Shown here piece after piece: positions 1-64,000 of a DNA stretch of 64,000 nucleotides; the stretch's first letter is position 1; each line of letters begins with the position of its first letter. The position numbers were made by a program, and so were the translations under genes. The notes below the pieces were generated by a model, which made no database searches, was not told where the DNA came from, and saw nothing but the letters and a program-made list of their open reading frames with translations. This DNA is from Fimbriimonas ginsengisoli Gsoil 348 (GTDB taxonomy: Bacteria; Armatimonadota; Fimbriimonadia; Fimbriimonadales; Fimbriimonadaceae), in NCBI RefSeq assembly GCF_000724625.1, contig NZ_CP007139.1:1054001-1118000 (forward strand), in the 5' to 3' direction.

Positions 1-1440
1 TGGCCGGTCCTGCCGGTCGTGCGGCACCATCACGAGCGGTGGGACGGTACGGGCTATCCCGACGGCCTGGCGGGAGAGAACATCCCGCTCACCGCCCGTA
101 TCATGGCAGTTGCCGACGTTTACGACGCCGTGACCTCCACCCGCTCCTACCGGCAGGCGTGGACCCACGAGCGAGCGGTTGAGCTGATCCGCCGCGAGGC
201 GGGAAGCCACTTTGACCCGGTCGTCGTCGAGTCTTTCCTCAAAGTCATCGATCGGGTCGTTAACGAAATGGCCTCTGAAGGGGTTGGGCCGCTGGTGCTC
301 AAGCACGCCGTCTCCACCGCCGTCGAGAGCAAGGCCATCCAAGCCGCTAAACATATTTCGCGCGCCTCGACCGAGCTATGGGCGCTTTACGAGGTGGCTC
401 AGTCGCTTTCCAGCAGCCTGGGGATAAAGCACACCGCCGAATTGGTCGTGCGTAAAATCGAGGAGATCTACCCCGGCGCGACCTGCGTCTTCTTCCTATG
501 GGACGCGGACGTCAGAATCCTTACCGCCGACTCGGCCTTCGGCGTCAACCGCGATTTCTTCGTCAACGCTCGAACAGTCGGGGAGGAGAGCCCATCGCTC
601 AAGGCGATCGAGAACAACACCCCGTTCTTTGGGGCGTTCGATCCTGCCGACCTCATGCTCGACTCCGTGGCCTCCGGCCTCTGGACCCCTCCCAAGACCG
701 CCCTCATCGTGCCGGTCTGCTGCGAGGGAAGGCCGATCGGGACCATCAACCTGTACCATCCGTCCGAAGATGCCTTTAGCGATTACGACCGCCAACTTCT
801 CGAGCTGATCGGCGAACGGGCGGCATCCGCTCTCTACAACGGCATTCTGTTCGACCGAACCCGGGGCGACTCCCTCAGCGATCCGCTGACCGGCGTCTAC
901 AACCTCCGGTTCCTCACGAATCACGTGGACTCCCTCTGCGACTCGGACTATGCGGAAGCGAACGAATCGGTTTTCGCCCTCCTCTGCCTCGACCTCGACA
1001 GCTTCAAGCCGATCAACGACGGTTTTGGACACGCCAAAGGAGACGCGGTCTTACGCGATGCCGCCCGCCTGTTCACCGAGGTCGTCGGTACGGCGGGGAT
1101 CGTGGCGCGTTATGGAGGGGATGAGTTCGTCGTCGTCTTGGACGGCGCCAATCAGGCCGAAGCCGAGGAGATGACCCGGCGTCTCCAAGAGGCGATCGAG
1201 ACCTACGATCCTCAATTGCATCACCGCCGGCTGGGGCAACTGCGCCTCGGCGTGAGCGTCGGCAGCGCCTGCTACCCAAGCGACGGCAAAGACTGCGCGT
1301 CCCTTCTTTCAGCGGCCGATCATCGGATGTACTCGATGAAGACGGAAAGAAAGCTTCAGCCTTTGGCGAAGCCCTCCGAACCGGCCGGCGAGCGAGAAAA
1401 CGTACTCCCAGGACTCGAGCGACCTCGCGCAGGACGTTAA
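1..1440 (+). CDS. HD-GYP / GAF / GGDEF cyclic-di-GMP protein (5' truncated)
   Basis: The reading frame is open through base 1, so the N-terminus lies outside the window. The first visible residues form the end of an HD-GYP phosphodiesterase domain (motif HHHERWDGTGYPDGL, then DVYDAVTSTRSYR). A GAF-like sensor follows at about residues 115-280. A GGDEF domain follows at about 290-455, with an intact RYGGDEF signature. HD-GYP proteins degrade c-di-GMP and GGDEF domains make it, so this would be a bifunctional or sensor-switched enzyme. No RxxD inhibitory site is seen just before GGDEF. The first potential in-window start (GTG at 19) lies inside the HD-GYP motif and cannot be the true start. The gene ends 142 bases before the subtilase gene. 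Confidence 0.93.
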   Translation, partial: WPVLPVVRHHHERWDGTGYPDGLAGENIPLTARIMAVADVYDAVTSTRSYRQAWTHERAVELIRREAGSHFDPVVVESFLKVIDRVVNEMASEGVGPLVLKHAVSTAVESKAIQAAKHISRASTELWALYEVAQSLSSSLGIKHTAELVVRKIEEIYPGATCVFFLWDADVRILTADSAFGVNRDFFVNARTVGEESPSLKAIENNTPFFGAFDPADLMLDSVASGLWTPPKTALIVPVCCEGRPIGTINLYHPSEDAFSDYDRQLLELIGERAASALYNGILFDRTRGDSLSDPLTGVYNLRFLTNHVDSLCDSDYAEANESVFALLCLDLDSFKPINDGFGHAKGDAVLRDAARLFTEVVGTAGIVARYGGDEFVVVLDGANQAEAEEMTRRLQEAIETYDPQLHHRRLGQLRLGVSVGSACYPSDGKDCASLLSAADHRMYSMKTERKLQPLAKPSEPAGERENVLPGLERPRAGR

Positions 1441-1491
1441 CCGGTTAACCACTTTTAGGGGGACAAAATCTCCTCAAGTAAACCGGTTAAC
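1436..1491. promoter_or_regulatory. twin LacI-like operators upstream of the subtilase gene
   Basis: A perfect 14-base palindrome, GTTAACCGGTTAAC, lies at 1436-1449. A second copy with one mismatch (GTAAACCGGTTAAC) lies at 1478-1491. The centres are 42 bases apart, about four helical turns, so bound proteins would face the same side of the DNA. The central CG inside A-rich and T-rich half-sites is typical of LacI-family operators; the identity of the regulator is inferred. A possible -10 (GATAAT, 1540-1545) lies downstream, without a good -35. No LacI-family gene is in the window. The first palindrome overlaps the stop codon of the preceding gene. Confidence 0.6.
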
Positions 1492-1581
1492 CCAAAATGA
1501 CAAGTATTTCTACCAGTCTTCCGCGCTGAAAAAGGGGCCGATAATTACCCGGCTGCGAGGGGAACGCCAGCGGATTTACTT

Positions 1582-3297
1582 ATGAAAGACACATTCGGCA
1601 CACGTATAATGCCGACCCACAAGAGGACTGCCCGGCGAATCGCCGGCATCTTAGCGACCGTTTCGGCCGCGGTTTCGGCATTCGGGCAAGCTCCGAGCAC
1701 CGACACATTCGTCAAGAAGGCACTGGCCGCACCCAGCGAGGGGCGGATCAATCTGCTTGTACAAAACTCGCGATCGATGACGGGGGCCGACGCCGCCAAG
1801 CTGGCGCACCTCGGAGGCTACGTTTACCGGCACCTTCCGATCGTGAAGTCGAATGCGATCAACATCCCAACCAAGAAGCTTCGAAAGCTTCTCAGCCTGC
1901 CGTTCGTCTCGCATGTTTCCGAAGATGTCTCGGTACGCAAGAGCGATGTGTACACCGTCGAGTCGAGCGGCGCGAGCACGGCTTGGCAGCAGTACAGCAC
2001 GACCGGTTCCGGAGTCGGCGTCGCCATCATCGACAGCGGCATCCGGCCCGACAACGATTTTGGCTTTCTCAACGATTGGGACTTCACCGATCTCCTCAAC
2101 AACCGGATCGTCGCCAACGCCAATTTTTCCCCCGATTCGTTTTTTGCCAACGACCTCTGCGGCCATGGAACTCACGTTGCCGGCATCGTGGGTGGAAATG
2201 GGAAGAGCTCCTCGGCCAGGAATTGCTTCGTCACCTACTACGGAATCGCCCCTGAGGCGAACCTGATCAACGTTCGAGTGCTCGATTCCCAGGGGTCCGG
2301 CACGGTCAGCCAAGTGATTGCCGGTATTCAGTGGACGGTCAATCACAAGAAGAGCTACAACATCCGGGTCATGAACCTCTCCATGGGGCATACCGTGGGA
2401 GAGAGCTACACCACCGACCCCCTGTGCCAAGCCGTCGAGCAGGCATGGAAGAGCGGCATCGTCGTCGTCTGTTCCGCCGGAAACGACGGCCGGAAGAACG
2501 CAACCCAAACCTCCGGCGCCGACAATGAGGGTTACGGCGCCAACTACGGCACGATCGAGTCGCCGGGGAACGACCCTTACGTCATCACCGTCGGCGCGAT
2601 GAAGCAGGGAGACGTCCGCAACCACGACCAGATCGCGACCTATTCGAGCCGTGGCCCTTCGAGGCTGGACTTCGTTGTGAAGCCGGACATCGTTGCCGCC
2701 GGCAACCGGGTGGTTTCCGTACTCGCTCGATACTCGTATCTCGACCGAACCTACGGCGACGTCAATGGCGTGTCCTGGACCGAATACATGACCAGTAAGC
2801 GGGACGGGATGTCGCACGACTACTTCCGGCTCTCCGGAACGTCGATGGCGGCCCCCGTCGTCTCCGGCGCGGTGGCGCTGATGCTTCAGCTCCAACCGAA
2901 GCTTTCCCCCGACACCGTCAAGGCTCGTCTCATGGCGAGCGCCGACAAGTGGCTGGCCACTTCCGGACGGGGCGACATGTTCACCTACGGAGCCGGCTAC
3001 CTCAATATTCCGGCCGCGCTGGATAGCGCGATCGTGGCGACACAGTACGCGACCAGTCCCCGAGCCTACCGGCGCTCCGACGGCAGCGTGGCGATCGATA
3101 TGGATCGGGCCATGTGGGGAACCGGAATGTCCGGGAACCGAGCCATGTGGGGAGACGGCGCGATGTCCGGAACACAACCCGATACGGTTTCGCCAAACCG
3201 AGCCATGTGGGGAGACGATGTTTGGACCGACCCAACGGTCACTACCGTTAACAGCGCGACGATCGACCTATCGTCGACCGCAATCAAGGGGGATTAA
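1582..3297 (+). CDS. secreted subtilisin-like serine peptidase (S8) with RAMWG repeats
   Basis: This is an exported S8 peptidase of 571 residues. The catalytic triad is visible: Asp151 in AIIDSGIRPD, His195 in CGHGTHVAG and Ser421 in GTSMAAP, with oxyanion Asn301 in SAGND. A hydrophobic signal segment occupies residues 20-35 (RIAGILATVSAAVSAFGQ). Residues about 40-120 look like an I9-type prodomain. After the catalytic domain the tail carries three RAMWG motifs in about 45 residues. The ATG at 1582 lacks a well-placed ribosome site; ATG 1609 (MPTHKRTARR) is a reasonable alternative and gives a more typical signal peptide. The gene sits alone behind twin palindromic operators. Confidence 0.93.
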   Translation: MKDTFGTRIMPTHKRTARRIAGILATVSAAVSAFGQAPSTDTFVKKALAAPSEGRINLLVQNSRSMTGADAAKLAHLGGYVYRHLPIVKSNAINIPTKKLRKLLSLPFVSHVSEDVSVRKSDVYTVESSGASTAWQQYSTTGSGVGVAIIDSGIRPDNDFGFLNDWDFTDLLNNRIVANANFSPDSFFANDLCGHGTHVAGIVGGNGKSSSARNCFVTYYGIAPEANLINVRVLDSQGSGTVSQVIAGIQWTVNHKKSYNIRVMNLSMGHTVGESYTTDPLCQAVEQAWKSGIVVVCSAGNDGRKNATQTSGADNEGYGANYGTIESPGNDPYVITVGAMKQGDVRNHDQIATYSSRGPSRLDFVVKPDIVAAGNRVVSVLARYSYLDRTYGDVNGVSWTEYMTSKRDGMSHDYFRLSGTSMAAPVVSGAVALMLQLQPKLSPDTVKARLMASADKWLATSGRGDMFTYGAGYLNIPAALDSAIVATQYATSPRAYRRSDGSVAIDMDRAMWGTGMSGNRAMWGDGAMSGTQPDTVSPNRAMWGDDVWTDPTVTTVNSATIDLSSTAIKGD

Positions 3298-3301
3298 GGA
3301 A

Positions 3302-3349
3302 ATGAACCTATTCATGCGCATGGTCCGAAGAATCATCTGGGGCGAATAG
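3302..3349 (+). CDS. possible 15-residue peptide MNLFMRMVRRIIWGE
   Basis: Four bases after the subtilase stop there is an ATG-initiated frame of 15 codons with a TAG stop. A purine-rich AAGGGGG run ends about nine bases upstream of the ATG, which suits translation. The peptide is basic and amphipathic and ends in IIWGE, echoing the MWG motifs of the subtilase tail. It lies before the shared terminator, so it would be on the same transcript. No known family is recognised and an open frame this short can occur by chance. Confidence 0.3.
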   Translation: MNLFMRMVRRIIWGE

Positions 3350-3365
3350 CCTCTAGATCCGAGCC

Positions 3366-3405
3366 AAAAAACCCCGTCCCACAATAAGTGTGGGACGGGG
3401 TTTTT
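3366..3405. terminator. bidirectional rho-independent terminator
   Basis: A perfect 12-bp stem (CCCCGTCCCACA paired with TGTGGGACGGGG) has a 5-base loop (ATAAG). It is flanked by a run of A on the left and T on the right. It separates the plus-strand subtilase from the minus-strand CoA-binding gene, so it can terminate both converging transcripts. Confidence 0.93.
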
Positions 3406-3424
3406 CTTGTCTGCTGGCTGGTGA

Positions 3425-3961
3425 CTACCGCATCTTGCGGCGCTGCGCCGTGATCACTTCCGTGTTCATTCCGGCCCAGTGCAACGCGCCGGCATAGCGG
3501 CCATGCTCCATCTTGATGCAACGGTCGACGACGACCGACAGCCCCGCATCCAGCGCCCGGTCGGCCGACGGTAGGTCGATAATCCGGAGCTGCATCCAAA
3601 CTGCCTTCGCGCCGATGGCGATCGCCTCGTCGACGATTGCGGGAACCTCGGACGCCGGGCGAAAGACCTCGACGATATCCACCGGCTCCGGAATGCTTTT
3701 CAGGTCGGGGTACGACTTCTCGCCCAAGATCTCGGTCGCACGAGGGTTGACCGGAATCACCCGATACCCCTCGTCCTGCAGGTAAGAGGCGACCATGTTG
3801 CTCGCCTTCGTCTTCTCGGTGGAAAGGCCGACGATGGCGATCGTCTTGGCGTCGGACAGCATATCGCGAATGGCGCGGGTGTTCTGGTACTTCTCCCTCT
3901 GCTCGGCCGTGAGCTGGGTGTTGAGGCTTATATCGCAGACAGAGCTTGGTCCAAATCCCAT
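3425..3961 (-). CDS. CoA-binding protein (YccU-like)
   Basis: This 178-residue protein has a Rossmann-type CoA-binding domain. AIVGLSTEKTKASN is the nucleotide loop, followed by GYRVIPVNP, EVFRPASEVP and the ending segment DRCIKMEH. It matches the small stand-alone CoA-binding family, whose function is not well defined. The ATG at 3961 lies 34 bases inside the end of the upstream metY gene, which suggests translational coupling. It is the last gene of the cupin-metY-CoA-binding operon and ends 20 bases from the bidirectional terminator. Confidence 0.88.
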   Translation of the reverse strand: MGFGPSSVCDISLNTQLTAEQREKYQNTRAIRDMLSDAKTIAIVGLSTEKTKASNMVASYLQDEGYRVIPVNPRATEILGEKSYPDLKSIPEPVDIVEVFRPASEVPAIVDEAIAIGAKAVWMQLRIIDLPSADRALDAGLSVVVDRCIKMEHGRYAGALHWAGMNTEVITAQRRKMR

Positions 3962-5217
3962 AGCAGATCCTCCAGAGTTTCGAGGCCGACCGATAGACGG
4001 ATCGTCGAGGGGGTGATGCCGGCGGCGACGAGCTCGTCGTCCGAAAGCTGTTGGTGGGTCGTGGAAGCCGGGTGAATCACAAGGCTCTTCGCGTCTCCCA
4101 CATTCGCGAGGTGCGAGAAAAGCTGCAACGATTCGATAAACCGCTTCCCCGCGTCTCGCGCGTCTTCGTCGCTCGATTCGATCTCGAACGAGAGCACGGC
4201 GCCCGGCCCCTTCGGCAGGTACTTCTTCGCCCGCTCGTAATGCGGGTGGCTCGGCAGCCCCGCGTAGTGCACGCGTCGAACTCGAGAATGCCCGTCCAAG
4301 AACTTGGCCACTCCGGCCGCGTTCGCGACGTGGCGATCCATCCTAAGCGCCAATGTCTCCAACCCCTGGAGCAGCAAGAACGAATTCATCGGCGAGATGC
4401 AAGCGCCGGTGTCCCGAACCGTCTCCGCCCGCAGCTTCATCAAGAATCCGTAATGACCGAAGGTGTCAAAAAATCGGAGGCCGTGATAGGAAGGCGAAGC
4501 CTCGGCGATCGTCGCGTGCCGGGAGAAATCGAAGTCGCCCGAATCTACCACGACTCCGCCGATGCTGGTGCCGTGGCCGCCGATGAACTTGGTGGCCGAG
4601 TGGACCACGATCGTGGCGCCCCACTCGATCGGCCGGCACAAGTAGGGGGTAGCGAACGTGCTGTCCACGACCAATGGGATCCGCTTCGCCTTGGCCAACG
4701 CACCCAACGCCTCCAGATCGGCGATGCTCCCCACCGGATTGCCGATCACTTCCACGAACAGCATCCGCGTCTTGGAAGTGATCGCCGCTTCCCATGCCGC
4801 GATGTCGTCCGGATCGACGAACTTCACTTGAACCGAAAGCTTCTTCAGCGTGTGCGTGAGCTGGGTTAGGCTTCCCCCGTAAAGCTGCGTCGAGGCGACG
4901 ATCTCGTCGCCAGGCGAGCACAAGGTCATGATCGTGCCGAACTGCGCCGCCATACCGCTCGCCACCGCCATCGAGCCGGTTCCTCCTTCTAGGGAGGCCA
5001 TCCGCTCCTCGAAGACTGCGGTCGTCGGATTGCTGATGCGGGAGTAGATGTTTCCGTACTGCTTCAGCTCGAAGAGGTGGGCCGCTTCGTCGGTGCTTTC
5101 GAAGACGTAAGAGGTCGTTTGGTAAATCGGAACCGCCCGTGCTCCCACGTATGGATCGGGAATCTGCCCGGCATGCAGCATGCGGGTCTCAAAGCCAAAG
5201 TTGCGTCTGTTTTCCAA
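3928..5217 (-). CDS. metY: O-acetylhomoserine sulfhydrylase (Cys/Met metabolism PLP enzyme)
   Basis: This 429-residue protein belongs to the cystathionine gamma-synthase fold. The start, ETRMLHAGQIPDPYVGARAVPIYQTTSY, is typical of O-acetylhomoserine aminocarboxypropyltransferase. The PLP lysine is in VVHSATKFIGGHGTS, the substrate-site YSRISNPT is present, and the end SVGLETLEDLLWDLDQAL is standard. It would form homocysteine from O-acetylhomoserine and sulfide. The gene lies 24 bases after the cupin gene and overlaps the CoA-binding gene. A related gamma-lyase function cannot be excluded by sequence alone, but the length and N-terminus favour MetY. Confidence 0.9.
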   Translation of the reverse strand: MENRRNFGFETRMLHAGQIPDPYVGARAVPIYQTTSYVFESTDEAAHLFELKQYGNIYSRISNPTTAVFEERMASLEGGTGSMAVASGMAAQFGTIMTLCSPGDEIVASTQLYGGSLTQLTHTLKKLSVQVKFVDPDDIAAWEAAITSKTRMLFVEVIGNPVGSIADLEALGALAKAKRIPLVVDSTFATPYLCRPIEWGATIVVHSATKFIGGHGTSIGGVVVDSGDFDFSRHATIAEASPSYHGLRFFDTFGHYGFLMKLRAETVRDTGACISPMNSFLLLQGLETLALRMDRHVANAAGVAKFLDGHSRVRRVHYAGLPSHPHYERAKKYLPKGPGAVLSFEIESSDEDARDAGKRFIESLQLFSHLANVGDAKSLVIHPASTTHQQLSDDELVAAGITPSTIRLSVGLETLEDLLWDLDQALSAI

Positions 5218-5241
5218 TCGGTTCCCCGTGCGATGAAGCCG

Positions 5242-5679
5242 CTAGACACGAATGAAGCTCGCGACCGGCTCGTTCGCGTTGAGCTCCTCCAGTTCCCGCG
5301 GCCCCGGACGCTGGGGCCGGTCCCGATCGGTACTGACGACGCATAGAAATCCAAGCTCTTCCCCGCTCGTGGCTCGAAACTGATGCCAAGTTAGCGGCGG
5401 AACATGTACTACGTCGTGGGTCCCGATCTCAGTCACCCGATCGCCCACCAATACCTGGCCCGAGCCGCGAATGATCATCACCAGATGCACGTGCTCGTGC
5501 CGTTCGAGCGTAGAATGCCCCCCTTCCGCGATCTCGAAATATCGAAACTCGACCGGCATCCCATCCGCACCCTTGAAAAGGGTCTGCCGGGTGATGCTCT
5601 TAAAGTGCGTCCCATCCTCTTTATAAGGGTGGACGTCGACACTCTCCCACCGAAAACCGCCGCTATGATGTCGGACCAT
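5242..5679 (-). CDS. cupin-domain protein
   Basis: This 145-residue single-cupin protein has the first cupin motif with metal-ligand histidines (STLERHEHVHLVMIIRGSGQV) and a second motif around VPPLTWHQFRA. The substrate is unknown. It lies first in a minus-strand operon, 24 bases before metY, so a role linked to sulfur amino-acid metabolism is possible but unproven. The C-terminal tail (PQRPGPRELEELNANEPVASFIRV) is outside the cupin core. Confidence 0.8.
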   Translation of the reverse strand: MVRHHSGGFRWESVDVHPYKEDGTHFKSITRQTLFKGADGMPVEFRYFEIAEGGHSTLERHEHVHLVMIIRGSGQVLVGDRVTEIGTHDVVHVPPLTWHQFRATSGEELGFLCVVSTDRDRPQRPGPRELEELNANEPVASFIRV

Positions 5680-5725
5680 GGAATCTAAATAACGACCGCC
5701 GCCAAATCTTCATCGCGATCGGGCC

Positions 5726-5839
5726 GGTCCCCCGAGGATACCCCCCGGACCGCCGCTCTCCAGAGCGGCCTCCCGTCGTACTGCGTACAACGTTGGTGGG
5801 CGAGACGCCCGGTGTCCGGGATGCGGTCGGGACGACCGC
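5726..5839. repeat. cluster of consecutive hairpins between divergent genes
   Basis: Five or six inverted repeats follow one another: GGTCC/GGACC (5726-5751), CCGCTCT-CC-AGAGCGG (5753-5768), GTAC-TGC-GTAC (5778-5788), GGGCG-AGA-CGCCC (5798-5810), overlapping CCCGG-TGT-CCGGG (5808-5820), and GCGGTCG-GGA-CGACCGC (5823-5839). No convincing open frame covers the block. It separates the divergent cupin and GH26-like genes, so it is not a simple terminator between converging genes. It resembles REP-type multi-hairpin intergenic DNA. Confidence 0.6.
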
Positions 5840-5882
5840 GCTCCGTTGCTTGGCAAATGAATGGAATCTTCCGTAACCGTGC

Positions 5883-7496
5883 GTGCCTCGCCGCGTCCCT
5901 CCACTTGTGAGGCATCGCGGAGTTGCGTTGAAGAGCCTCGGGTCGCTCGGACTCGCGGGGGTGCTGCTGCTCGGCTCTTACGCCATCGTATTACGACACC
6001 GTCACGAGTACGTCCCCGCCGAAGCGATGGCCCGAAAGAGGTTTTACGCGGATCTCGTCAAGTCCGAGCCGACCGCCGCCAACTTCAAGCTACTCGCGGA
6101 GGCAGATGTCCAAACCGCTGACTTCGAAGGCGCGAAACAGGCTTTCGGCAAGGCCGCGGAGATCTACCGGTCGAAGAACCTCCCGAGCGAAGGCTACGCT
6201 ACCGAGCGTCTCTCCCAACGCTATGAGGTAGTAGCCAAGCCGTTCATCCACCTGCCGAAGCCGAGAAAAACTTTAGGCGTTCCAAGCGTCCCTCTAGCCC
6301 TCCACGAACCGGTCTACGGCTGCTATACCGGGGCATTCATTGACCACGAGGACACAATTCGGGGGACTTATCGCGACGAATACGGCGCCTGGCGGCGCGA
6401 TGCGAGCGCTTTCAACCATCTCACAAACACCCACCACGCGATCTTCTTTATGTATCTCGGATACGGACGGTCGTTCCCCGCCAAGTTCGTTCGGCACATG
6501 AACGATAACGGGGCCGCCGCCCAGATCGCCCTCGAACCGGACAAGCTGAGCGCGGTCAAAGACGACGCCTATCTCCATGCGTTCGCGAAAGCCGCGCGAG
6601 AGTCCCGCACCCCGATCTTTCTCCGCTTCGCAAGCGAGATGAACGGCGACTGGGTGCCTTACAACGGCAACCCCGCCTTGTACATCGAAAAATTCCGCCT
6701 CGTCGCCAGGGTCATGCATGCGGAAGCGCCGAACGTGGCGATGGTTTGGTGTCCATTCGAGACGCCGGTGCGTACGATCGCCGACTACTATCCCGGCGCG
6801 AGCGCCGTCGACTGGGTCGGTCTCAACGTTTACAGCGTTCCTTTCTGGGACAACAACCCGAGACGGCCGGCCGATTGGCGCGACCCGTCCGATTCTCTCC
6901 GCTACGTCTACGATCGATATGCCAAGCGCCATCCGATCATGATCTGCGAGTATGCAGCCTCACACCGGTCGTCGCTTGACAACATCGGCCGGTCGGAGCT
7001 CGCCCGGACCAAGATGGCGGAGTTATATGCCGCCCTTCCGCGCAAATATCCCCGAGTAAAAGCGGTCTGCTGGTTAAGCATGAACGCGATCAAGCACGCG
7101 ATCCCGGGGCGGCAGAGCAACGACTATTCCCTCCTTGGCGATCCTGGCGTTCTCCACCGCTACGCGGAGCTCTTGCGCGATCCTTATTTTCTCCGCGCGG
7201 TTCCACGCCAAGGCCATGCGTCGGCTCCGCAGCGAACGATTCCCCTCGAGGACGGACGAACGCTGACCGGACGGATATCGCTAAGCGCCTGGGTGAAGCT
7301 GTACGACGATTACCCGCGCGTCATTTGGCGAGTAAACGGAGACGAGCGCCAAGCTTCCGCCTTGCCGGGGCCGCATCGGTGGGTGCTGGACACCTCCTCG
7401 ATTCCCGAGGGACCGGCCACGATCGAACTTCTCGTTCTCGATAGCGTCGGCCGCGAGGTCGCCCACGCGACGCGATATGTAACCGTCACCCACTAA
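5883..7496 (+). CDS. GH26-like glycoside hydrolase, membrane-anchored
   Basis: This 537-residue protein has an N-terminal hydrophobic segment (LGSLGLAGVLLLGSYAIVL) and a short alpha-helical TPR-like stretch (residues 45-105). A (beta/alpha)8 domain follows at about 135-440. Motifs fit GH26 beta-mannanases: IFLRFASEMNGDW (acid/base Glu region), MVWCPFE, VDWVGLNVYS and IMICEYAAS (nucleophile Glu region). A C-terminal beta-rich domain follows. GTG 5883, GTG 5907 and TTG 5928 are all possible starts; all keep the membrane segment. Mannan cleavage is inferred from the family. The next gene starts 48 bases after its stop. Confidence 0.78.
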   Translation: MPRRVPPLVRHRGVALKSLGSLGLAGVLLLGSYAIVLRHRHEYVPAEAMARKRFYADLVKSEPTAANFKLLAEADVQTADFEGAKQAFGKAAEIYRSKNLPSEGYATERLSQRYEVVAKPFIHLPKPRKTLGVPSVPLALHEPVYGCYTGAFIDHEDTIRGTYRDEYGAWRRDASAFNHLTNTHHAIFFMYLGYGRSFPAKFVRHMNDNGAAAQIALEPDKLSAVKDDAYLHAFAKAARESRTPIFLRFASEMNGDWVPYNGNPALYIEKFRLVARVMHAEAPNVAMVWCPFETPVRTIADYYPGASAVDWVGLNVYSVPFWDNNPRRPADWRDPSDSLRYVYDRYAKRHPIMICEYAASHRSSLDNIGRSELARTKMAELYAALPRKYPRVKAVCWLSMNAIKHAIPGRQSNDYSLLGDPGVLHRYAELLRDPYFLRAVPRQGHASAPQRTIPLEDGRTLTGRISLSAWVKLYDDYPRVIWRVNGDERQASALPGPHRWVLDTSSIPEGPATIELLVLDSVGREVAHATRYVTVTH

Positions 7497-7544
7497 TTGT
7501 GGGAACATCTCGTTTCGGGGAAGCATCCTAGCGGCGGAGACATC

Positions 7545-9206
7545 ATGCGCCATCGGTTTGGACTTTCAATTCTTTTTTTGGTGCTCGTATCGAGCGCGGT
7601 CGCACAGGTGATCGTCCCTCCCACTTCCGTCCGTCGTCCCGGCGAACGTCCGGGGACCGCCCACACGAACTACCGGATCTATATCGGACCCTGGCGGTTT
7701 CCATCGGTGGACTCCCCTTTTCCAGAGCTCGCCGCCGCGCACGGGCCGGCGGCGGGTCAAACCATCCCCGGCTACCATCCCGCCGACATCCGCGCCGCCT
7801 ACAACGTTCCGCCAAATCTCGGCACGCAGGCGATCGCCATCGTCGACGCGTTCGACCTTCCCACGTCGCTCAACGACTTTAATTTCTTCTCCGCTCAGTT
7901 CGGACTTCCCACCGAACCGTCCGGGGTGGCCACCGCTTCAACCAATCGGGTCTTTCAGGTCGTCTATGCCTCCGGCACAAAGCCCGCCACCAACGCGGAC
8001 TGGGGCGGCGAGATCGCCCTCGACATCGAGTGGGCCCACGCAATGGCTCCCAACGCCAAGATCTATCTGATCGAAGCCGATAGCGACAGCCTCCTCGACC
8101 TGCTTGCCGCCGTTCGAGTGGCGGCGACTCAACTCTCCAACGTCCGCCAAATCTCCATGAGCTTCGGCGCTAACGAATTTACAAACGAGTCGGCTAGCGA
8201 TTCCACTTTCTTGGGGACGAACAAAGTCTTCTTCGCCAGCTCAGGCGATGCCAGCAACCTCGTGTCCTATCCGGCCGCCTCGCCCAACGTAGTCGGCGTC
8301 GGCGGTACTCGGCTTGCGCTATCCAACGGCAGCGTCGTATCCGAGACCGCTTGGAGCAGTGCGGGAGGTGGCCCAAGTTCGCGCGAGCCGCGTCCGACGT
8401 ACCAGAATTCGGTTTCGGGCGTTGTCGGCTCCGCCCGTGGGACGCCGGACATCGCAGCGATTGCCGATCCCGAAACCGGCGTTGCCGTCTATGACAGCAC
8501 CCCCATTCCTGGAACCGGCGTCGGTTGGTTCGTGGTGGGAGGCACCAGTCTTGCGTGCCCAGTCTGCGCCGGGATCACAAACGCCCGCGGGTACTTCACC
8601 GCTTCCAGCTTCTCCGAGTTGACCCGCCTGTATGGACTCGCCGGCACATCGTTCTTCCGTGACATCACCTCCGGAACGTCGGGGCAGTTTTCGGCGCGCG
8701 TCGGCTACGACTTCGTAACGGGACTTGGTTCCCTGCTGGGGATATTCGGTCCGTTCGCGACCTCGCCTAGTTCACTCTCCGTGGTGTCGGGTACCGCGGT
8801 CGCCGGGGTGCCGAGCAATATGGTCGCCAAAGACGGCCACGACTACGTGGTTAGGAGCGCATCGCCGGCGGGCGGCGGCCAAGTCGCCACCGTACAGGGG
8901 ACCTTCGCCTCTCATCCCCCTGCCAAGGCCGTTCAATTCGGCGCGTCGGTTACCGTGACCGCGATGCGGACGAGCGGAACCACGACGCTCAAGCTCTTTA
9001 ACCAGGCCACCTCGGCCTTCGAAAGCGTTGCAAACCTAACGCTGGGCACAACCAACACGACGGTGACAGTGCCGATTCCGAACGCACCTAAGTATTTCGC
9101 CAGCGACGGTACCACTAAGTTTCAACTGACGACGACCGGGCCGGGCACGACCCAAATTCGTTTCGGAGTAGACCAGGTGCTGCTTACTCTCACTCCGACC
9201 GGTTAG
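7545..9206 (+). CDS. sedolisin family (S53) serine-carboxyl peptidase
   Basis: The ATG at 7545 is preceded by GGCGGAG and gives a clean signal peptide (MRHRFGLSILFLVLVSSAVAQ), so it is preferred to an upstream start. Sedolisin catalytic residues are visible: Glu and Asp in GGEIALDIEW (ExxxD), oxyanion Asp in FASSGDAS and Ser in VGGTSLACP. The calcium-site pattern is FRDITSGTSG followed by GYDFVTGLGS. A C-terminal domain of about 150 residues follows. Family members usually act at acidic pH. No obvious classic S53 pro-domain is seen between the signal peptide and IPGYHPADIRAAYNVP, so the pro-region seems short. It lies ten bases before a lipoprotein gene, likely cotranscribed. Confidence 0.9.
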   Translation: MRHRFGLSILFLVLVSSAVAQVIVPPTSVRRPGERPGTAHTNYRIYIGPWRFPSVDSPFPELAAAHGPAAGQTIPGYHPADIRAAYNVPPNLGTQAIAIVDAFDLPTSLNDFNFFSAQFGLPTEPSGVATASTNRVFQVVYASGTKPATNADWGGEIALDIEWAHAMAPNAKIYLIEADSDSLLDLLAAVRVAATQLSNVRQISMSFGANEFTNESASDSTFLGTNKVFFASSGDASNLVSYPAASPNVVGVGGTRLALSNGSVVSETAWSSAGGGPSSREPRPTYQNSVSGVVGSARGTPDIAAIADPETGVAVYDSTPIPGTGVGWFVVGGTSLACPVCAGITNARGYFTASSFSELTRLYGLAGTSFFRDITSGTSGQFSARVGYDFVTGLGSLLGIFGPFATSPSSLSVVSGTAVAGVPSNMVAKDGHDYVVRSASPAGGGQVATVQGTFASHPPAKAVQFGASVTVTAMRTSGTTTLKLFNQATSAFESVANLTLGTTNTTVTVPIPNAPKYFASDGTTKFQLTTTGPGTTQIRFGVDQVLLTLTPTG

Positions 9207-9216
9207 GAGGATTCTT

Positions 9217-10353
9217 ATGCAAAACCACCGAAATATCCTTCCGGCCCTCCTCTTCGTTATCCTAGCATTGCTCGTCATTGGTTGCGGCGGAGGAGGAGAC
9301 GGCAGCGGAACGTCGACAGATTCGACCACCGCGACCGCTTCCGGTACCGCGACGGCGACAGCCACGGCCTCCGCAACTGCAACGACCGCGACAAGTGCGA
9401 CTACGGCGACGACCGCCACCTCGGCGGGAACCGGTTCCACGTCGATCGTTTATGGAACCCCGAACGGACAGGGCTCCAATTTCGACGTCAAGCAGATCTC
9501 CCCGTCCGGAACGAACAACGTCACCCTCATCCCGAACGTCTCCGGAAGCATCCTCATCTTCGCGGTGAACCCGGCGCTGCCGACGGAGTACGTCTTCGCC
9601 GCGGATCCGAACGGAAGCGGCCTCTACGGCATCTACCGTTCGGTGGGCCTCACCTTGACCGGGGCGACCACGTTGGTGGCTCCGGTCTATACCGAGGTCA
9701 CCTCGATCGCGGTAACCCAGAACGGCTCCAAAGCGGTTTACACCGCGGTGGATGGATCGGGAGTCGATACGTTGTTCGCAGAACCACTAACCGGCGGCTC
9801 GCCGACCGGTTACGGCGTCGCCGACGGAGCCGCGGTTTCTCCGGCCGACAACGATACGGTCGCGTACGTCGCTCCCTCCGCCGCGAACGCGGACATCGAT
9901 CAGGTCTTTCTCCGCACCTTGAGCGCAGGACCGGCCGGGCCGGCGAATCAGCTTACGACCGTCGCCGCGAACCACGTGCTTCCAGCTTTTAGCCGGGACG
10001 GCCTAAAACTCGCGTTTTGGGAGGAGCAAGCGACCAGCAACCGACTGCTCGTTTTCACCATCGCCATCCAGACCTCGGTGGCGCTGCCGAACCCAAACAA
10101 CGTCTTTCCCCAAGGGGAAGCGTTCAGCCCCGACGGAGCCCGGCTCGCGATCGCCGCGGACAATAACGGCACGGGGCAGATCCTAAACCAAACCACCGAC
10201 GGAACATCGCCTCCAGCCGTCATCCTGAGTGCCACCGGCGCCCTGTTCGGCAACTACGGCATCTTCTGGCGAGACGCCTCCGGCCGCGCCATCGGCGGAA
10301 GCAGCGGCATGTCCTCCGTCAGCCGCCTAAGAAAGCACCGACGTACCCCGTAG
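9217..10353 (+). CDS. TolB-like beta-propeller lipoprotein
   Basis: A perfect AGGAGG lies before the ATG. The signal peptide ends in a lipobox (LLVIGCGGGG). A Thr/Ala-rich low-complexity linker follows at residues about 30-70. Beyond it are repeated beta-propeller blades of the WD40/TolB type (ITVTQNGSKAVY-like, PAFSRDGLKLAFW, EAFSPDGARLAIA). Such proteins usually bind partners at the cell envelope; no enzyme motif is seen. It follows the sedolisin gene by ten bases and probably shares its transcript. Confidence 0.78.
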   Translation: MQNHRNILPALLFVILALLVIGCGGGGDGSGTSTDSTTATASGTATATATASATATTATSATTATTATSAGTGSTSIVYGTPNGQGSNFDVKQISPSGTNNVTLIPNVSGSILIFAVNPALPTEYVFAADPNGSGLYGIYRSVGLTLTGATTLVAPVYTEVTSIAVTQNGSKAVYTAVDGSGVDTLFAEPLTGGSPTGYGVADGAAVSPADNDTVAYVAPSAANADIDQVFLRTLSAGPAGPANQLTTVAANHVLPAFSRDGLKLAFWEEQATSNRLLVFTIAIQTSVALPNPNNVFPQGEAFSPDGARLAIAADNNGTGQILNQTTDGTSPPAVILSATGALFGNYGIFWRDASGRAIGGSSGMSSVSRLRKHRRTP

Positions 10354-10639
10354 CATCGCCTCCCAGGCGATGACCCCAAAGGAAAAACCAGGGAACGAAC
10401 CCAGATTTGAACCAGAACAGGATAAAAACGAACCCAGGAAGAGCAGATTCCGACCTACCCCTGTCAGGACCGCGTTGTGCGCTATACCGGGGCATCATCG
10501 GCGAAGGCGCCGACGCTACGGGGAGGCGATTGCGTGCCACAGATGCCGCTTAAGCCGCAAAGGGACTACACTCCCACCTCGCCAAACTGCCGGGAGTCGT
10601 ATACTTCCCCGGCGGGTACTTTTTCCCGCCGGACCGACG
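10354..10639. other. 286-base gap with a decayed dispersed-repeat copy
   Basis: The gap contains the terminal module (A') of the dispersed structured repeat at 10494-10519: a hairpin with stem TCGGCG/CGCCGA, ending GACGCTAC. The bases upstream (GCTATACCGGGGC) resemble only the right arm of the element's central hairpin, so this copy looks truncated. An open frame runs through the gap into the kinase gene, but its residues are low-complexity and lack a ribosome site, so it is not counted as coding. Confidence 0.6.
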
Positions 10640-11938
10640 ATGATCCAGCAGTCGCTAGCCTATGACCCCAGCGAGAGACCCTCGCACCTTACGAGCTTCC
10701 TAAACGCCTACACCGACGAAGACCTACAGTGGCTGGCTGGGAGATTCGACATACCGGAGCCGATCACGGTGGAACCGTTCCCGGATCGGGGAAATATCAA
10801 CCTCCACACCTATGCCGTTCATGCGGGAGGGTGCGAGTATCTCCTCCAAAAGGTGAACTCCGAGGTCTTCACCATGCCGCATCGGGTCATGACGGCGATG
10901 CTCGCCGTCATCGACGCTCAGTCGGCCGCCCTACAGGCGGACGGAAGCGATCCGGTTTGGGAGCCGATCCGCCTCATTCGAACCCACAGCGGGGCACCGT
11001 ATCTTGACCTCAGCGACGACCATGGCCCGTCGGTCTGGCGGATGATGGTGCGGATTCCGGGCGTCGTTAGCTACAAGAGTCTGGGCGAGATCTCCGACCG
11101 TGGGGCTCAGCTCGCACTCGCCGAGGAGATCGGGCGGGGAACCGCCATCTACTCCGACTTAACCTCGTCTATCGATCCCACGGCGATCGCCGGATCGCTT
11201 CCCGGGTATCGCGACACCGCCCTCTACTACCGGCAGTTCCACTCGGTGATGGCCGGAAATCGCACCCTGGACGAAAGCTGGGAGCTGCTCCCCACCGATC
11301 CCACCGTTCGGGCCGGGACCGAGCTGCACTTCCTCGTAGCTCTGGAGGACGAGGAGTTTCTAGCCCGGACCACAGACCCGGATCTCGCTCCGTTTATCGA
11401 GCTTGTGCAGGAACGAGAGCCGTTCACGATGGGGCTCTGGACGGCGCTTAGCGATCGTCGGATTCGCCACACCTTAATCCATGGCGACACCAAGATCGAG
11501 AACTTTCTCTTCGAGGCCGGAAGCGGCCGAGTGAAAGCGCTCGTCGATCTCGACACGATCATGCCGTTTACCTGGCTCGCCGACTGGGGCGATCTCCAGC
11601 GGTCGATGGTCAACGTCGCGGGCGAGAAGGAGCGCGACCTGTCGAAAGTCGTCGTGGACCGAGAGGTCTACGAGGCGGTCACCCGCGGATTTCTACAGGC
11701 TTCCAAAGAGGTCACCCAAGAGGAAGTCAAGATGATGGTCTTCGCCGTTCAGGCGATCACCCTGGAGCTTGGGCTCCGGTTCCTCACCGACTACCTTCGC
11801 GGCGACACCTACTTCCAGCTCGGCCCGAACGATCCCGCGGACCTCAACAAGGTGCGCGGAATGGTTCAGCTAACGCTCTATCGCCGCTTGGTGGAGTTCG
11901 GCCCGGAGGCCGAAGCGATGCTCGAGCGATACCGCTAG
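10640..11938 (+). CDS. APH-family phosphotransferase, NahK-like sugar kinase
   Basis: The 432-residue product has the aminoglycoside-phosphotransferase fold. The catalytic loop is LIHGDTKIENFLF and the metal-binding DLDTIMP follows. The N-terminal lobe has FPDRGNINLHTYAV and YLLQKVN, as in N-acetylhexosamine 1-kinases. Homologues phosphorylate GlcNAc/GalNAc-type sugars; the substrate here is inferred. ATG 10640 was chosen because the homology begins near it and upstream codons cross repeat DNA. The stop overlaps the end of the convergent PhyH gene by four bases. Confidence 0.8.
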   Translation: MIQQSLAYDPSERPSHLTSFLNAYTDEDLQWLAGRFDIPEPITVEPFPDRGNINLHTYAVHAGGCEYLLQKVNSEVFTMPHRVMTAMLAVIDAQSAALQADGSDPVWEPIRLIRTHSGAPYLDLSDDHGPSVWRMMVRIPGVVSYKSLGEISDRGAQLALAEEIGRGTAIYSDLTSSIDPTAIAGSLPGYRDTALYYRQFHSVMAGNRTLDESWELLPTDPTVRAGTELHFLVALEDEEFLARTTDPDLAPFIELVQEREPFTMGLWTALSDRRIRHTLIHGDTKIENFLFEAGSGRVKALVDLDTIMPFTWLADWGDLQRSMVNVAGEKERDLSKVVVDREVYEAVTRGFLQASKEVTQEEVKMMVFAVQAITLELGLRFLTDYLRGDTYFQLGPNDPADLNKVRGMVQLTLYRRLVEFGPEAEAMLERYR

Positions 11939-12792
11939 TGCGCCGCTTCCCACGTTTTGAAGTGGCCGGACATGGCCACTTCGGACGCTTCGTACACCCC
12001 ACACGGACCGCTCGGTTCCGACGCGGCGATGCCGTCGTCTAGGCGTGAGCCGTCCATCCGGAAAACCGGGAAGTAGTACTTCGCCACCTGCTCCGTTTCC
12101 GCCGCGATGTAGTGCCCAATGAGGGTTCGCCGGAAACGGTTGCTCTTGTTCTTGAACGATCCGTGGATCACGCTTCCATTGAAGAACAGGACATCCCCTC
12201 GCTTCATTAGGGCCGGAATCGGCTGAGTGCCGGGCGGGAGCGGGGTCTCGATCGTTCCCCACTGCTCCTCATCTAGGCCGGGCGTGTCCACCTGGCAGAT
12301 CATGGGCAGGCCGTTCGTGTTGGGGACGAGCATCATGCACCCGTTCTCTTCGTCGCAATCGTCGAGGGCAAGCCACGCCGCCATGCAGGTACCGGGCTGG
12401 ACGAGCAGGTACATGTTGTCCTGGTGAAGGTTCTGCCCTCGGCCGCCCGGCGGCTTGAAGTAGACCATCGTCTGAACCGCGAATGGCTCCGCCCCCATCA
12501 GCGCTGTAAGATGGGCTCGGATGCGCGGATCGATCATGAAATTGAACGCCACGTCGTCTCCGCGATGCGGCTGCAAAAGGCGGGGATAGCGCTTGAGCGG
12601 GTCCGGATGGTTCGGATCCACCTCCCCTTCCGCCCAGCCGTCGCCGCCGCGCTCGACCATGGAGGTGAAGTAGTCGGCGATCCGCGCGCATTCTTCTTCG
12701 CTAAAGAGTCCGCGGGCAATAGCAAATCCATCGCGGGCCTGGGCCGCCACGACTTCGGGGTCGACATTCTGGAGGAGCTCGGTCGTACTCAT
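11935..12792 (-). CDS. phytanoyl-CoA dioxygenase (PhyH) family oxygenase
   Basis: This 285-residue protein has the Fe(II)/2-oxoglutarate facial triad: NLHQDNMYL supplies His and Asp, and VIHGSFKN supplies the distal His. RRTLIGHYI carries the 2-oxoglutarate-binding Arg. The family hydroxylates diverse small molecules and the substrate here cannot be told. ATG 12792 has GAGAAGGAA upstream and is preferred to a start at 12840. It converges on the NahK-like kinase with a four-base overlap. Confidence 0.9.
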   Translation of the reverse strand: MSTTELLQNVDPEVVAAQARDGFAIARGLFSEEECARIADYFTSMVERGGDGWAEGEVDPNHPDPLKRYPRLLQPHRGDDVAFNFMIDPRIRAHLTALMGAEPFAVQTMVYFKPPGGRGQNLHQDNMYLLVQPGTCMAAWLALDDCDEENGCMMLVPNTNGLPMICQVDTPGLDEEQWGTIETPLPPGTQPIPALMKRGDVLFFNGSVIHGSFKNKSNRFRRTLIGHYIAAETEQVAKYYFPVFRMDGSRLDDGIAASEPSGPCGVYEASEVAMSGHFKTWEAAH

Positions 12793-12892
12793 CGTTCCTT
12801 CTCTTTTTATGATAGTCCGTACGCCACCCATACGTGGCACGGACGACTTGCTCGTGGACCTGCATCGTCGTCCGCCCCGCGCAGAGCGATCT

Positions 12893-12934
12893 AACGCGAA
12901 GCGTTGTAGCCACAGGTTGGCTCGTACCTGCGCG
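12893..12934 (+). repeat. dispersed structured repeat, 5' half (hairpin 1 + module B)
   Basis: Hairpin AACGC-GAA-GCGTT (12893-12905) is followed directly by module B (12906-12934), which starts GTAGCC and contains TTGGCTCGTACCTGCGCG. It matches 55698-55739 almost base for base. A degenerate inverted B-like segment (CGCAGGTGCGAGC) lies about 50 bases downstream, so this locus mirrors the B/B' arrangement at 55.7 kb. Confidence 0.75.
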
Positions 12935-13040
12935 AGGAAGTTTCGCCCTTTGACCTAACATGCGGATCGTCGGGACTCCGTCCGCAGGTGCGAGCACATG
13001 TCCTTCCAAAGAGTCCGTAGAGATTGCCCGGCCGGTGGCC

Positions 13041-13072
13041 GGACCCTGCCGACGGCGCGTCGGGCAGGGTCC
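13041..13072. repeat. strong intergenic hairpin
   Basis: GGACCCTGCCGACG pairs with CGTC-G-GGCAGGGTCC through one bulged G, with a GCG loop. It lies in the 451-base gap between PhyH and HAD genes, among copies of the dispersed repeat. There is no T-tract, so it is not a typical rho-independent terminator. Confidence 0.55.
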
Positions 13073-13120
13073 CGCGACAGCCGGTCAATCGGTTTGGTCT
13101 GCGATGGCAAGGCTCTGGAC

Positions 13121-13212
13121 GTAGCGTCGGCGCCCTCGCCGATGATCCCGGTGTACCGAAGGTACACCGGGCGCAGGTACGAACCAACCTGCGGCTACAC
13201 GCCCCTCGGACG
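13121..13212 (-). repeat. dispersed structured repeat, full copy (minus orientation)
   Basis: On the plus strand the order is module A (13121-13146), central hairpin CCCGGTGTACC-GAA-GGTACACCGGG (13147-13171), module B' (13172-13198) and hairpin 1 (13200-13212). Read on the minus strand it is collinear with the copy at 22184-22274. Module A is a hairpin with stem TCGGCG/CGCCGA; module B is a hairpin with stem GCAGGT/ACCTGC. The terminal GTAGC and GCTAC are inverted. Confidence 0.8.
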
Positions 13213-13243
13213 TAGGGAGGCGACCCTTGCCTCTGGCGAATTC

Positions 13244-13900
13244 CTAAAACCCTCGCAAGACGTTGGGAAGATCGGTAATCCGATCGATAATCGCGTCGCA
13301 CTCGGCTGGCTCCTCCCTTTCCGGCGAGCGGAGCCACACGGCGCGGAGTCCCGCCAACTTGGAGCCTACGATATCGGCATCCGGATCGTCCCCGACGAAC
13401 ACCGAGTTAGCAGCTTCCGCGCCAAGCTGCCCCAGCGCAAAGTGAAAAATGTCCGGGTGCGGCTTCCGCATTCCGACCGCCTCGGAGATCACCAAGACGT
13501 CGAAAAGCGCCGTAAGATTCAGCCCCTTGAACGTCCGCTTTTGAAAGTGGGTGAGGCCGTTGCTCACGATTCCAAGCGCCAAGTTCTGCCCTTTCAGTCC
13601 CCGCAACATCTCTTCCGTTCCGGCATAAGGGGAAACATGGGAGGCGAACGTCGTTTCATAGTCGGCGTGAAGCTTTTCCCAGGGCTCGGAGAGCGGAAAT
13701 TCCTGCACAAGCTGCCGATACACCCGGTCCTTCCAAACCTTTCCTCGATCGTCCAACTCGATGAACCGCGCCACGTACTCGGACTCGTCGACCACCGGTT
13801 GCAGTATTAGCCGGCGATGCTGGTCGGCCGCGAACCGCCTCAAGGCGGCATCGCGATCGAATAAGGTGCCATCCAAATCAAAGAGCACGGCGCGTACCAC
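13244..13900 (-). CDS. HAD-superfamily hydrolase
   Basis: This 218-residue protein is a class I HAD phosphatase. Motif I is FDLDGTLFDRD, motif II is GIVSNG, the motif III lysine is in MRKPHPDIF, and motif IV is VFVGDDPDADI. A helical cap lies at about residues 20-85. It resembles YjjG/phosphoglycolate-phosphatase-like enzymes; the substrate is unknown. It is divergent from the large mannosidase gene, with about 100 bases between start codons. Confidence 0.88.
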   Translation of the reverse strand: MVRAVLFDLDGTLFDRDAALRRFAADQHRRLILQPVVDESEYVARFIELDDRGKVWKDRVYRQLVQEFPLSEPWEKLHADYETTFASHVSPYAGTEEMLRGLKGQNLALGIVSNGLTHFQKRTFKGLNLTALFDVLVISEAVGMRKPHPDIFHFALGQLGAEAANSVFVGDDPDADIVGSKLAGLRAVWLRSPEREEPAECDAIIDRITDLPNVLRGF

Positions 13901-14003
13901 CGCGCCATGCTACTGCCAAAGCACTTCACGCCGCCTTTGCCTCATGAAACAGGTAAGTTTCGGAGGTAAGGGCACTGTGGCTCTTGCGCTCACCGAACTA
14001 GCC

Positions 14004-17000
14004 ATGACTCGTCCCCGATACTCCTCATCCGCCCGGCCGTTCCGCTGGAGCGCCCTCGCCGCCGTGCTGCTCACCTCCGTGGCAGTCACCTCCGCCGGAC
14101 CAACCCACGAAAAGTCGGGCCACAAAAAACCGACCGCGAAAAAGCCCAAGCAGGCTCCGGTACGCGACCTTTCGAAGGGAAATACGCTCTATGTGGTGCC
14201 GTACGCCCACCTCGACACCCAGTGGCGCTGGGCGTATCCGCAGGTGATTCGCGAGTACATCGCGAATACGCTGAACGACAATTTCGCCCTAATCGACAAG
14301 TACCCGCACTACGTTTTCAACTTCAGCGGCTCGCGGCGATACGAGATGATGAAGGAGTACTACCCAGCCGAATACGAGCGGCTGAAGGGGTACATCAAGG
14401 CCGGGCGTTGGTTCCCGTGTGGCTCTTCCGTCGACGAAGGGGACGCGAACGTCCCTTCAGGCGAGTCGCTGATCCGCCACATCCTTTACGGAAACCGTTA
14501 TTTCCGGCACGAATTCGGGGTGGCCAGTCAGGAGTTCATGCTCCCCGACTGCTTCGGCTTCCCCTATGCCCTCCCGTCGATCCTCGCGCACTGCGGTCTC
14601 GACGGGTTTTCCACTCAGAAGCTGACGTGGGGCTCGGCGGTCGGCATTCCATTCAAGGTCGGCAAGTGGATCGGCCCCGATGGGCGATTCGTAGTCGCCG
14701 CGCTCGATCCCGGCTCCTACGGCGGATCGGTTAACGAGGATTTGAGCCAGAACACCGGTTGGCTCGCCCGCATTCAAAACACCGGCAGGCAGTCCGGCGC
14801 CTACGTCGATTACCACTACTACGGCACCGGCGACCGTGGCGGCGCGCCGAACGCCAGCTCGGTCGAATGGATCGAGAAGAGCATCGCCGGCCAAGGGCCG
14901 GTTTCGGTCGTCTCGTCGAAGGCCGATGAGATGGTGAAGTCGCTCACCCCGGCTCAGGTCGCCAAGCTTCCTCAGTATCAAGGCGAGCTGCTCCTTACCG
15001 AGCACTCGGCCGGATCGATCACGTCGCAGGCGTACATGAAGCGATGGAACCGCAAGAGCGAGCAGCTCGCTGACGCCGCCGAGCGGGCGTCGGTCGCCGC
15101 CATGTGGCTTGGCCGCGCCCCTTATCCCAGCGACCGTCTCTATTGGGCGTGGGACCTGGTACTCGGCTCGCAGATGCACGACATGCTGCCGGGAACGAGC
15201 ATTCCGAAGGCGTACGAATTCTGCTGGAACGACTTCCTTCTGGCTCAGAACGCTTTTGCATCCGTTACCCAGGACGCAGTGGGAGCGGTCACCTCCGCGA
15301 TGGACACGCGCGCCAAGGGGCGATCGGTCGTCGTCTACAACCCTCTCTCCATCGGCCGAGAGGATGTGGTCGAAATGACCGTTCCCTCGGCGGGAATGAA
15401 CAGACCGATCGTTTACGGGCCCGATGGGGTCGCGGTTCCGACGCAAGAGATGTCCAACGACGGCAAGGTGAAACACATCCTGTTCGTCGCCAAGGTTCCC
15501 GCTACGAGCTTCACGACCTTCGACGTTCGTAGCGCTTCATCGGCAGCCGCTTCCGGTCTCAAGGTATTCGACAAGACCCTCGAAAACCAGAAGTTCCGCG
15601 TGACGCTCAACCGCGACGGCGATATCGCCTCGATCTACGACAAGGTGAACAAGCGCGAGGTGCTGAAGGCGCCGGCTCGCCTCGCCTTCCAATATCACAA
15701 TCCGAGCGCCTTCCCGGCTTGGAACATGGACTGGACGGACGCCAAGCTTCCGCCGCGCGGCTACGTCCACGGCCCCGCGACGATCGAAATCGCCGAAAAC
15801 GGCCCCGCCCGTGTCGCCCTTCGGGTCACCCGAGAGACGGACGGTTCACGCTTCGTTCAGACGATCCGGCTCGCAGCCGGCGCGGCCGGCGATCGTGTCG
15901 AAGTGTTGAACAAGATTGACTGGCAAACTCGCGAGAGTGCGCTCAAAGCCTCGTTCCCGCTCACGACCGGAAATCCGAAGGCGACCTACGACCTTCAGCT
16001 CGGCGCGATCCAGCGCGGGAACAACGATCCGAAGAAATACGAAGTGCCGCAGCACCAGTGGCTGGACCTCACCGGGACCAAGGGGGACTACGGCGTCGCC
16101 ATTCTCAACGACGGCAAGTTCGGCTCCGACAAGCCGGACGACGATACCGTTCGGTTGACCCTCCTCTACACGCCGGGAACGCGAAGCGGCTTCAACGACC
16201 AAGCCACGCAAGATTTCGGCCGGCAAGAGACTCTCTACGCGATCCAGCCGCACGTCGGCGACTGGAGAAAGGGGAACGTGCCGTGGACCGCGAAGCGGGT
16301 CAATCAACCGCTCCGGGTCTTCTCCGTCGCTTCCCATCCGGGTTCGTTGGGCAAGAGCTTCTCGCTTGTGAGCACCAACACGAAGCAGGTCGAGATTTCC
16401 GCTCTCAAGAAAGCGGAGGACGGCAACGAGGTCATTGTTCGCCTGAGGGAACTGGAGGGCCGAAACGCAAGCGGCGTCCAGATCTATTCCCCGGCGGGCA
16501 TCGTCTCCGCTCGCGAGCTGAACGGCCAGGAGATGCCGATCGGCGGGGCCACCGTCCAAAATGGCGCCCTCGTCACGAACGTCCCTGCCTACAGCTTCAA
16601 GACCTTCGCGGTGAAGCTCGGCGCTTCGCGCATGCCGGCCCAAACCACGGTCAGCAATCCGGTCGCGCTGAACTACGACCTGGACGCGGTTTCGACGGAT
16701 AAGAACCGAACCGACGGCAAATTCGACGCCTCTGGCCGGACGTACGCAGCCGAACAGTTCCCGTCCTCTCTCGCCATCGACGGAATCAAGTTCCGACTCG
16801 GCTCGACCAAGGACGGAGCGAAAAACGCTGTGGTTGCGCACGGGCAGACAATCAAACTGCCTACCGGCCAGGACGAGGTTTACATCCTCGCCTCTTCGGC
16901 GAGCGGGGATGTCGCCACTTCGTTCGCCCCGGTTCCGGCAACGCCCAACGCCCAACGCCCAACGCCTAGCGCCCTCACCATCCAAGACTGGTCCGGCTAC

Positions 17001-18392
17001 GTCGGCCAATGGGACAACCGGCTTTGGGCCGACGACCCCGGGCCCAACTTCTCCTATTACGAGCACATGAACGGGCTCGTACCGGGCTGGGTCAAGCCGG
17101 CCGAAGTCGCCTTCTACGCCTCTCACCGCCACCACCCTGTGGACGGCAACGAATACTATCAATACAGCTACGTGTACAAGTACGGGCTGAAGATTCCTCG
17201 GGGGACGGTCGGACTGAAGCTGCCGAACGATCCCCGCGTACGAATCTTCGCCATCTCGGTGGCGCGAAACTCGCACGACGTCGCCCAGGCCGCGCAGCCG
17301 CTATACGACACGCTCGCCGACCATCGCGACGACGGCAGCAGCCGGCCGAGCGTCTCTCCGTCCTCGGGCACGTTCACGGACGCGACCCCGGTCACGCTCA
17401 ATCCTCCGCTCTACTTCCGCGCTGGCGGTCTTCACTACACGCTCGACGGCAGTACTCCCACCGCAAGCTCCCCGCTCTACAAGAACCCGATCCTGCTTAG
17501 CGATCCAACGACGATCCACGTGGCCGAGGTGGACGCCTACGGCCACGTCGGGCCGGTTGCCACCGCCACCCTCGACATCCACGACACGACCCCTCCGGCC
17601 GTCGTCGCGGCGTCGTCCCCTAAGGCGCTTGGCTTCGTGCGGATCAACTTCTCAGAGCGGGTTGACCGGCAAAGTGCCGAAAACGTTGCGAACTACCGGT
17701 TCGCCTCCGGCGTCAAGCCGATGGCGGCAGAACTCGAATCCGACGGGCGGTCGGTAGAACTGACCATGGAGCGCCCGCTCGCTCCCGGACAGACGGAAAC
17801 AGTCTCCGTCAGCGGCGTGAAGGACCTCTCCCACGCCGGCAATGCGATGGCCGAACAGAGAGTCGAGATCGCCGAACGGGTTGCCGTACTGTCGATCCCC
17901 GCGCCGGAGGCGAAGGTCGCCAAGACCTTCCCGGTTCGGACCCTGCCCACGAACGCAAAAGCACCGTGGACGATCAACCTGTTCTGCCGGGCGGATGCCA
18001 CGCCTGAGCCGCGGACGATGATCGCCGGCTTCGGCCGCGCGATCGACGGCCGCACCGGCACCGGCCGGTACTTCACGGTCTTCGACCGTGGCATCAACTT
18101 CTGGTCCGCCAATAAGGATGTCGCGACGAGCGTTCGGCTCGACCTCGGCAAATGGCAGATGCTTACCGCCACGTACGACGGGAGCACGATGCGGCTGTAC
18201 AAGAACGGGCAGCAGATCGCGGCGGAGCAGGTCGACCTCGAGAACGATCAGGCTCAGGCGCGGGTCTACCCGCCAGACGCGTGGGAGCGGAAGCGCACCT
18301 TCCAGGGCGATATCCGGGACTTCACCATCTGGGATCAAGACCTCTCGCCGGCGGCGGTCCGCCGGCTTTGGGAGACGCTCAAGGGGCAGTGA
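14004..18392 (+). CDS. secreted multidomain GH38 alpha-mannosidase
   Basis: The 1462-residue product starts at ATG 14004, which yields a signal peptide (FRWSALAAVLLTSVAVTSAG). The GH38 metal site and catalytic residues are seen: AHLDTQWRW, nucleophile Asp in MLPDCFGFPYALPS, and GSQMHDMLPGT. GH38 central and C-terminal beta domains run to about residue 975. Next come a beta domain (ALTIQDWSGYVGQWDNR), a chitobiase C-terminal-like module (HYTLDGSTPTASSPLY), a bacterial Ig-like module (VRINFSERVDRQS) and a LamG-like domain (LGKWQMLTATYDGSTMRLYKNG). It would remove alpha-mannose from glycans outside the cytoplasm. Its TGA overlaps the GTG of the next gene. An upstream frame extension overlaps the HAD gene and is rejected. 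Confidence 0.92.
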   Translation: MTRPRYSSSARPFRWSALAAVLLTSVAVTSAGPTHEKSGHKKPTAKKPKQAPVRDLSKGNTLYVVPYAHLDTQWRWAYPQVIREYIANTLNDNFALIDKYPHYVFNFSGSRRYEMMKEYYPAEYERLKGYIKAGRWFPCGSSVDEGDANVPSGESLIRHILYGNRYFRHEFGVASQEFMLPDCFGFPYALPSILAHCGLDGFSTQKLTWGSAVGIPFKVGKWIGPDGRFVVAALDPGSYGGSVNEDLSQNTGWLARIQNTGRQSGAYVDYHYYGTGDRGGAPNASSVEWIEKSIAGQGPVSVVSSKADEMVKSLTPAQVAKLPQYQGELLLTEHSAGSITSQAYMKRWNRKSEQLADAAERASVAAMWLGRAPYPSDRLYWAWDLVLGSQMHDMLPGTSIPKAYEFCWNDFLLAQNAFASVTQDAVGAVTSAMDTRAKGRSVVVYNPLSIGREDVVEMTVPSAGMNRPIVYGPDGVAVPTQEMSNDGKVKHILFVAKVPATSFTTFDVRSASSAAASGLKVFDKTLENQKFRVTLNRDGDIASIYDKVNKREVLKAPARLAFQYHNPSAFPAWNMDWTDAKLPPRGYVHGPATIEIAENGPARVALRVTRETDGSRFVQTIRLAAGAAGDRVEVLNKIDWQTRESALKASFPLTTGNPKATYDLQLGAIQRGNNDPKKYEVPQHQWLDLTGTKGDYGVAILNDGKFGSDKPDDDTVRLTLLYTPGTRSGFNDQATQDFGRQETLYAIQPHVGDWRKGNVPWTAKRVNQPLRVFSVASHPGSLGKSFSLVSTNTKQVEISALKKAEDGNEVIVRLRELEGRNASGVQIYSPAGIVSARELNGQEMPIGGATVQNGALVTNVPAYSFKTFAVKLGASRMPAQTTVSNPVALNYDLDAVSTDKNRTDGKFDASGRTYAAEQFPSSLAIDGIKFRLGSTKDGAKNAVVAHGQTIKLPTGQDEVYILASSASGDVATSFAPVPATPNAQRPTPSALTIQDWSGYVGQWDNRLWADDPGPNFSYYEHMNGLVPGWVKPAEVAFYASHRHHPVDGNEYYQYSYVYKYGLKIPRGTVGLKLPNDPRVRIFAISVARNSHDVAQAAQPLYDTLADHRDDGSSRPSVSPSSGTFTDATPVTLNPPLYFRAGGLHYTLDGSTPTASSPLYKNPILLSDPTTIHVAEVDAYGHVGPVATATLDIHDTTPPAVVAASSPKALGFVRINFSERVDRQSAENVANYRFASGVKPMAAELESDGRSVELTMERPLAPGQTETVSVSGVKDLSHAGNAMAEQRVEIAERVAVLSIPAPEAKVAKTFPVRTLPTNAKAPWTINLFCRADATPEPRTMIAGFGRAIDGRTGTGRYFTVFDRGINFWSANKDVATSVRLDLGKWQMLTATYDGSTMRLYKNGQQIAAEQVDLENDQAQARVYPPDAWERKRTFQGDIRDFTIWDQDLSPAAVRRLWETLKGQ
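16941..16968 (+). repeat. heptanucleotide tandem repeat inside the mannosidase gene
   Basis: Three perfect ACGCCCA units (16941-16961) are followed by one ACGCCTA (16962-16968). The unit is not a multiple of three, so gain or loss of one unit would shift the frame. It encodes the linker ATPNAQRPTPSA between the GH38 part and the accessory domains. Confidence 0.75.
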
Positions 18393-19774
18393 TCCGGCTC
18401 CTCGTCGTCCTGTGGATGGTCGGACTGGCGGCGCTGAGCGCCGCCTTCCACCCTTCCGCAGTGGCATCGGCGCAGGCCAAGATCGCGGCTGACGGTTCCG
18501 TAAGGCTAGAGGTCCGGTTCGACCTCCTCGCTTTCGTCTTGGAACAGCGTCCCCGCGAGGCGGGAGATGCGCAGATGAAGGAGCTGCTGGACCTACCCGC
18601 GGCAACGCTGGACGCACAGCTCGCCGACGCCAAGGTGCGGTTCCGCACCGAGTTGCGGATTCTCGCCGACGGCTCGGAGGTGAAGGCCGACTCCTTCACC
18701 TTTCCGACCGCCGCCGACGTTCAGAACTATGTCGCCCGGAACGGACGAAACGCGCTGCCGATGATGCTGGCGGCGAACCTGACCGCCCACCTACCGAAAG
18801 GGGTGAAGAGCTCCTCTTTCCACTTCGCCGAGGTTCTGGACTCCGTCGTCCTCACCACCGAATTCCCCTATCAGGAGCCGATCTCCGAACCGGTCGAAGC
18901 CGGTTCCACGAGCACTCCTCTCGCCATCCCATCCCCCGCCGAAGTCGCCAAGCGCGCCGTCGCGATGACTTCCCCGCGCCGTGGCACGGGCGGCCCGCCC
19001 GTGGGTATCAGGGGCGGCCCGCCCCTGAAAAAAGCCCCAGTCAAGTCGCCGGCGGCTTTGGCGAAAGTAAGCAAGCCAGCCATAGCGCCTTTACCGGTGA
19101 CGCCACCCAAAAAAGTGTTGACTTCGCCTGCGCTAGTCAACGCTCGCAGGCTCGCTACGGAAAGCGGTGGCGGGCCACCGCAGTCTATATCGGTGCCGGC
19201 GGCAACGGTCTCGCTGCCTTGGTACACCGTGCTTCCGCGATATGTGCGGATGGGGTTCACCCATATATTGCCGAACGGGTTGGACCACATCCTGTTCGTC
19301 CTTGGCCTCTTCCTCCTTAGCTCGCGGACCCGGGATCTGGTCAAGCAGGTCACCGCCTTTACGGTGGCTCACTCGCTAACCCTCGGCCTCGCGCTTTATG
19401 GCGTGGTTCGGCTTCCCTCGGCGATTGTAGAGCCAGTCATCGCCCTCTCCATCGCCTTCGTCGCCATCGAGAACCTCTTCACGTCGAAGCTCAACAAATG
19501 GCGTCCTTTCGTGGTTTTCGGATTCGGACTCGTCCACGGTCTGGGGTTCGCCAGCGCATTGCAGGATCTCGGCCTCCACCGCAACGACTTTCTCCTTGCC
19601 CTTGTCGGCTTTAACGGCGGCGTCGAGCTTGGGCAGCTCACCGTCGTGGCGGCGGCGTTTCTATTGGTGGGCTGGTACCGTTCGAACGAGCGATATCGGT
19701 CGGTAGTCGCCATTCCCGCATCGGTAGCGATCGCCGCGGTGGCGCTGTTTTGGACGGTCCAACGAATTCTTTGA
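18389..19774 (+). CDS. HupE/UreJ-like membrane protein with exported N-terminal domain
   Basis: The GTG at 18389 overlaps the mannosidase TGA (GTGA) and has AAGGGG before it, indicating translational coupling. The protein has 461 residues. A signal segment (LLVVLWMVGLAALSAAF) is followed by an extracytoplasmic domain to about residue 160 and a Pro/Gly-rich linker. The C-terminal HupE/UreJ_2 region starts at GFTHILPNGLDHILFVLGLF and has about six membrane helices. The family is linked to metal (nickel or cobalt) transport in some cases, but this subgroup is uncharacterised. The linker contains two near-perfect hairpins at DNA level. Confidence 0.8.
   Translation: MIRLLVVLWMVGLAALSAAFHPSAVASAQAKIAADGSVRLEVRFDLLAFVLEQRPREAGDAQMKELLDLPAATLDAQLADAKVRFRTELRILADGSEVKADSFTFPTAADVQNYVARNGRNALPMMLAANLTAHLPKGVKSSSFHFAEVLDSVVLTTEFPYQEPISEPVEAGSTSTPLAIPSPAEVAKRAVAMTSPRRGTGGPPVGIRGGPPLKKAPVKSPAALAKVSKPAIAPLPVTPPKKVLTSPALVNARRLATESGGGPPQSISVPAATVSLPWYTVLPRYVRMGFTHILPNGLDHILFVLGLFLLSSRTRDLVKQVTAFTVAHSLTLGLALYGVVRLPSAIVEPVIALSIAFVAIENLFTSKLNKWRPFVVFGFGLVHGLGFASALQDLGLHRNDFLLALVGFNGGVELGQLTVVAAAFLLVGWYRSNERYRSVVAIPASVAIAAVALFWTVQRIL
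18985..19026. repeat. double GC-rich hairpin within coding sequence
   Basis: CACGGGCGG-C-CCGCCCGTG (18985-19003) and AGGGGCGG-C-CCGCCCCT (19010-19026) are two perfect inverted repeats in tandem. They encode GTGGPPVGIRGGPPLK in the linker of the HupE-like protein. Such hairpin pairs look like an intergenic REP-type element captured in frame in a tolerant linker; this origin is inferred. Confidence 0.6.
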
Positions 19775-19779
19775 CCGTC

Positions 19780-20604
19780 ATGACGCCCGTTGCGCCCGAG
19801 AACCTTGAATCGATTGCCCAGCGCTGGCATCTGAGCCTCGGTGAGCCGTTTGGAAATCTTTCGTATAACTACGTTTTGCGGGCAATCCGATCGGATGGCA
19901 CATCGGTCGTTCTAAAGCTGGGGAAACCGGGACCGGAATTCCGTAGCGAGGCGTGCGCGCTCGAACATTTCGCCGGCCGGGGGGCGGTCCGTTTGATCGA
20001 GGCCGATATTGAAGCAGGGGCGATGCTGCTGGAACACCTGACGCCGGGCGACATGCTGACCTCCCGGTCCGAGGAGGAGTCGATCGCGATCGCCGCAGAC
20101 GTCATGCGGAACCTCTGGCGGGCGGCCCCCGATTCCGACGCCTTCCCCGATCTTCGTCGATGGACGGCCGGCCTTGGGCGGCTACGCGAGACATTCGACG
20201 GCGGCTGCGGCCCTTTCCCGGCGCACGCGGTCGATCGGGCGGAACGGCTTCGAGAAGAGCTTCTGGCATCCGAGGGGGAGCAGGTTCTGCTGCACGGCGA
20301 TCTGCACCACGCAAATATCCTCTCCTCTACTCGCGAGGCGTGGCTGGCGATCGACCCGAAAGGGGTGGTCGGCGAACGAGAATTCGAGCTCCCCTCGTTC
20401 CTGGTCAACCCTCGGCAAGAAACCCGAGAGGTCCTCGACCACCGAGTGCGCGCTTTTTGCGAAATCCTCTCGCTCGACCTCGAAAGAGCTATCTCCTGGT
20501 CGATCGTCTTCGGTGTCCTATCTTCCTGGTGGGGATACGAGGACGGCGGCGAAGTATGGGAGGGGCCACTGGAGTTCTCCGAGCAAATGGCCCGGTTAGC
20601 GTAA
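19780..20604 (+). CDS. APH(6)/hydroxyurea-type phosphotransferase
   Basis: This 274-residue protein begins five bases after the HupE-like gene. Kinase motifs are present: GNLSYNYVLRA, VVLKLGKPGPEFRSE, catalytic LLHGDLHHANIL and metal-site WLAIDPKGVVGE. This pattern matches the APH_6/hur family, which includes streptomycin 6-kinases. Chromosomal members in environmental bacteria often have unknown substrates, so drug resistance should not be assumed. TTG 19771 is an alternative start that overlaps the upstream stop. It converges on the decarboxylase gene with a 16-base gap. Confidence 0.85.
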   Translation: MTPVAPENLESIAQRWHLSLGEPFGNLSYNYVLRAIRSDGTSVVLKLGKPGPEFRSEACALEHFAGRGAVRLIEADIEAGAMLLEHLTPGDMLTSRSEEESIAIAADVMRNLWRAAPDSDAFPDLRRWTAGLGRLRETFDGGCGPFPAHAVDRAERLREELLASEGEQVLLHGDLHHANILSSTREAWLAIDPKGVVGEREFELPSFLVNPRQETREVLDHRVRAFCEILSLDLERAISWSIVFGVLSSWWGYEDGGEVWEGPLEFSEQMARLA

Positions 20605-20620
20605 GCCGGTTGGTCCGATG

Positions 20621-22108
20621 CTACTTCGACTCCGCCGACAACTCGCCGCCGATCCTCAGAACCACCGACACAAGATCGTCGACATCCTCGAAACGCGTCC
20701 GGTGATTGACGAAGCAGACGCGCAGACAGAACTTGCCGTCGATAACGGTTGAGCTCGGCACCGCCGCTCCCGACTCTTGAACTCGGAACAGCAGCTCCGA
20801 ATTGAGGTCGTTCAGCTTCTCGTCGGACAACCCGTCCGCTAGATACCGGAAGCAGACGATGTTCATCGGCGCCGGCGCAGTGAGCTCTAAGGACGGCTCC
20901 ACCCCTACCAACTTCTCCAGGTACTGCGCTTGATCCACGTTCTGCTCGATGAGGCCGGAGAACCGCCCGATGCCGTACGCTTTGAGCGACATCCAGACTT
21001 TGAGTGCCTTGAACCCGCGCGTCAACTCCACCCCGAGATCGGCCAAGAAGAGGCCGCCGGCGATCGTCCCTCGATCCAGCGCCGAGATGTAGGAGGCGTT
21101 TTGCGAGAACGTCGACCGGTGGGCTTCGCCATCGCGCACGAGAAGGCACGCCACTTCGAACGGCAGGTACATCCATTTGTGAAGGTCGAACGCGACGGAA
21201 TCGGCCCGCTCCAGTCCCTTCACAAGCGGGCGAAGACGAGGTGAAATCGCCGCCAGCGCTCCGAACGCGCCATCGACGTGCAGCCACATGTTCTCGGCCG
21301 CACAGAGATCGGCGAGGGCGTCTAGGTCGTCGGTCGCGCCGGTATTGACGGTCCCCGCGGTACCGAGAACCGCGATCGGGCGGTGCCCCGCCTCACGATC
21401 TTCCCGCACGGCGGCTTTTAACGCTTCGACGTCTAACGTGAAGTCCGGCTTGACCGGAACGCGCCGGAATGCGCGGTTTCCGAGTCCCAGCAGCTCCACC
21501 GCCTTCTTCGCCCAGGAATGGGTCTCGCTAGAGCCGTAGACGGTCAAGTGCGGCTTGTCGCCCTGAACTCCTTCTTCGCGCACGTCGAACCCCGCTTTCG
21601 CGTTCCTCGCGACCGCAAGGCCGGTGAGGCTCGCCATGCTGCCGCCCGAGAGGAGGAGTCCGCTGGTCCCCTCGGGAAAGCCGAGCAGTTCGCGAAGCCA
21701 ATCGATCACCTTCAACTCGACCGAAGGAGGAGCCTGGTTGAACCCGGCGAGGTGGGCGTTCATCCCCGATGCCAGCATGTCGGCCATCATGCCGAGCGGC
21801 GTCCCGTTCCCCTGCACCCAGCCGTAAAACCGCGGATGCAGGTTCCCGTTCGGGTACGGCAGCACGTCCCGGAGGAACTGCTCGTAAACCTCTTCCTCAC
21901 CCTGCGGCCGGGTGGGCAACGGCTCGTCTAGAATCCGGTCGGACAGCCCGGCCGGCATCGGCTGCCAGGCCGGCTGGTCGGGCAACGATCTCAAATGATC
22001 GACCATATCGTCGACCATCCGGTGGGCCAGCCGCGCGAACTCTTCCCAATTCTCCGGGTCCAAGGTCAACTGTCGTTTGTCTGTCGGAAGGGCGCCGTCG
22101 CTCACCAC
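20621..22108 (-). CDS. PLP-dependent group II decarboxylase (aromatic amino-acid type)
   Basis: This 495-residue protein belongs to the DDC/glutamate decarboxylase fold. The PLP lysine lies in FDLHKWMYLPFEVACLLV. The PLP-ring His is in SSETHSWAKKA and the Asp in LHVDGAFGA. The N-terminal LHPRFYGWVQGNGTP and the GTSGLLLSGGSMAS segment are typical of aromatic-L-amino-acid decarboxylases. The exact amino acid used cannot be told. It stands alone between a convergent kinase gene and a gap carrying a dispersed repeat. Confidence 0.87.
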   Translation of the reverse strand: MVSDGALPTDKRQLTLDPENWEEFARLAHRMVDDMVDHLRSLPDQPAWQPMPAGLSDRILDEPLPTRPQGEEEVYEQFLRDVLPYPNGNLHPRFYGWVQGNGTPLGMMADMLASGMNAHLAGFNQAPPSVELKVIDWLRELLGFPEGTSGLLLSGGSMASLTGLAVARNAKAGFDVREEGVQGDKPHLTVYGSSETHSWAKKAVELLGLGNRAFRRVPVKPDFTLDVEALKAAVREDREAGHRPIAVLGTAGTVNTGATDDLDALADLCAAENMWLHVDGAFGALAAISPRLRPLVKGLERADSVAFDLHKWMYLPFEVACLLVRDGEAHRSTFSQNASYISALDRGTIAGGLFLADLGVELTRGFKALKVWMSLKAYGIGRFSGLIEQNVDQAQYLEKLVGVEPSLELTAPAPMNIVCFRYLADGLSDEKLNDLNSELLFRVQESGAAVPSSTVIDGKFCLRVCFVNHRTRFEDVDDLVSVVLRIGGELSAESK

Positions 22109-22183
22109 CAGATGTTAGCCAGATTGTCTGCGCCCAAATGCGAACAGTGATCCACACGAACTAGGGATCAATCTTGGACACTT

Positions 22184-22274
22184 CGTCCGAAGGACGTGTA
22201 GCCGCAGGTTGGCTCGTACCTGCGCTTGGTGTACGTTCGGAACACCAAGATCATCGGCGGGGCGCCGACGCTAC
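22184..22274 (+). repeat. dispersed structured repeat, full copy (plus orientation)
   Basis: Order: hairpin 1 CGTCC-GAA-GGACG (22184-22196), module B (22198-22225), central hairpin with outer stem TTGGTGT/ACACCAA (22226-22248), module A' (22250-22274). Compared with the minus-strand copy at 13121-13212, modules B and A' are nearly identical. The hairpin arms differ in a paired way (CC..GG replaced by TT..AA). The last base adjoins the stop codon of the AlkZ-like gene, so the element lies at that gene's 3' end. Confidence 0.82.
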
Positions 22275-23365
22275 TACTGGACTGAATACTCGGACGCCCC
22301 TGGCTCCAAAAACCGAAGGAGCCTCAGCCCCTCGTCCTCCAACTCCTCTAGGGTCCGTTTCCCCAAATCGACGAACGGAGATAGCGTGAGCGTCGCCGCT
22401 TTCTTCTTCGCCGTCGTCTGCCAGGTCCCGGCGACGAAGCCGTCCACTAAGAAGGTCGCCGCCACCCGCAGGTTCTTGCTCACGATTCGCGGCCGGTGCT
22501 CGTCGGCGACGATTCGGGTTCGGTCGACGTGCGAGAGAATCAGGTTGTCGTAATCGGCGATGTATCGAACCGGAGCCGGAACGTCTTCGGACGGCCTTGG
22601 CGCGTCGGGCAAGTCGAACAGCTCCCGCTTTCGATCGTCACGGAGCGAAACGAGCTCCGGACGAAGCGACTCCATCGCCTCCTTACCCCCTTTCAACGCG
22701 CTCCAAGCCTGGAAATCGCCGGCGGTGGCGGGTCCAAAGGCCGCGAGGTAGCGAAGGAGGAGGCCGCGAATGTCCGCCTGAGCGTTGAGTTCCTTGCCTA
22801 GCCAGGTGTCCGCGTTGGTAAAGATCGGATCGGCGCGGAAGCCCCACGGCGTGTCGTCGGGTACCGCCGCCAGCGGAAGGCTCATTCGAGCAGTAAATCC
22901 CATCGCCCGGTCGTCCTGCACGTTTGGAAACGCCTTGGCTAACCCGGTCCGGATCTCGGTAAACGTCTGCGGCCGCTCCGCGAACAGCTCGCGAGCCCGC
23001 GCGATCACTGCGGGGATATCCAACCCATCCATTCGGTCCTTGAGGATGGCGCGGGCTCCCTCTGGGCCTTGTTGCACCGTGGCGTTGAACGCCGCGTAGT
23101 CGGCGGCGGTCATCAGGTGGAGGGTTCCCCTCAGGGTGGACGCCCGGACAAGCCGGCGCTCGTGCAGCAGGCGGATCGCTTCCGCTCGATCGAATCCCGC
23201 GATGCGAGACCATAAGCCGATAAACGGCGGCCGCGGCTCCTGCGCCTGCATCGCGACGAGTCGCCCGACGACCTCTTCCACCGGATCCTCCACTCGCTGA
23301 AGGAGCATCTGTCGAGCAAGAAGCGCCCGATTGAGGGCCCGTCTAGAAATCGCCGTTTGAGCCAT
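22274..23365 (-). CDS. winged-helix AlkZ/YcaQ-like DNA glycosylase family protein
   Basis: This 363-residue protein is of the HTH_42 family. ISRRALNRALLARQMLL is the typical start, and VAMQAQEPRPPFIGLWSRI carries a Q-x-Q motif at the place of the QxQ/QxD catalytic motif of AlkZ and AlkX glycosylases. Also present are TLRGTLHLMTAADY and IADYDNLILSHVDR. Known relatives excise bulky or crosslinked alkylated bases; activity here is inferred. ATG 23365 is preferred since upstream residues (CPCEDRKGCLPC) overlap the tRNA promoter region. Its TAG stop touches the dispersed repeat. Confidence 0.82.
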   Translation of the reverse strand: MAQTAISRRALNRALLARQMLLQRVEDPVEEVVGRLVAMQAQEPRPPFIGLWSRIAGFDRAEAIRLLHERRLVRASTLRGTLHLMTAADYAAFNATVQQGPEGARAILKDRMDGLDIPAVIARARELFAERPQTFTEIRTGLAKAFPNVQDDRAMGFTARMSLPLAAVPDDTPWGFRADPIFTNADTWLGKELNAQADIRGLLLRYLAAFGPATAGDFQAWSALKGGKEAMESLRPELVSLRDDRKRELFDLPDAPRPSEDVPAPVRYIADYDNLILSHVDRTRIVADEHRPRIVSKNLRVAATFLVDGFVAGTWQTTAKKKAATLTLSPFVDLGKRTLEELEDEGLRLLRFLEPGASEYSVQ

Positions 23366-23399
23366 GATCCCGTTCGTCAGATGTTGACACGGCAAGCAG

Positions 23400-23431
23400 C
23401 CCTTGCGGTCCTCGCAAGGGCAAGGTATACT
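23400..23431 (+). promoter_or_regulatory. probable promoter of the tRNA-Ile gene
   Basis: A -10 (TATACT, 23426-23431) is preceded at 17 bases by TTGCGG (23403-23408) as a -35. The tRNA begins 14 bases after the -10. The -35 lies within an inverted repeat CCCTTGCG-GTCCT-CGCAAGGG (23400-23420), which may also act on the opposite strand. Confidence 0.5.
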
Positions 23432-23444
23432 CCGCAACCGTTCC

Positions 23445-23521
<77 letters not shown>

Positions 23522-23563
23522 GCCTTCGCCTCCGGCTACGGCTGGCAAGCCGTAGGCGAAGGC
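23522..23563 (+). terminator. long hairpin directly after the tRNA
   Basis: GCCTTCGCCT (23522-23531) pairs with AGGCGAAGGC (23554-23563), enclosing an inner stem ACGGCT-GGCA-AGCCGT and a 6-base bulge. It starts right after the encoded CCA, so it may end or process the tRNA transcript. There is only a weak T-rich tract after it. Confidence 0.55.
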
Positions 23564-23657
23564 GGGCTCTTGAGGTACGTTTACCTTCTTCGTAGCACCG
23601 TACCGCCCCTTACAGCGGCACGGAACAACACTGTCTCTGACTCCAAATCCTCAGCGG

Positions 23658-24392
23658 CTAACCAGGTAGGTATGGAGTCTGCGTTCGAATGACGCCGACT
23701 TCGTTCCCGTCCTTCTTTGTACTTATGGACACTTTAAAGTAGAGGTTGCCCAGATCGAAGAACAGATAAGCAGCCCCCTTCCCCCAATAGTTCAACTTCT
23801 GAGTCACCGTGTCATCTGGTCTCAAAATCGCATGACCGTCCGAATATAGAAGTCCCCGCATGGAAACTGGGGTGGTGTTCGACGTAAAGTTCACGGTAAT
23901 AAATCCGTTCGCGTCGATAACCACCGTGCAGGGCCACGAATCGAAATTTCGCATGTCGACCGTCCCCGTGTACGTTCCTGCAAACAGCGTAACGTCGACG
24001 TTGCCTAGCGCAAGAGGCGCGTCGTAAGTGAATGTGAAGCTGCCTTGTATTTTCCCAACATACTTCTTGCTGAGAGCCGACTTCTGGAGAGTTCCGGTGA
24101 CGACAATCGACTGATCGTTAGGTCCCTTGCAAGTCACAGAAAATGATTCGTCGGACCTTAGCGATCCGGTACCCGTGAAGACTCCAGCCGCGTCATCCGC
24201 GACGACAACCGTTACCGAGTTGTTCTTGGCCGTCGTGACGGTCATCCTTCCGCCTCCGCGCGAGAACGACGCCTCGTAAATGCCCGGGTCCGGGTTCTCG
24301 GGCAAAATGCCCGAAGTGCCCGAACCACCGCACCCCGAAAGGCCAAATATCCCAACCAGGATCAAAACGAACAAACTTAGAATTCTTCGCAT
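23658..24392 (-). CDS. hypothetical lipoprotein
   Basis: ATG 24392 gives a signal peptide with a lipobox (LVGIFGLSGCGGSG). The mature part, about 220 residues, is beta-rich and Thr/Ser/Gly-rich, with repeated strands such as VTVVVADDAAGVFTG and VTLFAGTYTGTVD. No known domain is recognised. The base composition is visibly less GC-rich than that of neighbouring genes. It lies 3' of the tRNA-Ile gene on the opposite strand. Function unknown. Confidence 0.72.
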   Translation of the reverse strand: MRRILSLFVLILVGIFGLSGCGGSGTSGILPENPDPGIYEASFSRGGGRMTVTTAKNNSVTVVVADDAAGVFTGTGSLRSDESFSVTCKGPNDQSIVVTGTLQKSALSKKYVGKIQGSFTFTYDAPLALGNVDVTLFAGTYTGTVDMRNFDSWPCTVVIDANGFITVNFTSNTTPVSMRGLLYSDGHAILRPDDTVTQKLNYWGKGAAYLFFDLGNLYFKVSISTKKDGNEVGVIRTQTPYLPG

Positions 24393-24727
24393 AAAGCTTT
24401 CCAAGCCAAACCGCAAATATATGCACTGGCAACCTAGTTTAGGATAAGAGCGCACGTCGAATCAAGAGGTCTTCACTAATTTCTACCGTGGCGACACGGC
24501 TTTGAGTGCACGTTGTCGACGGCTAGATTGTGGTCCGGCCGAGGTGATCTTACTGTTCAATGAGAGTGAAGGCGTCCGACTGGATGGAAACGGACCGAAC
24601 ATTCTCAAAGCCATATCTGAAAGCCGGCATCCAACCAACAGCTTCTGGCAGGGAGCAAGCGATGAGGTCATCAGCGCTCGAGATGCCTGGAACGCAGGCT
24701 TATCTAAGGCCTAGCGCGCTAAGGGTC
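24393..24727. other. 335-base gap, no convincing gene
   Basis: This is the upstream region of the lipoprotein gene. A plus-strand frame at 24502-24714 (70 codons) and an overlapping frame from 24560 exist, but neither has a clear ribosome site or recognisable sequence. I see no repeats or terminator. Confidence 0.4.
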
Positions 24728-25576
24728 TCACTCCCGGTTTGGGCCGGTCAAAGTGGCGCGGTGAACTTTTACCCAGTATCGCTCCAGGTTCGGAAGTCTT
24801 TCTAGGACGGAGACGCCTCGATCGACAAGGTGCGTATTACGGATGCCGTAGAGCCAGAATCTCGTTAGATTCACGAGCGTCGCTAGGGGCGTCAGGGTGT
24901 CTACGGGGCCAACTCCGTCTAGGGTGAGCTCTTCTAATCGGGTCAGCGAAGACAGGTGGTTCAGGGTGGAGAATCCCCAACAGTCTTGCACCTTTAACTC
25001 GTGCAGGTTTGTAAGTCGAGCTATCGCGGAGGCGTCTCGCAGCTTCCTCATTCGAGCGATTCGCAGGTATTCGAGGTGGGTCAGCCCGCCAATCGGTTCC
25101 AAGGTCTCGATCGATCCGCTGAAGATGGTCAGCCGCCGGAGCCAGGCAAGGTTGGCAATTCCGGAAAAGTGTTTGTTCGGTAAGCGATCGAGGCAAAGCC
25201 TGCGGAGCCAGTGCGCCTCGAAGACCCGCGAGACCGTGGGCGACCAAGGGTCGAGATTGCATTCCTCCAGGTTGGGGAAGCGGGTGAAGTCGACCTTGGG
25301 CCCCCGCATATTGAACATCCCAAGCCACCTCAGGTTAACCAGGTGGTGGATTGGCCCAATGTCCGCTCCGTCGTGGAGGTAACTGAAGCCTTGCAAGTGG
25401 GACAGGTCCTTCAGAAACGAGAGGTCGGAGTTCTCAGGACCAACGGAGAGTCCGACGATCCCCGCCTCGGCCGCTGCCCGCGCAGTCTCATCGTTCCAGA
25501 CACACCTTAGGGTCATCCAAGGCCCGCTTTCCTTTTTGTCGATCTGGAACGGTGGCGGCTCGTAATCGAAGTACAT
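24728..25576 (-). CDS. leucine-rich-repeat-like protein
   Basis: The 282-residue product from ATG 25576 contains about eight LRR-type units of 20-24 residues. Examples are LTHLEYLRIARMRKLRDAS, LTNLHELKVQDC, LTRLEELTLDGV and LVNLTRFWLYGI. No signal peptide is visible from this start, so it may be cytoplasmic. A TTG at 25651 would add 25 residues. LRR domains bind proteins; no partner can be named. It has no obvious operon partner. Confidence 0.7.
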   Translation of the reverse strand: MYFDYEPPPFQIDKKESGPWMTLRCVWNDETARAAAEAGIVGLSVGPENSDLSFLKDLSHLQGFSYLHDGADIGPIHHLVNLRWLGMFNMRGPKVDFTRFPNLEECNLDPWSPTVSRVFEAHWLRRLCLDRLPNKHFSGIANLAWLRRLTIFSGSIETLEPIGGLTHLEYLRIARMRKLRDASAIARLTNLHELKVQDCWGFSTLNHLSSLTRLEELTLDGVGPVDTLTPLATLVNLTRFWLYGIRNTHLVDRGVSVLERLPNLERYWVKVHRATLTGPNRE

Positions 25577-25773
25577 GGACGTGTCATACCGTATGCCGTG
25601 AAGCGGTTTGCCCGGCTTACACCTGTGCGGTAAAGAGGCTCGCAGTTTCAAACCATAAGGTTTCCGAGTCGGAAACAGTTCAGAAACAAGCCTCGGTTAA
25701 GATGGCATCGTAACCTGCTCGGGGCCGATGTGGATTCCGGGCTATGCGTAACGTCGCGCGCTCCGAGGAACCT

Positions 25774-26211
25774 ATGCGCGAAGATACGCTCACTCAATTG
25801 ATGGAAGGCTCGCTCGTCAGCGAGAGCCGTTTACAGTTTCTAACCCGGACCGGCAAGGCCGCGCCCCAGTTTTTGCAGGGCGTCTATCCGTTCGTCGGCG
25901 GCGGGATCGTAGATCTCGCGCCCCTCAACCGAGAGCTCTCTTTCGAGGTGCCGCGCGGAAAGTCCGCCGAAGTTCTATACATTCGGGCCGGCAATTCGTC
26001 GGAGGAGCTCGTATACCTAGCTTTGATGGCGGACGGCCGGCCGATCCGGTATGTCCCGCTCGGTCCCTCGGCCAACCAGCACGTTCCTCTTGCCATCGTG
26101 GAATCCCGTCCGGCGGGCACCCTCTTGGAGGTTTGGCTCGGCGCTCCTAAAGGGGTTACGGGCGTGATCGTCATCGACGTCGGTCTGGTCGTCGTTCAGT
26201 CCGGGGCATGA
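25774..26211 (+). CDS. hypothetical protein coupled to nasA
   Basis: This 145-residue protein has no recognised domain. It is mostly beta-strand-like (ELSFEVPRGKSAEVLYIRAG, GVTGVIVIDVGLVVVQSG) and lacks a signal peptide. ATG 25774 has GAGG five bases upstream and is preferred to ATG 25744. Its TGA overlaps the nasA ATG (ATGA), so it is almost certainly translated with the nitrate reductase. A role in nitrate reductase assembly or regulation is only a guess from position. Confidence 0.7.
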   Translation: MREDTLTQLMEGSLVSESRLQFLTRTGKAAPQFLQGVYPFVGGGIVDLAPLNRELSFEVPRGKSAEVLYIRAGNSSEELVYLALMADGRPIRYVPLGPSANQHVPLAIVESRPAGTLLEVWLGAPKGVTGVIVIDVGLVVVQSGA

Positions 26212-28280
26212 TCGCGACTCACTGCCCTTACTGCGCCCTCCAGTGCGGAATGAATCTGGCGTCAAGCGATGGCCGTATCGCGGTCCTTTCTCGTCCCGAT
26301 TTCCCAACCAACAAAGGAGGTCTGTGTTCCAAGGGTTGGACGTCCGCCTCCCTGCTCGATAGTCCTCAACGCCTCCTCAGTCCGCTGATGCGACGCGAAA
26401 AGGGGAGCCCGCTGGAACCGGTTTCCTGGAACGAGGCGATCGGTGAAATTTGCCGTCGCATCGCCGAGATACAGAAAGACCGCGGCGTCAATTCGATCGG
26501 GGTGTTCGGAGGGGGCGGCCTGACGAACGAGAAGGCGTACGCGCTCGGCAAGTTCGCCCGGGTCGCGCTACGCACATCCAACATCGATTACAACGGACGG
26601 TTCTGCATGTCGTCCGCGGCAGCGGCGAACATCCGCGCCTTTGGCATAGATCGCGGTCTTCCGTTTCCGATCGAGGACATCGCAAATACGGAAGCAATCC
26701 TGCTGGTGGGAAGCAACGTGGCCGAGACGATGCCGCCGATCATGCAGTACTTCGACGCGCAAAAAAGAGCTGGGGGGTGCTTGATCGTCGTCGACCCGCG
26801 CAAAACTCCCACCGCCACATCGGCGACCCTCCACCTTCAAACAACCCCGGGGACCGACCTCGCCCTTGCGAACGGCATGCTGCATATCGCCATCGAGGAG
26901 GGGGTTCTCGACGAGGAGTTTATCGCCAGTCGCACAAACGGATTCGATGCCGTGAAACGATCGGTCGCCTCTTATTGGCCGGACCGGGTCGAGCGAATGA
27001 CCGGCGTTCCCATCCAACAGCTTCGTCTCGCAGTCAAGTTGCTGGCCGAAGCTAAGTCCGCAATGATCCTTACGGCGAGAGGCGCCGAACAGCACTCGAA
27101 GGGCGTGGACACCGTCCTCAGCTTCATCAATCTCGCCCTCGCGCTCGGCAAGGTGGGCAAACCGAATTGCGGATACGGCTGCGTCACCGGCCAAGGCAAC
27201 GGTCAAGGTGGGCGGGAGCATGGCCAAAAGGCGGACCAACTCCCCGGCTATCGTCGAATCGATAACCCCGAGGCGCGCGCCCATATAGCCTCGGTGTGGG
27301 GAATCGAAGCGGCCGACCTACCTGGCCCCGGGCTTTCCGCCGTCGAGCTGCTGGGTTCGATCGGCACGGAACGAGGCATCGAAGCCCTGATCGTCATGGG
27401 CTCCAACCCGGTCGTTTCGGCTCCCAATGCGGGTCGAATCCGTGAAAAGCTCGCGGCATTGAAGCTGCTGGTCGTCTCGGACATTTTCCTGACGGAGACG
27501 GCGCTGCTTGCCGATGTTGTCCTACCCACCGCGCAATGGGCCGAGGAAGAGGGCACTATGACCAATCTAGAAGGCCGCGTCCTCCTTCGGCGCAAGGCGA
27601 CGGAGCCTCCCGTCGGGGTCAAAACCGACCTCGAAGTGATCAAGTTGCTGTCCGAAGGCTTGGGCCATGGCAGGTTCTTTTCCGACGAGCCCGCTAAGGT
27701 CTTCGAGGAGCTGGGCCGGGCTAGCGAGGGCGGCGTCGCCGACTACTCGGGGATCAGTTACGAGAGGATCGCCGCCGAGGACGGCGTCTTCTGGCCATGT
27801 CCCTCTTCGGACCATCCAGGAACCCCGCGTCTGTTTCTCGATCGATTCGCCACCCCAGATGGCAGGGCCCGATTTCACGCCGTGATGCACCGGCCGGCGG
27901 CCGAGGAGCCTGACGAGGACTACCCACTTTATCTCACTACCGGCCGGGTGATGGCTCACTACCAATCCGGCGCTCAAACCCGCCGCGTGAAGGAGCTCTC
28001 CGCTTCTTCACCAGAACCGTTCGTGGAGATGCATCCGGCGCTCGCAAGTCGCCTCAACACCGGGGACGGCTGCTTGGTCTCGGTCCGGACCCGGCGGGGC
28101 AGGGCCATCCTCAAGGCCAAGCTCACCCAATCCATTCGCCAGGACACGATCTTTGTGCCGTTCCACTGGGGGGGCCATGGTTCGGCGAACCTGCTGACCA
28201 ACCCGGCGCTCGACCCGGTTTCGAAAATGCCCGAATTCAAAGTTTGCGCGGCCAAGGTCGAGTCGATGGACGACGGCTAG
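26208..28280 (+). CDS. nasA: assimilatory nitrate reductase, catalytic subunit
   Basis: This 690-residue protein is a molybdopterin-guanine-dinucleotide oxidoreductase of the NarB/NasA type. The N-terminal [4Fe-4S] ligands are CPYCALQCGM and GGLCSKG. MGDs-binding segments include DYNGRFCMSSAAAA, VGSNVAETMPP and VMGSNPVVSAPNAG. The C-terminal MopB domain has LTTGRVMAHYQSGAQTRR and PFHWGG. There is no Tat signal, which fits a cytoplasmic assimilatory enzyme. It reduces nitrate to nitrite for NirBD encoded downstream. The usual C-terminal [2Fe-2S] extension of some NasA proteins is absent. Confidence 0.93.
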   Translation: MIATHCPYCALQCGMNLASSDGRIAVLSRPDFPTNKGGLCSKGWTSASLLDSPQRLLSPLMRREKGSPLEPVSWNEAIGEICRRIAEIQKDRGVNSIGVFGGGGLTNEKAYALGKFARVALRTSNIDYNGRFCMSSAAAANIRAFGIDRGLPFPIEDIANTEAILLVGSNVAETMPPIMQYFDAQKRAGGCLIVVDPRKTPTATSATLHLQTTPGTDLALANGMLHIAIEEGVLDEEFIASRTNGFDAVKRSVASYWPDRVERMTGVPIQQLRLAVKLLAEAKSAMILTARGAEQHSKGVDTVLSFINLALALGKVGKPNCGYGCVTGQGNGQGGREHGQKADQLPGYRRIDNPEARAHIASVWGIEAADLPGPGLSAVELLGSIGTERGIEALIVMGSNPVVSAPNAGRIREKLAALKLLVVSDIFLTETALLADVVLPTAQWAEEEGTMTNLEGRVLLRRKATEPPVGVKTDLEVIKLLSEGLGHGRFFSDEPAKVFEELGRASEGGVADYSGISYERIAAEDGVFWPCPSSDHPGTPRLFLDRFATPDGRARFHAVMHRPAAEEPDEDYPLYLTTGRVMAHYQSGAQTRRVKELSASSPEPFVEMHPALASRLNTGDGCLVSVRTRRGRAILKAKLTQSIRQDTIFVPFHWGGHGSANLLTNPALDPVSKMPEFKVCAAKVESMDDG

Positions 28281-28352
28281 TCCTCGCCCGCCCTTTCTTC
28301 GTGATGGGTGAGTTCGACGAAACCACCCAACCGGCCGTTTCGGAGGTTGATT

Positions 28353-29948
28353 TTGAAGCTCGCCAGTCTTAAGAACAGCGGGAACGCCCCCACTTTGTTC
28401 AGCGCTTTCCTACATTTCGATATCTCGTTTATGGTTTGGGTGATTCTTGGCGCCCTTGCGCCGTTCATCATGACGGACGCCGGGCTGACCGGGGAAAACC
28501 TACAGGTGACCCCGTCCGCCGCGATCACGAAGGCGGGACAATACACGCTCGTCGTTAAGGCAGCCGACCCCGCCAAGCATCAGCCCGGCAACGTCTACAA
28601 CCTGCTCATCAAGCCTGGCGCACCGGGGGTTGCCACCCGTTCGAGCGTGAAACCGGTCGAGGCGTTCGTGGTGAACAACGCGGATCCGGCCACCCTCGAT
28701 GCGGTAAACGCGCGGTCCCGGTTGATTCACGTTCAGCTTGGCTCGGGCGCAAAGGGGAACCCCAACGAAAACGTCGTCCCACTAAGCCCGATGAGCACCC
28801 TCGTCGCGGCCGGTCATTCATCGCAGCCGGTCGCCAACGGGTACCCGTCGTCGACCAAGCTGACCCTCATCGGCATTCCCCTGCTCGCGGCTGGGTTTTG
28901 GCGCATCATGATCGGGATCCTCGTCGATCGTCTCGGCGCCCGAAAGGTTGGCATTGCCTCTCTGTTCGTCACGCTCCTACCGTTGCTCCTCGGTTGGCAA
29001 TCGGCCACTTCGTACGGGATGCTGGTCTGCGTTGGAATCTTCCTCGGGGTCGCAGGCGCTTCGTTCGCGGTCGCTCTGCCGCTGGCTTCGCGCTGGTACC
29101 CACCCGAAATGCAGGGGATCGCGATGGGGATTGCGGGAGCTGGGAACTCGGGAACGGTTCTCGCCACGATTGCCGCGCCCTTGCTCGCTCAGCGGTTTGG
29201 CTGGCACGGCGTATTCGGATTGCTGGCGATTCCGGTTGCCTTGACTCTGGTCATCTTTACCCTCCTCGCCAAAGAACCTCCCCGAACGTCGCCGCCACTG
29301 CGGGCCGTGGACTTCAAAGCCGTCCTCGCAAGTACCGACCTTTGGCGCTTTTGCCTGCTCTACTTCGTCACCTTCGGCGGCTTTGTGGGGCTTTCCACGT
29401 TCGCCAACACTTTCTTCGTGGATCAATTCGACGCCCCCAAAGCGGCCGTTGGCCTGTGGACCTGGCCGTTCATCGTCGCGGGTTCGCTGTTGCGCCCGGT
29501 GGGTGGAGCGCTGGCCGACAGGTTCGGCGGGTTACGAATGCTCACCATCCTCTACGGGGTGGTGCTTGCCGCTTCGGTCGGCGTCGCCCTCTTTGTTCAC
29601 AGCTTCCCAGCAACTTGCCTCTTGCTCCTCTTCCTCATGGGCGCCCTCGGCATGGGCAACGGCTCGGTGTTTCAGCTCGTTCCGCAGCGATTCAAAAACG
29701 AGGTCGGTGTGGTTACCGGGCTCGTTGGCGCCGCGGGCGGAGTCGGCGGCTACTATCTCAACTTCGCGTTGGGCCACCTGCACGATGCGACGGGTACCTA
29801 CGCCTCTGGATTCGTCGCGGTGGGCGCGATCACGATAATCGCGATGGCGACGCTCAAAACCGCCCCCAACTGGTCGGCGATTTTCTCGGAGCCCTCCCGC
29901 CGGCTAGCCCCTTTGCCGGTCGGCACCCCCGCCGCTTCCATGGATTGA
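28353..29948 (+). CDS. narK: NarK-type nitrate/nitrite transporter with large first periplasmic loop
   Basis: This is a major facilitator protein with nitrate-porter features: FLHFDISFMVWVILGALAPF as helix 1, RIMIGILVDRLGARKVG, GIAGAGNSGTV and GLVGAAGGVGGYYLN (nitrate signature-like glycine-rich helices). GGAGG at 28342-28346 sits six bases before TTG 28353, making this start likely; GTG 28308 would add 15 residues. Between helix 1 and helix 2 there is an insertion of roughly 120 residues (from LTGENLQVTPS to NGYPSSTKL) where usual NarK proteins have about ten. It lies between nasA and nirB. Confidence 0.9.
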   Translation: MKLASLKNSGNAPTLFSAFLHFDISFMVWVILGALAPFIMTDAGLTGENLQVTPSAAITKAGQYTLVVKAADPAKHQPGNVYNLLIKPGAPGVATRSSVKPVEAFVVNNADPATLDAVNARSRLIHVQLGSGAKGNPNENVVPLSPMSTLVAAGHSSQPVANGYPSSTKLTLIGIPLLAAGFWRIMIGILVDRLGARKVGIASLFVTLLPLLLGWQSATSYGMLVCVGIFLGVAGASFAVALPLASRWYPPEMQGIAMGIAGAGNSGTVLATIAAPLLAQRFGWHGVFGLLAIPVALTLVIFTLLAKEPPRTSPPLRAVDFKAVLASTDLWRFCLLYFVTFGGFVGLSTFANTFFVDQFDAPKAAVGLWTWPFIVAGSLLRPVGGALADRFGGLRMLTILYGVVLAASVGVALFVHSFPATCLLLLFLMGALGMGNGSVFQLVPQRFKNEVGVVTGLVGAAGGVGGYYLNFALGHLHDATGTYASGFVAVGAITIIAMATLKTAPNWSAIFSEPSRRLAPLPVGTPAASMD

Positions 29949-30010
29949 CGAAGTTCGACGACCGGAAACATGGCGGAAACAAATGCGCGATAGACTCCTA
30001 ATCGTCCCTC

Positions 30011-30053
30011 AAAGCAGGGCATGGCGATCGAAGCCGATCGCCTGCTCTGCTTT
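30011..30053 (+). promoter_or_regulatory. long hairpin in the leader between narK and nirB
   Basis: A stem of about 19 pairs is formed by bases 30011-30030 and 30035-30053, starting AAAGCAG and ending CTGCTTT, with one bulged T, one G-T pair and loop AAGC. It lies in the 239-base gap before nirB. It could terminate narK mRNA or act as an attenuator for nirB. Only three T follow, so a simple intrinsic terminator is doubtful. Confidence 0.6.
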
Positions 30054-30187
30054 CGCAAAGTTGCCACCCTTGGGCATCGCCGCCTGCGAACAAGACCTCC
30101 GACGGTCCTCCTTTATCACCGTAGTACGGCTGGGCGCTTTCTAGTCAAAGCCCCAACCGCCACTTACCCAGCGCGGAACCCAACACA

Positions 30188-32632
30188 GTGAGCCCAAAGC
30201 AAAGATTAGTCGTGATTGGCAACGGCATGGCCGGCGCCCGAACTGTCGAAGAGATCCTGGCCCGAGGTGGTCGAGACTCCTTCGACATCACCGTCCTCGG
30301 TGAGGAACCGCACGGGAACTACAACCGGATTCTCCTCTCCAAGGTGCTCAGCGGATCGCAGGATCCGAGCGAGATCCTTCTTAACCCGATCGACTGGTAT
30401 GCCGACAACGGAGTGACCCTCAAGACAAACTCCAAAGTGTCCTCAATCGACCGGGCCGCAAAGAACGTCCAAACCGCGGACGGCTCCGTCGTTCCTTACG
30501 ACCGGCTTATCATCGCCACCGGAAGCCGGCCCATGGTTCCGCCGTTCGGAGGGCTCCGCACCGATGACGGCGCGCTGAAGCCCGGCGTCTTCGTTTTCCG
30601 AACCATCGAAGACTGCGTCGACATCGCCGCTTACGCACGCAAATGCAAACGCGCCACCGTCATAGGCGGCGGGCTCCTCGGGTTGGAATGTGCGCGGGGA
30701 TTGCTCGAGCATGGCGTCGAGGTTCACGTCGTCCACCTCGGATCCCACCTCATGGAGATGCAGCTCGACCGCCAGGCCGGCGAGATCCTCAAGGAAACTC
30801 TGCGGACGATGGGGCTCCACGTTCATCTGGGCCGCTCCACGAAGTGCATCCTCGGAGATAACCAGGTCGAAGGTCTCGCCTTTGCAGATGGAGAAACTCT
30901 CGACTGCTGCATGACCGTCATCTCGTGCGGCATCGTCCCCAACGTCGAGTTGGCCAAAGATTGTGGCCTTACCGTCAAACGGGGGATCGTGACGGATGAC
31001 CAGATGCGGTCCGTCGACGATCCCGACATCTTTGCCGTTGGCGAATGCGCCGAGCACCGTGGACGGGTCTACGGCCTCGTAGCTCCGCTGTGGCACCAGG
31101 GTCAAGTCCTGGCCGATGTCATCACCGATACCAACCCGACCGCTCTCTATCCGGGTTCGAAATTAGCGACAAAGCTGAAGGTGATGGGCGTCGATCTGGC
31201 GACCATGGGGATCACCGAGCCGGCGCCGGACGACGAGGTCGTTCAATTCAACGAGTCGCGCCGCGGCCGATATAAGAAGCTGATCATCCGGGACGGAACG
31301 CTCGTCGGCGCGATTCTTCTTGGCGAAACCGAGAAGGCCGCGACCCTTCTTCAAGCCTTCGACCGAGGCTCCGCCCTGCCGGAAGATCGGGCACAACTCC
31401 TCTTCTCCCTCGAAGGAAACAAAGCCGAAGCTTCCGTAATCGACGCTCCCGACGACACGCAGATTTGTAACTGCAATGGCGTCTGTAAATCGGCGATCGT
31501 CCAGTGCGTTAAAAACGGCCGCAAGAGTCTGAAATCGGTGATGGACGCCACCCGAGCCGGCACCGGTTGCGGGTCGTGTAAGCACCAAGTTCAACAGCTC
31601 GTCGAGTGGGCGGCGGATGGCGCAGTGGAGGCCGACCCCACCATTCACTACTACGTTCCTGGCGTTCCGCTGGCCAAGCCCGAGTTGGTCGCCGCGGTAC
31701 GTGAACAGGGTCTGAAGTCGGTGTCCAGCGTCTTCGACGCTTTGGCCGGGGGCCAAGAAGACCCGTCGAGCAAGATGGGCCTGGCTTCCCTCCTGAAGCA
31801 AATCTGGGGCGCGGATTACGAGGACGAACGAGACGCCCGCTATATCAACGACCGCGTCCACGCCAATATTCAAAAGGACCGGACATTCTCCGTCATCCCC
31901 CGAATTTACGGCGGCGTCACTTCCCCCGACCAGCTACGCCGGATCGCCGACGTGGCGGACAAATACGAGGCGCGCTTGGTCAAGATCACTGGCGGGCAGA
32001 GGATCGACCTCCTGGGGATTAAGAAGGAAGATCTGCCGGACGTCTGGAAAGACTTGGGCATGCCGTCCGGCCACGCCTATGCGAAAGCGTTCCGAACTTG
32101 CAAGACCTGTGTCGGCACCGATTTCTGCCGCTACGGCCTCGGCGACAGCACCAAACTTGGCGTCGAGATCGAAACCCGATTCCAAGGTCTAGAGAGCCCC
32201 GGAAAGCTTAAGCTCGCCACCGCCGGTTGCCCCCGAAATTGCTCCGAAGCCTACGTAAAGGATGTCGGCGCGGTCGCCGTAGAAGGAGGGCGGTGGGAGA
32301 TCTACGTCGGCGGAGCCGCCGGAGCCCATGTCCGTAAGGGAGACCTCCTCTGTACGGTCGATTCCCACGCCGACGTTCTGCTGTTCGTTGGAAGGTTCCT
32401 CCAGTACTACCGGGAAAACGCGAAGTATCTTGAGCGGACTTACGGATTTGTCGAGCGGATCGGGATCGCCAAGATCCGTGAGGTCGTGGTGGAAGACAGC
32501 GAGGGTATCGCGACCCACCTGGACCACGCAATGCAGCAATCGGTCGACGCCTACGTCGACCCTTGGCTGGAGGCGGAGCAGCCGGTTTCGGTCCACCAGT
32601 TTGCGAGCCAGCTTGTGGGGGTGACCGGTTGA
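30188..32632 (+). CDS. nirB: NADH-dependent nitrite reductase, large subunit
   Basis: This 814-residue protein has the full NirB order. The FAD/NAD-binding pyridine nucleotide reductase spans residues 1-400 (VVIGNGMAGARTVEEIL, VIGGGLLGLECARGLLEHG). A BFD-like [2Fe-2S] domain follows (CNCNGVCKS and GTGCGSCK). Two ferredoxin-like half domains come next. The siroheme/[4Fe-4S] domain has CVGTDFC (C-x5-C) and CPRNC (C-x3-C). It reduces nitrite to ammonium with six electrons. The siroheme genes follow in the same cluster. It overlaps nirD by four bases (TTGA). Confidence 0.95.
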   Translation: MSPKQRLVVIGNGMAGARTVEEILARGGRDSFDITVLGEEPHGNYNRILLSKVLSGSQDPSEILLNPIDWYADNGVTLKTNSKVSSIDRAAKNVQTADGSVVPYDRLIIATGSRPMVPPFGGLRTDDGALKPGVFVFRTIEDCVDIAAYARKCKRATVIGGGLLGLECARGLLEHGVEVHVVHLGSHLMEMQLDRQAGEILKETLRTMGLHVHLGRSTKCILGDNQVEGLAFADGETLDCCMTVISCGIVPNVELAKDCGLTVKRGIVTDDQMRSVDDPDIFAVGECAEHRGRVYGLVAPLWHQGQVLADVITDTNPTALYPGSKLATKLKVMGVDLATMGITEPAPDDEVVQFNESRRGRYKKLIIRDGTLVGAILLGETEKAATLLQAFDRGSALPEDRAQLLFSLEGNKAEASVIDAPDDTQICNCNGVCKSAIVQCVKNGRKSLKSVMDATRAGTGCGSCKHQVQQLVEWAADGAVEADPTIHYYVPGVPLAKPELVAAVREQGLKSVSSVFDALAGGQEDPSSKMGLASLLKQIWGADYEDERDARYINDRVHANIQKDRTFSVIPRIYGGVTSPDQLRRIADVADKYEARLVKITGGQRIDLLGIKKEDLPDVWKDLGMPSGHAYAKAFRTCKTCVGTDFCRYGLGDSTKLGVEIETRFQGLESPGKLKLATAGCPRNCSEAYVKDVGAVAVEGGRWEIYVGGAAGAHVRKGDLLCTVDSHADVLLFVGRFLQYYRENAKYLERTYGFVERIGIAKIREVVVEDSEGIATHLDHAMQQSVDAYVDPWLEAEQPVSVHQFASQLVGVTG

Positions 32633-32970
32633 CCCGATCTACGATCACCCAGCGGGATCTAGGCCCGGCGGACCGGATCCCTTTAGGGGAGGGTCGAGAA
32701 TTCGATATCGAAGGTCAGATGATCGCCGTCTTCCGATCGCGGAACGGCAATGTCTACGCTACGCAGGCTTCTTGTCCCCATCGGAACGGACCGTTGGCCG
32801 ACGGATTGCTTGGCGGATCTACGATTGTTTGCCCGCTACACGCGAGAAAATTCGACCTTGAAACGGGCAAATCCCAGTCGGACGATTGTTTCCTTCGAAC
32901 GTATTCGATCTATCTGGCTGATAATGGACACTTAATCCTGAACTTCGATGCGGCAGAGTTGCCGACGTGA
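32629..32970 (+). CDS. nirD: nitrite reductase small subunit, Rieske-type
   Basis: This 113-residue protein starts at TTG 32629, overlapping the nirB stop (TTGA). It has intact Rieske ligands, SCPHRNGPL and VCPLHARKFDL, whereas NirD of some bacteria has lost them. It would deliver electrons to, or stabilise, NirB. It ends 80 bases before the winged-helix regulator. Confidence 0.9.
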   Translation: MTRSTITQRDLGPADRIPLGEGREFDIEGQMIAVFRSRNGNVYATQASCPHRNGPLADGLLGGSTIVCPLHARKFDLETGKSQSDDCFLRTYSIYLADNGHLILNFDAAELPT

Positions 32971-33050
32971 GAGAAGTTCGGGTGAATTCGGTTTGCCGTC
33001 AACGATACCGACGGCGTCCCGCAAAGTAGCGGCCCTCAATTGCTTTGGGA

Positions 33051-33767
33051 ATGCTGCGCTTGATGCACCGGATCTTAACTTATGGCGTGGAGGCTTTGGC
33101 CACGGCTCGGAAACTACCGTCCGATCGGTATGTTTGCGCGTCGACCGAACTCCTCGGCACCATGACCGAAACCGCCATCGACCTCGTCGGAGCCTTCGGA
33201 GGCCGTCCGCCGGACCTTCTCCTTGCCGACATCACCCGCCAACACGACTGCCTTCCCATCAAGCATCTTCGGCGCGTATTTCGCGAAATTTGGGACGATA
33301 AGCCACCCCAGTTGCCGTGCATCGCGATGGTGTCTCCCAACCAGCTCTCACTTCCGGAGATATTCGCCATCGTCGAGGATTTTCTTATCCCGCCCTTCAG
33401 TCAGGTCGAAGCGCAGGCCCGGATATCGAGGCTCATGTTCAAACATCGAAAAGTCGAGTCGTCGAACTCCATCCAATTCTTCGATGTGACCCTGGATCTG
33501 GATGCGGCCGTTGCCCTGAACTCCAACGGCTGCCGCATTCCCTTGACCCCAAAGGAATTCAACTTACTCAGCTTTCTATGCAGCCACCGCGGCAAGTTCT
33601 TCTCCCGCGAAATGCTGGTGAACCTCGTTTGGGGTGTCTCATTCGAAGGCGGCGAACGGACCGTCGACATCCACATCCGCCGCATCCGAGCGAAGCTTCC
33701 GACCCAGGCCGCCAGCTTCCTGGAGACGCGCCGCGGGATCGGTTACGGCTTCCGGGGGGTGGAGTGA
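33051..33767 (+). CDS. atypical OmpR/PhoB-type winged-helix regulator
   Basis: The C-terminal half is a clear OmpR-type DNA-binding domain: LTPKEFNLLSFLCSHRGKFF, VDIHIRRIRAKL and ETRRGIGYGFRGVE. The N-terminal half is receiver-like in size but lacks the usual acidic pair (it reads HRILTYG instead of a VDDD motif). An Asp in PDLLLADI may match the phospho-acceptor position. It is therefore probably a phosphorylation-independent or atypical response regulator. Its place between nirD and the siroheme genes suggests control of nitrate assimilation. ATG 33051 was preferred to TTG 33045. Confidence 0.82.
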   Translation: MLRLMHRILTYGVEALATARKLPSDRYVCASTELLGTMTETAIDLVGAFGGRPPDLLLADITRQHDCLPIKHLRRVFREIWDDKPPQLPCIAMVSPNQLSLPEIFAIVEDFLIPPFSQVEAQARISRLMFKHRKVESSNSIQFFDVTLDLDAAVALNSNGCRIPLTPKEFNLLSFLCSHRGKFFSREMLVNLVWGVSFEGGERTVDIHIRRIRAKLPTQAASFLETRRGIGYGFRGVE

Positions 33768-33769
33768 AG

Positions 33770-34471
33770 ATGACAACTTACTTTCCCGTCTTTTTAGAGC
33801 TCTCCGGCCGCGCCGTCCTTATCGTCGGCGGCGGTCCCGTCGCCTGGGAAAAGGTCGAATCGCTCAAGTCGACCGGAGCGGAAATAACGATCCTGTCACC
33901 TACGATCTCCTTACAGATCCAGGGGGAGGTCGATGCCGGCCGGCTCGTTTGGATCGAAAAAGCGTTCGAGCCCGCCGATGTGATTCCCTACTTCATGATC
34001 GTCGCGGCCACCGACGACCCCGCAACGAACGCCGAAGTCTTTCAAACCGGCAACGCCCTGAACCGGCTCACGAATTCGGTGGACGATCCTGAGAACTGCA
34101 ACTTCATCATGTCCGCCATCGTGCGGCAAGGTCCGATGCAGGTTGCGGTATCGAGCAGCGGCTGCTCCCCCGCCCTTGCCCAACAAATCCGAAACCGGAT
34201 CTCCGACGATTTGCTGACGCCGGAGGTGGGCCGGTTAGGCGAATTCTTGGGCCAATGGCGGCCGGCTGTAAAGTCGTCTCTTGGGTCGTACAAACATCGC
34301 CAAGGATTCTGGGCGCGCGTCCTCGCCTCCGACGTTCCAGCCCTCCTAAACATAAATGAGACGGAGGCCGGCGAAGCGATGACGCGAGGCCTGCGCTGGG
34401 CCGAGGAACATCCCGAGTGCCTCCTTTGTGGCCGGCACGAACTGGGATTTGATTGCGGGGAGACCACGTAA
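33770..34471 (+). CDS. precorrin-2 dehydrogenase (siroheme synthase N-terminal type)
   Basis: This 233-residue protein starts MTTYFPVFLELSGRAVLIVGGGPVAWEKVE, the NAD-binding motif of Met8/CysG-N. FIMSAIVRQGPMQVAVSSSGCSPALAQQIRN is the typical dimerisation and active-site region. It oxidises precorrin-2 to sirohydrochlorin and may chelate iron. ATG 33770 lies two bases after the regulator stop; GTG 33764 overlaps it. The final segment (CLLCGRHELGFDCGETT) is a Cys-rich tail. The stop overlaps the cobA ATG by one base. Confidence 0.88.
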   Translation: MTTYFPVFLELSGRAVLIVGGGPVAWEKVESLKSTGAEITILSPTISLQIQGEVDAGRLVWIEKAFEPADVIPYFMIVAATDDPATNAEVFQTGNALNRLTNSVDDPENCNFIMSAIVRQGPMQVAVSSSGCSPALAQQIRNRISDDLLTPEVGRLGEFLGQWRPAVKSSLGSYKHRQGFWARVLASDVPALLNINETEAGEAMTRGLRWAEEHPECLLCGRHELGFDCGETT

Positions 34472-35196
34472 TGGTTTCACTGGTAGGCGCCGGTCCAGGG
34501 GATGCCGGTCTTATCACGGTGAAGGGACTCCGTGCCCTGAAAGCGGCAAACGTAGTGCTCTACGACCGTCTGGTTGGCTGCGAACTTTTGGAGGAAGCAA
34601 ATCCTTCCGCGGTATTGATCGACGTCGGTAAGAAACCGGGCGATCCGAAGCAGCCCTCGCAGGACCACATCAACGGACTGTTGGTTCACTTTGGAAAGAC
34701 GGCAAGTCGGGTGGTCCGCCTAAAAGGGGGCGATCCTTTCGTCTTTGGCCGCGGAGGCGAAGAGGCTCTCGCCCTTAAGGAAGCCGGAATCGATTTTGAA
34801 ATCATCCCCGGAGTATCGTCGGCGATCGCGGGGCCGGCTTCGGCCCACATTCCCGTAACCCATCGGGGGGTCTCCAATGCCTTCGCCGTCTTCACCGCCC
34901 ATGAGGCCAAGGGGTTGGACGACGGCATACCCTGGACCGCCGCCGCCCGCATTCCCACCGCTATTTTCCTGATGGGTATCGAGCGCCTCTCCTACATCGT
35001 TTCGAAGCTTCTAGAACACGGGCGCCCTCCCGAGACACCGGTAGCCATCGTTTCCAACGCGTCGCTGCCCAACCAGACCCTCATCGTCGGCACCCTTGAC
35101 ACTATCCTAAAACAAGCCGCACAAGCCGCGCCCCCCTCCGTCATCGTCGTCGGTAACGTCGTGACCATCGGCGCCGAACTCAACCTACCGGGTTAG
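34471..35196 (+). CDS. cobA: uroporphyrinogen-III C-methyltransferase
   Basis: This 241-residue SAM-dependent methyltransferase has the SUMT signature: MVSLVGAGPGDAGLITVKGL, VLYDRLV, RLKGGDPFVFGRGGEE, EIIPGVSSAIAGPASAHIPVTHRG and FLMGIERL. It makes precorrin-2 for siroheme. ATG 34471 overlaps the preceding TAA (TAATG). It is the last gene of the nitrate cluster and is followed by a 290-base gap. Confidence 0.93.
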   Translation: MVSLVGAGPGDAGLITVKGLRALKAANVVLYDRLVGCELLEEANPSAVLIDVGKKPGDPKQPSQDHINGLLVHFGKTASRVVRLKGGDPFVFGRGGEEALALKEAGIDFEIIPGVSSAIAGPASAHIPVTHRGVSNAFAVFTAHEAKGLDDGIPWTAAARIPTAIFLMGIERLSYIVSKLLEHGRPPETPVAIVSNASLPNQTLIVGTLDTILKQAAQAAPPSVIVVGNVVTIGAELNLPG

Positions 35197-35486
35197 GGTC
35201 GTTGCGAATTCAGTAGGCGCGTGTTTGCCGAGAAACATCCCAAACCGTGGGCAGACCGCGTAAGAATTCCCACCCCAGCTTGCCCGCGGTAGGTCTCGGG
35301 GACGTCGCACCGGCACAAGAACGGCGACGTCATGAGAACGGCCAACGACATCTGCCGGCATCGGGAACCCTCCGTCGACCTTGACCTCATAGGTAGGCCG
35401 ACCGGGAGCAACGCCGATGCTGAGCCGCCCGTCGGCATCGGTTCTTTGTCGTCCTCCGAAGTCGCACTTTCGCGCGGGTCATCTCA
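35197..35486 (-). pseudogene. possible remnant of a repeat-type or carboxypeptidase-regulatory-like domain
   Basis: On the minus strand, directly after the fucosidase stop, one frame stays open for about 90 codons and reads protein-like: TDADGRLSIGVAPG, TYEVKVDGGFPMPADVVG and DVAVLVPVRRP. It has no start codon at its head. The pattern resembles the end of a carboxypeptidase-regulatory-like or exported domain. I treat it as a decayed fragment. No terminator or repeat was seen in the gap. Confidence 0.3.
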
Positions 35487-37018
35487 TCATTTGGCGGCAA
35501 TCTGTCGCTCGAATTCCAAAGCGACGATTGTATCCACGGGGCTTACGGTTCGGTCGATTTTATGAATCCTGATGACGCCGTCGCTCTGCACCTCGAAAGG
35601 AAGCAGGCGGTTAGTGAACAATTCTCGTGCCCGCAGGAGGCGCGGGGTTCGGCCGGCAGGCGTCTCCAAGGTGTCACCCTCGTACCCCTTTAGCATGTGC
35701 GCGAAAATGGTCGATCCCCGGTAGCAGTAACCTAGCTTTCGGTCGACGGGCTGCCAGGGGCCGCCCCGGGTGCCGTAGATTGCCTCGCCGGCTTTTCGAA
35801 TCCACTGGCCGGCCTTCTCAAGCGACGTCGCGACGGCCGGAGGGATCTCGCCGTGACGGTCCGGGCCAACGTTGAGCAGCATCACCATGTCCCGTACGAC
35901 GCAGTTCACCAAATACTCGATGACCATATCCGGGGGCATGACATGGCCTCCCTCGATAGCCCCGCGGTCATAGCCCCACGCCCCCGCCGTGGTGAGACAC
36001 TTCTGGTAAAGCGCCGTCGAGCGTACAGGACCACGCACCGGGGCGCCTCCCTCTTCATCCATGTAGTCCCCCATCCAGCCAAATCGCGGGTTGGTCGCGA
36101 CGTGGGGTTGATGTTTGCGGACGATGCCCATGATTCCAAGTGCCCGCCCGCTCGAGTCGTGGTCACGCCATCGTTCGCCCACCGGCCAGGCGTTGCCGGC
36201 ATCGAGGAAGTGGCCCGATTCATGGAAATACGCGCCATCGGCGTCGCTACCCTGCTCGCCCAGCCAACCTCCGTCCCAAAAGATGTGGTCGATATGGCCA
36301 TAAGAGCTGAGCAGGTGACGCACGTTGGCGTAGTTCTCCTCCTTCATAAGGCGGGCGTTCTCATGGTGGGCCGGATCGGTTTTATAGCCGAACGGATTGC
36401 GCTTGCAATCCGTGCCGGTGACGTCGTAATAACCCGGATATCGCCAGCTCAACACGGAATAGTACAAGCCGACCCGGACTCCCTCGGCCCGACAGGCGTT
36501 CGTATATTCGCGCACGAAATCCCGGTGATGCGTCTGCTGGCTTGTAAACGCGTTTGGATAAGGACTGTCGAACAGACAGTAACCGTCGTGATGTCGGGTG
36601 GTGAGGCACATCCACTTCATCCCGGCATCCTTTGCCAGGCGCGCCCAGGCGCGGGGATTAAACCGATCCGCCGCGAAGTACTCTTCGCCGCTCTCCGGAA
36701 AGGCGAATCTGCGATAGGCGTCGGGAAGGATCGCCTCGTTGTGCATAAGCCACTCCCCCCTCCCCGGGCCGGCATACAAGCCCCAGTGGATAAACATGCC
36801 GAACTTGTCGTGCCTTAGCCATCGGAGCTGCTCCTCGCTCAATTGCGAGATGCCCAGATCGGTCTTGGGTACGCGGGGGGCCAGGTGCGGAAAACCGGTG
36901 TCGTCGTCACCGGTTCCGAAGAGCGGCATCGCAAACGCAAACGGCGCGGCGCCCAAGTAAGTTAGGACCTTACGACGACTTAGGGTATCGGAATCGAAAT
37001 TGGACTTAGAGGAGTTGT

Positions 37019-37022
<4 letters not shown>
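35487..37022 (-). CDS. GH29 alpha-L-fucosidase, Tat-exported
   Basis: This 511-residue protein has an N-terminal Tat-like signal (SRRKVLTYLGAAPFAFA). GH29 motifs are FGMFIHWGLYAGPGRGEW, CLTTRHHDGYCLFDS, GLYYSVLSW and HIFWDGGW (nucleophile Asp). It would release alpha-L-fucose from glycans in the periplasm or outside. Its ATG overlaps the stop of the AraC regulator by four bases (ATGA), so the two form an operon. A small C-terminal beta domain completes the protein. Confidence 0.92.
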
Positions 37023-39874
<2,852 letters not shown>

Positions 39875-39946
39875 TCCGGGAGAAGCCGCCCCTAAATTCG
39901 TTCCAAAGGCGGCTTCTACGGAGTGCTCTCACCTGAGCCTCAAAGG

Positions 39947-42394
39947 TTAAGGCACGAAAGGCCGGCGGGGGGTGGGCGCCGCCTTTATCCGCAAGGTAGC
40001 GGGTTTAAGTCCCCCCGACTTCGCGGTCAGGACGATCTCTCCTGGCCCGCCGGTCGATTGCACGATCACCTGGGCGAGACCGTTGAAGAGGACGCGACGC
40101 CAGACGCCCCCGACCGCCTGATCGGGCTCGTGTGAGCTGGGATTGCCATTCCCTACTCCGATGATGCGCCCGGGTCCGGAGATCTCGAAGGTCACCTGCG
40201 CGCCCGCGGTCGAGACGGCCCGCCCCCCGGCGTCCGCCGCCGAGACGGCAACTACGGCGAGATCTTCACCGTCACCCTTGATCGAAGCTTGGTCGGAGCC
40301 CAGGCGCAAACCCTCCGCTTCTCCCGTGGTTTCGACCCGATCCGAGAGAACCTCCTTACCATCCGAATAACCTTTGGCAAGAAGAACTCCGGGAGAGTAC
40401 GGCACCTTCCATTCCAGGTGTCCGAAGCGAGGCATCGGCTTGCGACCGAGGCTCGTCCCATTCAAGGTGAGCTCCACCTCCGCCACGTTCCCATGAACCC
40501 ACACATCGATGGGCTGGCCCTCCTTTCCGGGCCAGTTCCAGTGCGGGAACAGGTGCAGCGAGGGAGCATCGGACCACCAAGCCCGGTAGTAGTAAAAGTT
40601 GTCCTTGGGAAAACCGCAGAGATCAAGAATGCCGAACTGCGATGCGATGTTTGGCCATCCGAAGGGGGTCGGCTCCCCCCGGTAGTCGAAACCGGTCCAC
40701 TGGAACTGCCCCGCGACGAACGGCCGAACCGCGTAGTGGTTTACCGACCGGTGCGCGGTGCTCGCCCAGTCGGGCCCGTTCACGTCGTACGCCGAAAGCC
40801 AGCCCTTCGGCGGCTCGGAGACGTAGACGCCGCGTGTCGAAAGGGTGGCTCCGTCCTCGGTTCCGACGGAAGGCCGGTTTGGAAATTTCGCGTGGTAGTC
40901 GTCGGTGTTGCCATGCGTAAAGTAGTTGAATCCCATCACGTCGATGGTCGTAGAGGAGCCGGCGCCCCAGCCTCCGCTGATCGCGACCGTCGTCGGCCGG
41001 GTGGGGTCCAGCGATTTCGCGTATGCCTGCATGGTGCTGGTCACCCGGGCCCCCTTATCGTTGCCCTCGATCGACCACTCCTCGTTGCCGATCGACCAGA
41101 TAACGACCGATGGATGGTTTCGGTCTCGCGTAATCATACGCCCGAGGCTTTCGAGTTGCTGAGGGTTGATTCCCGTCTCGCGATTCTCGTCCATTACGAG
41201 GATGCCAAGCCGGTCGCACGCGTCGAGGAGTGCGGGATTGGGGGCATTATGGCTCGTTCGCAGAGCGTTGACCCCCATCTTCTTTAGTTGCTTCAAGCGC
41301 CACTCTTCCAAAGCGTCGGGCACCGCGACGCCCACGCCCGCGTGGTCCTGGTGGTCGCAGACCCCCTTGAGCTGGACACGTTTGCCGTTAAGAATGAACC
41401 CTTTGCTCGCATCCCACCGAATGGTGCGGACGCCGAAAGGCGTTTCGTACCGGTCGACTTCCCGCTTGTCCTGACGCACCGTCGTAACAAGCCGGTAGAG
41501 CGTGGGAGTCTCGACCGACCAGAGTCGGACGTGTCCAAGTCGGAGCGTGGACGGGGTCTCGACCCGGCCTCCCGGCCCAATAGATATCGTCTTAGACGCC
41601 CAGGTAGCCACCGGCCGTCCCTCAGGGTCCGTGATCGTCTGGCCGATCTCAAAGCGAGCGGGGGCGTCCGCATCGTTCTGGACGGTTGTGCGAACGTCGA
41701 CGCTCGAACCTCGACCACCTACCGAGGTCGTTACAAAGGTGCCCGACCGCGCAACATGGACCGGTGCCGTTTTCGTGAGCCAAACGTGGCGATAGATGCC
41801 GGCGCCCTCGTAGAACCACCCCTCCTCCAGGCTGGCGTCCACCCGCACCGCGACCGTGTTTCGACCACCGTAATTCAGGTAGTCGGACACGTCATAGCCG
41901 AACGAGGTGTAGCCGCTGGTTGCGCGACCAAGGTAGAAACCGTTAACCCAGACCTGCGAGTCACGGAAGACGCCGTCGAAGTCCAACGCAATCCGGCGCC
42001 CCCGGTCGGCCGCGGGAACGTCGAAGGTTTTGCGGTACCAGCCGACGCTGTTCTCGGGAAAGTTCTTCCCAATCGCCTTCGAGCCGTGGCTGTTGCTACC
42101 GAGCGAGTCGAAGGGGAGCTCCACCGCCCAATCGTGGGGTAGGTCGAGGCTCCGCCACTTGGAATCATCGAACCGGTCGCGGGCCGCGCCCTGCGCGGTG
42201 CCCGCCTTGGCAAAGTAGCTGAAGACGGTACCCGGCGGCGCGGGATCGAAGTCCTTGGAGGGATCGGTCGCGTGACCCAGAGCGAACCGCCAACCCTTGT
42301 CCATGAGGAGGCGCTCGCGAGGTGGCGTGGTCGCTTGCCAAGAGATTGTATGAGGGGCGAGAAGGCACAAGGCCAAGTGAGCTAGTGTAATCAA
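39947..42394 (-). CDS. GH2 beta-galactosidase family enzyme
   Basis: This 815-residue exported enzyme starts at TTG 42394, which gives a signal peptide (LAHLALCLLAPHTISW). The GH2 sugar-binding domain, Ig-like domain and TIM barrel are present: LKGVCDHQDHAGVGVAVPD, ALRTSHNAPNPALLDACDRLG, WSIGNEEWSIEG (acid/base Glu) and PSVGTEDGA (nucleophile region). C-terminal DUF4982-like and Ig-like parts follow (AEVELTLNGTSLGRKPMPRFG, VTFEISGPGRIIGVGNGNP). It probably removes terminal beta-galactosides. It is transcribed toward the CE1 gene, leaving a 72-base gap. Confidence 0.92.
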   Translation of the reverse strand: MITLAHLALCLLAPHTISWQATTPPRERLLMDKGWRFALGHATDPSKDFDPAPPGTVFSYFAKAGTAQGAARDRFDDSKWRSLDLPHDWAVELPFDSLGSNSHGSKAIGKNFPENSVGWYRKTFDVPAADRGRRIALDFDGVFRDSQVWVNGFYLGRATSGYTSFGYDVSDYLNYGGRNTVAVRVDASLEEGWFYEGAGIYRHVWLTKTAPVHVARSGTFVTTSVGGRGSSVDVRTTVQNDADAPARFEIGQTITDPEGRPVATWASKTISIGPGGRVETPSTLRLGHVRLWSVETPTLYRLVTTVRQDKREVDRYETPFGVRTIRWDASKGFILNGKRVQLKGVCDHQDHAGVGVAVPDALEEWRLKQLKKMGVNALRTSHNAPNPALLDACDRLGILVMDENRETGINPQQLESLGRMITRDRNHPSVVIWSIGNEEWSIEGNDKGARVTSTMQAYAKSLDPTRPTTVAISGGWGAGSSTTIDVMGFNYFTHGNTDDYHAKFPNRPSVGTEDGATLSTRGVYVSEPPKGWLSAYDVNGPDWASTAHRSVNHYAVRPFVAGQFQWTGFDYRGEPTPFGWPNIASQFGILDLCGFPKDNFYYYRAWWSDAPSLHLFPHWNWPGKEGQPIDVWVHGNVAEVELTLNGTSLGRKPMPRFGHLEWKVPYSPGVLLAKGYSDGKEVLSDRVETTGEAEGLRLGSDQASIKGDGEDLAVVAVSAADAGGRAVSTAGAQVTFEISGPGRIIGVGNGNPSSHEPDQAVGGVWRRVLFNGLAQVIVQSTGGPGEIVLTAKSGGLKPATLRIKAAPTPRRPFVP

Positions 42395-42518
42395 GGTTTC
42401 ACGACCGAAGCCGCCGACTGGCTGACGCCCGCCTTTCTTTGCAACGTCGTTCAGGGAGAGCTGACGATGCTCTACCCAGATGTTATGCCTGCCCCACGGT
42501 TCAGCATAGATATTAATT

Positions 42519-42557
42519 GAATCATCGTAGATTCAATCCGTGAATCTACGATGATTC
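42519..42557. repeat. 17-bp perfect inverted repeat, each arm itself near-palindromic
   Basis: GAATCATCGTAGATTCA (42519-42535) and TGAATCTACGATGATTC (42541-42557) are perfect reverse complements separated by ATCCG. Each arm also has the form GAATC-N6-GATTC. It lies about 125 bases upstream of the GH2 start and immediately before a vapC fragment. It may be a double operator or the scar of a small element. Confidence 0.7.
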
Positions 42558-42572
42558 ACCGCCGGACCGAGT

Positions 42573-42722
42573 GTGCTTACATTGCCCGACTTCTTCATCG
42601 GCGCCCACGCCGCCGTAGCCAGTTACCGCCTCATTACCCGCGATGACGCAAGATATCGCACCTATTTCCCAAAGCTCGACATTTTGGCCCCGGGAGAAAC
42701 CGACACTCCAAACACTGCTTGA
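42573..42722 (+). pseudogene. vapC-like PIN toxin, C-terminal remnant
   Basis: The frame from GTG 42573 to TGA 42720-42722 encodes [17 protein letters not shown], then [15 protein letters not shown] and DILAPGETD. This is the conserved C-terminal third of VapC-family PIN toxins, with the Asp of DFFIGAHA and the TRD motif. The N-terminal two thirds and any antitoxin gene are absent. A stop codon lies just upstream in frame, within the 17-bp inverted repeat. Confidence 0.65.
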
Positions 42723-42743
42723 ATCTCATCTAGAACAATCCCT

Positions 42744-43868
42744 TTAAGGCGTGCTCATGATTCCCGGATCGATCCGTTTTAGTATCTGGTCGATGAGGGG
42801 CGAAAGGCGGGTGGGGGTGGCTCGAACCTTCTCGCTGGACAACACGACAATGCCGATATGACGTTCTGGGCAGAACAGGCACATGCTATGGAAGCCGGGG
42901 AGGTATCCGTCTTGGAAGATCATCCGCTGCCCTTCACCGGTCAAGATTTGCCAGTTCAGCCCTACATAGAAGTTGCTCGAACCCCAATCGGTGTTTCCCG
43001 TCCGCCGATGAGCCAGTCTGACGGCATCGTCGGTCTCGGCGATGTTCCATGCGAGGTATTTGAGCATGTCCGAAGTGCTCGATTTCAGCGATCCGGCGGC
43101 GGGCAATCGAGTCGACGAGGCCGGAAGAAAGGTTCCGCTGAAGCTGGCTGCGCGAGGTATTTCTGCTATTTCGCGAGGACTTAGCGCGACCTTCGTATCT
43201 CGCATTCCCAAGGGCCCGGCGATCTTCTCCTTGATCAGAGCGTCGTACGACTTGCCGTACACCTTCTCCAAGAGCAGGCCGAGCAATTGGGCCGCGACGT
43301 TGGAATAGCTGAATTTCACTCCCGGCGTTCTCGTAAGGCTTGCCACATGGAGGTCGCGAAGGAATTCTTCCGCCGTATAGGCTCGCATCCGCGCATTGTC
43401 CTGACCGGCGATCCTCGCATAGTCCGGCTCCGGCTTGTCTGGTCTAGGAGGAAAATCACGGGGCAGACCGGAAGTGTGGTTCAGCAATTGCCAAAGCCGT
43501 ATCGGCTCCCCTTGGAATTCAAGATTTGGATAGTCGCCATCCAGGTGCTTTCGAACATCGTCATCGAGGGAGACTTTGCCTTCCCTAACCGCCTTGGCGA
43601 GCAAGATCCCGGTAAAGGTCTTCGTAATCGATCCGATGAAATAGCGGGTATGCATGCTCGGCGAGCGGCGGGCGCCGGGCTCGGTTACCCCGAAATTGTA
43701 GGTAAAGGACCGCCCATCTTTGAAGACTCCGATCGACATCGCCAGGGTTTGGTCCGCGTTCATGAACGGCTCGGCCGCTTTGTGAACCGCAGTTCCAACC
43801 AAATCTGCAAGCTTGTCGGCCGGTGGGGCCGCCATCAAAGGGAGAAGGCTCAGTAGTAAGTAACCCAT
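42744..43868 (-). CDS. serine hydrolase, class C beta-lactamase/esterase family
   Basis: From ATG 43868 the 374-residue product has a signal peptide (MGYLLLSLLPLMAAPPA). Motifs of the family are SITK (Ser-x-x-Lys in YFIGSITKTFTG), the YSN motif (VKFSYSNVAAQLLG) and QDGYLPGF near the third site. This family includes esterases and D-amino peptidases as well as AmpC enzymes, so antibiotic hydrolysis should not be assumed. An upstream TTG at 43895 is an alternative start. It lies between an AraC regulator and the vapC fragment. Confidence 0.85.
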   Translation of the reverse strand: MGYLLLSLLPLMAAPPADKLADLVGTAVHKAAEPFMNADQTLAMSIGVFKDGRSFTYNFGVTEPGARRSPSMHTRYFIGSITKTFTGILLAKAVREGKVSLDDDVRKHLDGDYPNLEFQGEPIRLWQLLNHTSGLPRDFPPRPDKPEPDYARIAGQDNARMRAYTAEEFLRDLHVASLTRTPGVKFSYSNVAAQLLGLLLEKVYGKSYDALIKEKIAGPLGMRDTKVALSPREIAEIPRAASFSGTFLPASSTRLPAAGSLKSSTSDMLKYLAWNIAETDDAVRLAHRRTGNTDWGSSNFYVGLNWQILTGEGQRMIFQDGYLPGFHSMCLFCPERHIGIVVLSSEKVRATPTRLSPLIDQILKRIDPGIMSTP

Positions 43869-43908
43869 CGAAGTCACATCCGGTGCGAGCTTCAATCGTA
43901 TCGCTCGC

Positions 43909-45006
43909 TTAACCGGCGAGGCTAGGACGATCTTGCGCTCGCACGTACTGGCCCGCCGTCAGACCGAGCCGGCGGCGGAAATGGCGATTCAGATGGGTTT
44001 GGTCGCAGAATCCGCACTCGGCGGCGGCCTGGCCAATGGGCAGCCCCGCTCTCAACAATTCTTTCGCCTTGCCGATTCGCAGCCCGGCGAGATATTCCGC
44101 CGGCGAAATTCCAACCTCCGCCTGAAACGTGCGAAGCATCGCAAATGTGCTCAAGCCGACTCGCTTGCCGAGTTCGCTTAGCGTGACTCGCTCCGTAAAG
44201 TGTGCCGCCAGGTAGGTCTTCGAAGCTGCGACGAGTGGGCGCTTCCAACGGTTGGGGTGGATCTCGTCATCCTCGTGCCACGGATACCCTTTGAAGGTGT
44301 CCCACTGACGGCGTGTCTGCGCCACGAGGTCGATCCCCTCGACGGTATCCAGCATCGGCCAATCTTGCGGTGAGACCCGGAGGCGCGCAGTGGGGCGAAT
44401 CGGGTGCTTGGAAAAAAATGGTTTCTCCCAAACATCCGACGGGAACTCCTTAGCATCGTAAAAGTAGACCGTGCCCGGCCTCCACGGCGCGTGTGAAACG
44501 GCCCGATAATCAAGCCCAAAGTAGAACTTGGTAGGCAGAGCTGCGGATCCGAACGGATAGGTAACCGTGCTCCGACTGGCGCAATCCAAGTCCGCCAGCC
44601 GCTTGCCGTCGAGAACGGCGTTGAACATCGCGATGACGCCGGAAGGAAAAGCGAGATACCGGGGCTCATTCCAGCCCAGCAGATTTTGGCTCAGTCGAAT
44701 CGGCTGGAGCCGGGCGAGTTCCGGCTCATTGGAACCTTGTAGTAGGCTCCCGCCCACAGCGACGGCGTACTCCAGGAAGACCCACTTAGGCAAGTCGCAA
44801 AAGACCGCGTCCGGTATGACTTCGCCGTCCTTCGGCTGGACGTACCGCCGAAAGATAGCGTCGCAAATCGAAACCGTAGTCGTATCCCAGGAAATCCGGG
44901 GTGCGGTAAAGAGCTGACCGTGATCCAACTCGTGGTCCACCTCACCAGGAAAGACCATTCGAGGCCTCGCCAACACCTGAGCATTTGTCGATTGACGCCT
45001 TACCAA
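43909..45006 (-). CDS. AraC-family regulator with long N-terminal domain
   Basis: This 365-residue protein has a C-terminal AraC domain: VTLSELGKRVGLSTFAMLRTFQAEVGISPAEYLAGLRIGKAKELL, continuing into IGQAAAECGFCDQTHLNRHFRRRLGLT. The long N-terminal region (about 240 residues) shows no clear family signature and may be a sensor. ATG 44958 (MVFPGEVDHELD) is a possible shorter start. It is divergent from the sugar ABC transporter permease and upstream of the serine hydrolase (40 bases), so it may control one or both. Confidence 0.85.
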   Translation of the reverse strand: MVRRQSTNAQVLARPRMVFPGEVDHELDHGQLFTAPRISWDTTTVSICDAIFRRYVQPKDGEVIPDAVFCDLPKWVFLEYAVAVGGSLLQGSNEPELARLQPIRLSQNLLGWNEPRYLAFPSGVIAMFNAVLDGKRLADLDCASRSTVTYPFGSAALPTKFYFGLDYRAVSHAPWRPGTVYFYDAKEFPSDVWEKPFFSKHPIRPTARLRVSPQDWPMLDTVEGIDLVAQTRRQWDTFKGYPWHEDDEIHPNRWKRPLVAASKTYLAAHFTERVTLSELGKRVGLSTFAMLRTFQAEVGISPAEYLAGLRIGKAKELLRAGLPIGQAAAECGFCDQTHLNRHFRRRLGLTAGQYVRAQDRPSLAG

Positions 45007-45188
45007 CGGTAAATGATACGGGCACGCAAGACATCGTCGTTACCGCTTCCCGCCTAAAGAGGGTTCGATAGCTTAACACTGCAGAACTCCTGGGTTGTTG
45101 AGCCTCGATGAGGCTCGCCCGGGTAACGGCGTCCCAAATGCAGTCGACTTCTGTGGAGACCAGCGGTCGGGGGCGGCCATAATCGCCT

Positions 45189-46241
45189 GTGCGACCAGAT
45201 TCCACCGCGCGAAAGGGGCTATCGGGCCTCCTCGGGTTTCAGCAGCTCGGATTGATTGGCATCATTCTCCTCCTCGGCATCGTGATGAGCCGGTACGCGG
45301 GTAGCCATGTCGATGGCCGGACCCATCAGATGGTCAACAACTTCCTGAATCCGGCAACCCTGATTCAGGTCGCGACTGACACCAGCTTCTTCGCAATCAT
45401 GGCGGTGGGGATGACGATGGTGATCATCTCCGCGGGAATCGATCTCTCGGTCGGGTCGATCTACGCGGTCTCCGGCGTTTTGATGTCGATGATCTTGCGC
45501 AACATGACCGGCCTGTCTCCGGCGATGTACGTGTTGACGGGGATCGGTCTCGGTTGCGGCATCGGGCTGCTTTGCGGGTGGATCAACGGGGTGATGGTAA
45601 GCCGGCTCGGCGTTCACCCGTTCATCATCACCCTCGGAACAATGTGGGTGTACCGCGGGATCGCGTTCGTGAGAAGCGGAGCGGAAAGCATCCTCGTCCC
45701 GCAACCTCTCAACAACTTCGCTAAAGCCAACCTCGGTCTCCGTAGCGACCTGGCTCCCGTGCCGATGGTGGTGATGCTCCTCGTCACCGTGCTCGGCGGC
45801 ATTTACCTCTTGCGGACGACCTGGGGACGTCGAATCTTCGCGGTCGGCGGAAATATTGAGGCGTCCCGCTACTCGGGACTTCCGATCACAAGGATCCTAA
45901 CCGGAGTGTACGTATTGTCCGGTTTGGCGGCGGGAATCGCCGGATTTCTGGGAAGCAGCTTCTATGGATCGGCGTCGTCGGGCGACGCGAACGGGTACGA
46001 GCTTTACGTTATCGCCAGCGCGGTTGTCGGCGGAGCGAGTCTGAACGGCGGCAAAGGAAGCGCTCTCGGTGCGTTGCTGGGCGCCTTGCTCATCGTCATG
46101 ATCCGTCAGGCGATTCGAACGCTCCACATGGATCAAAACTACGAATGGATCATCATCGGCGTCGCGATCGTAGTCGCCGTAGTACTCGACCGGGCCAGCT
46201 CCACCCTCGCCCAAAAGCGAATGGTAAAGGCAAGAGCCTAA
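45189..46241 (+). CDS. ribose-type sugar ABC transporter permease
   Basis: This 350-residue protein has about nine membrane segments and the RbsC-family signatures FFAIMAVGMTMVIISAGIDLSVGSIYA, VHPFIITLGTMWVYRG, AVGGNIEASRYSGLPI and YELYVIASAVVGGASLNGGKG. It would form the membrane channel with the ATPase encoded at 47431-48924. It starts at GTG 45189; no better start is seen. It is divergent from an AraC gene. Confidence 0.92.
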   Translation: MRPDSTARKGLSGLLGFQQLGLIGIILLLGIVMSRYAGSHVDGRTHQMVNNFLNPATLIQVATDTSFFAIMAVGMTMVIISAGIDLSVGSIYAVSGVLMSMILRNMTGLSPAMYVLTGIGLGCGIGLLCGWINGVMVSRLGVHPFIITLGTMWVYRGIAFVRSGAESILVPQPLNNFAKANLGLRSDLAPVPMVVMLLVTVLGGIYLLRTTWGRRIFAVGGNIEASRYSGLPITRILTGVYVLSGLAAGIAGFLGSSFYGSASSGDANGYELYVIASAVVGGASLNGGKGSALGALLGALLIVMIRQAIRTLHMDQNYEWIIIGVAIVVAVVLDRASSTLAQKRMVKARA

Positions 46242-46246
46242 TGTAG

Positions 46247-46309
46247 TGCCGCCTTCCTAGGCGGCATCTTCTCCAGTGTCACCCCGGCATCCTGCCGGAA
46301 AGATGCCGG
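46247..46309 (+). repeat. two hairpins between permease and binding-protein genes
   Basis: TGCCGCC-TTCCTA-GGCGGCA (46247-46266) and CCGGCATC/GATGCCGG (46284-46309) follow the permease stop. Neither has a T-tract. They may protect or partially terminate mRNA, helping different expression of permease and binding protein. Confidence 0.6.
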
Positions 46310-46356
46310 AGCCACGGCGGCAGTGTGTAATATGAACCTGAATTGGTGAGGATAGG

Positions 46357-47430
46357 ATGATGCTGAAGAATCTAGTTTGGGGAGTGGCGGCTTTTGCCGC
46401 GATTGGATTGTCGGGTTGCGGTAGCAGCGATAACGGCACGGGAACCACCGGTGGCGATACCGGCGCGGCCACTACCACGGGCGGTAAGACGGCTGCCACA
46501 GGCGGCGCAAAGAAGACGCTCAAGATCGTGATGATCGCGAAGAGCTCGAACAATCCGGTGTTCCAGTCCGCAAAGACCGGCGCGGAAGCCGCGGCGAAAG
46601 ATCTTGGTGCGAAGAACAACGCCGACATTCAAGTCGTTTGGGCCACGCCTCCGGAGGAGAACGGCGAGGAGCAGGCCCGCCGAATCGCCCAAGCGGTCAA
46701 CGACGGGGCGAACGCCATTCTGGTTAGCTGCTCCGACGCGGCCAAGGTGACGAATGCCATTAACGACGCGGTCGATAAGGGCGTGCCGGTCATGACCTTC
46801 GACAGCGACGCTCCCGACAGCAAACGGTTCGCCTTCTACGGCGCCGACGATGTCGACGCCGGACACCTCGTCATGAAGGAGCTGGGAGCGGTCACCAACG
46901 GTAAGGGGAACTACGCGATCCTGAGCGGCAACCAGACGGCGCCGAACCTCCAGAAGCGGGTACAGGGCGTGAAGGATGAGGCGAAAAACTTTCCCGGGCT
47001 GAAGTTGGTCAATACGTTCTATCTGACCAAGGAGACCCCGCAGGATGCCTCCGCGGAAGTTACCCGTGCTATGAACGCCAACCCACAGATCGATTGCTGG
47101 GCGATGGTCGGCGGCTGGCCGTTGTTCAACACCGCGCTGCTCAGCCTCGACCCGGCAAAGGTGAAGATCGTTGCTGTCGACGCCCTGCCTGAAGAGCTCG
47201 AGTACGTGAGCAAGGGAATCGCCCCGACGCTGCTCGCTCAGCCGACTTACCTCTGGGGCCACAAGTCGGTGGAGATCATCGTGGACAAGCTCCTGCTCAA
47301 CAAGGACGTTCCCGCGATCACCAAGATGGACCTCGTCAAGGTTACGAAGGAGACCCTTCCCACATGGAGCAAGCAGCTTCAGGATTGGGGTTTCAAGGTC
47401 GATCCTAAGTATCTCGCAGCCGCTAAATAG
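46357..47430 (+). CDS. periplasmic sugar-binding lipoprotein (type I, LacI-like fold)
   Basis: This 357-residue protein has a lipobox (AAIGLSGCGSS), then a Gly/Thr-rich linker. The Peripla_BP_4 domain follows: LKIVMIAKSSNNPVFQSAKTGAEAAAKDLG, AILVSCSDAAKVTNAINDAVDKGVPVMTFDSDAP and YGADDVDAGHLVMKEL. It delivers sugar to the ribose-type permease. GGATAGG precedes the ATG. The stop is immediately followed by the ATPase ATG (no gap). Confidence 0.93.
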   Translation: MMLKNLVWGVAAFAAIGLSGCGSSDNGTGTTGGDTGAATTTGGKTAATGGAKKTLKIVMIAKSSNNPVFQSAKTGAEAAAKDLGAKNNADIQVVWATPPEENGEEQARRIAQAVNDGANAILVSCSDAAKVTNAINDAVDKGVPVMTFDSDAPDSKRFAFYGADDVDAGHLVMKELGAVTNGKGNYAILSGNQTAPNLQKRVQGVKDEAKNFPGLKLVNTFYLTKETPQDASAEVTRAMNANPQIDCWAMVGGWPLFNTALLSLDPAKVKIVAVDALPEELEYVSKGIAPTLLAQPTYLWGHKSVEIIVDKLLLNKDVPAITKMDLVKVTKETLPTWSKQLQDWGFKVDPKYLAAAK

Positions 47431-48924
47431 ATGCCGATCCTCTCCGTTCAGCACCTCAGCAAGGCGTTTCCCGGCGTCCAGGCTCTCAGCGATGTGAGCC
47501 TGGAGATCGAAGCCGGGACCGTCCATGCGCTGATGGGGGAGAACGGAGCCGGGAAGAGCACGCTGGGTAAGATCCTGGCCGGACTGTATCAGCCAGACGA
47601 GGGCGAGGTTCAACTCGACGGCCAGCACGTCCGCTTTCGCGGACCGCAAGACGCGTCGGCGGCGGGAATCAGCATCGTCCACCAGGAGCTGCTGTTCGCC
47701 GAGAACCTGACCGTCGCTGAGAATCTGTGTCTCGGCGACCTCCCTCGCAAGGGGGTTTGGCTCGATTGGGACGCCATGATCGAGCGGTCGAAGCGATGGC
47801 TGGACGCGATCGGGGCAAACATCGATCCAAAGCAGATCCTGGGCGAGCTACCGATCTCGAAGCAGCAGCTCGTCCAGATTGCCGGAGGCATCGGTCGCGG
47901 GGCAAGGGTGCTTATTTTCGACGAGCCGACCTCGTCGCTTTCCCAATCGGAGGCGCTGAAGCTCTTGGAGCTGATCCGCGATCTCCGTTCGCGCGGGGTC
48001 ACCTGCGTTTATGTTTCGCACCGACTGGAGGAGGTCTTCGCGATCTGCGACTCGGTGACTGTACTTCGGGACGGAAGCGTCGTCGGCACCAAGCCGATGG
48101 CCAGTTTAGATCGCGACGAGCTCGTCAGGATGATGATTGGGCGGGAGCTGGCCTCCAGTTTGTCGGACCATGAGCATCCGCCGGTTGGCGACGAGGTACT
48201 TCGAGTCGAGGGTCTCACCAGTCCCGGCAAATTCGAGGAGATCTCGTTCTCGCTACGAAACGGAGAGATTCTGGGCTTCGCCGGTCTGGTCGGAGCCGGG
48301 CGCACGGAACTTGCCCATGCCCTCTTCGGGCTGGATCCGATGTCGCACGGCAAAGTCGTTTTACATGGGAAGGAGGCGCGCGTGGGCGGCCCCATGCAGG
48401 CAATGCAAGCGGGCATTGGCCTCGTTCCCGAGGACCGTAAGCGTCACGGGCTGGTCTTGTCCCTGACGGCGCGGCAAAACATCTCTCTACCCACGCTCGA
48501 TCGGGTCGCAAGCATCGGCTGGATCCAGCAAACGAAGGAGCGGTCGATCGCTCAGAAATTCTTCGATCGAATGCGGGTGAAAGCTCCCGGCCTGGACGCG
48601 CCGACACTTGGCCTCTCCGGAGGAAATCAGCAAAAGCTGGTCATCGCCAAGTGGCTGGCCGCCGAATCGGACGTTCTCTTGGTCGACGAGCCGACTCGCG
48701 GCGTCGACGTCGGGGCGAAGGCCGAGATCCACAACCTAATTCGTGGGTTGGCGGCGGAAGGAAGAGCGGTCCTGCTAATCTCTAGCGACCTGCCAGAACT
48801 ACTGGCCCTTGCCACTCGCATCGTCGTGATGCGGGAAGGTCGAGTCGTCGGCGAACTGCCCGGCGGCGCGACGGAGGAGCAGACGATGCGCCTCATGGCG
48901 GGCGTTTCGAGTTTGGCGGCGTAA
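47431..48924 (+). CDS. ribose-type sugar ABC transporter ATPase (two NBDs)
   Basis: This 497-residue protein has two fused nucleotide-binding domains. The first has Walker A GENGAGKST and Walker B VLIFDEPTSSL; the second has the degenerate loop GLVGAGRTELAHALFG, signature LSGGNQQKLVIAKWL and VLLVDEPTRGVDVGAKAEI. This matches RbsA/MglA. ATG directly follows the binding-protein stop. Gene order permease, binding protein, ATPase is complete for a type II sugar importer; the sugar is unknown. Confidence 0.95.
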   Translation: MPILSVQHLSKAFPGVQALSDVSLEIEAGTVHALMGENGAGKSTLGKILAGLYQPDEGEVQLDGQHVRFRGPQDASAAGISIVHQELLFAENLTVAENLCLGDLPRKGVWLDWDAMIERSKRWLDAIGANIDPKQILGELPISKQQLVQIAGGIGRGARVLIFDEPTSSLSQSEALKLLELIRDLRSRGVTCVYVSHRLEEVFAICDSVTVLRDGSVVGTKPMASLDRDELVRMMIGRELASSLSDHEHPPVGDEVLRVEGLTSPGKFEEISFSLRNGEILGFAGLVGAGRTELAHALFGLDPMSHGKVVLHGKEARVGGPMQAMQAGIGLVPEDRKRHGLVLSLTARQNISLPTLDRVASIGWIQQTKERSIAQKFFDRMRVKAPGLDAPTLGLSGGNQQKLVIAKWLAAESDVLLVDEPTRGVDVGAKAEIHNLIRGLAAEGRAVLLISSDLPELLALATRIVVMREGRVVGELPGGATEEQTMRLMAGVSSLAA

Positions 48925-48931
48925 GAGAACT

Positions 48932-49663
48932 ATGTTTGACTGGATGGGAGACGTCAACGGTTGGGTCGGGTTGCTGACCCTCGCTCTGCTTGAGATCGTT
49001 CTCGGGATCGACAACATCATTTTCATCTCGATCCTCGCCGGCAAGCTGCCGGAGGCGGATCGTAGTCGAGCCCGCAAGCTCGGTTTGATGCTGGCGTTGG
49101 TCTCCAGGATCATCCTGCTCCTGGGGATCGGCCTCGTGGTGAAGGCGACCCACCCACTCTTTACCCTCCCCTTCCCCGCTCTCCACGCCGAATCGCGCGA
49201 GGTCTCGTTGCGCGATCTCGTCCTGTTCCTGGGCGGTGCGTTCCTGATCTGGAAGTCGGTCAAAGAGATCCACGCAAAGCTGGAGGGGAAAGAGGAGCAC
49301 GGCTCCGGCGGAAAGGCGCCGAACCTGAGCGCGGTGCTGGTTCAGATCATGGTGATGGACGTGATCTTCTCGCTCGACTCCGTCATCACGGCGGTTGGAA
49401 TGGTCGACCAGGTCACGTTGATGATCCTCGCGGTAATGATCGCGGTCGGGATCATGCTCGTCTTTTCCACCGCCATAGCGGAGTTCGTGGATCGCCACCC
49501 GACGGTCAAGATGCTCGCCTTGGCGTTCCTTATCCTCATCGGGTTTAACCTGATGGCGGAGGGAAGCGGGCAGGAGATTCCCAAGGGGTACACCTACGCC
49601 GCCATGGGGTTCGCGATCATGGTCGAATTCCTGAATATGCGAGCGCGGAAGAAGGCGATTTAG
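48932..49663 (+). CDS. TerC-family membrane protein
   Basis: This 243-residue protein has seven or so membrane segments with the TerC signature: LALLEIVLGIDNIIFISILAGKLP, RILLLLGIG-like helix, LVQIMVMDVIFSLDSVITAVGMV and FSTAIAEFVDRHPTVKMLALAFLILIGFNLMAEG. Conserved membrane Asp residues (GIDN, SLDS) are present. Such proteins are associated with metal ion (manganese) efflux and tellurite resistance. It lies seven bases after the ABC ATPase but is probably functionally independent. Confidence 0.92.
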   Translation: MFDWMGDVNGWVGLLTLALLEIVLGIDNIIFISILAGKLPEADRSRARKLGLMLALVSRIILLLGIGLVVKATHPLFTLPFPALHAESREVSLRDLVLFLGGAFLIWKSVKEIHAKLEGKEEHGSGGKAPNLSAVLVQIMVMDVIFSLDSVITAVGMVDQVTLMILAVMIAVGIMLVFSTAIAEFVDRHPTVKMLALAFLILIGFNLMAEGSGQEIPKGYTYAAMGFAIMVEFLNMRARKKAI

Positions 49664-49689
49664 CCGGGACCGAGATTCATAATCAGCCC

Positions 49690-50925
49690 ATGTTGGCCGC
49701 ATGTTTGCCATTGCTGCTAAGTTCTGCCTTGCCGGCTCACTGGCAAACGCGGGGTGAGAAGATGGGGGTTTTCGGGTACGACGTGGGGCCCGATTTCGTC
49801 CGGTTCGACCCCTCCTATCGGGACCGCATTAACCACTACAAGGACCGAGTCGAGGAACTGACGAAAGCCCTTTTTGCGCGAGAGTCGAAAGGGAAATCGT
49901 CGCGTCGGGCGCACCAGTTGTTGGTGGAGACGCACTGGCTTACCCATTACACTGCCCGCTACGATCAGATCGAGAAGAAGCTGGCTCAGGTCGACGACCT
50001 CATCCATGGCCGAGGCGACACCGCCGTCGTGGAGCAAGATGCGGAGGGGAGCTTCGGGCCGTATCACGAGGCTTGGTTCTACAAGCTGGACGCCACGTGC
50101 GATTACTTAGTCAACGAAGTGGTGCCGAAGAAGCCGCTCCGATTCTTGGATCGCATCAACACGCCGGCGAGATTGCTTGCCTATTTGAATTCAAATCTCA
50201 TCTCCGACGTAGCGGCGACGGGCGAAGATCGCCGGTTCGAGCTGAACTTGGCGGGAACGGACCTTCTGCGGCTCATCGAGGGAAGTCTCAAGTCGGGATA
50301 CAAATTTCATCCGGCGCTGAAGAAGACCATTCATGACTGGGTGGTCAACACCTGGCAGGACCCGCAGACCGGCTTTTTCGGCGCTTGGTACAAAACGCCG
50401 ACCGGGCTGCGCAAGACAGCGGACCTGAGCTGCACGTTCCATGTCGCCCACTACCTAGACGGCAAGATCGGGCGATGGCCGCAGATCGTCCGCACGGTGC
50501 TCGCGATGAAAGATCTCGAGTTTCCTTACGGATGGCTTCAGGAAGGAAAAATGTCGAACCACCACGACCTCGACATCGTGAAGCTGTTTCGATACGGTTG
50601 GCCATTTATGGATGCCCGCCAGAAAGAGCAGGCGAGAGGGGCAATCCGGCTGATGATGGACCATTGCCTGAAAGAGACGCTCAAGAGCGACGGATCCTTT
50701 AATCAAGAGGATATGGGCTCCGTGGGCGAGTCGTATGAATTTCCGGTGCTGTTCCTGGCGGAAGTCGGGTTCTTCCATAAGGAGTACCGGTTCTGGACGA
50801 ACGAGACGTTTCCACAAGCCGCTCCCCTTGCTCGTCGAATCGCGAACCGAATCCGGGAGACCAAGCTGGACGACCAAGAGATGCAAACCGCGCTTTATGT
50901 CCTTGAGTCGGCCGACGGCTTTTAG
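49690..50925 (+). CDS. exported hypothetical protein, helical-toroid-like
   Basis: This 411-residue protein has a signal peptide (MLAACLPLLLSSALPAHW). The rest is predicted helical, with repeating segments such as GFFGAWYKTPTGLRKTADLSCTFHVAHYLDG, WPQIVRTVLAMKD and SNHHDLDIVKLFRYGWPFMDARQKEQARG. That arrangement resembles an (alpha/alpha)n toroid as in some glycan lyases or terpenoid-cyclase-like folds. No family is recognised with confidence. Its end overlaps the convergent aldo/keto reductase gene by four bases. Confidence 0.72.
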   Translation: MLAACLPLLLSSALPAHWQTRGEKMGVFGYDVGPDFVRFDPSYRDRINHYKDRVEELTKALFARESKGKSSRRAHQLLVETHWLTHYTARYDQIEKKLAQVDDLIHGRGDTAVVEQDAEGSFGPYHEAWFYKLDATCDYLVNEVVPKKPLRFLDRINTPARLLAYLNSNLISDVAATGEDRRFELNLAGTDLLRLIEGSLKSGYKFHPALKKTIHDWVVNTWQDPQTGFFGAWYKTPTGLRKTADLSCTFHVAHYLDGKIGRWPQIVRTVLAMKDLEFPYGWLQEGKMSNHHDLDIVKLFRYGWPFMDARQKEQARGAIRLMMDHCLKETLKSDGSFNQEDMGSVGESYEFPVLFLAEVGFFHKEYRFWTNETFPQAAPLARRIANRIRETKLDDQEMQTALYVLESADGF

Positions 50926-51815
50926 CCGCAGCCGACCCAATCGGGGCGGGCCACTTCCTTCCAGCGATCGCGGATCGCCGCGACCTCCTCGGCGGCGAGT
51001 GCGCCCGACGCGATCGATTTTGCATTTTGACGCCATCGGTCTGGATTTTGGGTCCCGACGATGGCGGTGCAAATGCCCGGTTGACCGAGCGTGAAGCTAA
51101 GCGCGATCGAGACCGCCTTTTGCGTCTCGCTTTGAAGGAAGTCGTAGCGCAGCTCCTGTAAGCGCTCCCAATAAGTGCGGGGATACGAGCCGACGGGCGG
51201 CTCGGAGATCCAGGCGACGTTCGCGACGGGGCGTTTCGCGATGATCCCCATTCCCTTGTCACGGGCGAGCGGCAGGGTCAGCTCGATCGCTTCCTGGTCC
51301 GCGATGTTGACGCTGGTCTGAAGGGCGTCGAACGCGCCGCACTCCACGGCGTACCGCGCGTTGTTGCGGTCCCCGCTGTAGCCGATGAAGCGGGTTTTCC
51401 CGCCTTCTCTTGCGCGTCTCAACACGTCGATCACGTCGCCTTGACGCAGCAAGGACTCATCGCAACTGTGAAGCTGCACGAGATCGACATAGTCGACCCT
51501 CAGCCTCTGCAAAGAGCGATCGATGCTTTTCGCCAGCATGGCTGGGTCCCAGTCCGGCTCGGCAAAGCCGCTTGAGTGTCCGCACTTCGTGAACAAGAGA
51601 AATTCGTCGCGACGATGGGAGATCGCCCGTCCGATCTTGTCTTCGCCATCGCCATAACATTCGGCGGTGTCGACCACGTTAAGGCCGGCGTCGATCGCCG
51701 AATTGAGTAAGCGCTCGATGATGGGTTGAGCCACGTCCCCAAACCCGATTTCCGAACCACCGAACCCGAGCACGCTGACTTCCAGTCCCGTCTTACCAAA
51801 CGCCCTTCTCTCCAT
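50922..51815 (-). CDS. aldo/keto reductase
   Basis: This 297-residue (beta/alpha)8 NADPH-dependent oxidoreductase starts MERRAFGKTGLEVSVLGFGGSEIGFG. The catalytic tetrad is visible in NVVDTAECYGDGEDKIG (Asp and Tyr), FTKCGH (Lys) and LVQLHS (His). It belongs to the general AKR family and its substrate is unknown. It stands alone, converging on the exported hypothetical gene. Confidence 0.9.
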   Translation of the reverse strand: MERRAFGKTGLEVSVLGFGGSEIGFGDVAQPIIERLLNSAIDAGLNVVDTAECYGDGEDKIGRAISHRRDEFLLFTKCGHSSGFAEPDWDPAMLAKSIDRSLQRLRVDYVDLVQLHSCDESLLRQGDVIDVLRRAREGGKTRFIGYSGDRNNARYAVECGAFDALQTSVNIADQEAIELTLPLARDKGMGIIAKRPVANVAWISEPPVGSYPRTYWERLQELRYDFLQSETQKAVSIALSFTLGQPGICTAIVGTQNPDRWRQNAKSIASGALAAEEVAAIRDRWKEVARPDWVGCG

Positions 51816-51915
51816 CGTCGAAAGCTTACCGGCGTGGCACGCAGGCGCGGCACACGTGTGCGCTGACTACACTGCTTCGCCGCTAGTGCGCTCAACCATC
51901 AACGATCAGCTATCA

Positions 51916-51982
51916 CTCCGGATTTCTCCACCCCCAACCCCCTCCTCATCGCACGAACATCGACGAGGTGGGGGCTCTGGAG
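51916..51982 (-). repeat. family-II hairpin repeat at the 3' end of the ABC-F gene
   Basis: A 67-base inverted structure: outer stem CTCCGG/CTGGAG, inner stem around CCCCCTCCTC and GAGGTGGGGG. It ends directly before the stop codon side of the ABC-F gene. It closely resembles 62395-62465 in sequence and layout. It may act as a terminator for the minus-strand gene. Confidence 0.65.
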
Positions 51983-53923
51983 TTAGCCGCGGGAGGCGAT
52001 TAGGCGTTCAAGACGGGTGGAGTGTTCTTCCCACGCGGCGAGGGTGCCTTCTAGCTCCTCTTTGAGCTGCTGATGCTCGCGCGTGAGGGCGAAGACGTCG
52101 GCGGAGGGGTCGAGGTTGGCGAGGCGGTCTTCGACTTCCTTTAGCTCGGCCTCTCGATCTTCGATTTCGGACTCGATGCCGGCGACCACTTTCTCCAAGC
52201 GCCCGATCTCCTTGCTGAGCTCGCGCGGCGAGAGGGCCGGCTCTTGGGGTGCTTTCTTGCCGTCAAGCAGCTTAGGAATGATCGGCGCCGGAGGTACTTC
52301 CTTCTTTGGCGTTTGCGCGGGCTTGTTGGCTCGGTTTCGATATTCGAGATAGGAGCCCGGGTACTGAATCGGACCCGCGCGGCGGATATCGAGGGTGTGG
52401 TCGGTCACCTCGGCAAGCAGGTGCCGGTCGTGCGAGACCAGAACGAGGGTTCCCTTGTACTCGCGAAGGATCTCGGCAAGCGCCTCTCGCGATGCCATGT
52501 CGAGATGGTTTGTCGGCTCGTCGAGGATGAGTAGATTCGGGTTGAGGTGGGTGAGCTTTGCCAGCGACAGCTTGTTCTTTTCTCCGCCGCTAAGCGTCTT
52601 GATCGGACGATAAACATCGTCGCCGGTGATCAGATAGCGTCCGAGGAGGTTGCGGGCTTCGGGGGGCTTGAGATCGAGGTCCCAAACCATCGTATGCAGA
52701 GGCGAGACCTCGGGATCGAGGTCGACACCGTCCTGAGTGAAATAGCCGCAGACCACGTTTGAGCCGAGTCGCGCCCGACCGGCGAGCGGCTCCAGTTGGT
52801 CGAGGACGACCTTCATTAGAGTCGATTTGCCGGAGCCGTTTTCTCCGATGACGCCCCAACGTTCGCCGAATCGAACCGTCCAGTCGAGATCCTTGAACAA
52901 GACGACCGGTTCCTCGTCGCCGGCCGGAAATCCGACGGTTAGCTTCTCGGTGGCCATGACCGTATCCCCGCTTCGCTTCGGCTCGGCGAAGCCGCCTTTC
53001 ATCCCCTTTTCCATTTTGGGGGCGTTCACCTTGCTCTCGATGAGCCGGTTCATGATCTTCTGCCGGCCGCGCGCTTGGGCGGTGCGCTGGGAGTTCATGA
53101 AGCGCCGGACGAATTCATCCATCTTCGCGATCTCCATTTCCTGCCGCTTGGCGACTTCGGCCTGCCGCGCCTCGTCGGCGGCGCGTAGCTCCAGATACTT
53201 GGGAAACGGGCCGGGATACGTCTTGACCGTACCGTCTCGCATCTCCACCACCCGCTCGGCGGTGTTGTCGAGAAAGGTTCGGTCGTGGCTGACGAGGAGA
53301 ACGGCGCCGTGGTACTGGCGAAGCCAACCCTCCAGCCACTCTGTGGCTTGAAGGTCGAGGTGGTTGGTCGGCTCGTCCAGGATCAGTAGATCGGGTTCTT
53401 CGAGCAGGAGGCGGGCGATCGCGAGGCGGGTCTTTTCTCCGCCGCTCAGCTTCGCCGTCGGCTTGTCGAATTCGTCTTCGGTGAACCCCATCCGCTGGAG
53501 AACCACGCGCACGTCGTTCTCCGCGGAATACCCTTCGGCCTCCAAAAAGTGCTCGTGGATCAGCGCGTACTCATCCAGCTCTTCCTCGGTCGGGCCGTTC
53601 TCGAGCCGTTGCTCGAGCTCCGCCATTCGAGCCCGGAGCTCGAGCTGCCGCTCGACCGCCGATTCCGCCTCTTCGATCACGGTGCGGCCCAGCGAAACCG
53701 GAGCTTCCTGCCGCAGATACCCGACCTTGGCCCCTTTCGCGAGTTGGACGCCCCCGCTGTCGGGCTCCATCTGGCGGGTGATAATCTTCAGAAGCGTCGT
53801 CTTGCCGGTTCCATTACGTCCGACCAGCGCGACCTTCTCCCTCGCATCGATGCGGAAGGTCACGCCAGTAAGGACTCTATCGACGCCAAACGACTTGGCG
53901 ACATTGGACACGGAAAGGATCAC
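51983..53923 (-). CDS. ABC-F family ATPase
   Basis: This 646-residue cytoplasmic protein has two ATP-binding domains: Walker A GRNGTGKTT and GENGSGKST, signatures LSGGEKTRLAIA and LSGGEKNKLSLA, and two LLILDEPTNHLD Walker B motifs. A linker helix pair lies between, and the C-terminal coiled coil (about residues 560-640, Glu/Lys rich) resembles Uup-type proteins. ABC-F factors act on the ribosome or DNA-related functions; a precise subfamily cannot be given. No membrane domain is present. It starts 28 bases after the stop of the small membrane protein gene. Confidence 0.92.
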   Translation of the reverse strand: MILSVSNVAKSFGVDRVLTGVTFRIDAREKVALVGRNGTGKTTLLKIITRQMEPDSGGVQLAKGAKVGYLRQEAPVSLGRTVIEEAESAVERQLELRARMAELEQRLENGPTEEELDEYALIHEHFLEAEGYSAENDVRVVLQRMGFTEDEFDKPTAKLSGGEKTRLAIARLLLEEPDLLILDEPTNHLDLQATEWLEGWLRQYHGAVLLVSHDRTFLDNTAERVVEMRDGTVKTYPGPFPKYLELRAADEARQAEVAKRQEMEIAKMDEFVRRFMNSQRTAQARGRQKIMNRLIESKVNAPKMEKGMKGGFAEPKRSGDTVMATEKLTVGFPAGDEEPVVLFKDLDWTVRFGERWGVIGENGSGKSTLMKVVLDQLEPLAGRARLGSNVVCGYFTQDGVDLDPEVSPLHTMVWDLDLKPPEARNLLGRYLITGDDVYRPIKTLSGGEKNKLSLAKLTHLNPNLLILDEPTNHLDMASREALAEILREYKGTLVLVSHDRHLLAEVTDHTLDIRRAGPIQYPGSYLEYRNRANKPAQTPKKEVPPAPIIPKLLDGKKAPQEPALSPRELSKEIGRLEKVVAGIESEIEDREAELKEVEDRLANLDPSADVFALTREHQQLKEELEGTLAAWEEHSTRLERLIASRG

Positions 53924-53950
53924 GGGGCTTCTATTATGGAAGCTCTGGCC

Positions 53951-54397
53951 CTACCTCTTCTCACTCCAGGCACCTTGAAGGTACACAAGTCGAATATCGG
54001 CTCCCACGTCAGGGGCTTCGGCTGGCCCTCCGTCTTGAGTGAGCCACTTTAGCTCTCGGGCGTCAACCTCCCACCTTCCACTCTCTACCTTCAGCGGTAA
54101 TGGCGGCAGTTGGGCCGACCGGAGCAAGCCGCCATCCTGCACGACCAAGAATGCCGGAATGACGGAGGGAGCCCGATTGTCGAAGGTAAAGATCGTGTAT
54201 GTATCGCCGGTTCTAGCGACGTTAGGATGGCCTACGTACGGCGCCACTACCGTTTCCTCCAACTTGCTCACAAGCCATCTGCCTATCACGATCACGGCAA
54301 AGAGCCAGAGCAGGGCAACGCTTCGCCGAAGGCGTTTTAGGTCTCTCCGATAGTCCTCGGTCTCCACATAAGGGGAGACGCTGACCGCCTCCCCCAT
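53951..54397 (-). CDS. small membrane-anchored hypothetical protein
   Basis: This 148-residue protein has a basic N-terminal helix (YRRDLKRLRRS) then one membrane segment (VALLWLFAVIVIGRWLV). An extracytoplasmic beta-rich part of about 100 residues follows. No family is recognised. It lies between serA and the ABC-F gene on the same strand with short gaps (21 and 27 bases), so these three may be cotranscribed. Confidence 0.6.
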   Translation of the reverse strand: MGEAVSVSPYVETEDYRRDLKRLRRSVALLWLFAVIVIGRWLVSKLEETVVAPYVGHPNVARTGDTYTIFTFDNRAPSVIPAFLVVQDGGLLRSAQLPPLPLKVESGRWEVDARELKWLTQDGGPAEAPDVGADIRLVYLQGAWSEKR

Positions 54398-54418
54398 GGT
54401 TTAGCTATTTCCTAACTC

Positions 54419-55624
54419 TTATCGCTGAATCGCCATCACGTTCACGTCGAAGACGTTGGCGTTGAGCTTGATCGCCGCAGTAGCGGCGGGCGACGGCTCT
54501 TTGTCGACGGAGATCTGAGCGATGGCGGCTTGAGCCCCGCCGAGGATCACGTTCTCCATCTCTTGAACCGAGACGCCTTCCCCTTTGAGAATCTCCAAGA
54601 CGTGGGCGAGGACACCTACTCGGTCGGCATGACGGACGATAAGAACGTGGCTGGCCGCCTCGCCCCGCTTCACGTTCACCACGTTCGGCACCATGCCGGT
54701 CAGCAGATACTCGCGGACGATCCGGACGGTCTCGTCCGCAACGGCCTCTTGGGCCTGCTCGGTGCTGGCTCCGATATGGTGGGTCGCATAGATGCGCGGG
54801 TTATTGGCAAGCGGTCCCTCGTAGCTGCCTTTGCCCCCTTCCGGCTCCCCTTCGAACACGTCGAGGCCCGCGAAAAGCTCTTTCGTGTCGAGCGCTTCGA
54901 GCATCGCCGCTTGGTCAACGACCTCGCCGCGGCTAGTGTTGATAAAGACGGCTCCGTTTCGCATCGCGTCGAAGAACTTCTTGTCGAGCATCCCTCGCGT
55001 TTCCTTGGTGAGGCTCACATGGACGGACACGAAGTCGGACTGCTGCGCGAGCTCGATCAGGTTGGCGGCCCGCCCGATGCCGAGAGCGGCGGCAATCTCG
55101 GGGCTCATCCAGCGGGAATAGGCAACAACGTTCATGCCGAAGCCGCGGGCTCGCTGAATCATCTCCTGGGAGATATTCCCCATGCCGATGAGGCCGAGGG
55201 TCCGGCCATAGAGTCCCCGCGCTTTGCTGAACCCCGCCTTGTTCCACTTACCCTCTCGCAACTGGGCGACGTTGTCGGCGATCTTGCGGTCGCAGGCGAG
55301 AAGGAGGCCGAACGCGAGCTCGGCGACCGCCTGGGAGTTCTTCCCGGGGCAGTTGGCGACGAGGACGCCGCGCGCGCTCGCCGCACCGACGTCGATCGTG
55401 TTGTAGCCCGCCCCGGCCCGGACGATCAGTCCCAGGCGGCTGTTCTCGATCATCTCCGCCGACACCTTCGTCGACCTTACGATCAAGACATCGAACGGCT
55501 CTTCGGCGAGCCGGGCGGCGAGGGTCGTGTCCTTCAGGTCCGGCTCATAAGCGATCTCTACGCCAAGCGAGCGAAGGCCGGCAAGCCCACTATCCTCAAA
55601 TTTATCCGCGACGAGCACTTTCAT
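54419..55624 (-). CDS. serA: D-3-phosphoglycerate dehydrogenase
   Basis: This 401-residue protein has a D-isomer 2-hydroxyacid dehydrogenase fold. The NAD loop is LGLIGMGNISQEM; catalytic Arg is in INTSRGEVVDQ, Glu in GLDVFEGEPE and His in YATHHIGASTEQ. A C-terminal ACT domain (VLIVRHADRVGVLAHVLEIL) allows serine feedback control, as in type II PGDH. It makes phosphohydroxypyruvate, the first step in serine synthesis. It has no serB/C neighbours here. Confidence 0.88.
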   Translation of the reverse strand: MKVLVADKFEDSGLAGLRSLGVEIAYEPDLKDTTLAARLAEEPFDVLIVRSTKVSAEMIENSRLGLIVRAGAGYNTIDVGAASARGVLVANCPGKNSQAVAELAFGLLLACDRKIADNVAQLREGKWNKAGFSKARGLYGRTLGLIGMGNISQEMIQRARGFGMNVVAYSRWMSPEIAAALGIGRAANLIELAQQSDFVSVHVSLTKETRGMLDKKFFDAMRNGAVFINTSRGEVVDQAAMLEALDTKELFAGLDVFEGEPEGGKGSYEGPLANNPRIYATHHIGASTEQAQEAVADETVRIVREYLLTGMVPNVVNVKRGEAASHVLIVRHADRVGVLAHVLEILKGEGVSVQEMENVILGGAQAAIAQISVDKEPSPAATAAIKLNANVFDVNVMAIQR

Positions 55625-55660
55625 TGACCCAAAAGGTTACCGCTTGCCGCCCGTCCCCAA

Positions 55661-55821
55661 GTAGCGTCGGCGCCCTCGCCGACGATTCGGTGTACCTAAC
55701 GCGAAGCGTTGTAGCCGCAGTTTGGCTCGTACCTGCGCGAGAGCGTGTCTCTTTGCAACGAAACTTGTGGATCGTTGAGGACGCAGGTACGAGCCAACCT
55801 GCGGCTACACAACTTCGTCGT
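55661..55821. repeat. dispersed structured repeat, rearranged multi-part locus
   Basis: Module A (55661-55686) is followed by TCGGTGTACC, a half of the central hairpin. Then come hairpin 1 AACGC-GAA-GCGTT (55698-55710) and module B (55711-55739). After about 42 bases come an inverted B' (55782-55808) and hairpin 1' (55809-55821; on the minus strand ACGAC-GAA-GTTGT). Two B modules face each other. The spacer between them resembles the spacer at 12935-12980. Confidence 0.78.
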
Positions 55822-55841
55822 AGGGACGACCGCCATTCTGG

Positions 55842-56891
55842 CTACTTCTTCCGATCGTAGCGGGCGACGATGTTTAGATCTGGGTCCAGCTCTAGATATG
55901 TACGGGCTTCGGTGGTAGATAGACCCAGTGCGATGCGCGGGTTAATACAGCAGGCATTTACCGCGGTGCTCCAGCCGAAGTCCTCTTTCAGGTTCCGAAA
56001 GGCATCCAGCAAGGTGATCGCGCTTCCCGCGAGGGTACCGTCGGCAAGACGCACCGTTCCTTCACTCACGTGGCAGTCCAGCCCCCACATCTTTAGATGC
56101 GTGCCGGATGGTACGCCAGCCGCCATCGTGGAATCGCTGATCGCGAGAACCCGGCTCTCGGGTTTACATCGAAGCAAAACTTCTGCGGCTTCCCTCGCGA
56201 CGTGGTGCCGATCATATATCAGCTCCGTGAAGACATCGTTCTCGGTAAGCGCGAACCCCACGGCTCCCGGCTCCCGGTGGTGCAGCGGGCGCATGGCGTT
56301 GAACGTGTGGGTCGTGTGCCTAGCTCCCATAGCGAACGCCTCTCGGCACTGGGTGTAGGTTGCTTCCGTATGCCCGATGCTCACTTTCACGTTTCTATTC
56401 GATAATCTTCGGATGAGGTCTCCGCCTCCCGGTCGCTCAGGGGCAAGGGTGATCACTTTCAAACGTGAATCGTCCAAGATTGGGTCCCATTCGGAAACGC
56501 CCACGGGCGGATCCACGATGTCCCCTTGTGGCTGTGCGCCCGGATATCGAGGTGAGATAAAGGGACCTTCCAGGTGGAACCCAAGGATCATCGGATCATC
56601 CGGAAGTCTGGCAAGAGCTTGCCGAACTTGGGCGACGGGGGCAGTGACCGTGGTGGGCAGGAACCCCTCATAGCCGACTTTCGAAAGTTCGCAGCAGAGA
56701 TCCCGCATTTCGTCGACCGTGGCCGACATGAAGTCGATCCCAAAAGCGCCATGGGTATGGATATCGATGAAGCCGGGAATGATCAGCGGTCCACTTCGAG
56801 TGTCGGGGCTGCCAGAGAATTCGAGTGTCTCCGTGTCGAAGGTGTAGTTCCCAAATCCTCGCGGTCCATATGCGAGCACGACCTTCTTCAT
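55842..56891 (-). CDS. nagA: N-acetylglucosamine-6-phosphate deacetylase
   Basis: This 349-residue amidohydrolase has the NagA motifs: PGFIDIHTHGAFG (metal His), GFHLEGPFISP, SIGHTEATYTQ, HTFNAMRPLHHREPG and AISDSTMAAGVPSG (catalytic Asp). It deacetylates GlcNAc-6-P. Its ATG overlaps the dprA stop (ATGA). The NahK-like kinase and deacetylase genes elsewhere in the window fit amino-sugar use, but nagB is not here. Confidence 0.92.
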   Translation of the reverse strand: MKKVVLAYGPRGFGNYTFDTETLEFSGSPDTRSGPLIIPGFIDIHTHGAFGIDFMSATVDEMRDLCCELSKVGYEGFLPTTVTAPVAQVRQALARLPDDPMILGFHLEGPFISPRYPGAQPQGDIVDPPVGVSEWDPILDDSRLKVITLAPERPGGGDLIRRLSNRNVKVSIGHTEATYTQCREAFAMGARHTTHTFNAMRPLHHREPGAVGFALTENDVFTELIYDRHHVAREAAEVLLRCKPESRVLAISDSTMAAGVPSGTHLKMWGLDCHVSEGTVRLADGTLAGSAITLLDAFRNLKEDFGWSTAVNACCINPRIALGLSTTEARTYLELDPDLNIVARYDRKK

Positions 56892-57949
56892 GGCTTTAAG
56901 GCATACCCTCCGGTGTCGCGGACGATGCGTCCTTCTAATTCCAGCATAGTGAGCTCTGAGAGCACCTCGGCGGTGCTAAGGCCGCTCTGTTCGACGATTC
57001 TCTCCGCCGCCAAAGGCTTTGAGGTCAGAAGAGACAAGATTCGCTCACCCTGCGAGCTGGCGGGGGCGGCTTCCTCCGGGGGAGCGCCCGGTTCGATGCC
57101 GAGTGATTCGAGCAGCTCGACCGGATGGCTCACGAGAGTTGCGCCGTCGCGAATGAGGGCGAAGGAACCTTGAAAAGACATCGCGTCGATATTGGCTGGC
57201 ACCACGAAGACTTCCCGGCCGAGCTCGGCGGCGGCTTGGGCGGTGTGGATCGCTCCCGAACGCTTGGGAGCCTCGATGACGAGGACGGCTGAACTAAGCG
57301 CGGCGACGAGCGAGTTTCGAACGATGAACCGGTAATCGTTCGGCTTTGAACCGACGGCAAATTGGCTGATGAGGCACCCTTGGTCGCGAATGGCGCCGAA
57401 TAGGCCGTGGTGAACGGCAGGGTAGACGTGGTCGACCCCTCCGGCGAGCACCGCGGCGGTTCGGCCACCCGCCTCCAAGGCTCCCCGGTGTGCCGAGGCA
57501 TCGATTCCCAAGGCTCCCCCGCTGACGACGGTGACGCCGGCTCTCGCCAGCGCCTCGGCGAACTTGTGAGCGCAGGCCCGGCCGTAGGTGGACGCGGATC
57601 GGGTACCTACGATGGCCACGGTCGGCGCATGGAGGCATCCCTCATCGCCGTGGATGAAAAGGATGGGCGGAGTTCCCACCGCCTCGGCCAGCGCTTCGGG
57701 GAAGTCCCTCTCGGTTAATGTGCGCACGCCTGCCTCCAAGGCCCGCTCGAGAGCCTGGGGGTAAGTGAAGCCCACTCGCCGGCGCTCGGCCTCGGAAAGC
57801 GCCGAATGCCCGACAAGACGTGGGAGCGCCTCGGTAAGAGGAAGAGAGCCGAGCTCTCCTAGGAGAGCTCGGCTCTTGACCGGCGAGGCTTCGGTAGCCG
57901 CGAGCGCTTGCCAGAAGGCAGGTGACCGCTCCGCCGTCAGACTAGCCAC
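56888..57949 (-). CDS. dprA: DNA-processing protein A
   Basis: The Rossmann-like DprA core is clear: VAIVGTRSASTYGRACAHKFAEALA, VVSGGALGIDASAHRGAL, VLAGGVDHVYP and RNSLVAALSSAVLVIEAPKRSGAI. A C-terminal winged-helix (ILSLLTSKPLAAERIVEQSGLSTAEV) follows. DprA loads RecA on incoming single strands in natural transformation. GTG 57949 overlaps the upstream stop by eight bases and has G-rich sequence before it; a start at 58018 would run far into the PQQ gene and add Ala-rich residues, so it is rejected. The product is 353 residues. Confidence 0.9.
   Translation of the reverse strand: MASLTAERSPAFWQALAATEASPVKSRALLGELGSLPLTEALPRLVGHSALSEAERRRVGFTYPQALERALEAGVRTLTERDFPEALAEAVGTPPILFIHGDEGCLHAPTVAIVGTRSASTYGRACAHKFAEALARAGVTVVSGGALGIDASAHRGALEAGGRTAAVLAGGVDHVYPAVHHGLFGAIRDQGCLISQFAVGSKPNDYRFIVRNSLVAALSSAVLVIEAPKRSGAIHTAQAAAELGREVFVVPANIDAMSFQGSFALIRDGATLVSHPVELLESLGIEPGAPPEEAAPASSQGERILSLLTSKPLAAERIVEQSGLSTAEVLSELTMLELEGRIVRDTGGYALKP
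57845..57876. repeat. 32-bp perfect palindrome inside dprA
   Basis: AGAGCCGAGCTCTCCT (57845-57860) is followed directly by its exact reverse complement (57861-57876). It codes for SRALLGELGS in the N-terminal part of DprA, so it is compatible with an ordinary protein sequence. The structure could form a long hairpin in mRNA or single-stranded DNA. Confidence 0.85.
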
Positions 57950-59585
57950 CGCCAAGGCCGCCGCCGCCGATACCGCCGCCACCAGGTCCACCCGGACCGT
58001 TGGGGCCGCCCTTGCCACCGTTCGTCGAACTTCCCGGTATCACGATCGGGGCGAGCGCGTTGTCGATGGTGAGCGCGAACGGCTTGCGAATCTCGTTCCC
58101 CATCCAGTCCGCCGCCGTCACGATGATCTCCTTTCGACCATCGGCGAGGGGCCGATTTTTGCCGGTCTGCGAGAACCGGACTAAGATGGTGCCGTCCTTG
58201 TTGAGGGTGAAATCCAGCGGCTGCCCATTGACTTCGACCTTCAGAGACTTCGTATTAAGGCCGGAAGCCTCGTCAGTGAGCCGGAAGTAGAGGACGAGCG
58301 GAGGCTGTCCGGAAACCTGGTCGCCAGCGTTCGGGAAGAGCATCTCGACCTTCGGCGGGGTGAGGTCGACGCCTAGGTTACGATCGAAAGCGAAAATGCT
58401 GCCGTCGCGCGCCGGAACCAAAAGGGTTTCGCCCACCAGCACCGCCGGCGCGGCTGCCTGAATGAACGTGATCTTCTCCTGGGTCTTGTTTCCGGAATTC
58501 TGGCCTCCGGGACCTTGGCCGCCGAACCCGCCAAAACCACCGCCACCTTTTCCGCCGGGCCCGCTACTCGTGGTCGTCGTCGAGGCCACCGCGTCGGCGG
58601 CAGGTCGCAGAATGTAAGACCACTGAGCGTCGCCGGTCGTGGCGTCGACGAGATTGATCGCGCCGTTCGACGTGGGCACGATGAACTTGCCGTTGCCAAC
58701 CGAGGTTGGCTTCACGTTCGGCAGCGAGCCTAGATCGATCGGAGTCTTGGTGACGATCTTGTGGCTCACCGGATCGATGATCAGCAGCTTGCCGTCTTGG
58801 GAGGTGACAAGGATCCCGGTTGGGGAATAGACCGGAGAGAGGGCGAGTTGCAGCGGGGTCGCGGTCTGCCATCGCGCCATCCCGTTGCCCGCGTTCAGCG
58901 CGATGAGATACGGGCCCGAGTTCGTGTAGATCGTGTCCCCGACAACCGTCGCCGACGGGTTCGGCGCGAGCTGGGTGAACGTCTGGCTCCAGTCCAACTT
59001 CTGCGTCGCCGTGTTCAGGCTTGCCATCTGCTGACGTCCCGTGAATAGGACGACGTTGTTGCCGGAGGCGGCGATGGTACCGGTGAGGCCATCGAACACC
59101 TTGTATGGATTCGACCAACCGGGCGAGCCGTCGCCGACTTTAAAGGAGATCAGACTGTTGTCGCTGAGCGCAACCACCACGAGGTTTCCGGCGACTACCG
59201 GCGAACCGAGCGCGCCGGTCGGTAGGTTGGCGCTCCACTTGGAATTTCCGGTCGCGGGATCAATGGCGTAAACGATCTTGTTGTCGCCCACGCCGATCAA
59301 GGTGCCGTTAGAAAGCACTGGCGACGTCCGGAAGACTCCCGGGATCGCCTCGACCTGCGGGAACTGCCACCGCTTGTTTCCGGTCGAACGGTCCAGACAG
59401 TAAATACGTCCGCCGATCGATTGGTAGATGTCGTCGCCGTTTGTGACGGGCGAGCCGCCCGGTGGGACGCTTGTGGGTTGCATCGAGCGCCATGCCAGCG
59501 GTGCGGGACCGTCGAACTGGGCAGATGCGGCCGCAACGAGCGCGAGCGCGCCTAGGCCGACGGTAATTGATCGCAACTTGTGCAT
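57942..59585 (-). CDS. secreted PQQ-like beta-propeller protein with Gly-rich tail
   Basis: This 547-residue protein has a signal peptide (ITVGLGALALVAAASAQ). PQQ-type blades repeat (IYCLDRSTGNKRWQFP, VYAIDPATGNSKWSANLP, LIALNAGNGMARWQT, INLVDATTGDAQWSYIL), each with a Trp-containing end. A Gly-rich loop (GGKGGGGFGGFGGQG) lies mid-protein. An Ig-like domain (LVLYFRLTDEASGLNTKSL) follows, and then a Gly-rich end (GGPGGGGIGGGGLGGG). Binding or scaffold role is likely; no enzyme site is seen. The 3' end overlaps the dprA start. Confidence 0.85.
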   Translation of the reverse strand: MHKLRSITVGLGALALVAAASAQFDGPAPLAWRSMQPTSVPPGGSPVTNGDDIYQSIGGRIYCLDRSTGNKRWQFPQVEAIPGVFRTSPVLSNGTLIGVGDNKIVYAIDPATGNSKWSANLPTGALGSPVVAGNLVVVALSDNSLISFKVGDGSPGWSNPYKVFDGLTGTIAASGNNVVLFTGRQQMASLNTATQKLDWSQTFTQLAPNPSATVVGDTIYTNSGPYLIALNAGNGMARWQTATPLQLALSPVYSPTGILVTSQDGKLLIIDPVSHKIVTKTPIDLGSLPNVKPTSVGNGKFIVPTSNGAINLVDATTGDAQWSYILRPAADAVASTTTTSSGPGGKGGGGFGGFGGQGPGGQNSGNKTQEKITFIQAAAPAVLVGETLLVPARDGSIFAFDRNLGVDLTPPKVEMLFPNAGDQVSGQPPLVLYFRLTDEASGLNTKSLKVEVNGQPLDFTLNKDGTILVRFSQTGKNRPLADGRKEIIVTAADWMGNEIRKPFALTIDNALAPIVIPGSSTNGGKGGPNGPGGPGGGGIGGGGLGGG

Positions 59586-59720
59586 CTTCGCTATGCTTCT
59601 CCAGCGCCCCGGATTTTATCGGGGACGCTCCATTGTAACTAGACTGCCCCGATCTTTGTCTATCGGATTGCATTCAGTCATACTTCGGACGTTCGGAGAC
59701 CCGCTGTCGTCACGCCCAAC

Positions 59721-60413
59721 ATGGCCAGTTCCGCCACGATCCTTTGCTATCACAAGGTTGGCCCGGAGTCGGAGGAGGGCCGCAGGCTCAATATCGAGCC
59801 GGAAAGGCTGGAGTCGCACGTCCGATTTTTCGCTCGCCGCGGGCGTCCTTTTTTGTTGCCCCGGGACCTGGGGGGCCTTTGGCCCATCGGCCCGGTGTGC
59901 CTGACTTTCGATGACGCTTACCTCTCGACGATGCTCCATGCGCCGGAAATCTTGGAGCGCAACGGCGCCCGTGGCGCTTTTTATGCCGTCTCGGGAAAGG
60001 TGGGCGGCAGCAGCGACTGGGATGGAACGGCGGCGCGTCCGCTCGCCGGTTGGGATTTGCTTATCGACGCGCAGTCTCGTGGGCACGAAATCGGGAATCA
60101 CACGCGGTCGCACCCTCACCTCGACGACCTCGCTCCCGAGGATCAACGGCGGGAGGTCGACGAAGCGCACGCGGATCTGGTCGAGCACGGCATTCAGTCG
60201 AGGAGCTTCTGCTATCCCTATGGCGGGCTGAACGACGCCGCGGTCGAGGCGGTCGGCTTGGCCGGTTACCAGGTCGGCCTGGCGTTGCGGAAGAAGGCGG
60301 CGACGACCGACGAGAATCGTTTGGCGCTCTCGAGAGTGGTCGTCGCCTTCAGCGACTCGCTTCCGTTGCTGCTATACCGGCTGCACGTGCGTCCATGGTT
60401 GCGACGCCGGTAG
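59721..60413 (+). CDS. NodB-type polysaccharide deacetylase
   Basis: This 230-residue protein has the NodB homology domain: ILCYHKVG, LTFDDAYLSTM (metal Asp), HEIGNHTRSHPHLDDL (metal His pair) and SFCYPYGGLNDAAVE. No signal peptide is seen, so it may act in the cytoplasm or be non-classically exported. Family members deacetylate N-acetylated sugars in chitin or cell-wall glycans. It is divergent from the PQQ gene, and its stop is three bases from the end of a convergent gene. Confidence 0.88.
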   Translation: MASSATILCYHKVGPESEEGRRLNIEPERLESHVRFFARRGRPFLLPRDLGGLWPIGPVCLTFDDAYLSTMLHAPEILERNGARGAFYAVSGKVGGSSDWDGTAARPLAGWDLLIDAQSRGHEIGNHTRSHPHLDDLAPEDQRREVDEAHADLVEHGIQSRSFCYPYGGLNDAAVEAVGLAGYQVGLALRKKAATTDENRLALSRVVVAFSDSLPLLLYRLHVRPWLRRR

Positions 60414-60416
60414 CCG

Positions 60417-61235
60417 CTAGAGGGAGAGCATCAGACCCCAGTAGCCGTATTTCCCGGCGACGCTTCCGAGCGCGATCTGAAGGTTCAGCATCCGGTTGAC
60501 CCCCTCGCCGGTCCGTATGTTCGTGAGCGGAACCGAGTAGTTGACGCCGGTGTTCCAGAACCAACCCTCGTATTCAACATAAGCTTTGGCTTGCGGAATC
60601 AGGTTTGTGCTGACGTTGAAAAAGCCGTGTCGAAACCGGTTGGTTCCAATTCCCGCGGAGGCGTACGTTCCGTTGGAGCCGAAGTCGTAGGTTGCGACGC
60701 CGTAGAAGCTGCGCGAGGAGTCGTTGTCGCCCACCACGCTTCCACCGGAGGAACCCCCGTGCCCGGTCAGGTCTTGAACACCGGCGGCAAAGCGGGCCGG
60801 TCCGGTTTGGGTGCCTGGGGTGAATTGAAAGTTCAGCGCGGAATCAAGCTCGCTGCTAAGCCACATGATCGAACCGGTGACGAGTCCGGCTTTGCCCAGG
60901 CTGACGCCGGTCTGGAGAAACCCGGTTCCGTTCCCATCGCTACGCGTCGCGGAATCGCGGAAGCTGAACGGGCTCGTCAGAGAGCCGTTCTGACTTACGA
61001 TTCCGCCTCCGAAGATGGTTCGGAATTGTCCGAGAGAGTAGGCGATCGGCGTGCTGAACGCCATCGCGCCCTTGTAACTGAGCTCTCCGTCGGGGGTCAC
61101 GGCGAATCCGCCTCCGGGAAGCCCGGAGAAGGTCCGGAATTCCGGATACTTGTGAAAGCCGACCAGATCCGACTGCGCGCATCCAACCGCGGCCAGCCCC
61201 AATAAGCCGAAAATTCCAACGAGACGCTTCCTCAT
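60417..61235 (-). CDS. exported beta-rich hypothetical protein
   Basis: This 272-residue protein has a signal peptide (RLVGIFGLLGLAAVGCAQS), with a near-lipobox cysteine. The rest is Gly/Ser/Phe-rich with alternating strands (SRSFYGVATYDFGSNGTYASAGIG, AKAYVEYEGWFWNTGVNYSVPL) ending in an aromatic strand (KYGYWGLMLSL). This resembles an outer-membrane or surface beta-barrel. No family can be named. Confidence 0.68.
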   Translation of the reverse strand: MRKRLVGIFGLLGLAAVGCAQSDLVGFHKYPEFRTFSGLPGGGFAVTPDGELSYKGAMAFSTPIAYSLGQFRTIFGGGIVSQNGSLTSPFSFRDSATRSDGNGTGFLQTGVSLGKAGLVTGSIMWLSSELDSALNFQFTPGTQTGPARFAAGVQDLTGHGGSSGGSVVGDNDSSRSFYGVATYDFGSNGTYASAGIGTNRFRHGFFNVSTNLIPQAKAYVEYEGWFWNTGVNYSVPLTNIRTGEGVNRMLNLQIALGSVAGKYGYWGLMLSL

Positions 61236-61584
61236 ATCGAAAAGGATTTTACAGCATTATTGCTAGGCAGTGAATTTACTAGGTATATCGGCCGCCGACG
61301 ACGCAAACCGGTCGATGTCACGGTAGCGTGGTAAACGGGATTGATTACAGGCGACGGCAGCCCCATTTAGGAAATCCGAACCTCGTGTCACCGAAGATCG
61401 ATACAAGTTCTTCGCTTTGAGACCACGCCGCTCCGTCTACCGACGCGCAACGTCTGGTTAGCGGGCCCAAGCTTGGCGCGATGTCGCGCCCGACAGCGCT
61501 ATCCGCCATATCGTTGAAAAGGGGTACCATTTTTCTCGCCGGGCGTTGCGATTTCTTCCTCCCAGAAAGCTTCTAAACTGGCTT
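61236..61584. other. about 350-base gap, nothing recognised
   Basis: The gap between the divergent exported-protein and creatininase genes has a minus-strand frame of 61 codons (61345-61530) without a convincing ribosome site or similarity. I see no repeat copies, terminator or tRNA. It probably holds the promoters of both flanking genes. Confidence 0.4.
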
Positions 61585-62370
61585 GTGCCTAGATATGCCG
61601 AAATGTCGCCGGCGCAGCTTGAGGCGGCGTGGGAGGCGGGGGCGGCCGCCATTGTTCCGTGGGGGGCGCTGGAGTGGCATGGGGATCACTTGCCGCTTGG
61701 ACTCGATGGGATCGTCGCGGAGTCGTTTGCCGAGCGTCTCGCGGATCAGATGGAGGGGGTTCTCCTTCCGGGGATCTGGCTACCGATCACCACACTTCCC
61801 CACCCGGCGTCGCTACAAATCCGCACAGAGACGTTCCGAGCGGTCCTCGACGACACGCTTCTCGGCCTCGCCGGGGCGGGCGTCCGTTCCATCGCCGTCG
61901 TCACCGGTCACTACGCCCAGGGCCACCTGATCGAGCTTTACGAAGCGGCGCTTCGCGCCATGGACGACTGTCCCGGCCTGCGAGTTTTTGCCGCTACTCC
62001 GTTGCAGCCGCTCAACGACCCAAGTTTGCTGGACCATGCCGCCCGGTACGAGACGTCGCAATTACTCGCGATCCGGCCCGACCTCGTGCACGTCGAGGAT
62101 CTTCCGGACGAAACTGAGGTGCGACGCGACGCCGTTCTCGGCGAGCATCCCCGCCTCGGCTCCGCCGCCGAAGGGCACGCCCTCCTACAGAAAGGGCTCG
62201 AGGCTTGGGCAACCTGGATTCAAACCGCGACACGGGATTCGCTCGAGCAGTTTTACAAAGCGGAGTTCGACGCTCTTCAGGCGTACGTCGACGCTTACTA
62301 CACCGGCTCTTGGGACGAGGCGCTCGAAGCCTGGTGGGCGACTAAGGATCGCCGGTCTCCTGCCACGTAG
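61585..62370 (+). CDS. creatininase-family amidohydrolase
   Basis: This protein of 261 residues (from GTG 61585) has the creatininase fold: AAIVPWGALEWHGDHLPLGLDG (metal ligands Glu, His, Asp), ITTLPHPASLQ, IAVVTGHYAQGH and YETSQLLAIRPD. The family includes creatinine amidohydrolase and riboflavin-pathway formamide hydrolases; the substrate is unknown. TTG 61546 and ATG 61603 are alternative starts. Its TAG stop is supplied by the first bases of a dispersed repeat module. Confidence 0.87.
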   Translation: MPRYAEMSPAQLEAAWEAGAAAIVPWGALEWHGDHLPLGLDGIVAESFAERLADQMEGVLLPGIWLPITTLPHPASLQIRTETFRAVLDDTLLGLAGAGVRSIAVVTGHYAQGHLIELYEAALRAMDDCPGLRVFAATPLQPLNDPSLLDHAARYETSQLLAIRPDLVHVEDLPDETEVRRDAVLGEHPRLGSAAEGHALLQKGLEAWATWIQTATRDSLEQFYKAEFDALQAYVDAYYTGSWDEALEAWWATKDRRSPAT

Positions 62371-62390
62371 CGTCGGCGCCCCCGCCGATG
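62367..62390 (+). repeat. dispersed structured repeat, module A only
   Basis: GTAGCGTCGGCGCC and following bases match module A, with the hairpin TCGGCG-CCCC-CGCCGA. The TAG of its GTAGC is the stop codon of the creatininase gene. Modules B and the central hairpin are missing here. Confidence 0.7.
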
Positions 62391-62394
62391 AACC

Positions 62395-62465
62395 CTCCGG
62401 ATTCCCTCACCCCCTTCTCCCTCGTTCGGCACATACATCCGAAGGAGGGAGAGGGGGCTCCGGAG
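62395..62465. repeat. family-II hairpin repeat between convergent genes
   Basis: A 71-base inverted structure: outer stem CTCCGG/CCGGAG, inner CCCCCTTCTCCCTC against GGAGGGAGAGGGGG, loop GTTCGGCACATACATCCGAA (itself TTCGG/CCGAA). It is closely similar to 51916-51982. It may terminate both the creatininase and kynureninase transcripts. Confidence 0.68.
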
Positions 62466-62479
62466 CGCATCGGCAGGCG

Positions 62480-63724
62480 CTAAGTGACCGCCGACTTTGC
62501 CACGTCGTACTTCTCAAATCGGCGCTCAGTAACCACACACCGAATACGATCGATCGCTTCTTCCAGCTCTTGGAACGTCGTGTAGAGCGGGGTCACGCCC
62601 AAGCGGATGACGTTCGGCGCTCGAAAATCGGGGATAACCTTCATCTCGGCGATGAGCGCTTGATTGATCCGCCAAGCTTCCGGGTGAGTGACCGATACGT
62701 GCGAGCCGCGCCGGTTTACGTCGCGGGGAGTGATCATCTGAAACCCGAGTGGGACCAAGACCTCGTCCACGAGCTCGATCAGGAACGAGGTCTGCGCCAC
62801 CGACTTTTCTCGCAACCGATCCAATCCGGCTTCCAAGAGTAGATCGATACCCGGCTCTACCGCCGCCATCGATAAAATGGGGGGCGTCCCGGCCAGGAAC
62901 CGGGCGACCCCGGCCGCGGGTTCGTAATCGAGAGAGAAGTCGAACGCATTTCGCTGTCCAAACCAGCCCCAGATCGGCGTCCGCATCCGCTCCTGCAGTT
63001 CTCGTCGAACGAAAAGAAACGCCGGCGCGCCGGGGCCGCCGTTCACGTATTTGTAGGTGCAGCCGACGGCGAGGTCCACGCCGCAATGGTTGAGGTCGAT
63101 CGGAAGCGCCCCGACCGAGTGGCTGAGATCCCAAAGCGCGAGGGCGCCCACCTCGTGCGCTCCCCCGGTCAGCCGCGCCATGTCGTGCACGTATCCGCTC
63201 CTGAAAAGGGCATGAGAGAGGGTGAGCACAGCGGTTTGGCCGTCGAGCTTCGCCTCGATCCGCGACGTGGCCGCGGCAACGTCGTCTTCCACGGCGACGA
63301 CGTCGAATTCGGTTTTCCCGGTGAGTACGGCCGCGCCGACGGTCACGTAAACGTCGGATGGAAAGTTCGCGTCGTCGGTGACCACTTTCGGGCGGTCGGC
63401 CTGAACCTGGAGCGCCGCCACCGTCAGCTTGAAGAGGTTCACGGAAGTCGAGTCGCAAACGACGACCTCATCGGCTTCCGCGCCGATAAGCCGGGCGATC
63501 TTGGCACCTAGACGTTGGGGGAGGTCGTACCACTCACGCCACCCAGAAACGAGCGAGGAGCCCCACTGGGACATCACCCGATCGACGGCTTCTACCGTCC
63601 CCTTCGGTAACCGCCCGAGGGAGTTCCCGTCCAGGTAAATCAGGTTCGGGTCTTCAATCACGAAACGATCGCGAAAGGCAGACAGCGAGTCTCCCGAATC
63701 AAGCTCCTGGCCTCCTTGCACCAA
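62480..63724 (-). CDS. kynU: kynureninase
   Basis: This 414-residue PLP enzyme has the KynU pattern: YLDGNSLGRLPKGT, DSTSVNLFKL, LTLSHALFRSGYVHDM, LWDLSHSVGALPIDLNHC and the PLP lysine in VGCTYKYVNGGPGAPAF. It cleaves kynurenine or 3-hydroxykynurenine to anthranilates in tryptophan catabolism. The start GTG 63724 has only a weak ribosome site; an AAGGAGG lies inside the first codons without a usable start after it. No other kyn gene is in the window. Confidence 0.92.
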   Translation of the reverse strand: MVQGGQELDSGDSLSAFRDRFVIEDPNLIYLDGNSLGRLPKGTVEAVDRVMSQWGSSLVSGWREWYDLPQRLGAKIARLIGAEADEVVVCDSTSVNLFKLTVAALQVQADRPKVVTDDANFPSDVYVTVGAAVLTGKTEFDVVAVEDDVAAATSRIEAKLDGQTAVLTLSHALFRSGYVHDMARLTGGAHEVGALALWDLSHSVGALPIDLNHCGVDLAVGCTYKYVNGGPGAPAFLFVRRELQERMRTPIWGWFGQRNAFDFSLDYEPAAGVARFLAGTPPILSMAAVEPGIDLLLEAGLDRLREKSVAQTSFLIELVDEVLVPLGFQMITPRDVNRRGSHVSVTHPEAWRINQALIAEMKVIPDFRAPNVIRLGVTPLYTTFQELEEAIDRIRCVVTERRFEKYDVAKSAVT

Positions 63725-63748
63725 AGGAGCTTACCGAAGGTGGGGGAC

Positions 63749-63773
63749 TCATCGGCGAGGGCGCCGACGCTAC
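63749..63773 (+). repeat. dispersed structured repeat, module A' only
   Basis: TCATCGGCGAGGGCGCC through GACGCTAC matches the terminal module of the dispersed repeat in the B-to-A orientation. It lies in the 57-base gap between kynU and the truncated gene at the right edge, so here it is between two genes on the same strand. Confidence 0.7.
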
Positions 63774-63781
63774 TGGCAACG

Positions 63782-64000
63782 TTACTTAGGGAGGACGGTT
63801 AGCTTGACTTCTAGACGGTTTTCGCTGGCCATGATGAGGGGGTCGTAGAGGTAGGGTTTGCCGGCTTCCATATCGTCCAGGCGGCGGACGAACTCGATTA
63901 ATGGGTCGGGCTTTTTCGGATTGAGCTTAACTTCTACCGGGACGGCTCGGAGGCCGCCAAGCGTCACCGTGGTTTCTCCGGCGGGCATTTTTCGATCGAG
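63782..64000 (-). CDS. C-terminal part of an unknown protein (truncated by window edge)
   Basis: The minus-strand frame is open to base 64000, so the start lies outside. The visible 72 residues include TTVTLGGLRAVPVEVKLNPKK and PYLYDPLIMASENRLEV, with no recognised family. It would be upstream of kynU on the same strand, separated by a repeat module. Confidence 0.55.
   Translation of the reverse strand, partial: LDRKMPAGETTVTLGGLRAVPVEVKLNPKKPDPLIEFVRRLDDMEAGKPYLYDPLIMASENRLEVKLTVLPK

Follow-up and report, generated by a model that had tools for sequence, protein, structure and literature searches.

An additional extracytoplasmic domain predicted between TM1 and TM2 of a NarK-family nitrate transporter in Fimbriimonas ginsengisoli and related Armatimonadota

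NarK is the textbook minimal nitrate transporter, and in standard MFS topology the loop that joins TM1 to TM2 is periplasmic. The protein described here, from F. ginsengisoli, resembles the NarK/NasA family (TIGR00886; E. coli NarK, 4U4T and 4JR9) in its 12-helix core, both substrate arginines, the glycine-rich nitrate signature helices and a nitrate operon, but E. coli NarK and 97 of 106 aligned homologues have a short TM1-TM2 loop where F. ginsengisoli NarK has a predicted folded domain. A folded extracellular domain in the same loop is described for SLC22 MFS transporters, which carry anions or cations (OAT1, URAT1 and OCTN2); the glycans of the OAT1 domain matter for localisation, and the URAT1 domain formed dimers on grids that were ascribed by the authors to high protein concentration (PMC10643130, PMC11528023). 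The likeness of SLC22 to the insert is one of position only. SLC22 is not a family-level relative of NarK, and its extracellular domain (ECD) is glycosylated; when the NarK model was compared with URAT1 and OCTN2, about 370-375 residues aligned, which is the size of the MFS core, and the ECD was not superposed on the insert. Plant NRT2 offers a different parallel, being a nitrate MFS transporter aided by an extra component, the separate partner NAR2, which it needs for localisation and activity (PMC4232926). NAR2, however, is a separate protein, whereas the insert lies within the NarK chain and is likened to NAR2 without any homology seen.

The window analysed, a stretch of 64,000 nucleotides, is part of a single 5,231,762-base chromosome, and as judged from the genes around it narK belongs to a nitrate-assimilation operon with the following features.

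25744-26211, + strand: small 155-aa protein, first gene of the operon, conserved in nasC/narK loci
26208-28280, + strand: nasC-like assimilatory nitrate reductase catalytic subunit (NF047855, E 1.2e-261, under the curated cut-off)
28342-28346, + strand: GGAGG ribosome-binding site read from the sequence, 6 nt 5' of the narK TTG
28353-29948, + strand: narK coding sequence, TTG start, 531 aa, NarK-family MFS nitrate/nitrite transporter
30188-32632, + strand: nirB, nitrite reductase large subunit (TIGR02374, 835 bits against a cut-off of 578)

The TTG at 28353 was taken as the start of narK because of the GGAGG upstream and because homologues begin, with MKLxDLK, exactly at that point of the alignment, and the open reading frame put forward in the earlier note is real. 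The gene is adjoined by nasC upstream and nirB downstream, a linkage to nitrate/nitrite metabolism in keeping with the NarK family, and the nasC-like gene is syntenic with narK in the insert-bearing loci. Farther along, inspection of the sequence pointed to nirD-like, response-regulator-like and siroheme-synthesis-like genes.

The product of narK matched Pfam MFS_1 (E 6e-39) and TIGR00886 (E 5.6e-69), and its nearest solved structure, by sequence as well as by fold, is E. coli NarK; the AlphaFold2 model has the NarK core fold, with Z 47 and rmsd 2.1 over 371 residues aligned to 4iu8. Its score against TIGR00886 was nevertheless 233 bits, with the best stretch running from TM2 onward, below the curated cut-off of 311.7 bits. 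Scores of 239-252 bits were obtained for the insert-bearers, and of 297 and 324 bits for two insert-less homologues (L068 and L072, respectively), and we attribute the shortfall largely to the insert breaking the profile, so that an otherwise ordinary NarK falls under a standard NCBIfam cut-off owing to its insert. The elements of the protein to which the argument refers are listed below.

28386-28469, + strand: TM1, residues 12-39 (AlphaFold2/DSSP helices 12-29 and 31-39, pLDDT about 94)
28485-28847, + strand: inserted, predicted extracytoplasmic domain, residues 45-165 (folded part 48-161), without counterpart in 97 of 106 homologues and kept in eight other Armatimonadota
28848-28934, + strand: TM2, helix 166-194, containing R184, the equivalent of E. 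coli NarK R89
29493-29495, + strand: R381, the equivalent of E. coli NarK R305 and second nitrate-binding arginine, by alignment to 4u4t

Both nitrate-coordinating arginines, R184 and R381, are kept and invariant, and the glycine-rich nitrate signature helices are retained as well; therefore, F. ginsengisoli NarK is expected to transport nitrate by the NarK mechanism. Since the insert lies between TM1 and TM2 and the cytoplasmic MFS motif VDRLGARK comes after TM2, MFS topology predicts that it is periplasmic.

The 106 homologues, gathered by a search of the phylum Armatimonadota and a scan of 84,980 species genomes, are bimodal in the distance from the TM1 glycine to the TM2 arginine, which is 32-37 residues in 97 of them and 147-158 in the other nine. 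With 151 residues, F. ginsengisoli NarK is among the nine, in agreement with the earlier claim of some 120 extra residues after helix 1 (119-121 depending on the borders chosen). The search for homologues with the same insertion that the earlier note had proposed yielded eight Armatimonadota relatives with a matching in-frame domain, 56-70% identical to the F. ginsengisoli protein. A profile of the insert run against 291 Armatimonadota genomes retrieved exactly these nine NarKs and no free-standing copy of the domain, and a six-peptide scan of the 84,980 genomes, which included the insert peptide AKGNPNEN, had no insert-bearers other than those of Armatimonadota in the best 80 of its 91 matches. 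Within what was searched, the insert is therefore as unusual for NarK as had been supposed, being found in nine of 106 homologues and in one phylum. Sequence and profile searches of the insert against Pfam, NCBIfam, PHROGs and the PDB gave no significant match, searches of plasmids and phages did not find it, and no paper describing a NarK with such a domain was found in the open-access literature. So far as these searches reach, the insert belongs to no recognised sequence family and is a new variation on the known NarK transporter family.

The small protein that opens the operon has no Pfam or NCBIfam match and carries the conserved motif LQGVYPFxGxG...FRAGN...PxRYFPxG...HVxL. A second copy of it lies 3' of narK in four loci (L062, L063, L065 and L035), and in genome G021 it stands alone beside ompR-like and molybdenum-cofactor-type genes. 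It is unrelated to the insert by BLASTP and by profile, and the idea that the two travel together was rejected, given that the small protein is also present in the insert-less G130/G132, in G085/G087 and in G021, which has no close NarK.

In the AlphaFold2 model of the full protein (38 sequences; mean pLDDT 87.6, pTM 0.87), the insert, at pLDDT mostly 83-94, is predicted to form a compact beta-rich domain with strands at residues 48-54, 64-69, 81-88, 103-108, 125-129, 140-143 and 158-161 and helices at 112-121 and 147-152. When the insert was modelled alone (seven sequences) the strands were unchanged, at pLDDT 78.9, with the five models spread from 49 to 79. The beta character read earlier from the sequence thus reappears as seven strands, both in context and alone, and the description of the segment as rich in Pro, Ala and Val also holds (36% P+A+V). 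Foldseek found no significant relative of the insert, the phage tail sheath matches having E 0.07 or worse, and VIA-align against domains of twelve phage tail sheath proteins gave Z 5.0-6.8, a range that is common for this tool and under the level of kinship; as these fold matches are sub-threshold, kinship with tail sheath domains is not claimed.

Comparison of the coding sequences indicates that the insert is kept by purifying selection, with dN/dS in the closest pairs of 0.062/1.116 (~0.06) for L064/L065 and 0.049/0.483 (~0.10) for L067/L035. Mean identity among the insert-bearers is 61% in the insert and about 73% in the helices, and 33 positions of the insert do not vary among the nine proteins, including some at both junctions (LTGxNL and QxxANG), the polar motif PNENV and the lysines K75 and K87. 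All nine inserts are free of Cys and basic, with a pI of 9.4-9.9.

In a FastTree phylogeny of the 106 proteins, two insert-less Armatimonadota NarKs (L041 and L042), whose core is about 60% identical and whose narK adjoins nirB and nasC, nest inside the insert-bearing clade. Monophyly of the insert-bearers was rejected by AU (p 0.009, and p 0.024 and 0.008 when the taxa and models were changed); with the halves of the core alignment taken separately it was not rejected (p 0.08-0.09), the direction being the same, and the placement of the two proteins within the clade is weakly supported. The best reading of this tree suggests that the insert was gained once and later lost once, although in L041 and L042 the TM1-TM2 loop is precisely of the common short length, an outcome that a simple deletion would not necessarily produce. 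This nesting indicates that a NarK in such an operon can do without the domain, which argues that it is unneeded for basic transport. Both insert-less proteins have Glu at the equivalent of V464 in the TM11 nitrate signature (GGEGGFYLN), a position that is Val in all insert-bearers. No compensating core changes were detected on their periplasmic side (6 of 68 sites against 10 of 108, p = 1), so that evolutionary support for docking of the domain on the transporter face comes from the conserved junctions alone.

In the 85 genomes searched, F. ginsengisoli was the only member of Fimbriimonadaceae with this NarK, other matches in the family aligning from TM2 onward only and at low identity, and this suggests either horizontal acquisition of the nitrate operon from other Armatimonadota or its loss elsewhere.

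A second NarK-like protein is encoded in the same genome (G000:C1:3510661-3512259; L157 10662-12260, - strand), where its gene sits with a nasC-like gene and other redox genes, and the same type occurs in many Fimbriimonadaceae (L002, L004, L006, L009, L018, L025 and L029). It also has an extra extracytoplasmic module, but at another site and of unrelated sequence: it lies between TM9 and TM10, spans about 90 residues (SPGEGxLAD...SWQEPxVxxGxxVKKxxLxARG), and has a barrel-sandwich look and no significant Pfam match. Two secreted proteins were noticed beside related narK genes. In a Chthonomonas-type locus (L066 7823-9298) a 491-residue protein follows narK and has, from its first residues only, the look of an outer-membrane porin, through which nitrate might enter. 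In a Capsulimonas-type genome, G105 (L158 8510-10654), a 714-residue protein is encoded just upstream of narK, apparently in the narK/nasC interval, and L067 has a 2.1 kb gap where G105 has this gene.

As to what the domain does, the reading that we prefer, and hold to be about evenly poised between right and wrong, is that of an accessory extracytoplasmic domain in an SLC22-like position, fixed to the N-terminal helix bundle on its outer side beside the TM1/TM2 gate, where it would stabilise or shield the transporter or dock it, either to itself or to some component of the envelope. The transport cycle would then be that of an ordinary NarK, through R184 and R381, and the domain would modulate transport and not carry it out; its basic surface might help to gather nitrate at the mouth of the transporter. 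A modulating role, which we infer by exclusion and from position, is favoured over catalysis because of the SLC22 precedent at the same loop. That the insert is an artefact, whether a frameshift, a misassembly, an intein or an intron, is refuted, with practically nothing left in its favour: it is in frame in nine genomes, its GC (0.645) is like that of the rest of narK (0.622), its borders lack direct repeats, and on inspection the junctions lack intein-type terminal residues. The sequencing or annotation error named earlier as a possible undoing of the observation is likewise dismissed by eight independently sequenced genomes with the insertion at the same in-frame site. It is also quite improbable that the insert is tolerated with little function and retained merely as hard to remove; its somewhat faster evolution relative to the helices and its single loss are what such a segment might present, but the low dN/dS and the invariant residues across divergent genera, together with a confidently modelled fold, speak against this explanation.

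The two remaining alternatives give the domain a more specific task. It could, in line with the sensing or gating proposed in the earlier note, bind or sense nitrate or nitrite and hand it over to the transporter or gate it, for which its place in the loop between the helices of the outer gate, the uniformly basic inserts and the invariant PNENV, K75 and K87 are suggestive; we consider this unlikely, given that sequence, profile and fold searches matched the insert to no binding-protein family and that the domain was naturally lost in L041 and L042, with narK there still accompanied by nirB and nasC. Rather improbable, in our estimate, is a one-chain counterpart of NAR2, serving membrane delivery and high-affinity uptake: NRT2, a relative within the MFS nitrate family, relies on such a separate partner (PMC4232926), and the insert is conserved and predicted to be extracytoplasmic, but most NarKs need no partner, and no NAR2 match appeared in Pfam or among the PDB fold matches, where neither a weak match nor the lack of one is proof of anything.

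Close NarK relatives, some with and some without the outer domain but in operons of one kind, provide a natural comparison for the role of outer domains on MFS transporters, a question that also stands for SLC22. It is conceivable, if distinctly doubtful, that the fused basic domain of a new family is a built-in NAR2-like or anion-funnel module that raises nitrate affinity in oligotrophic soil Armatimonadota; if so, it would be a single-chain answer to the two-protein solution of plants.
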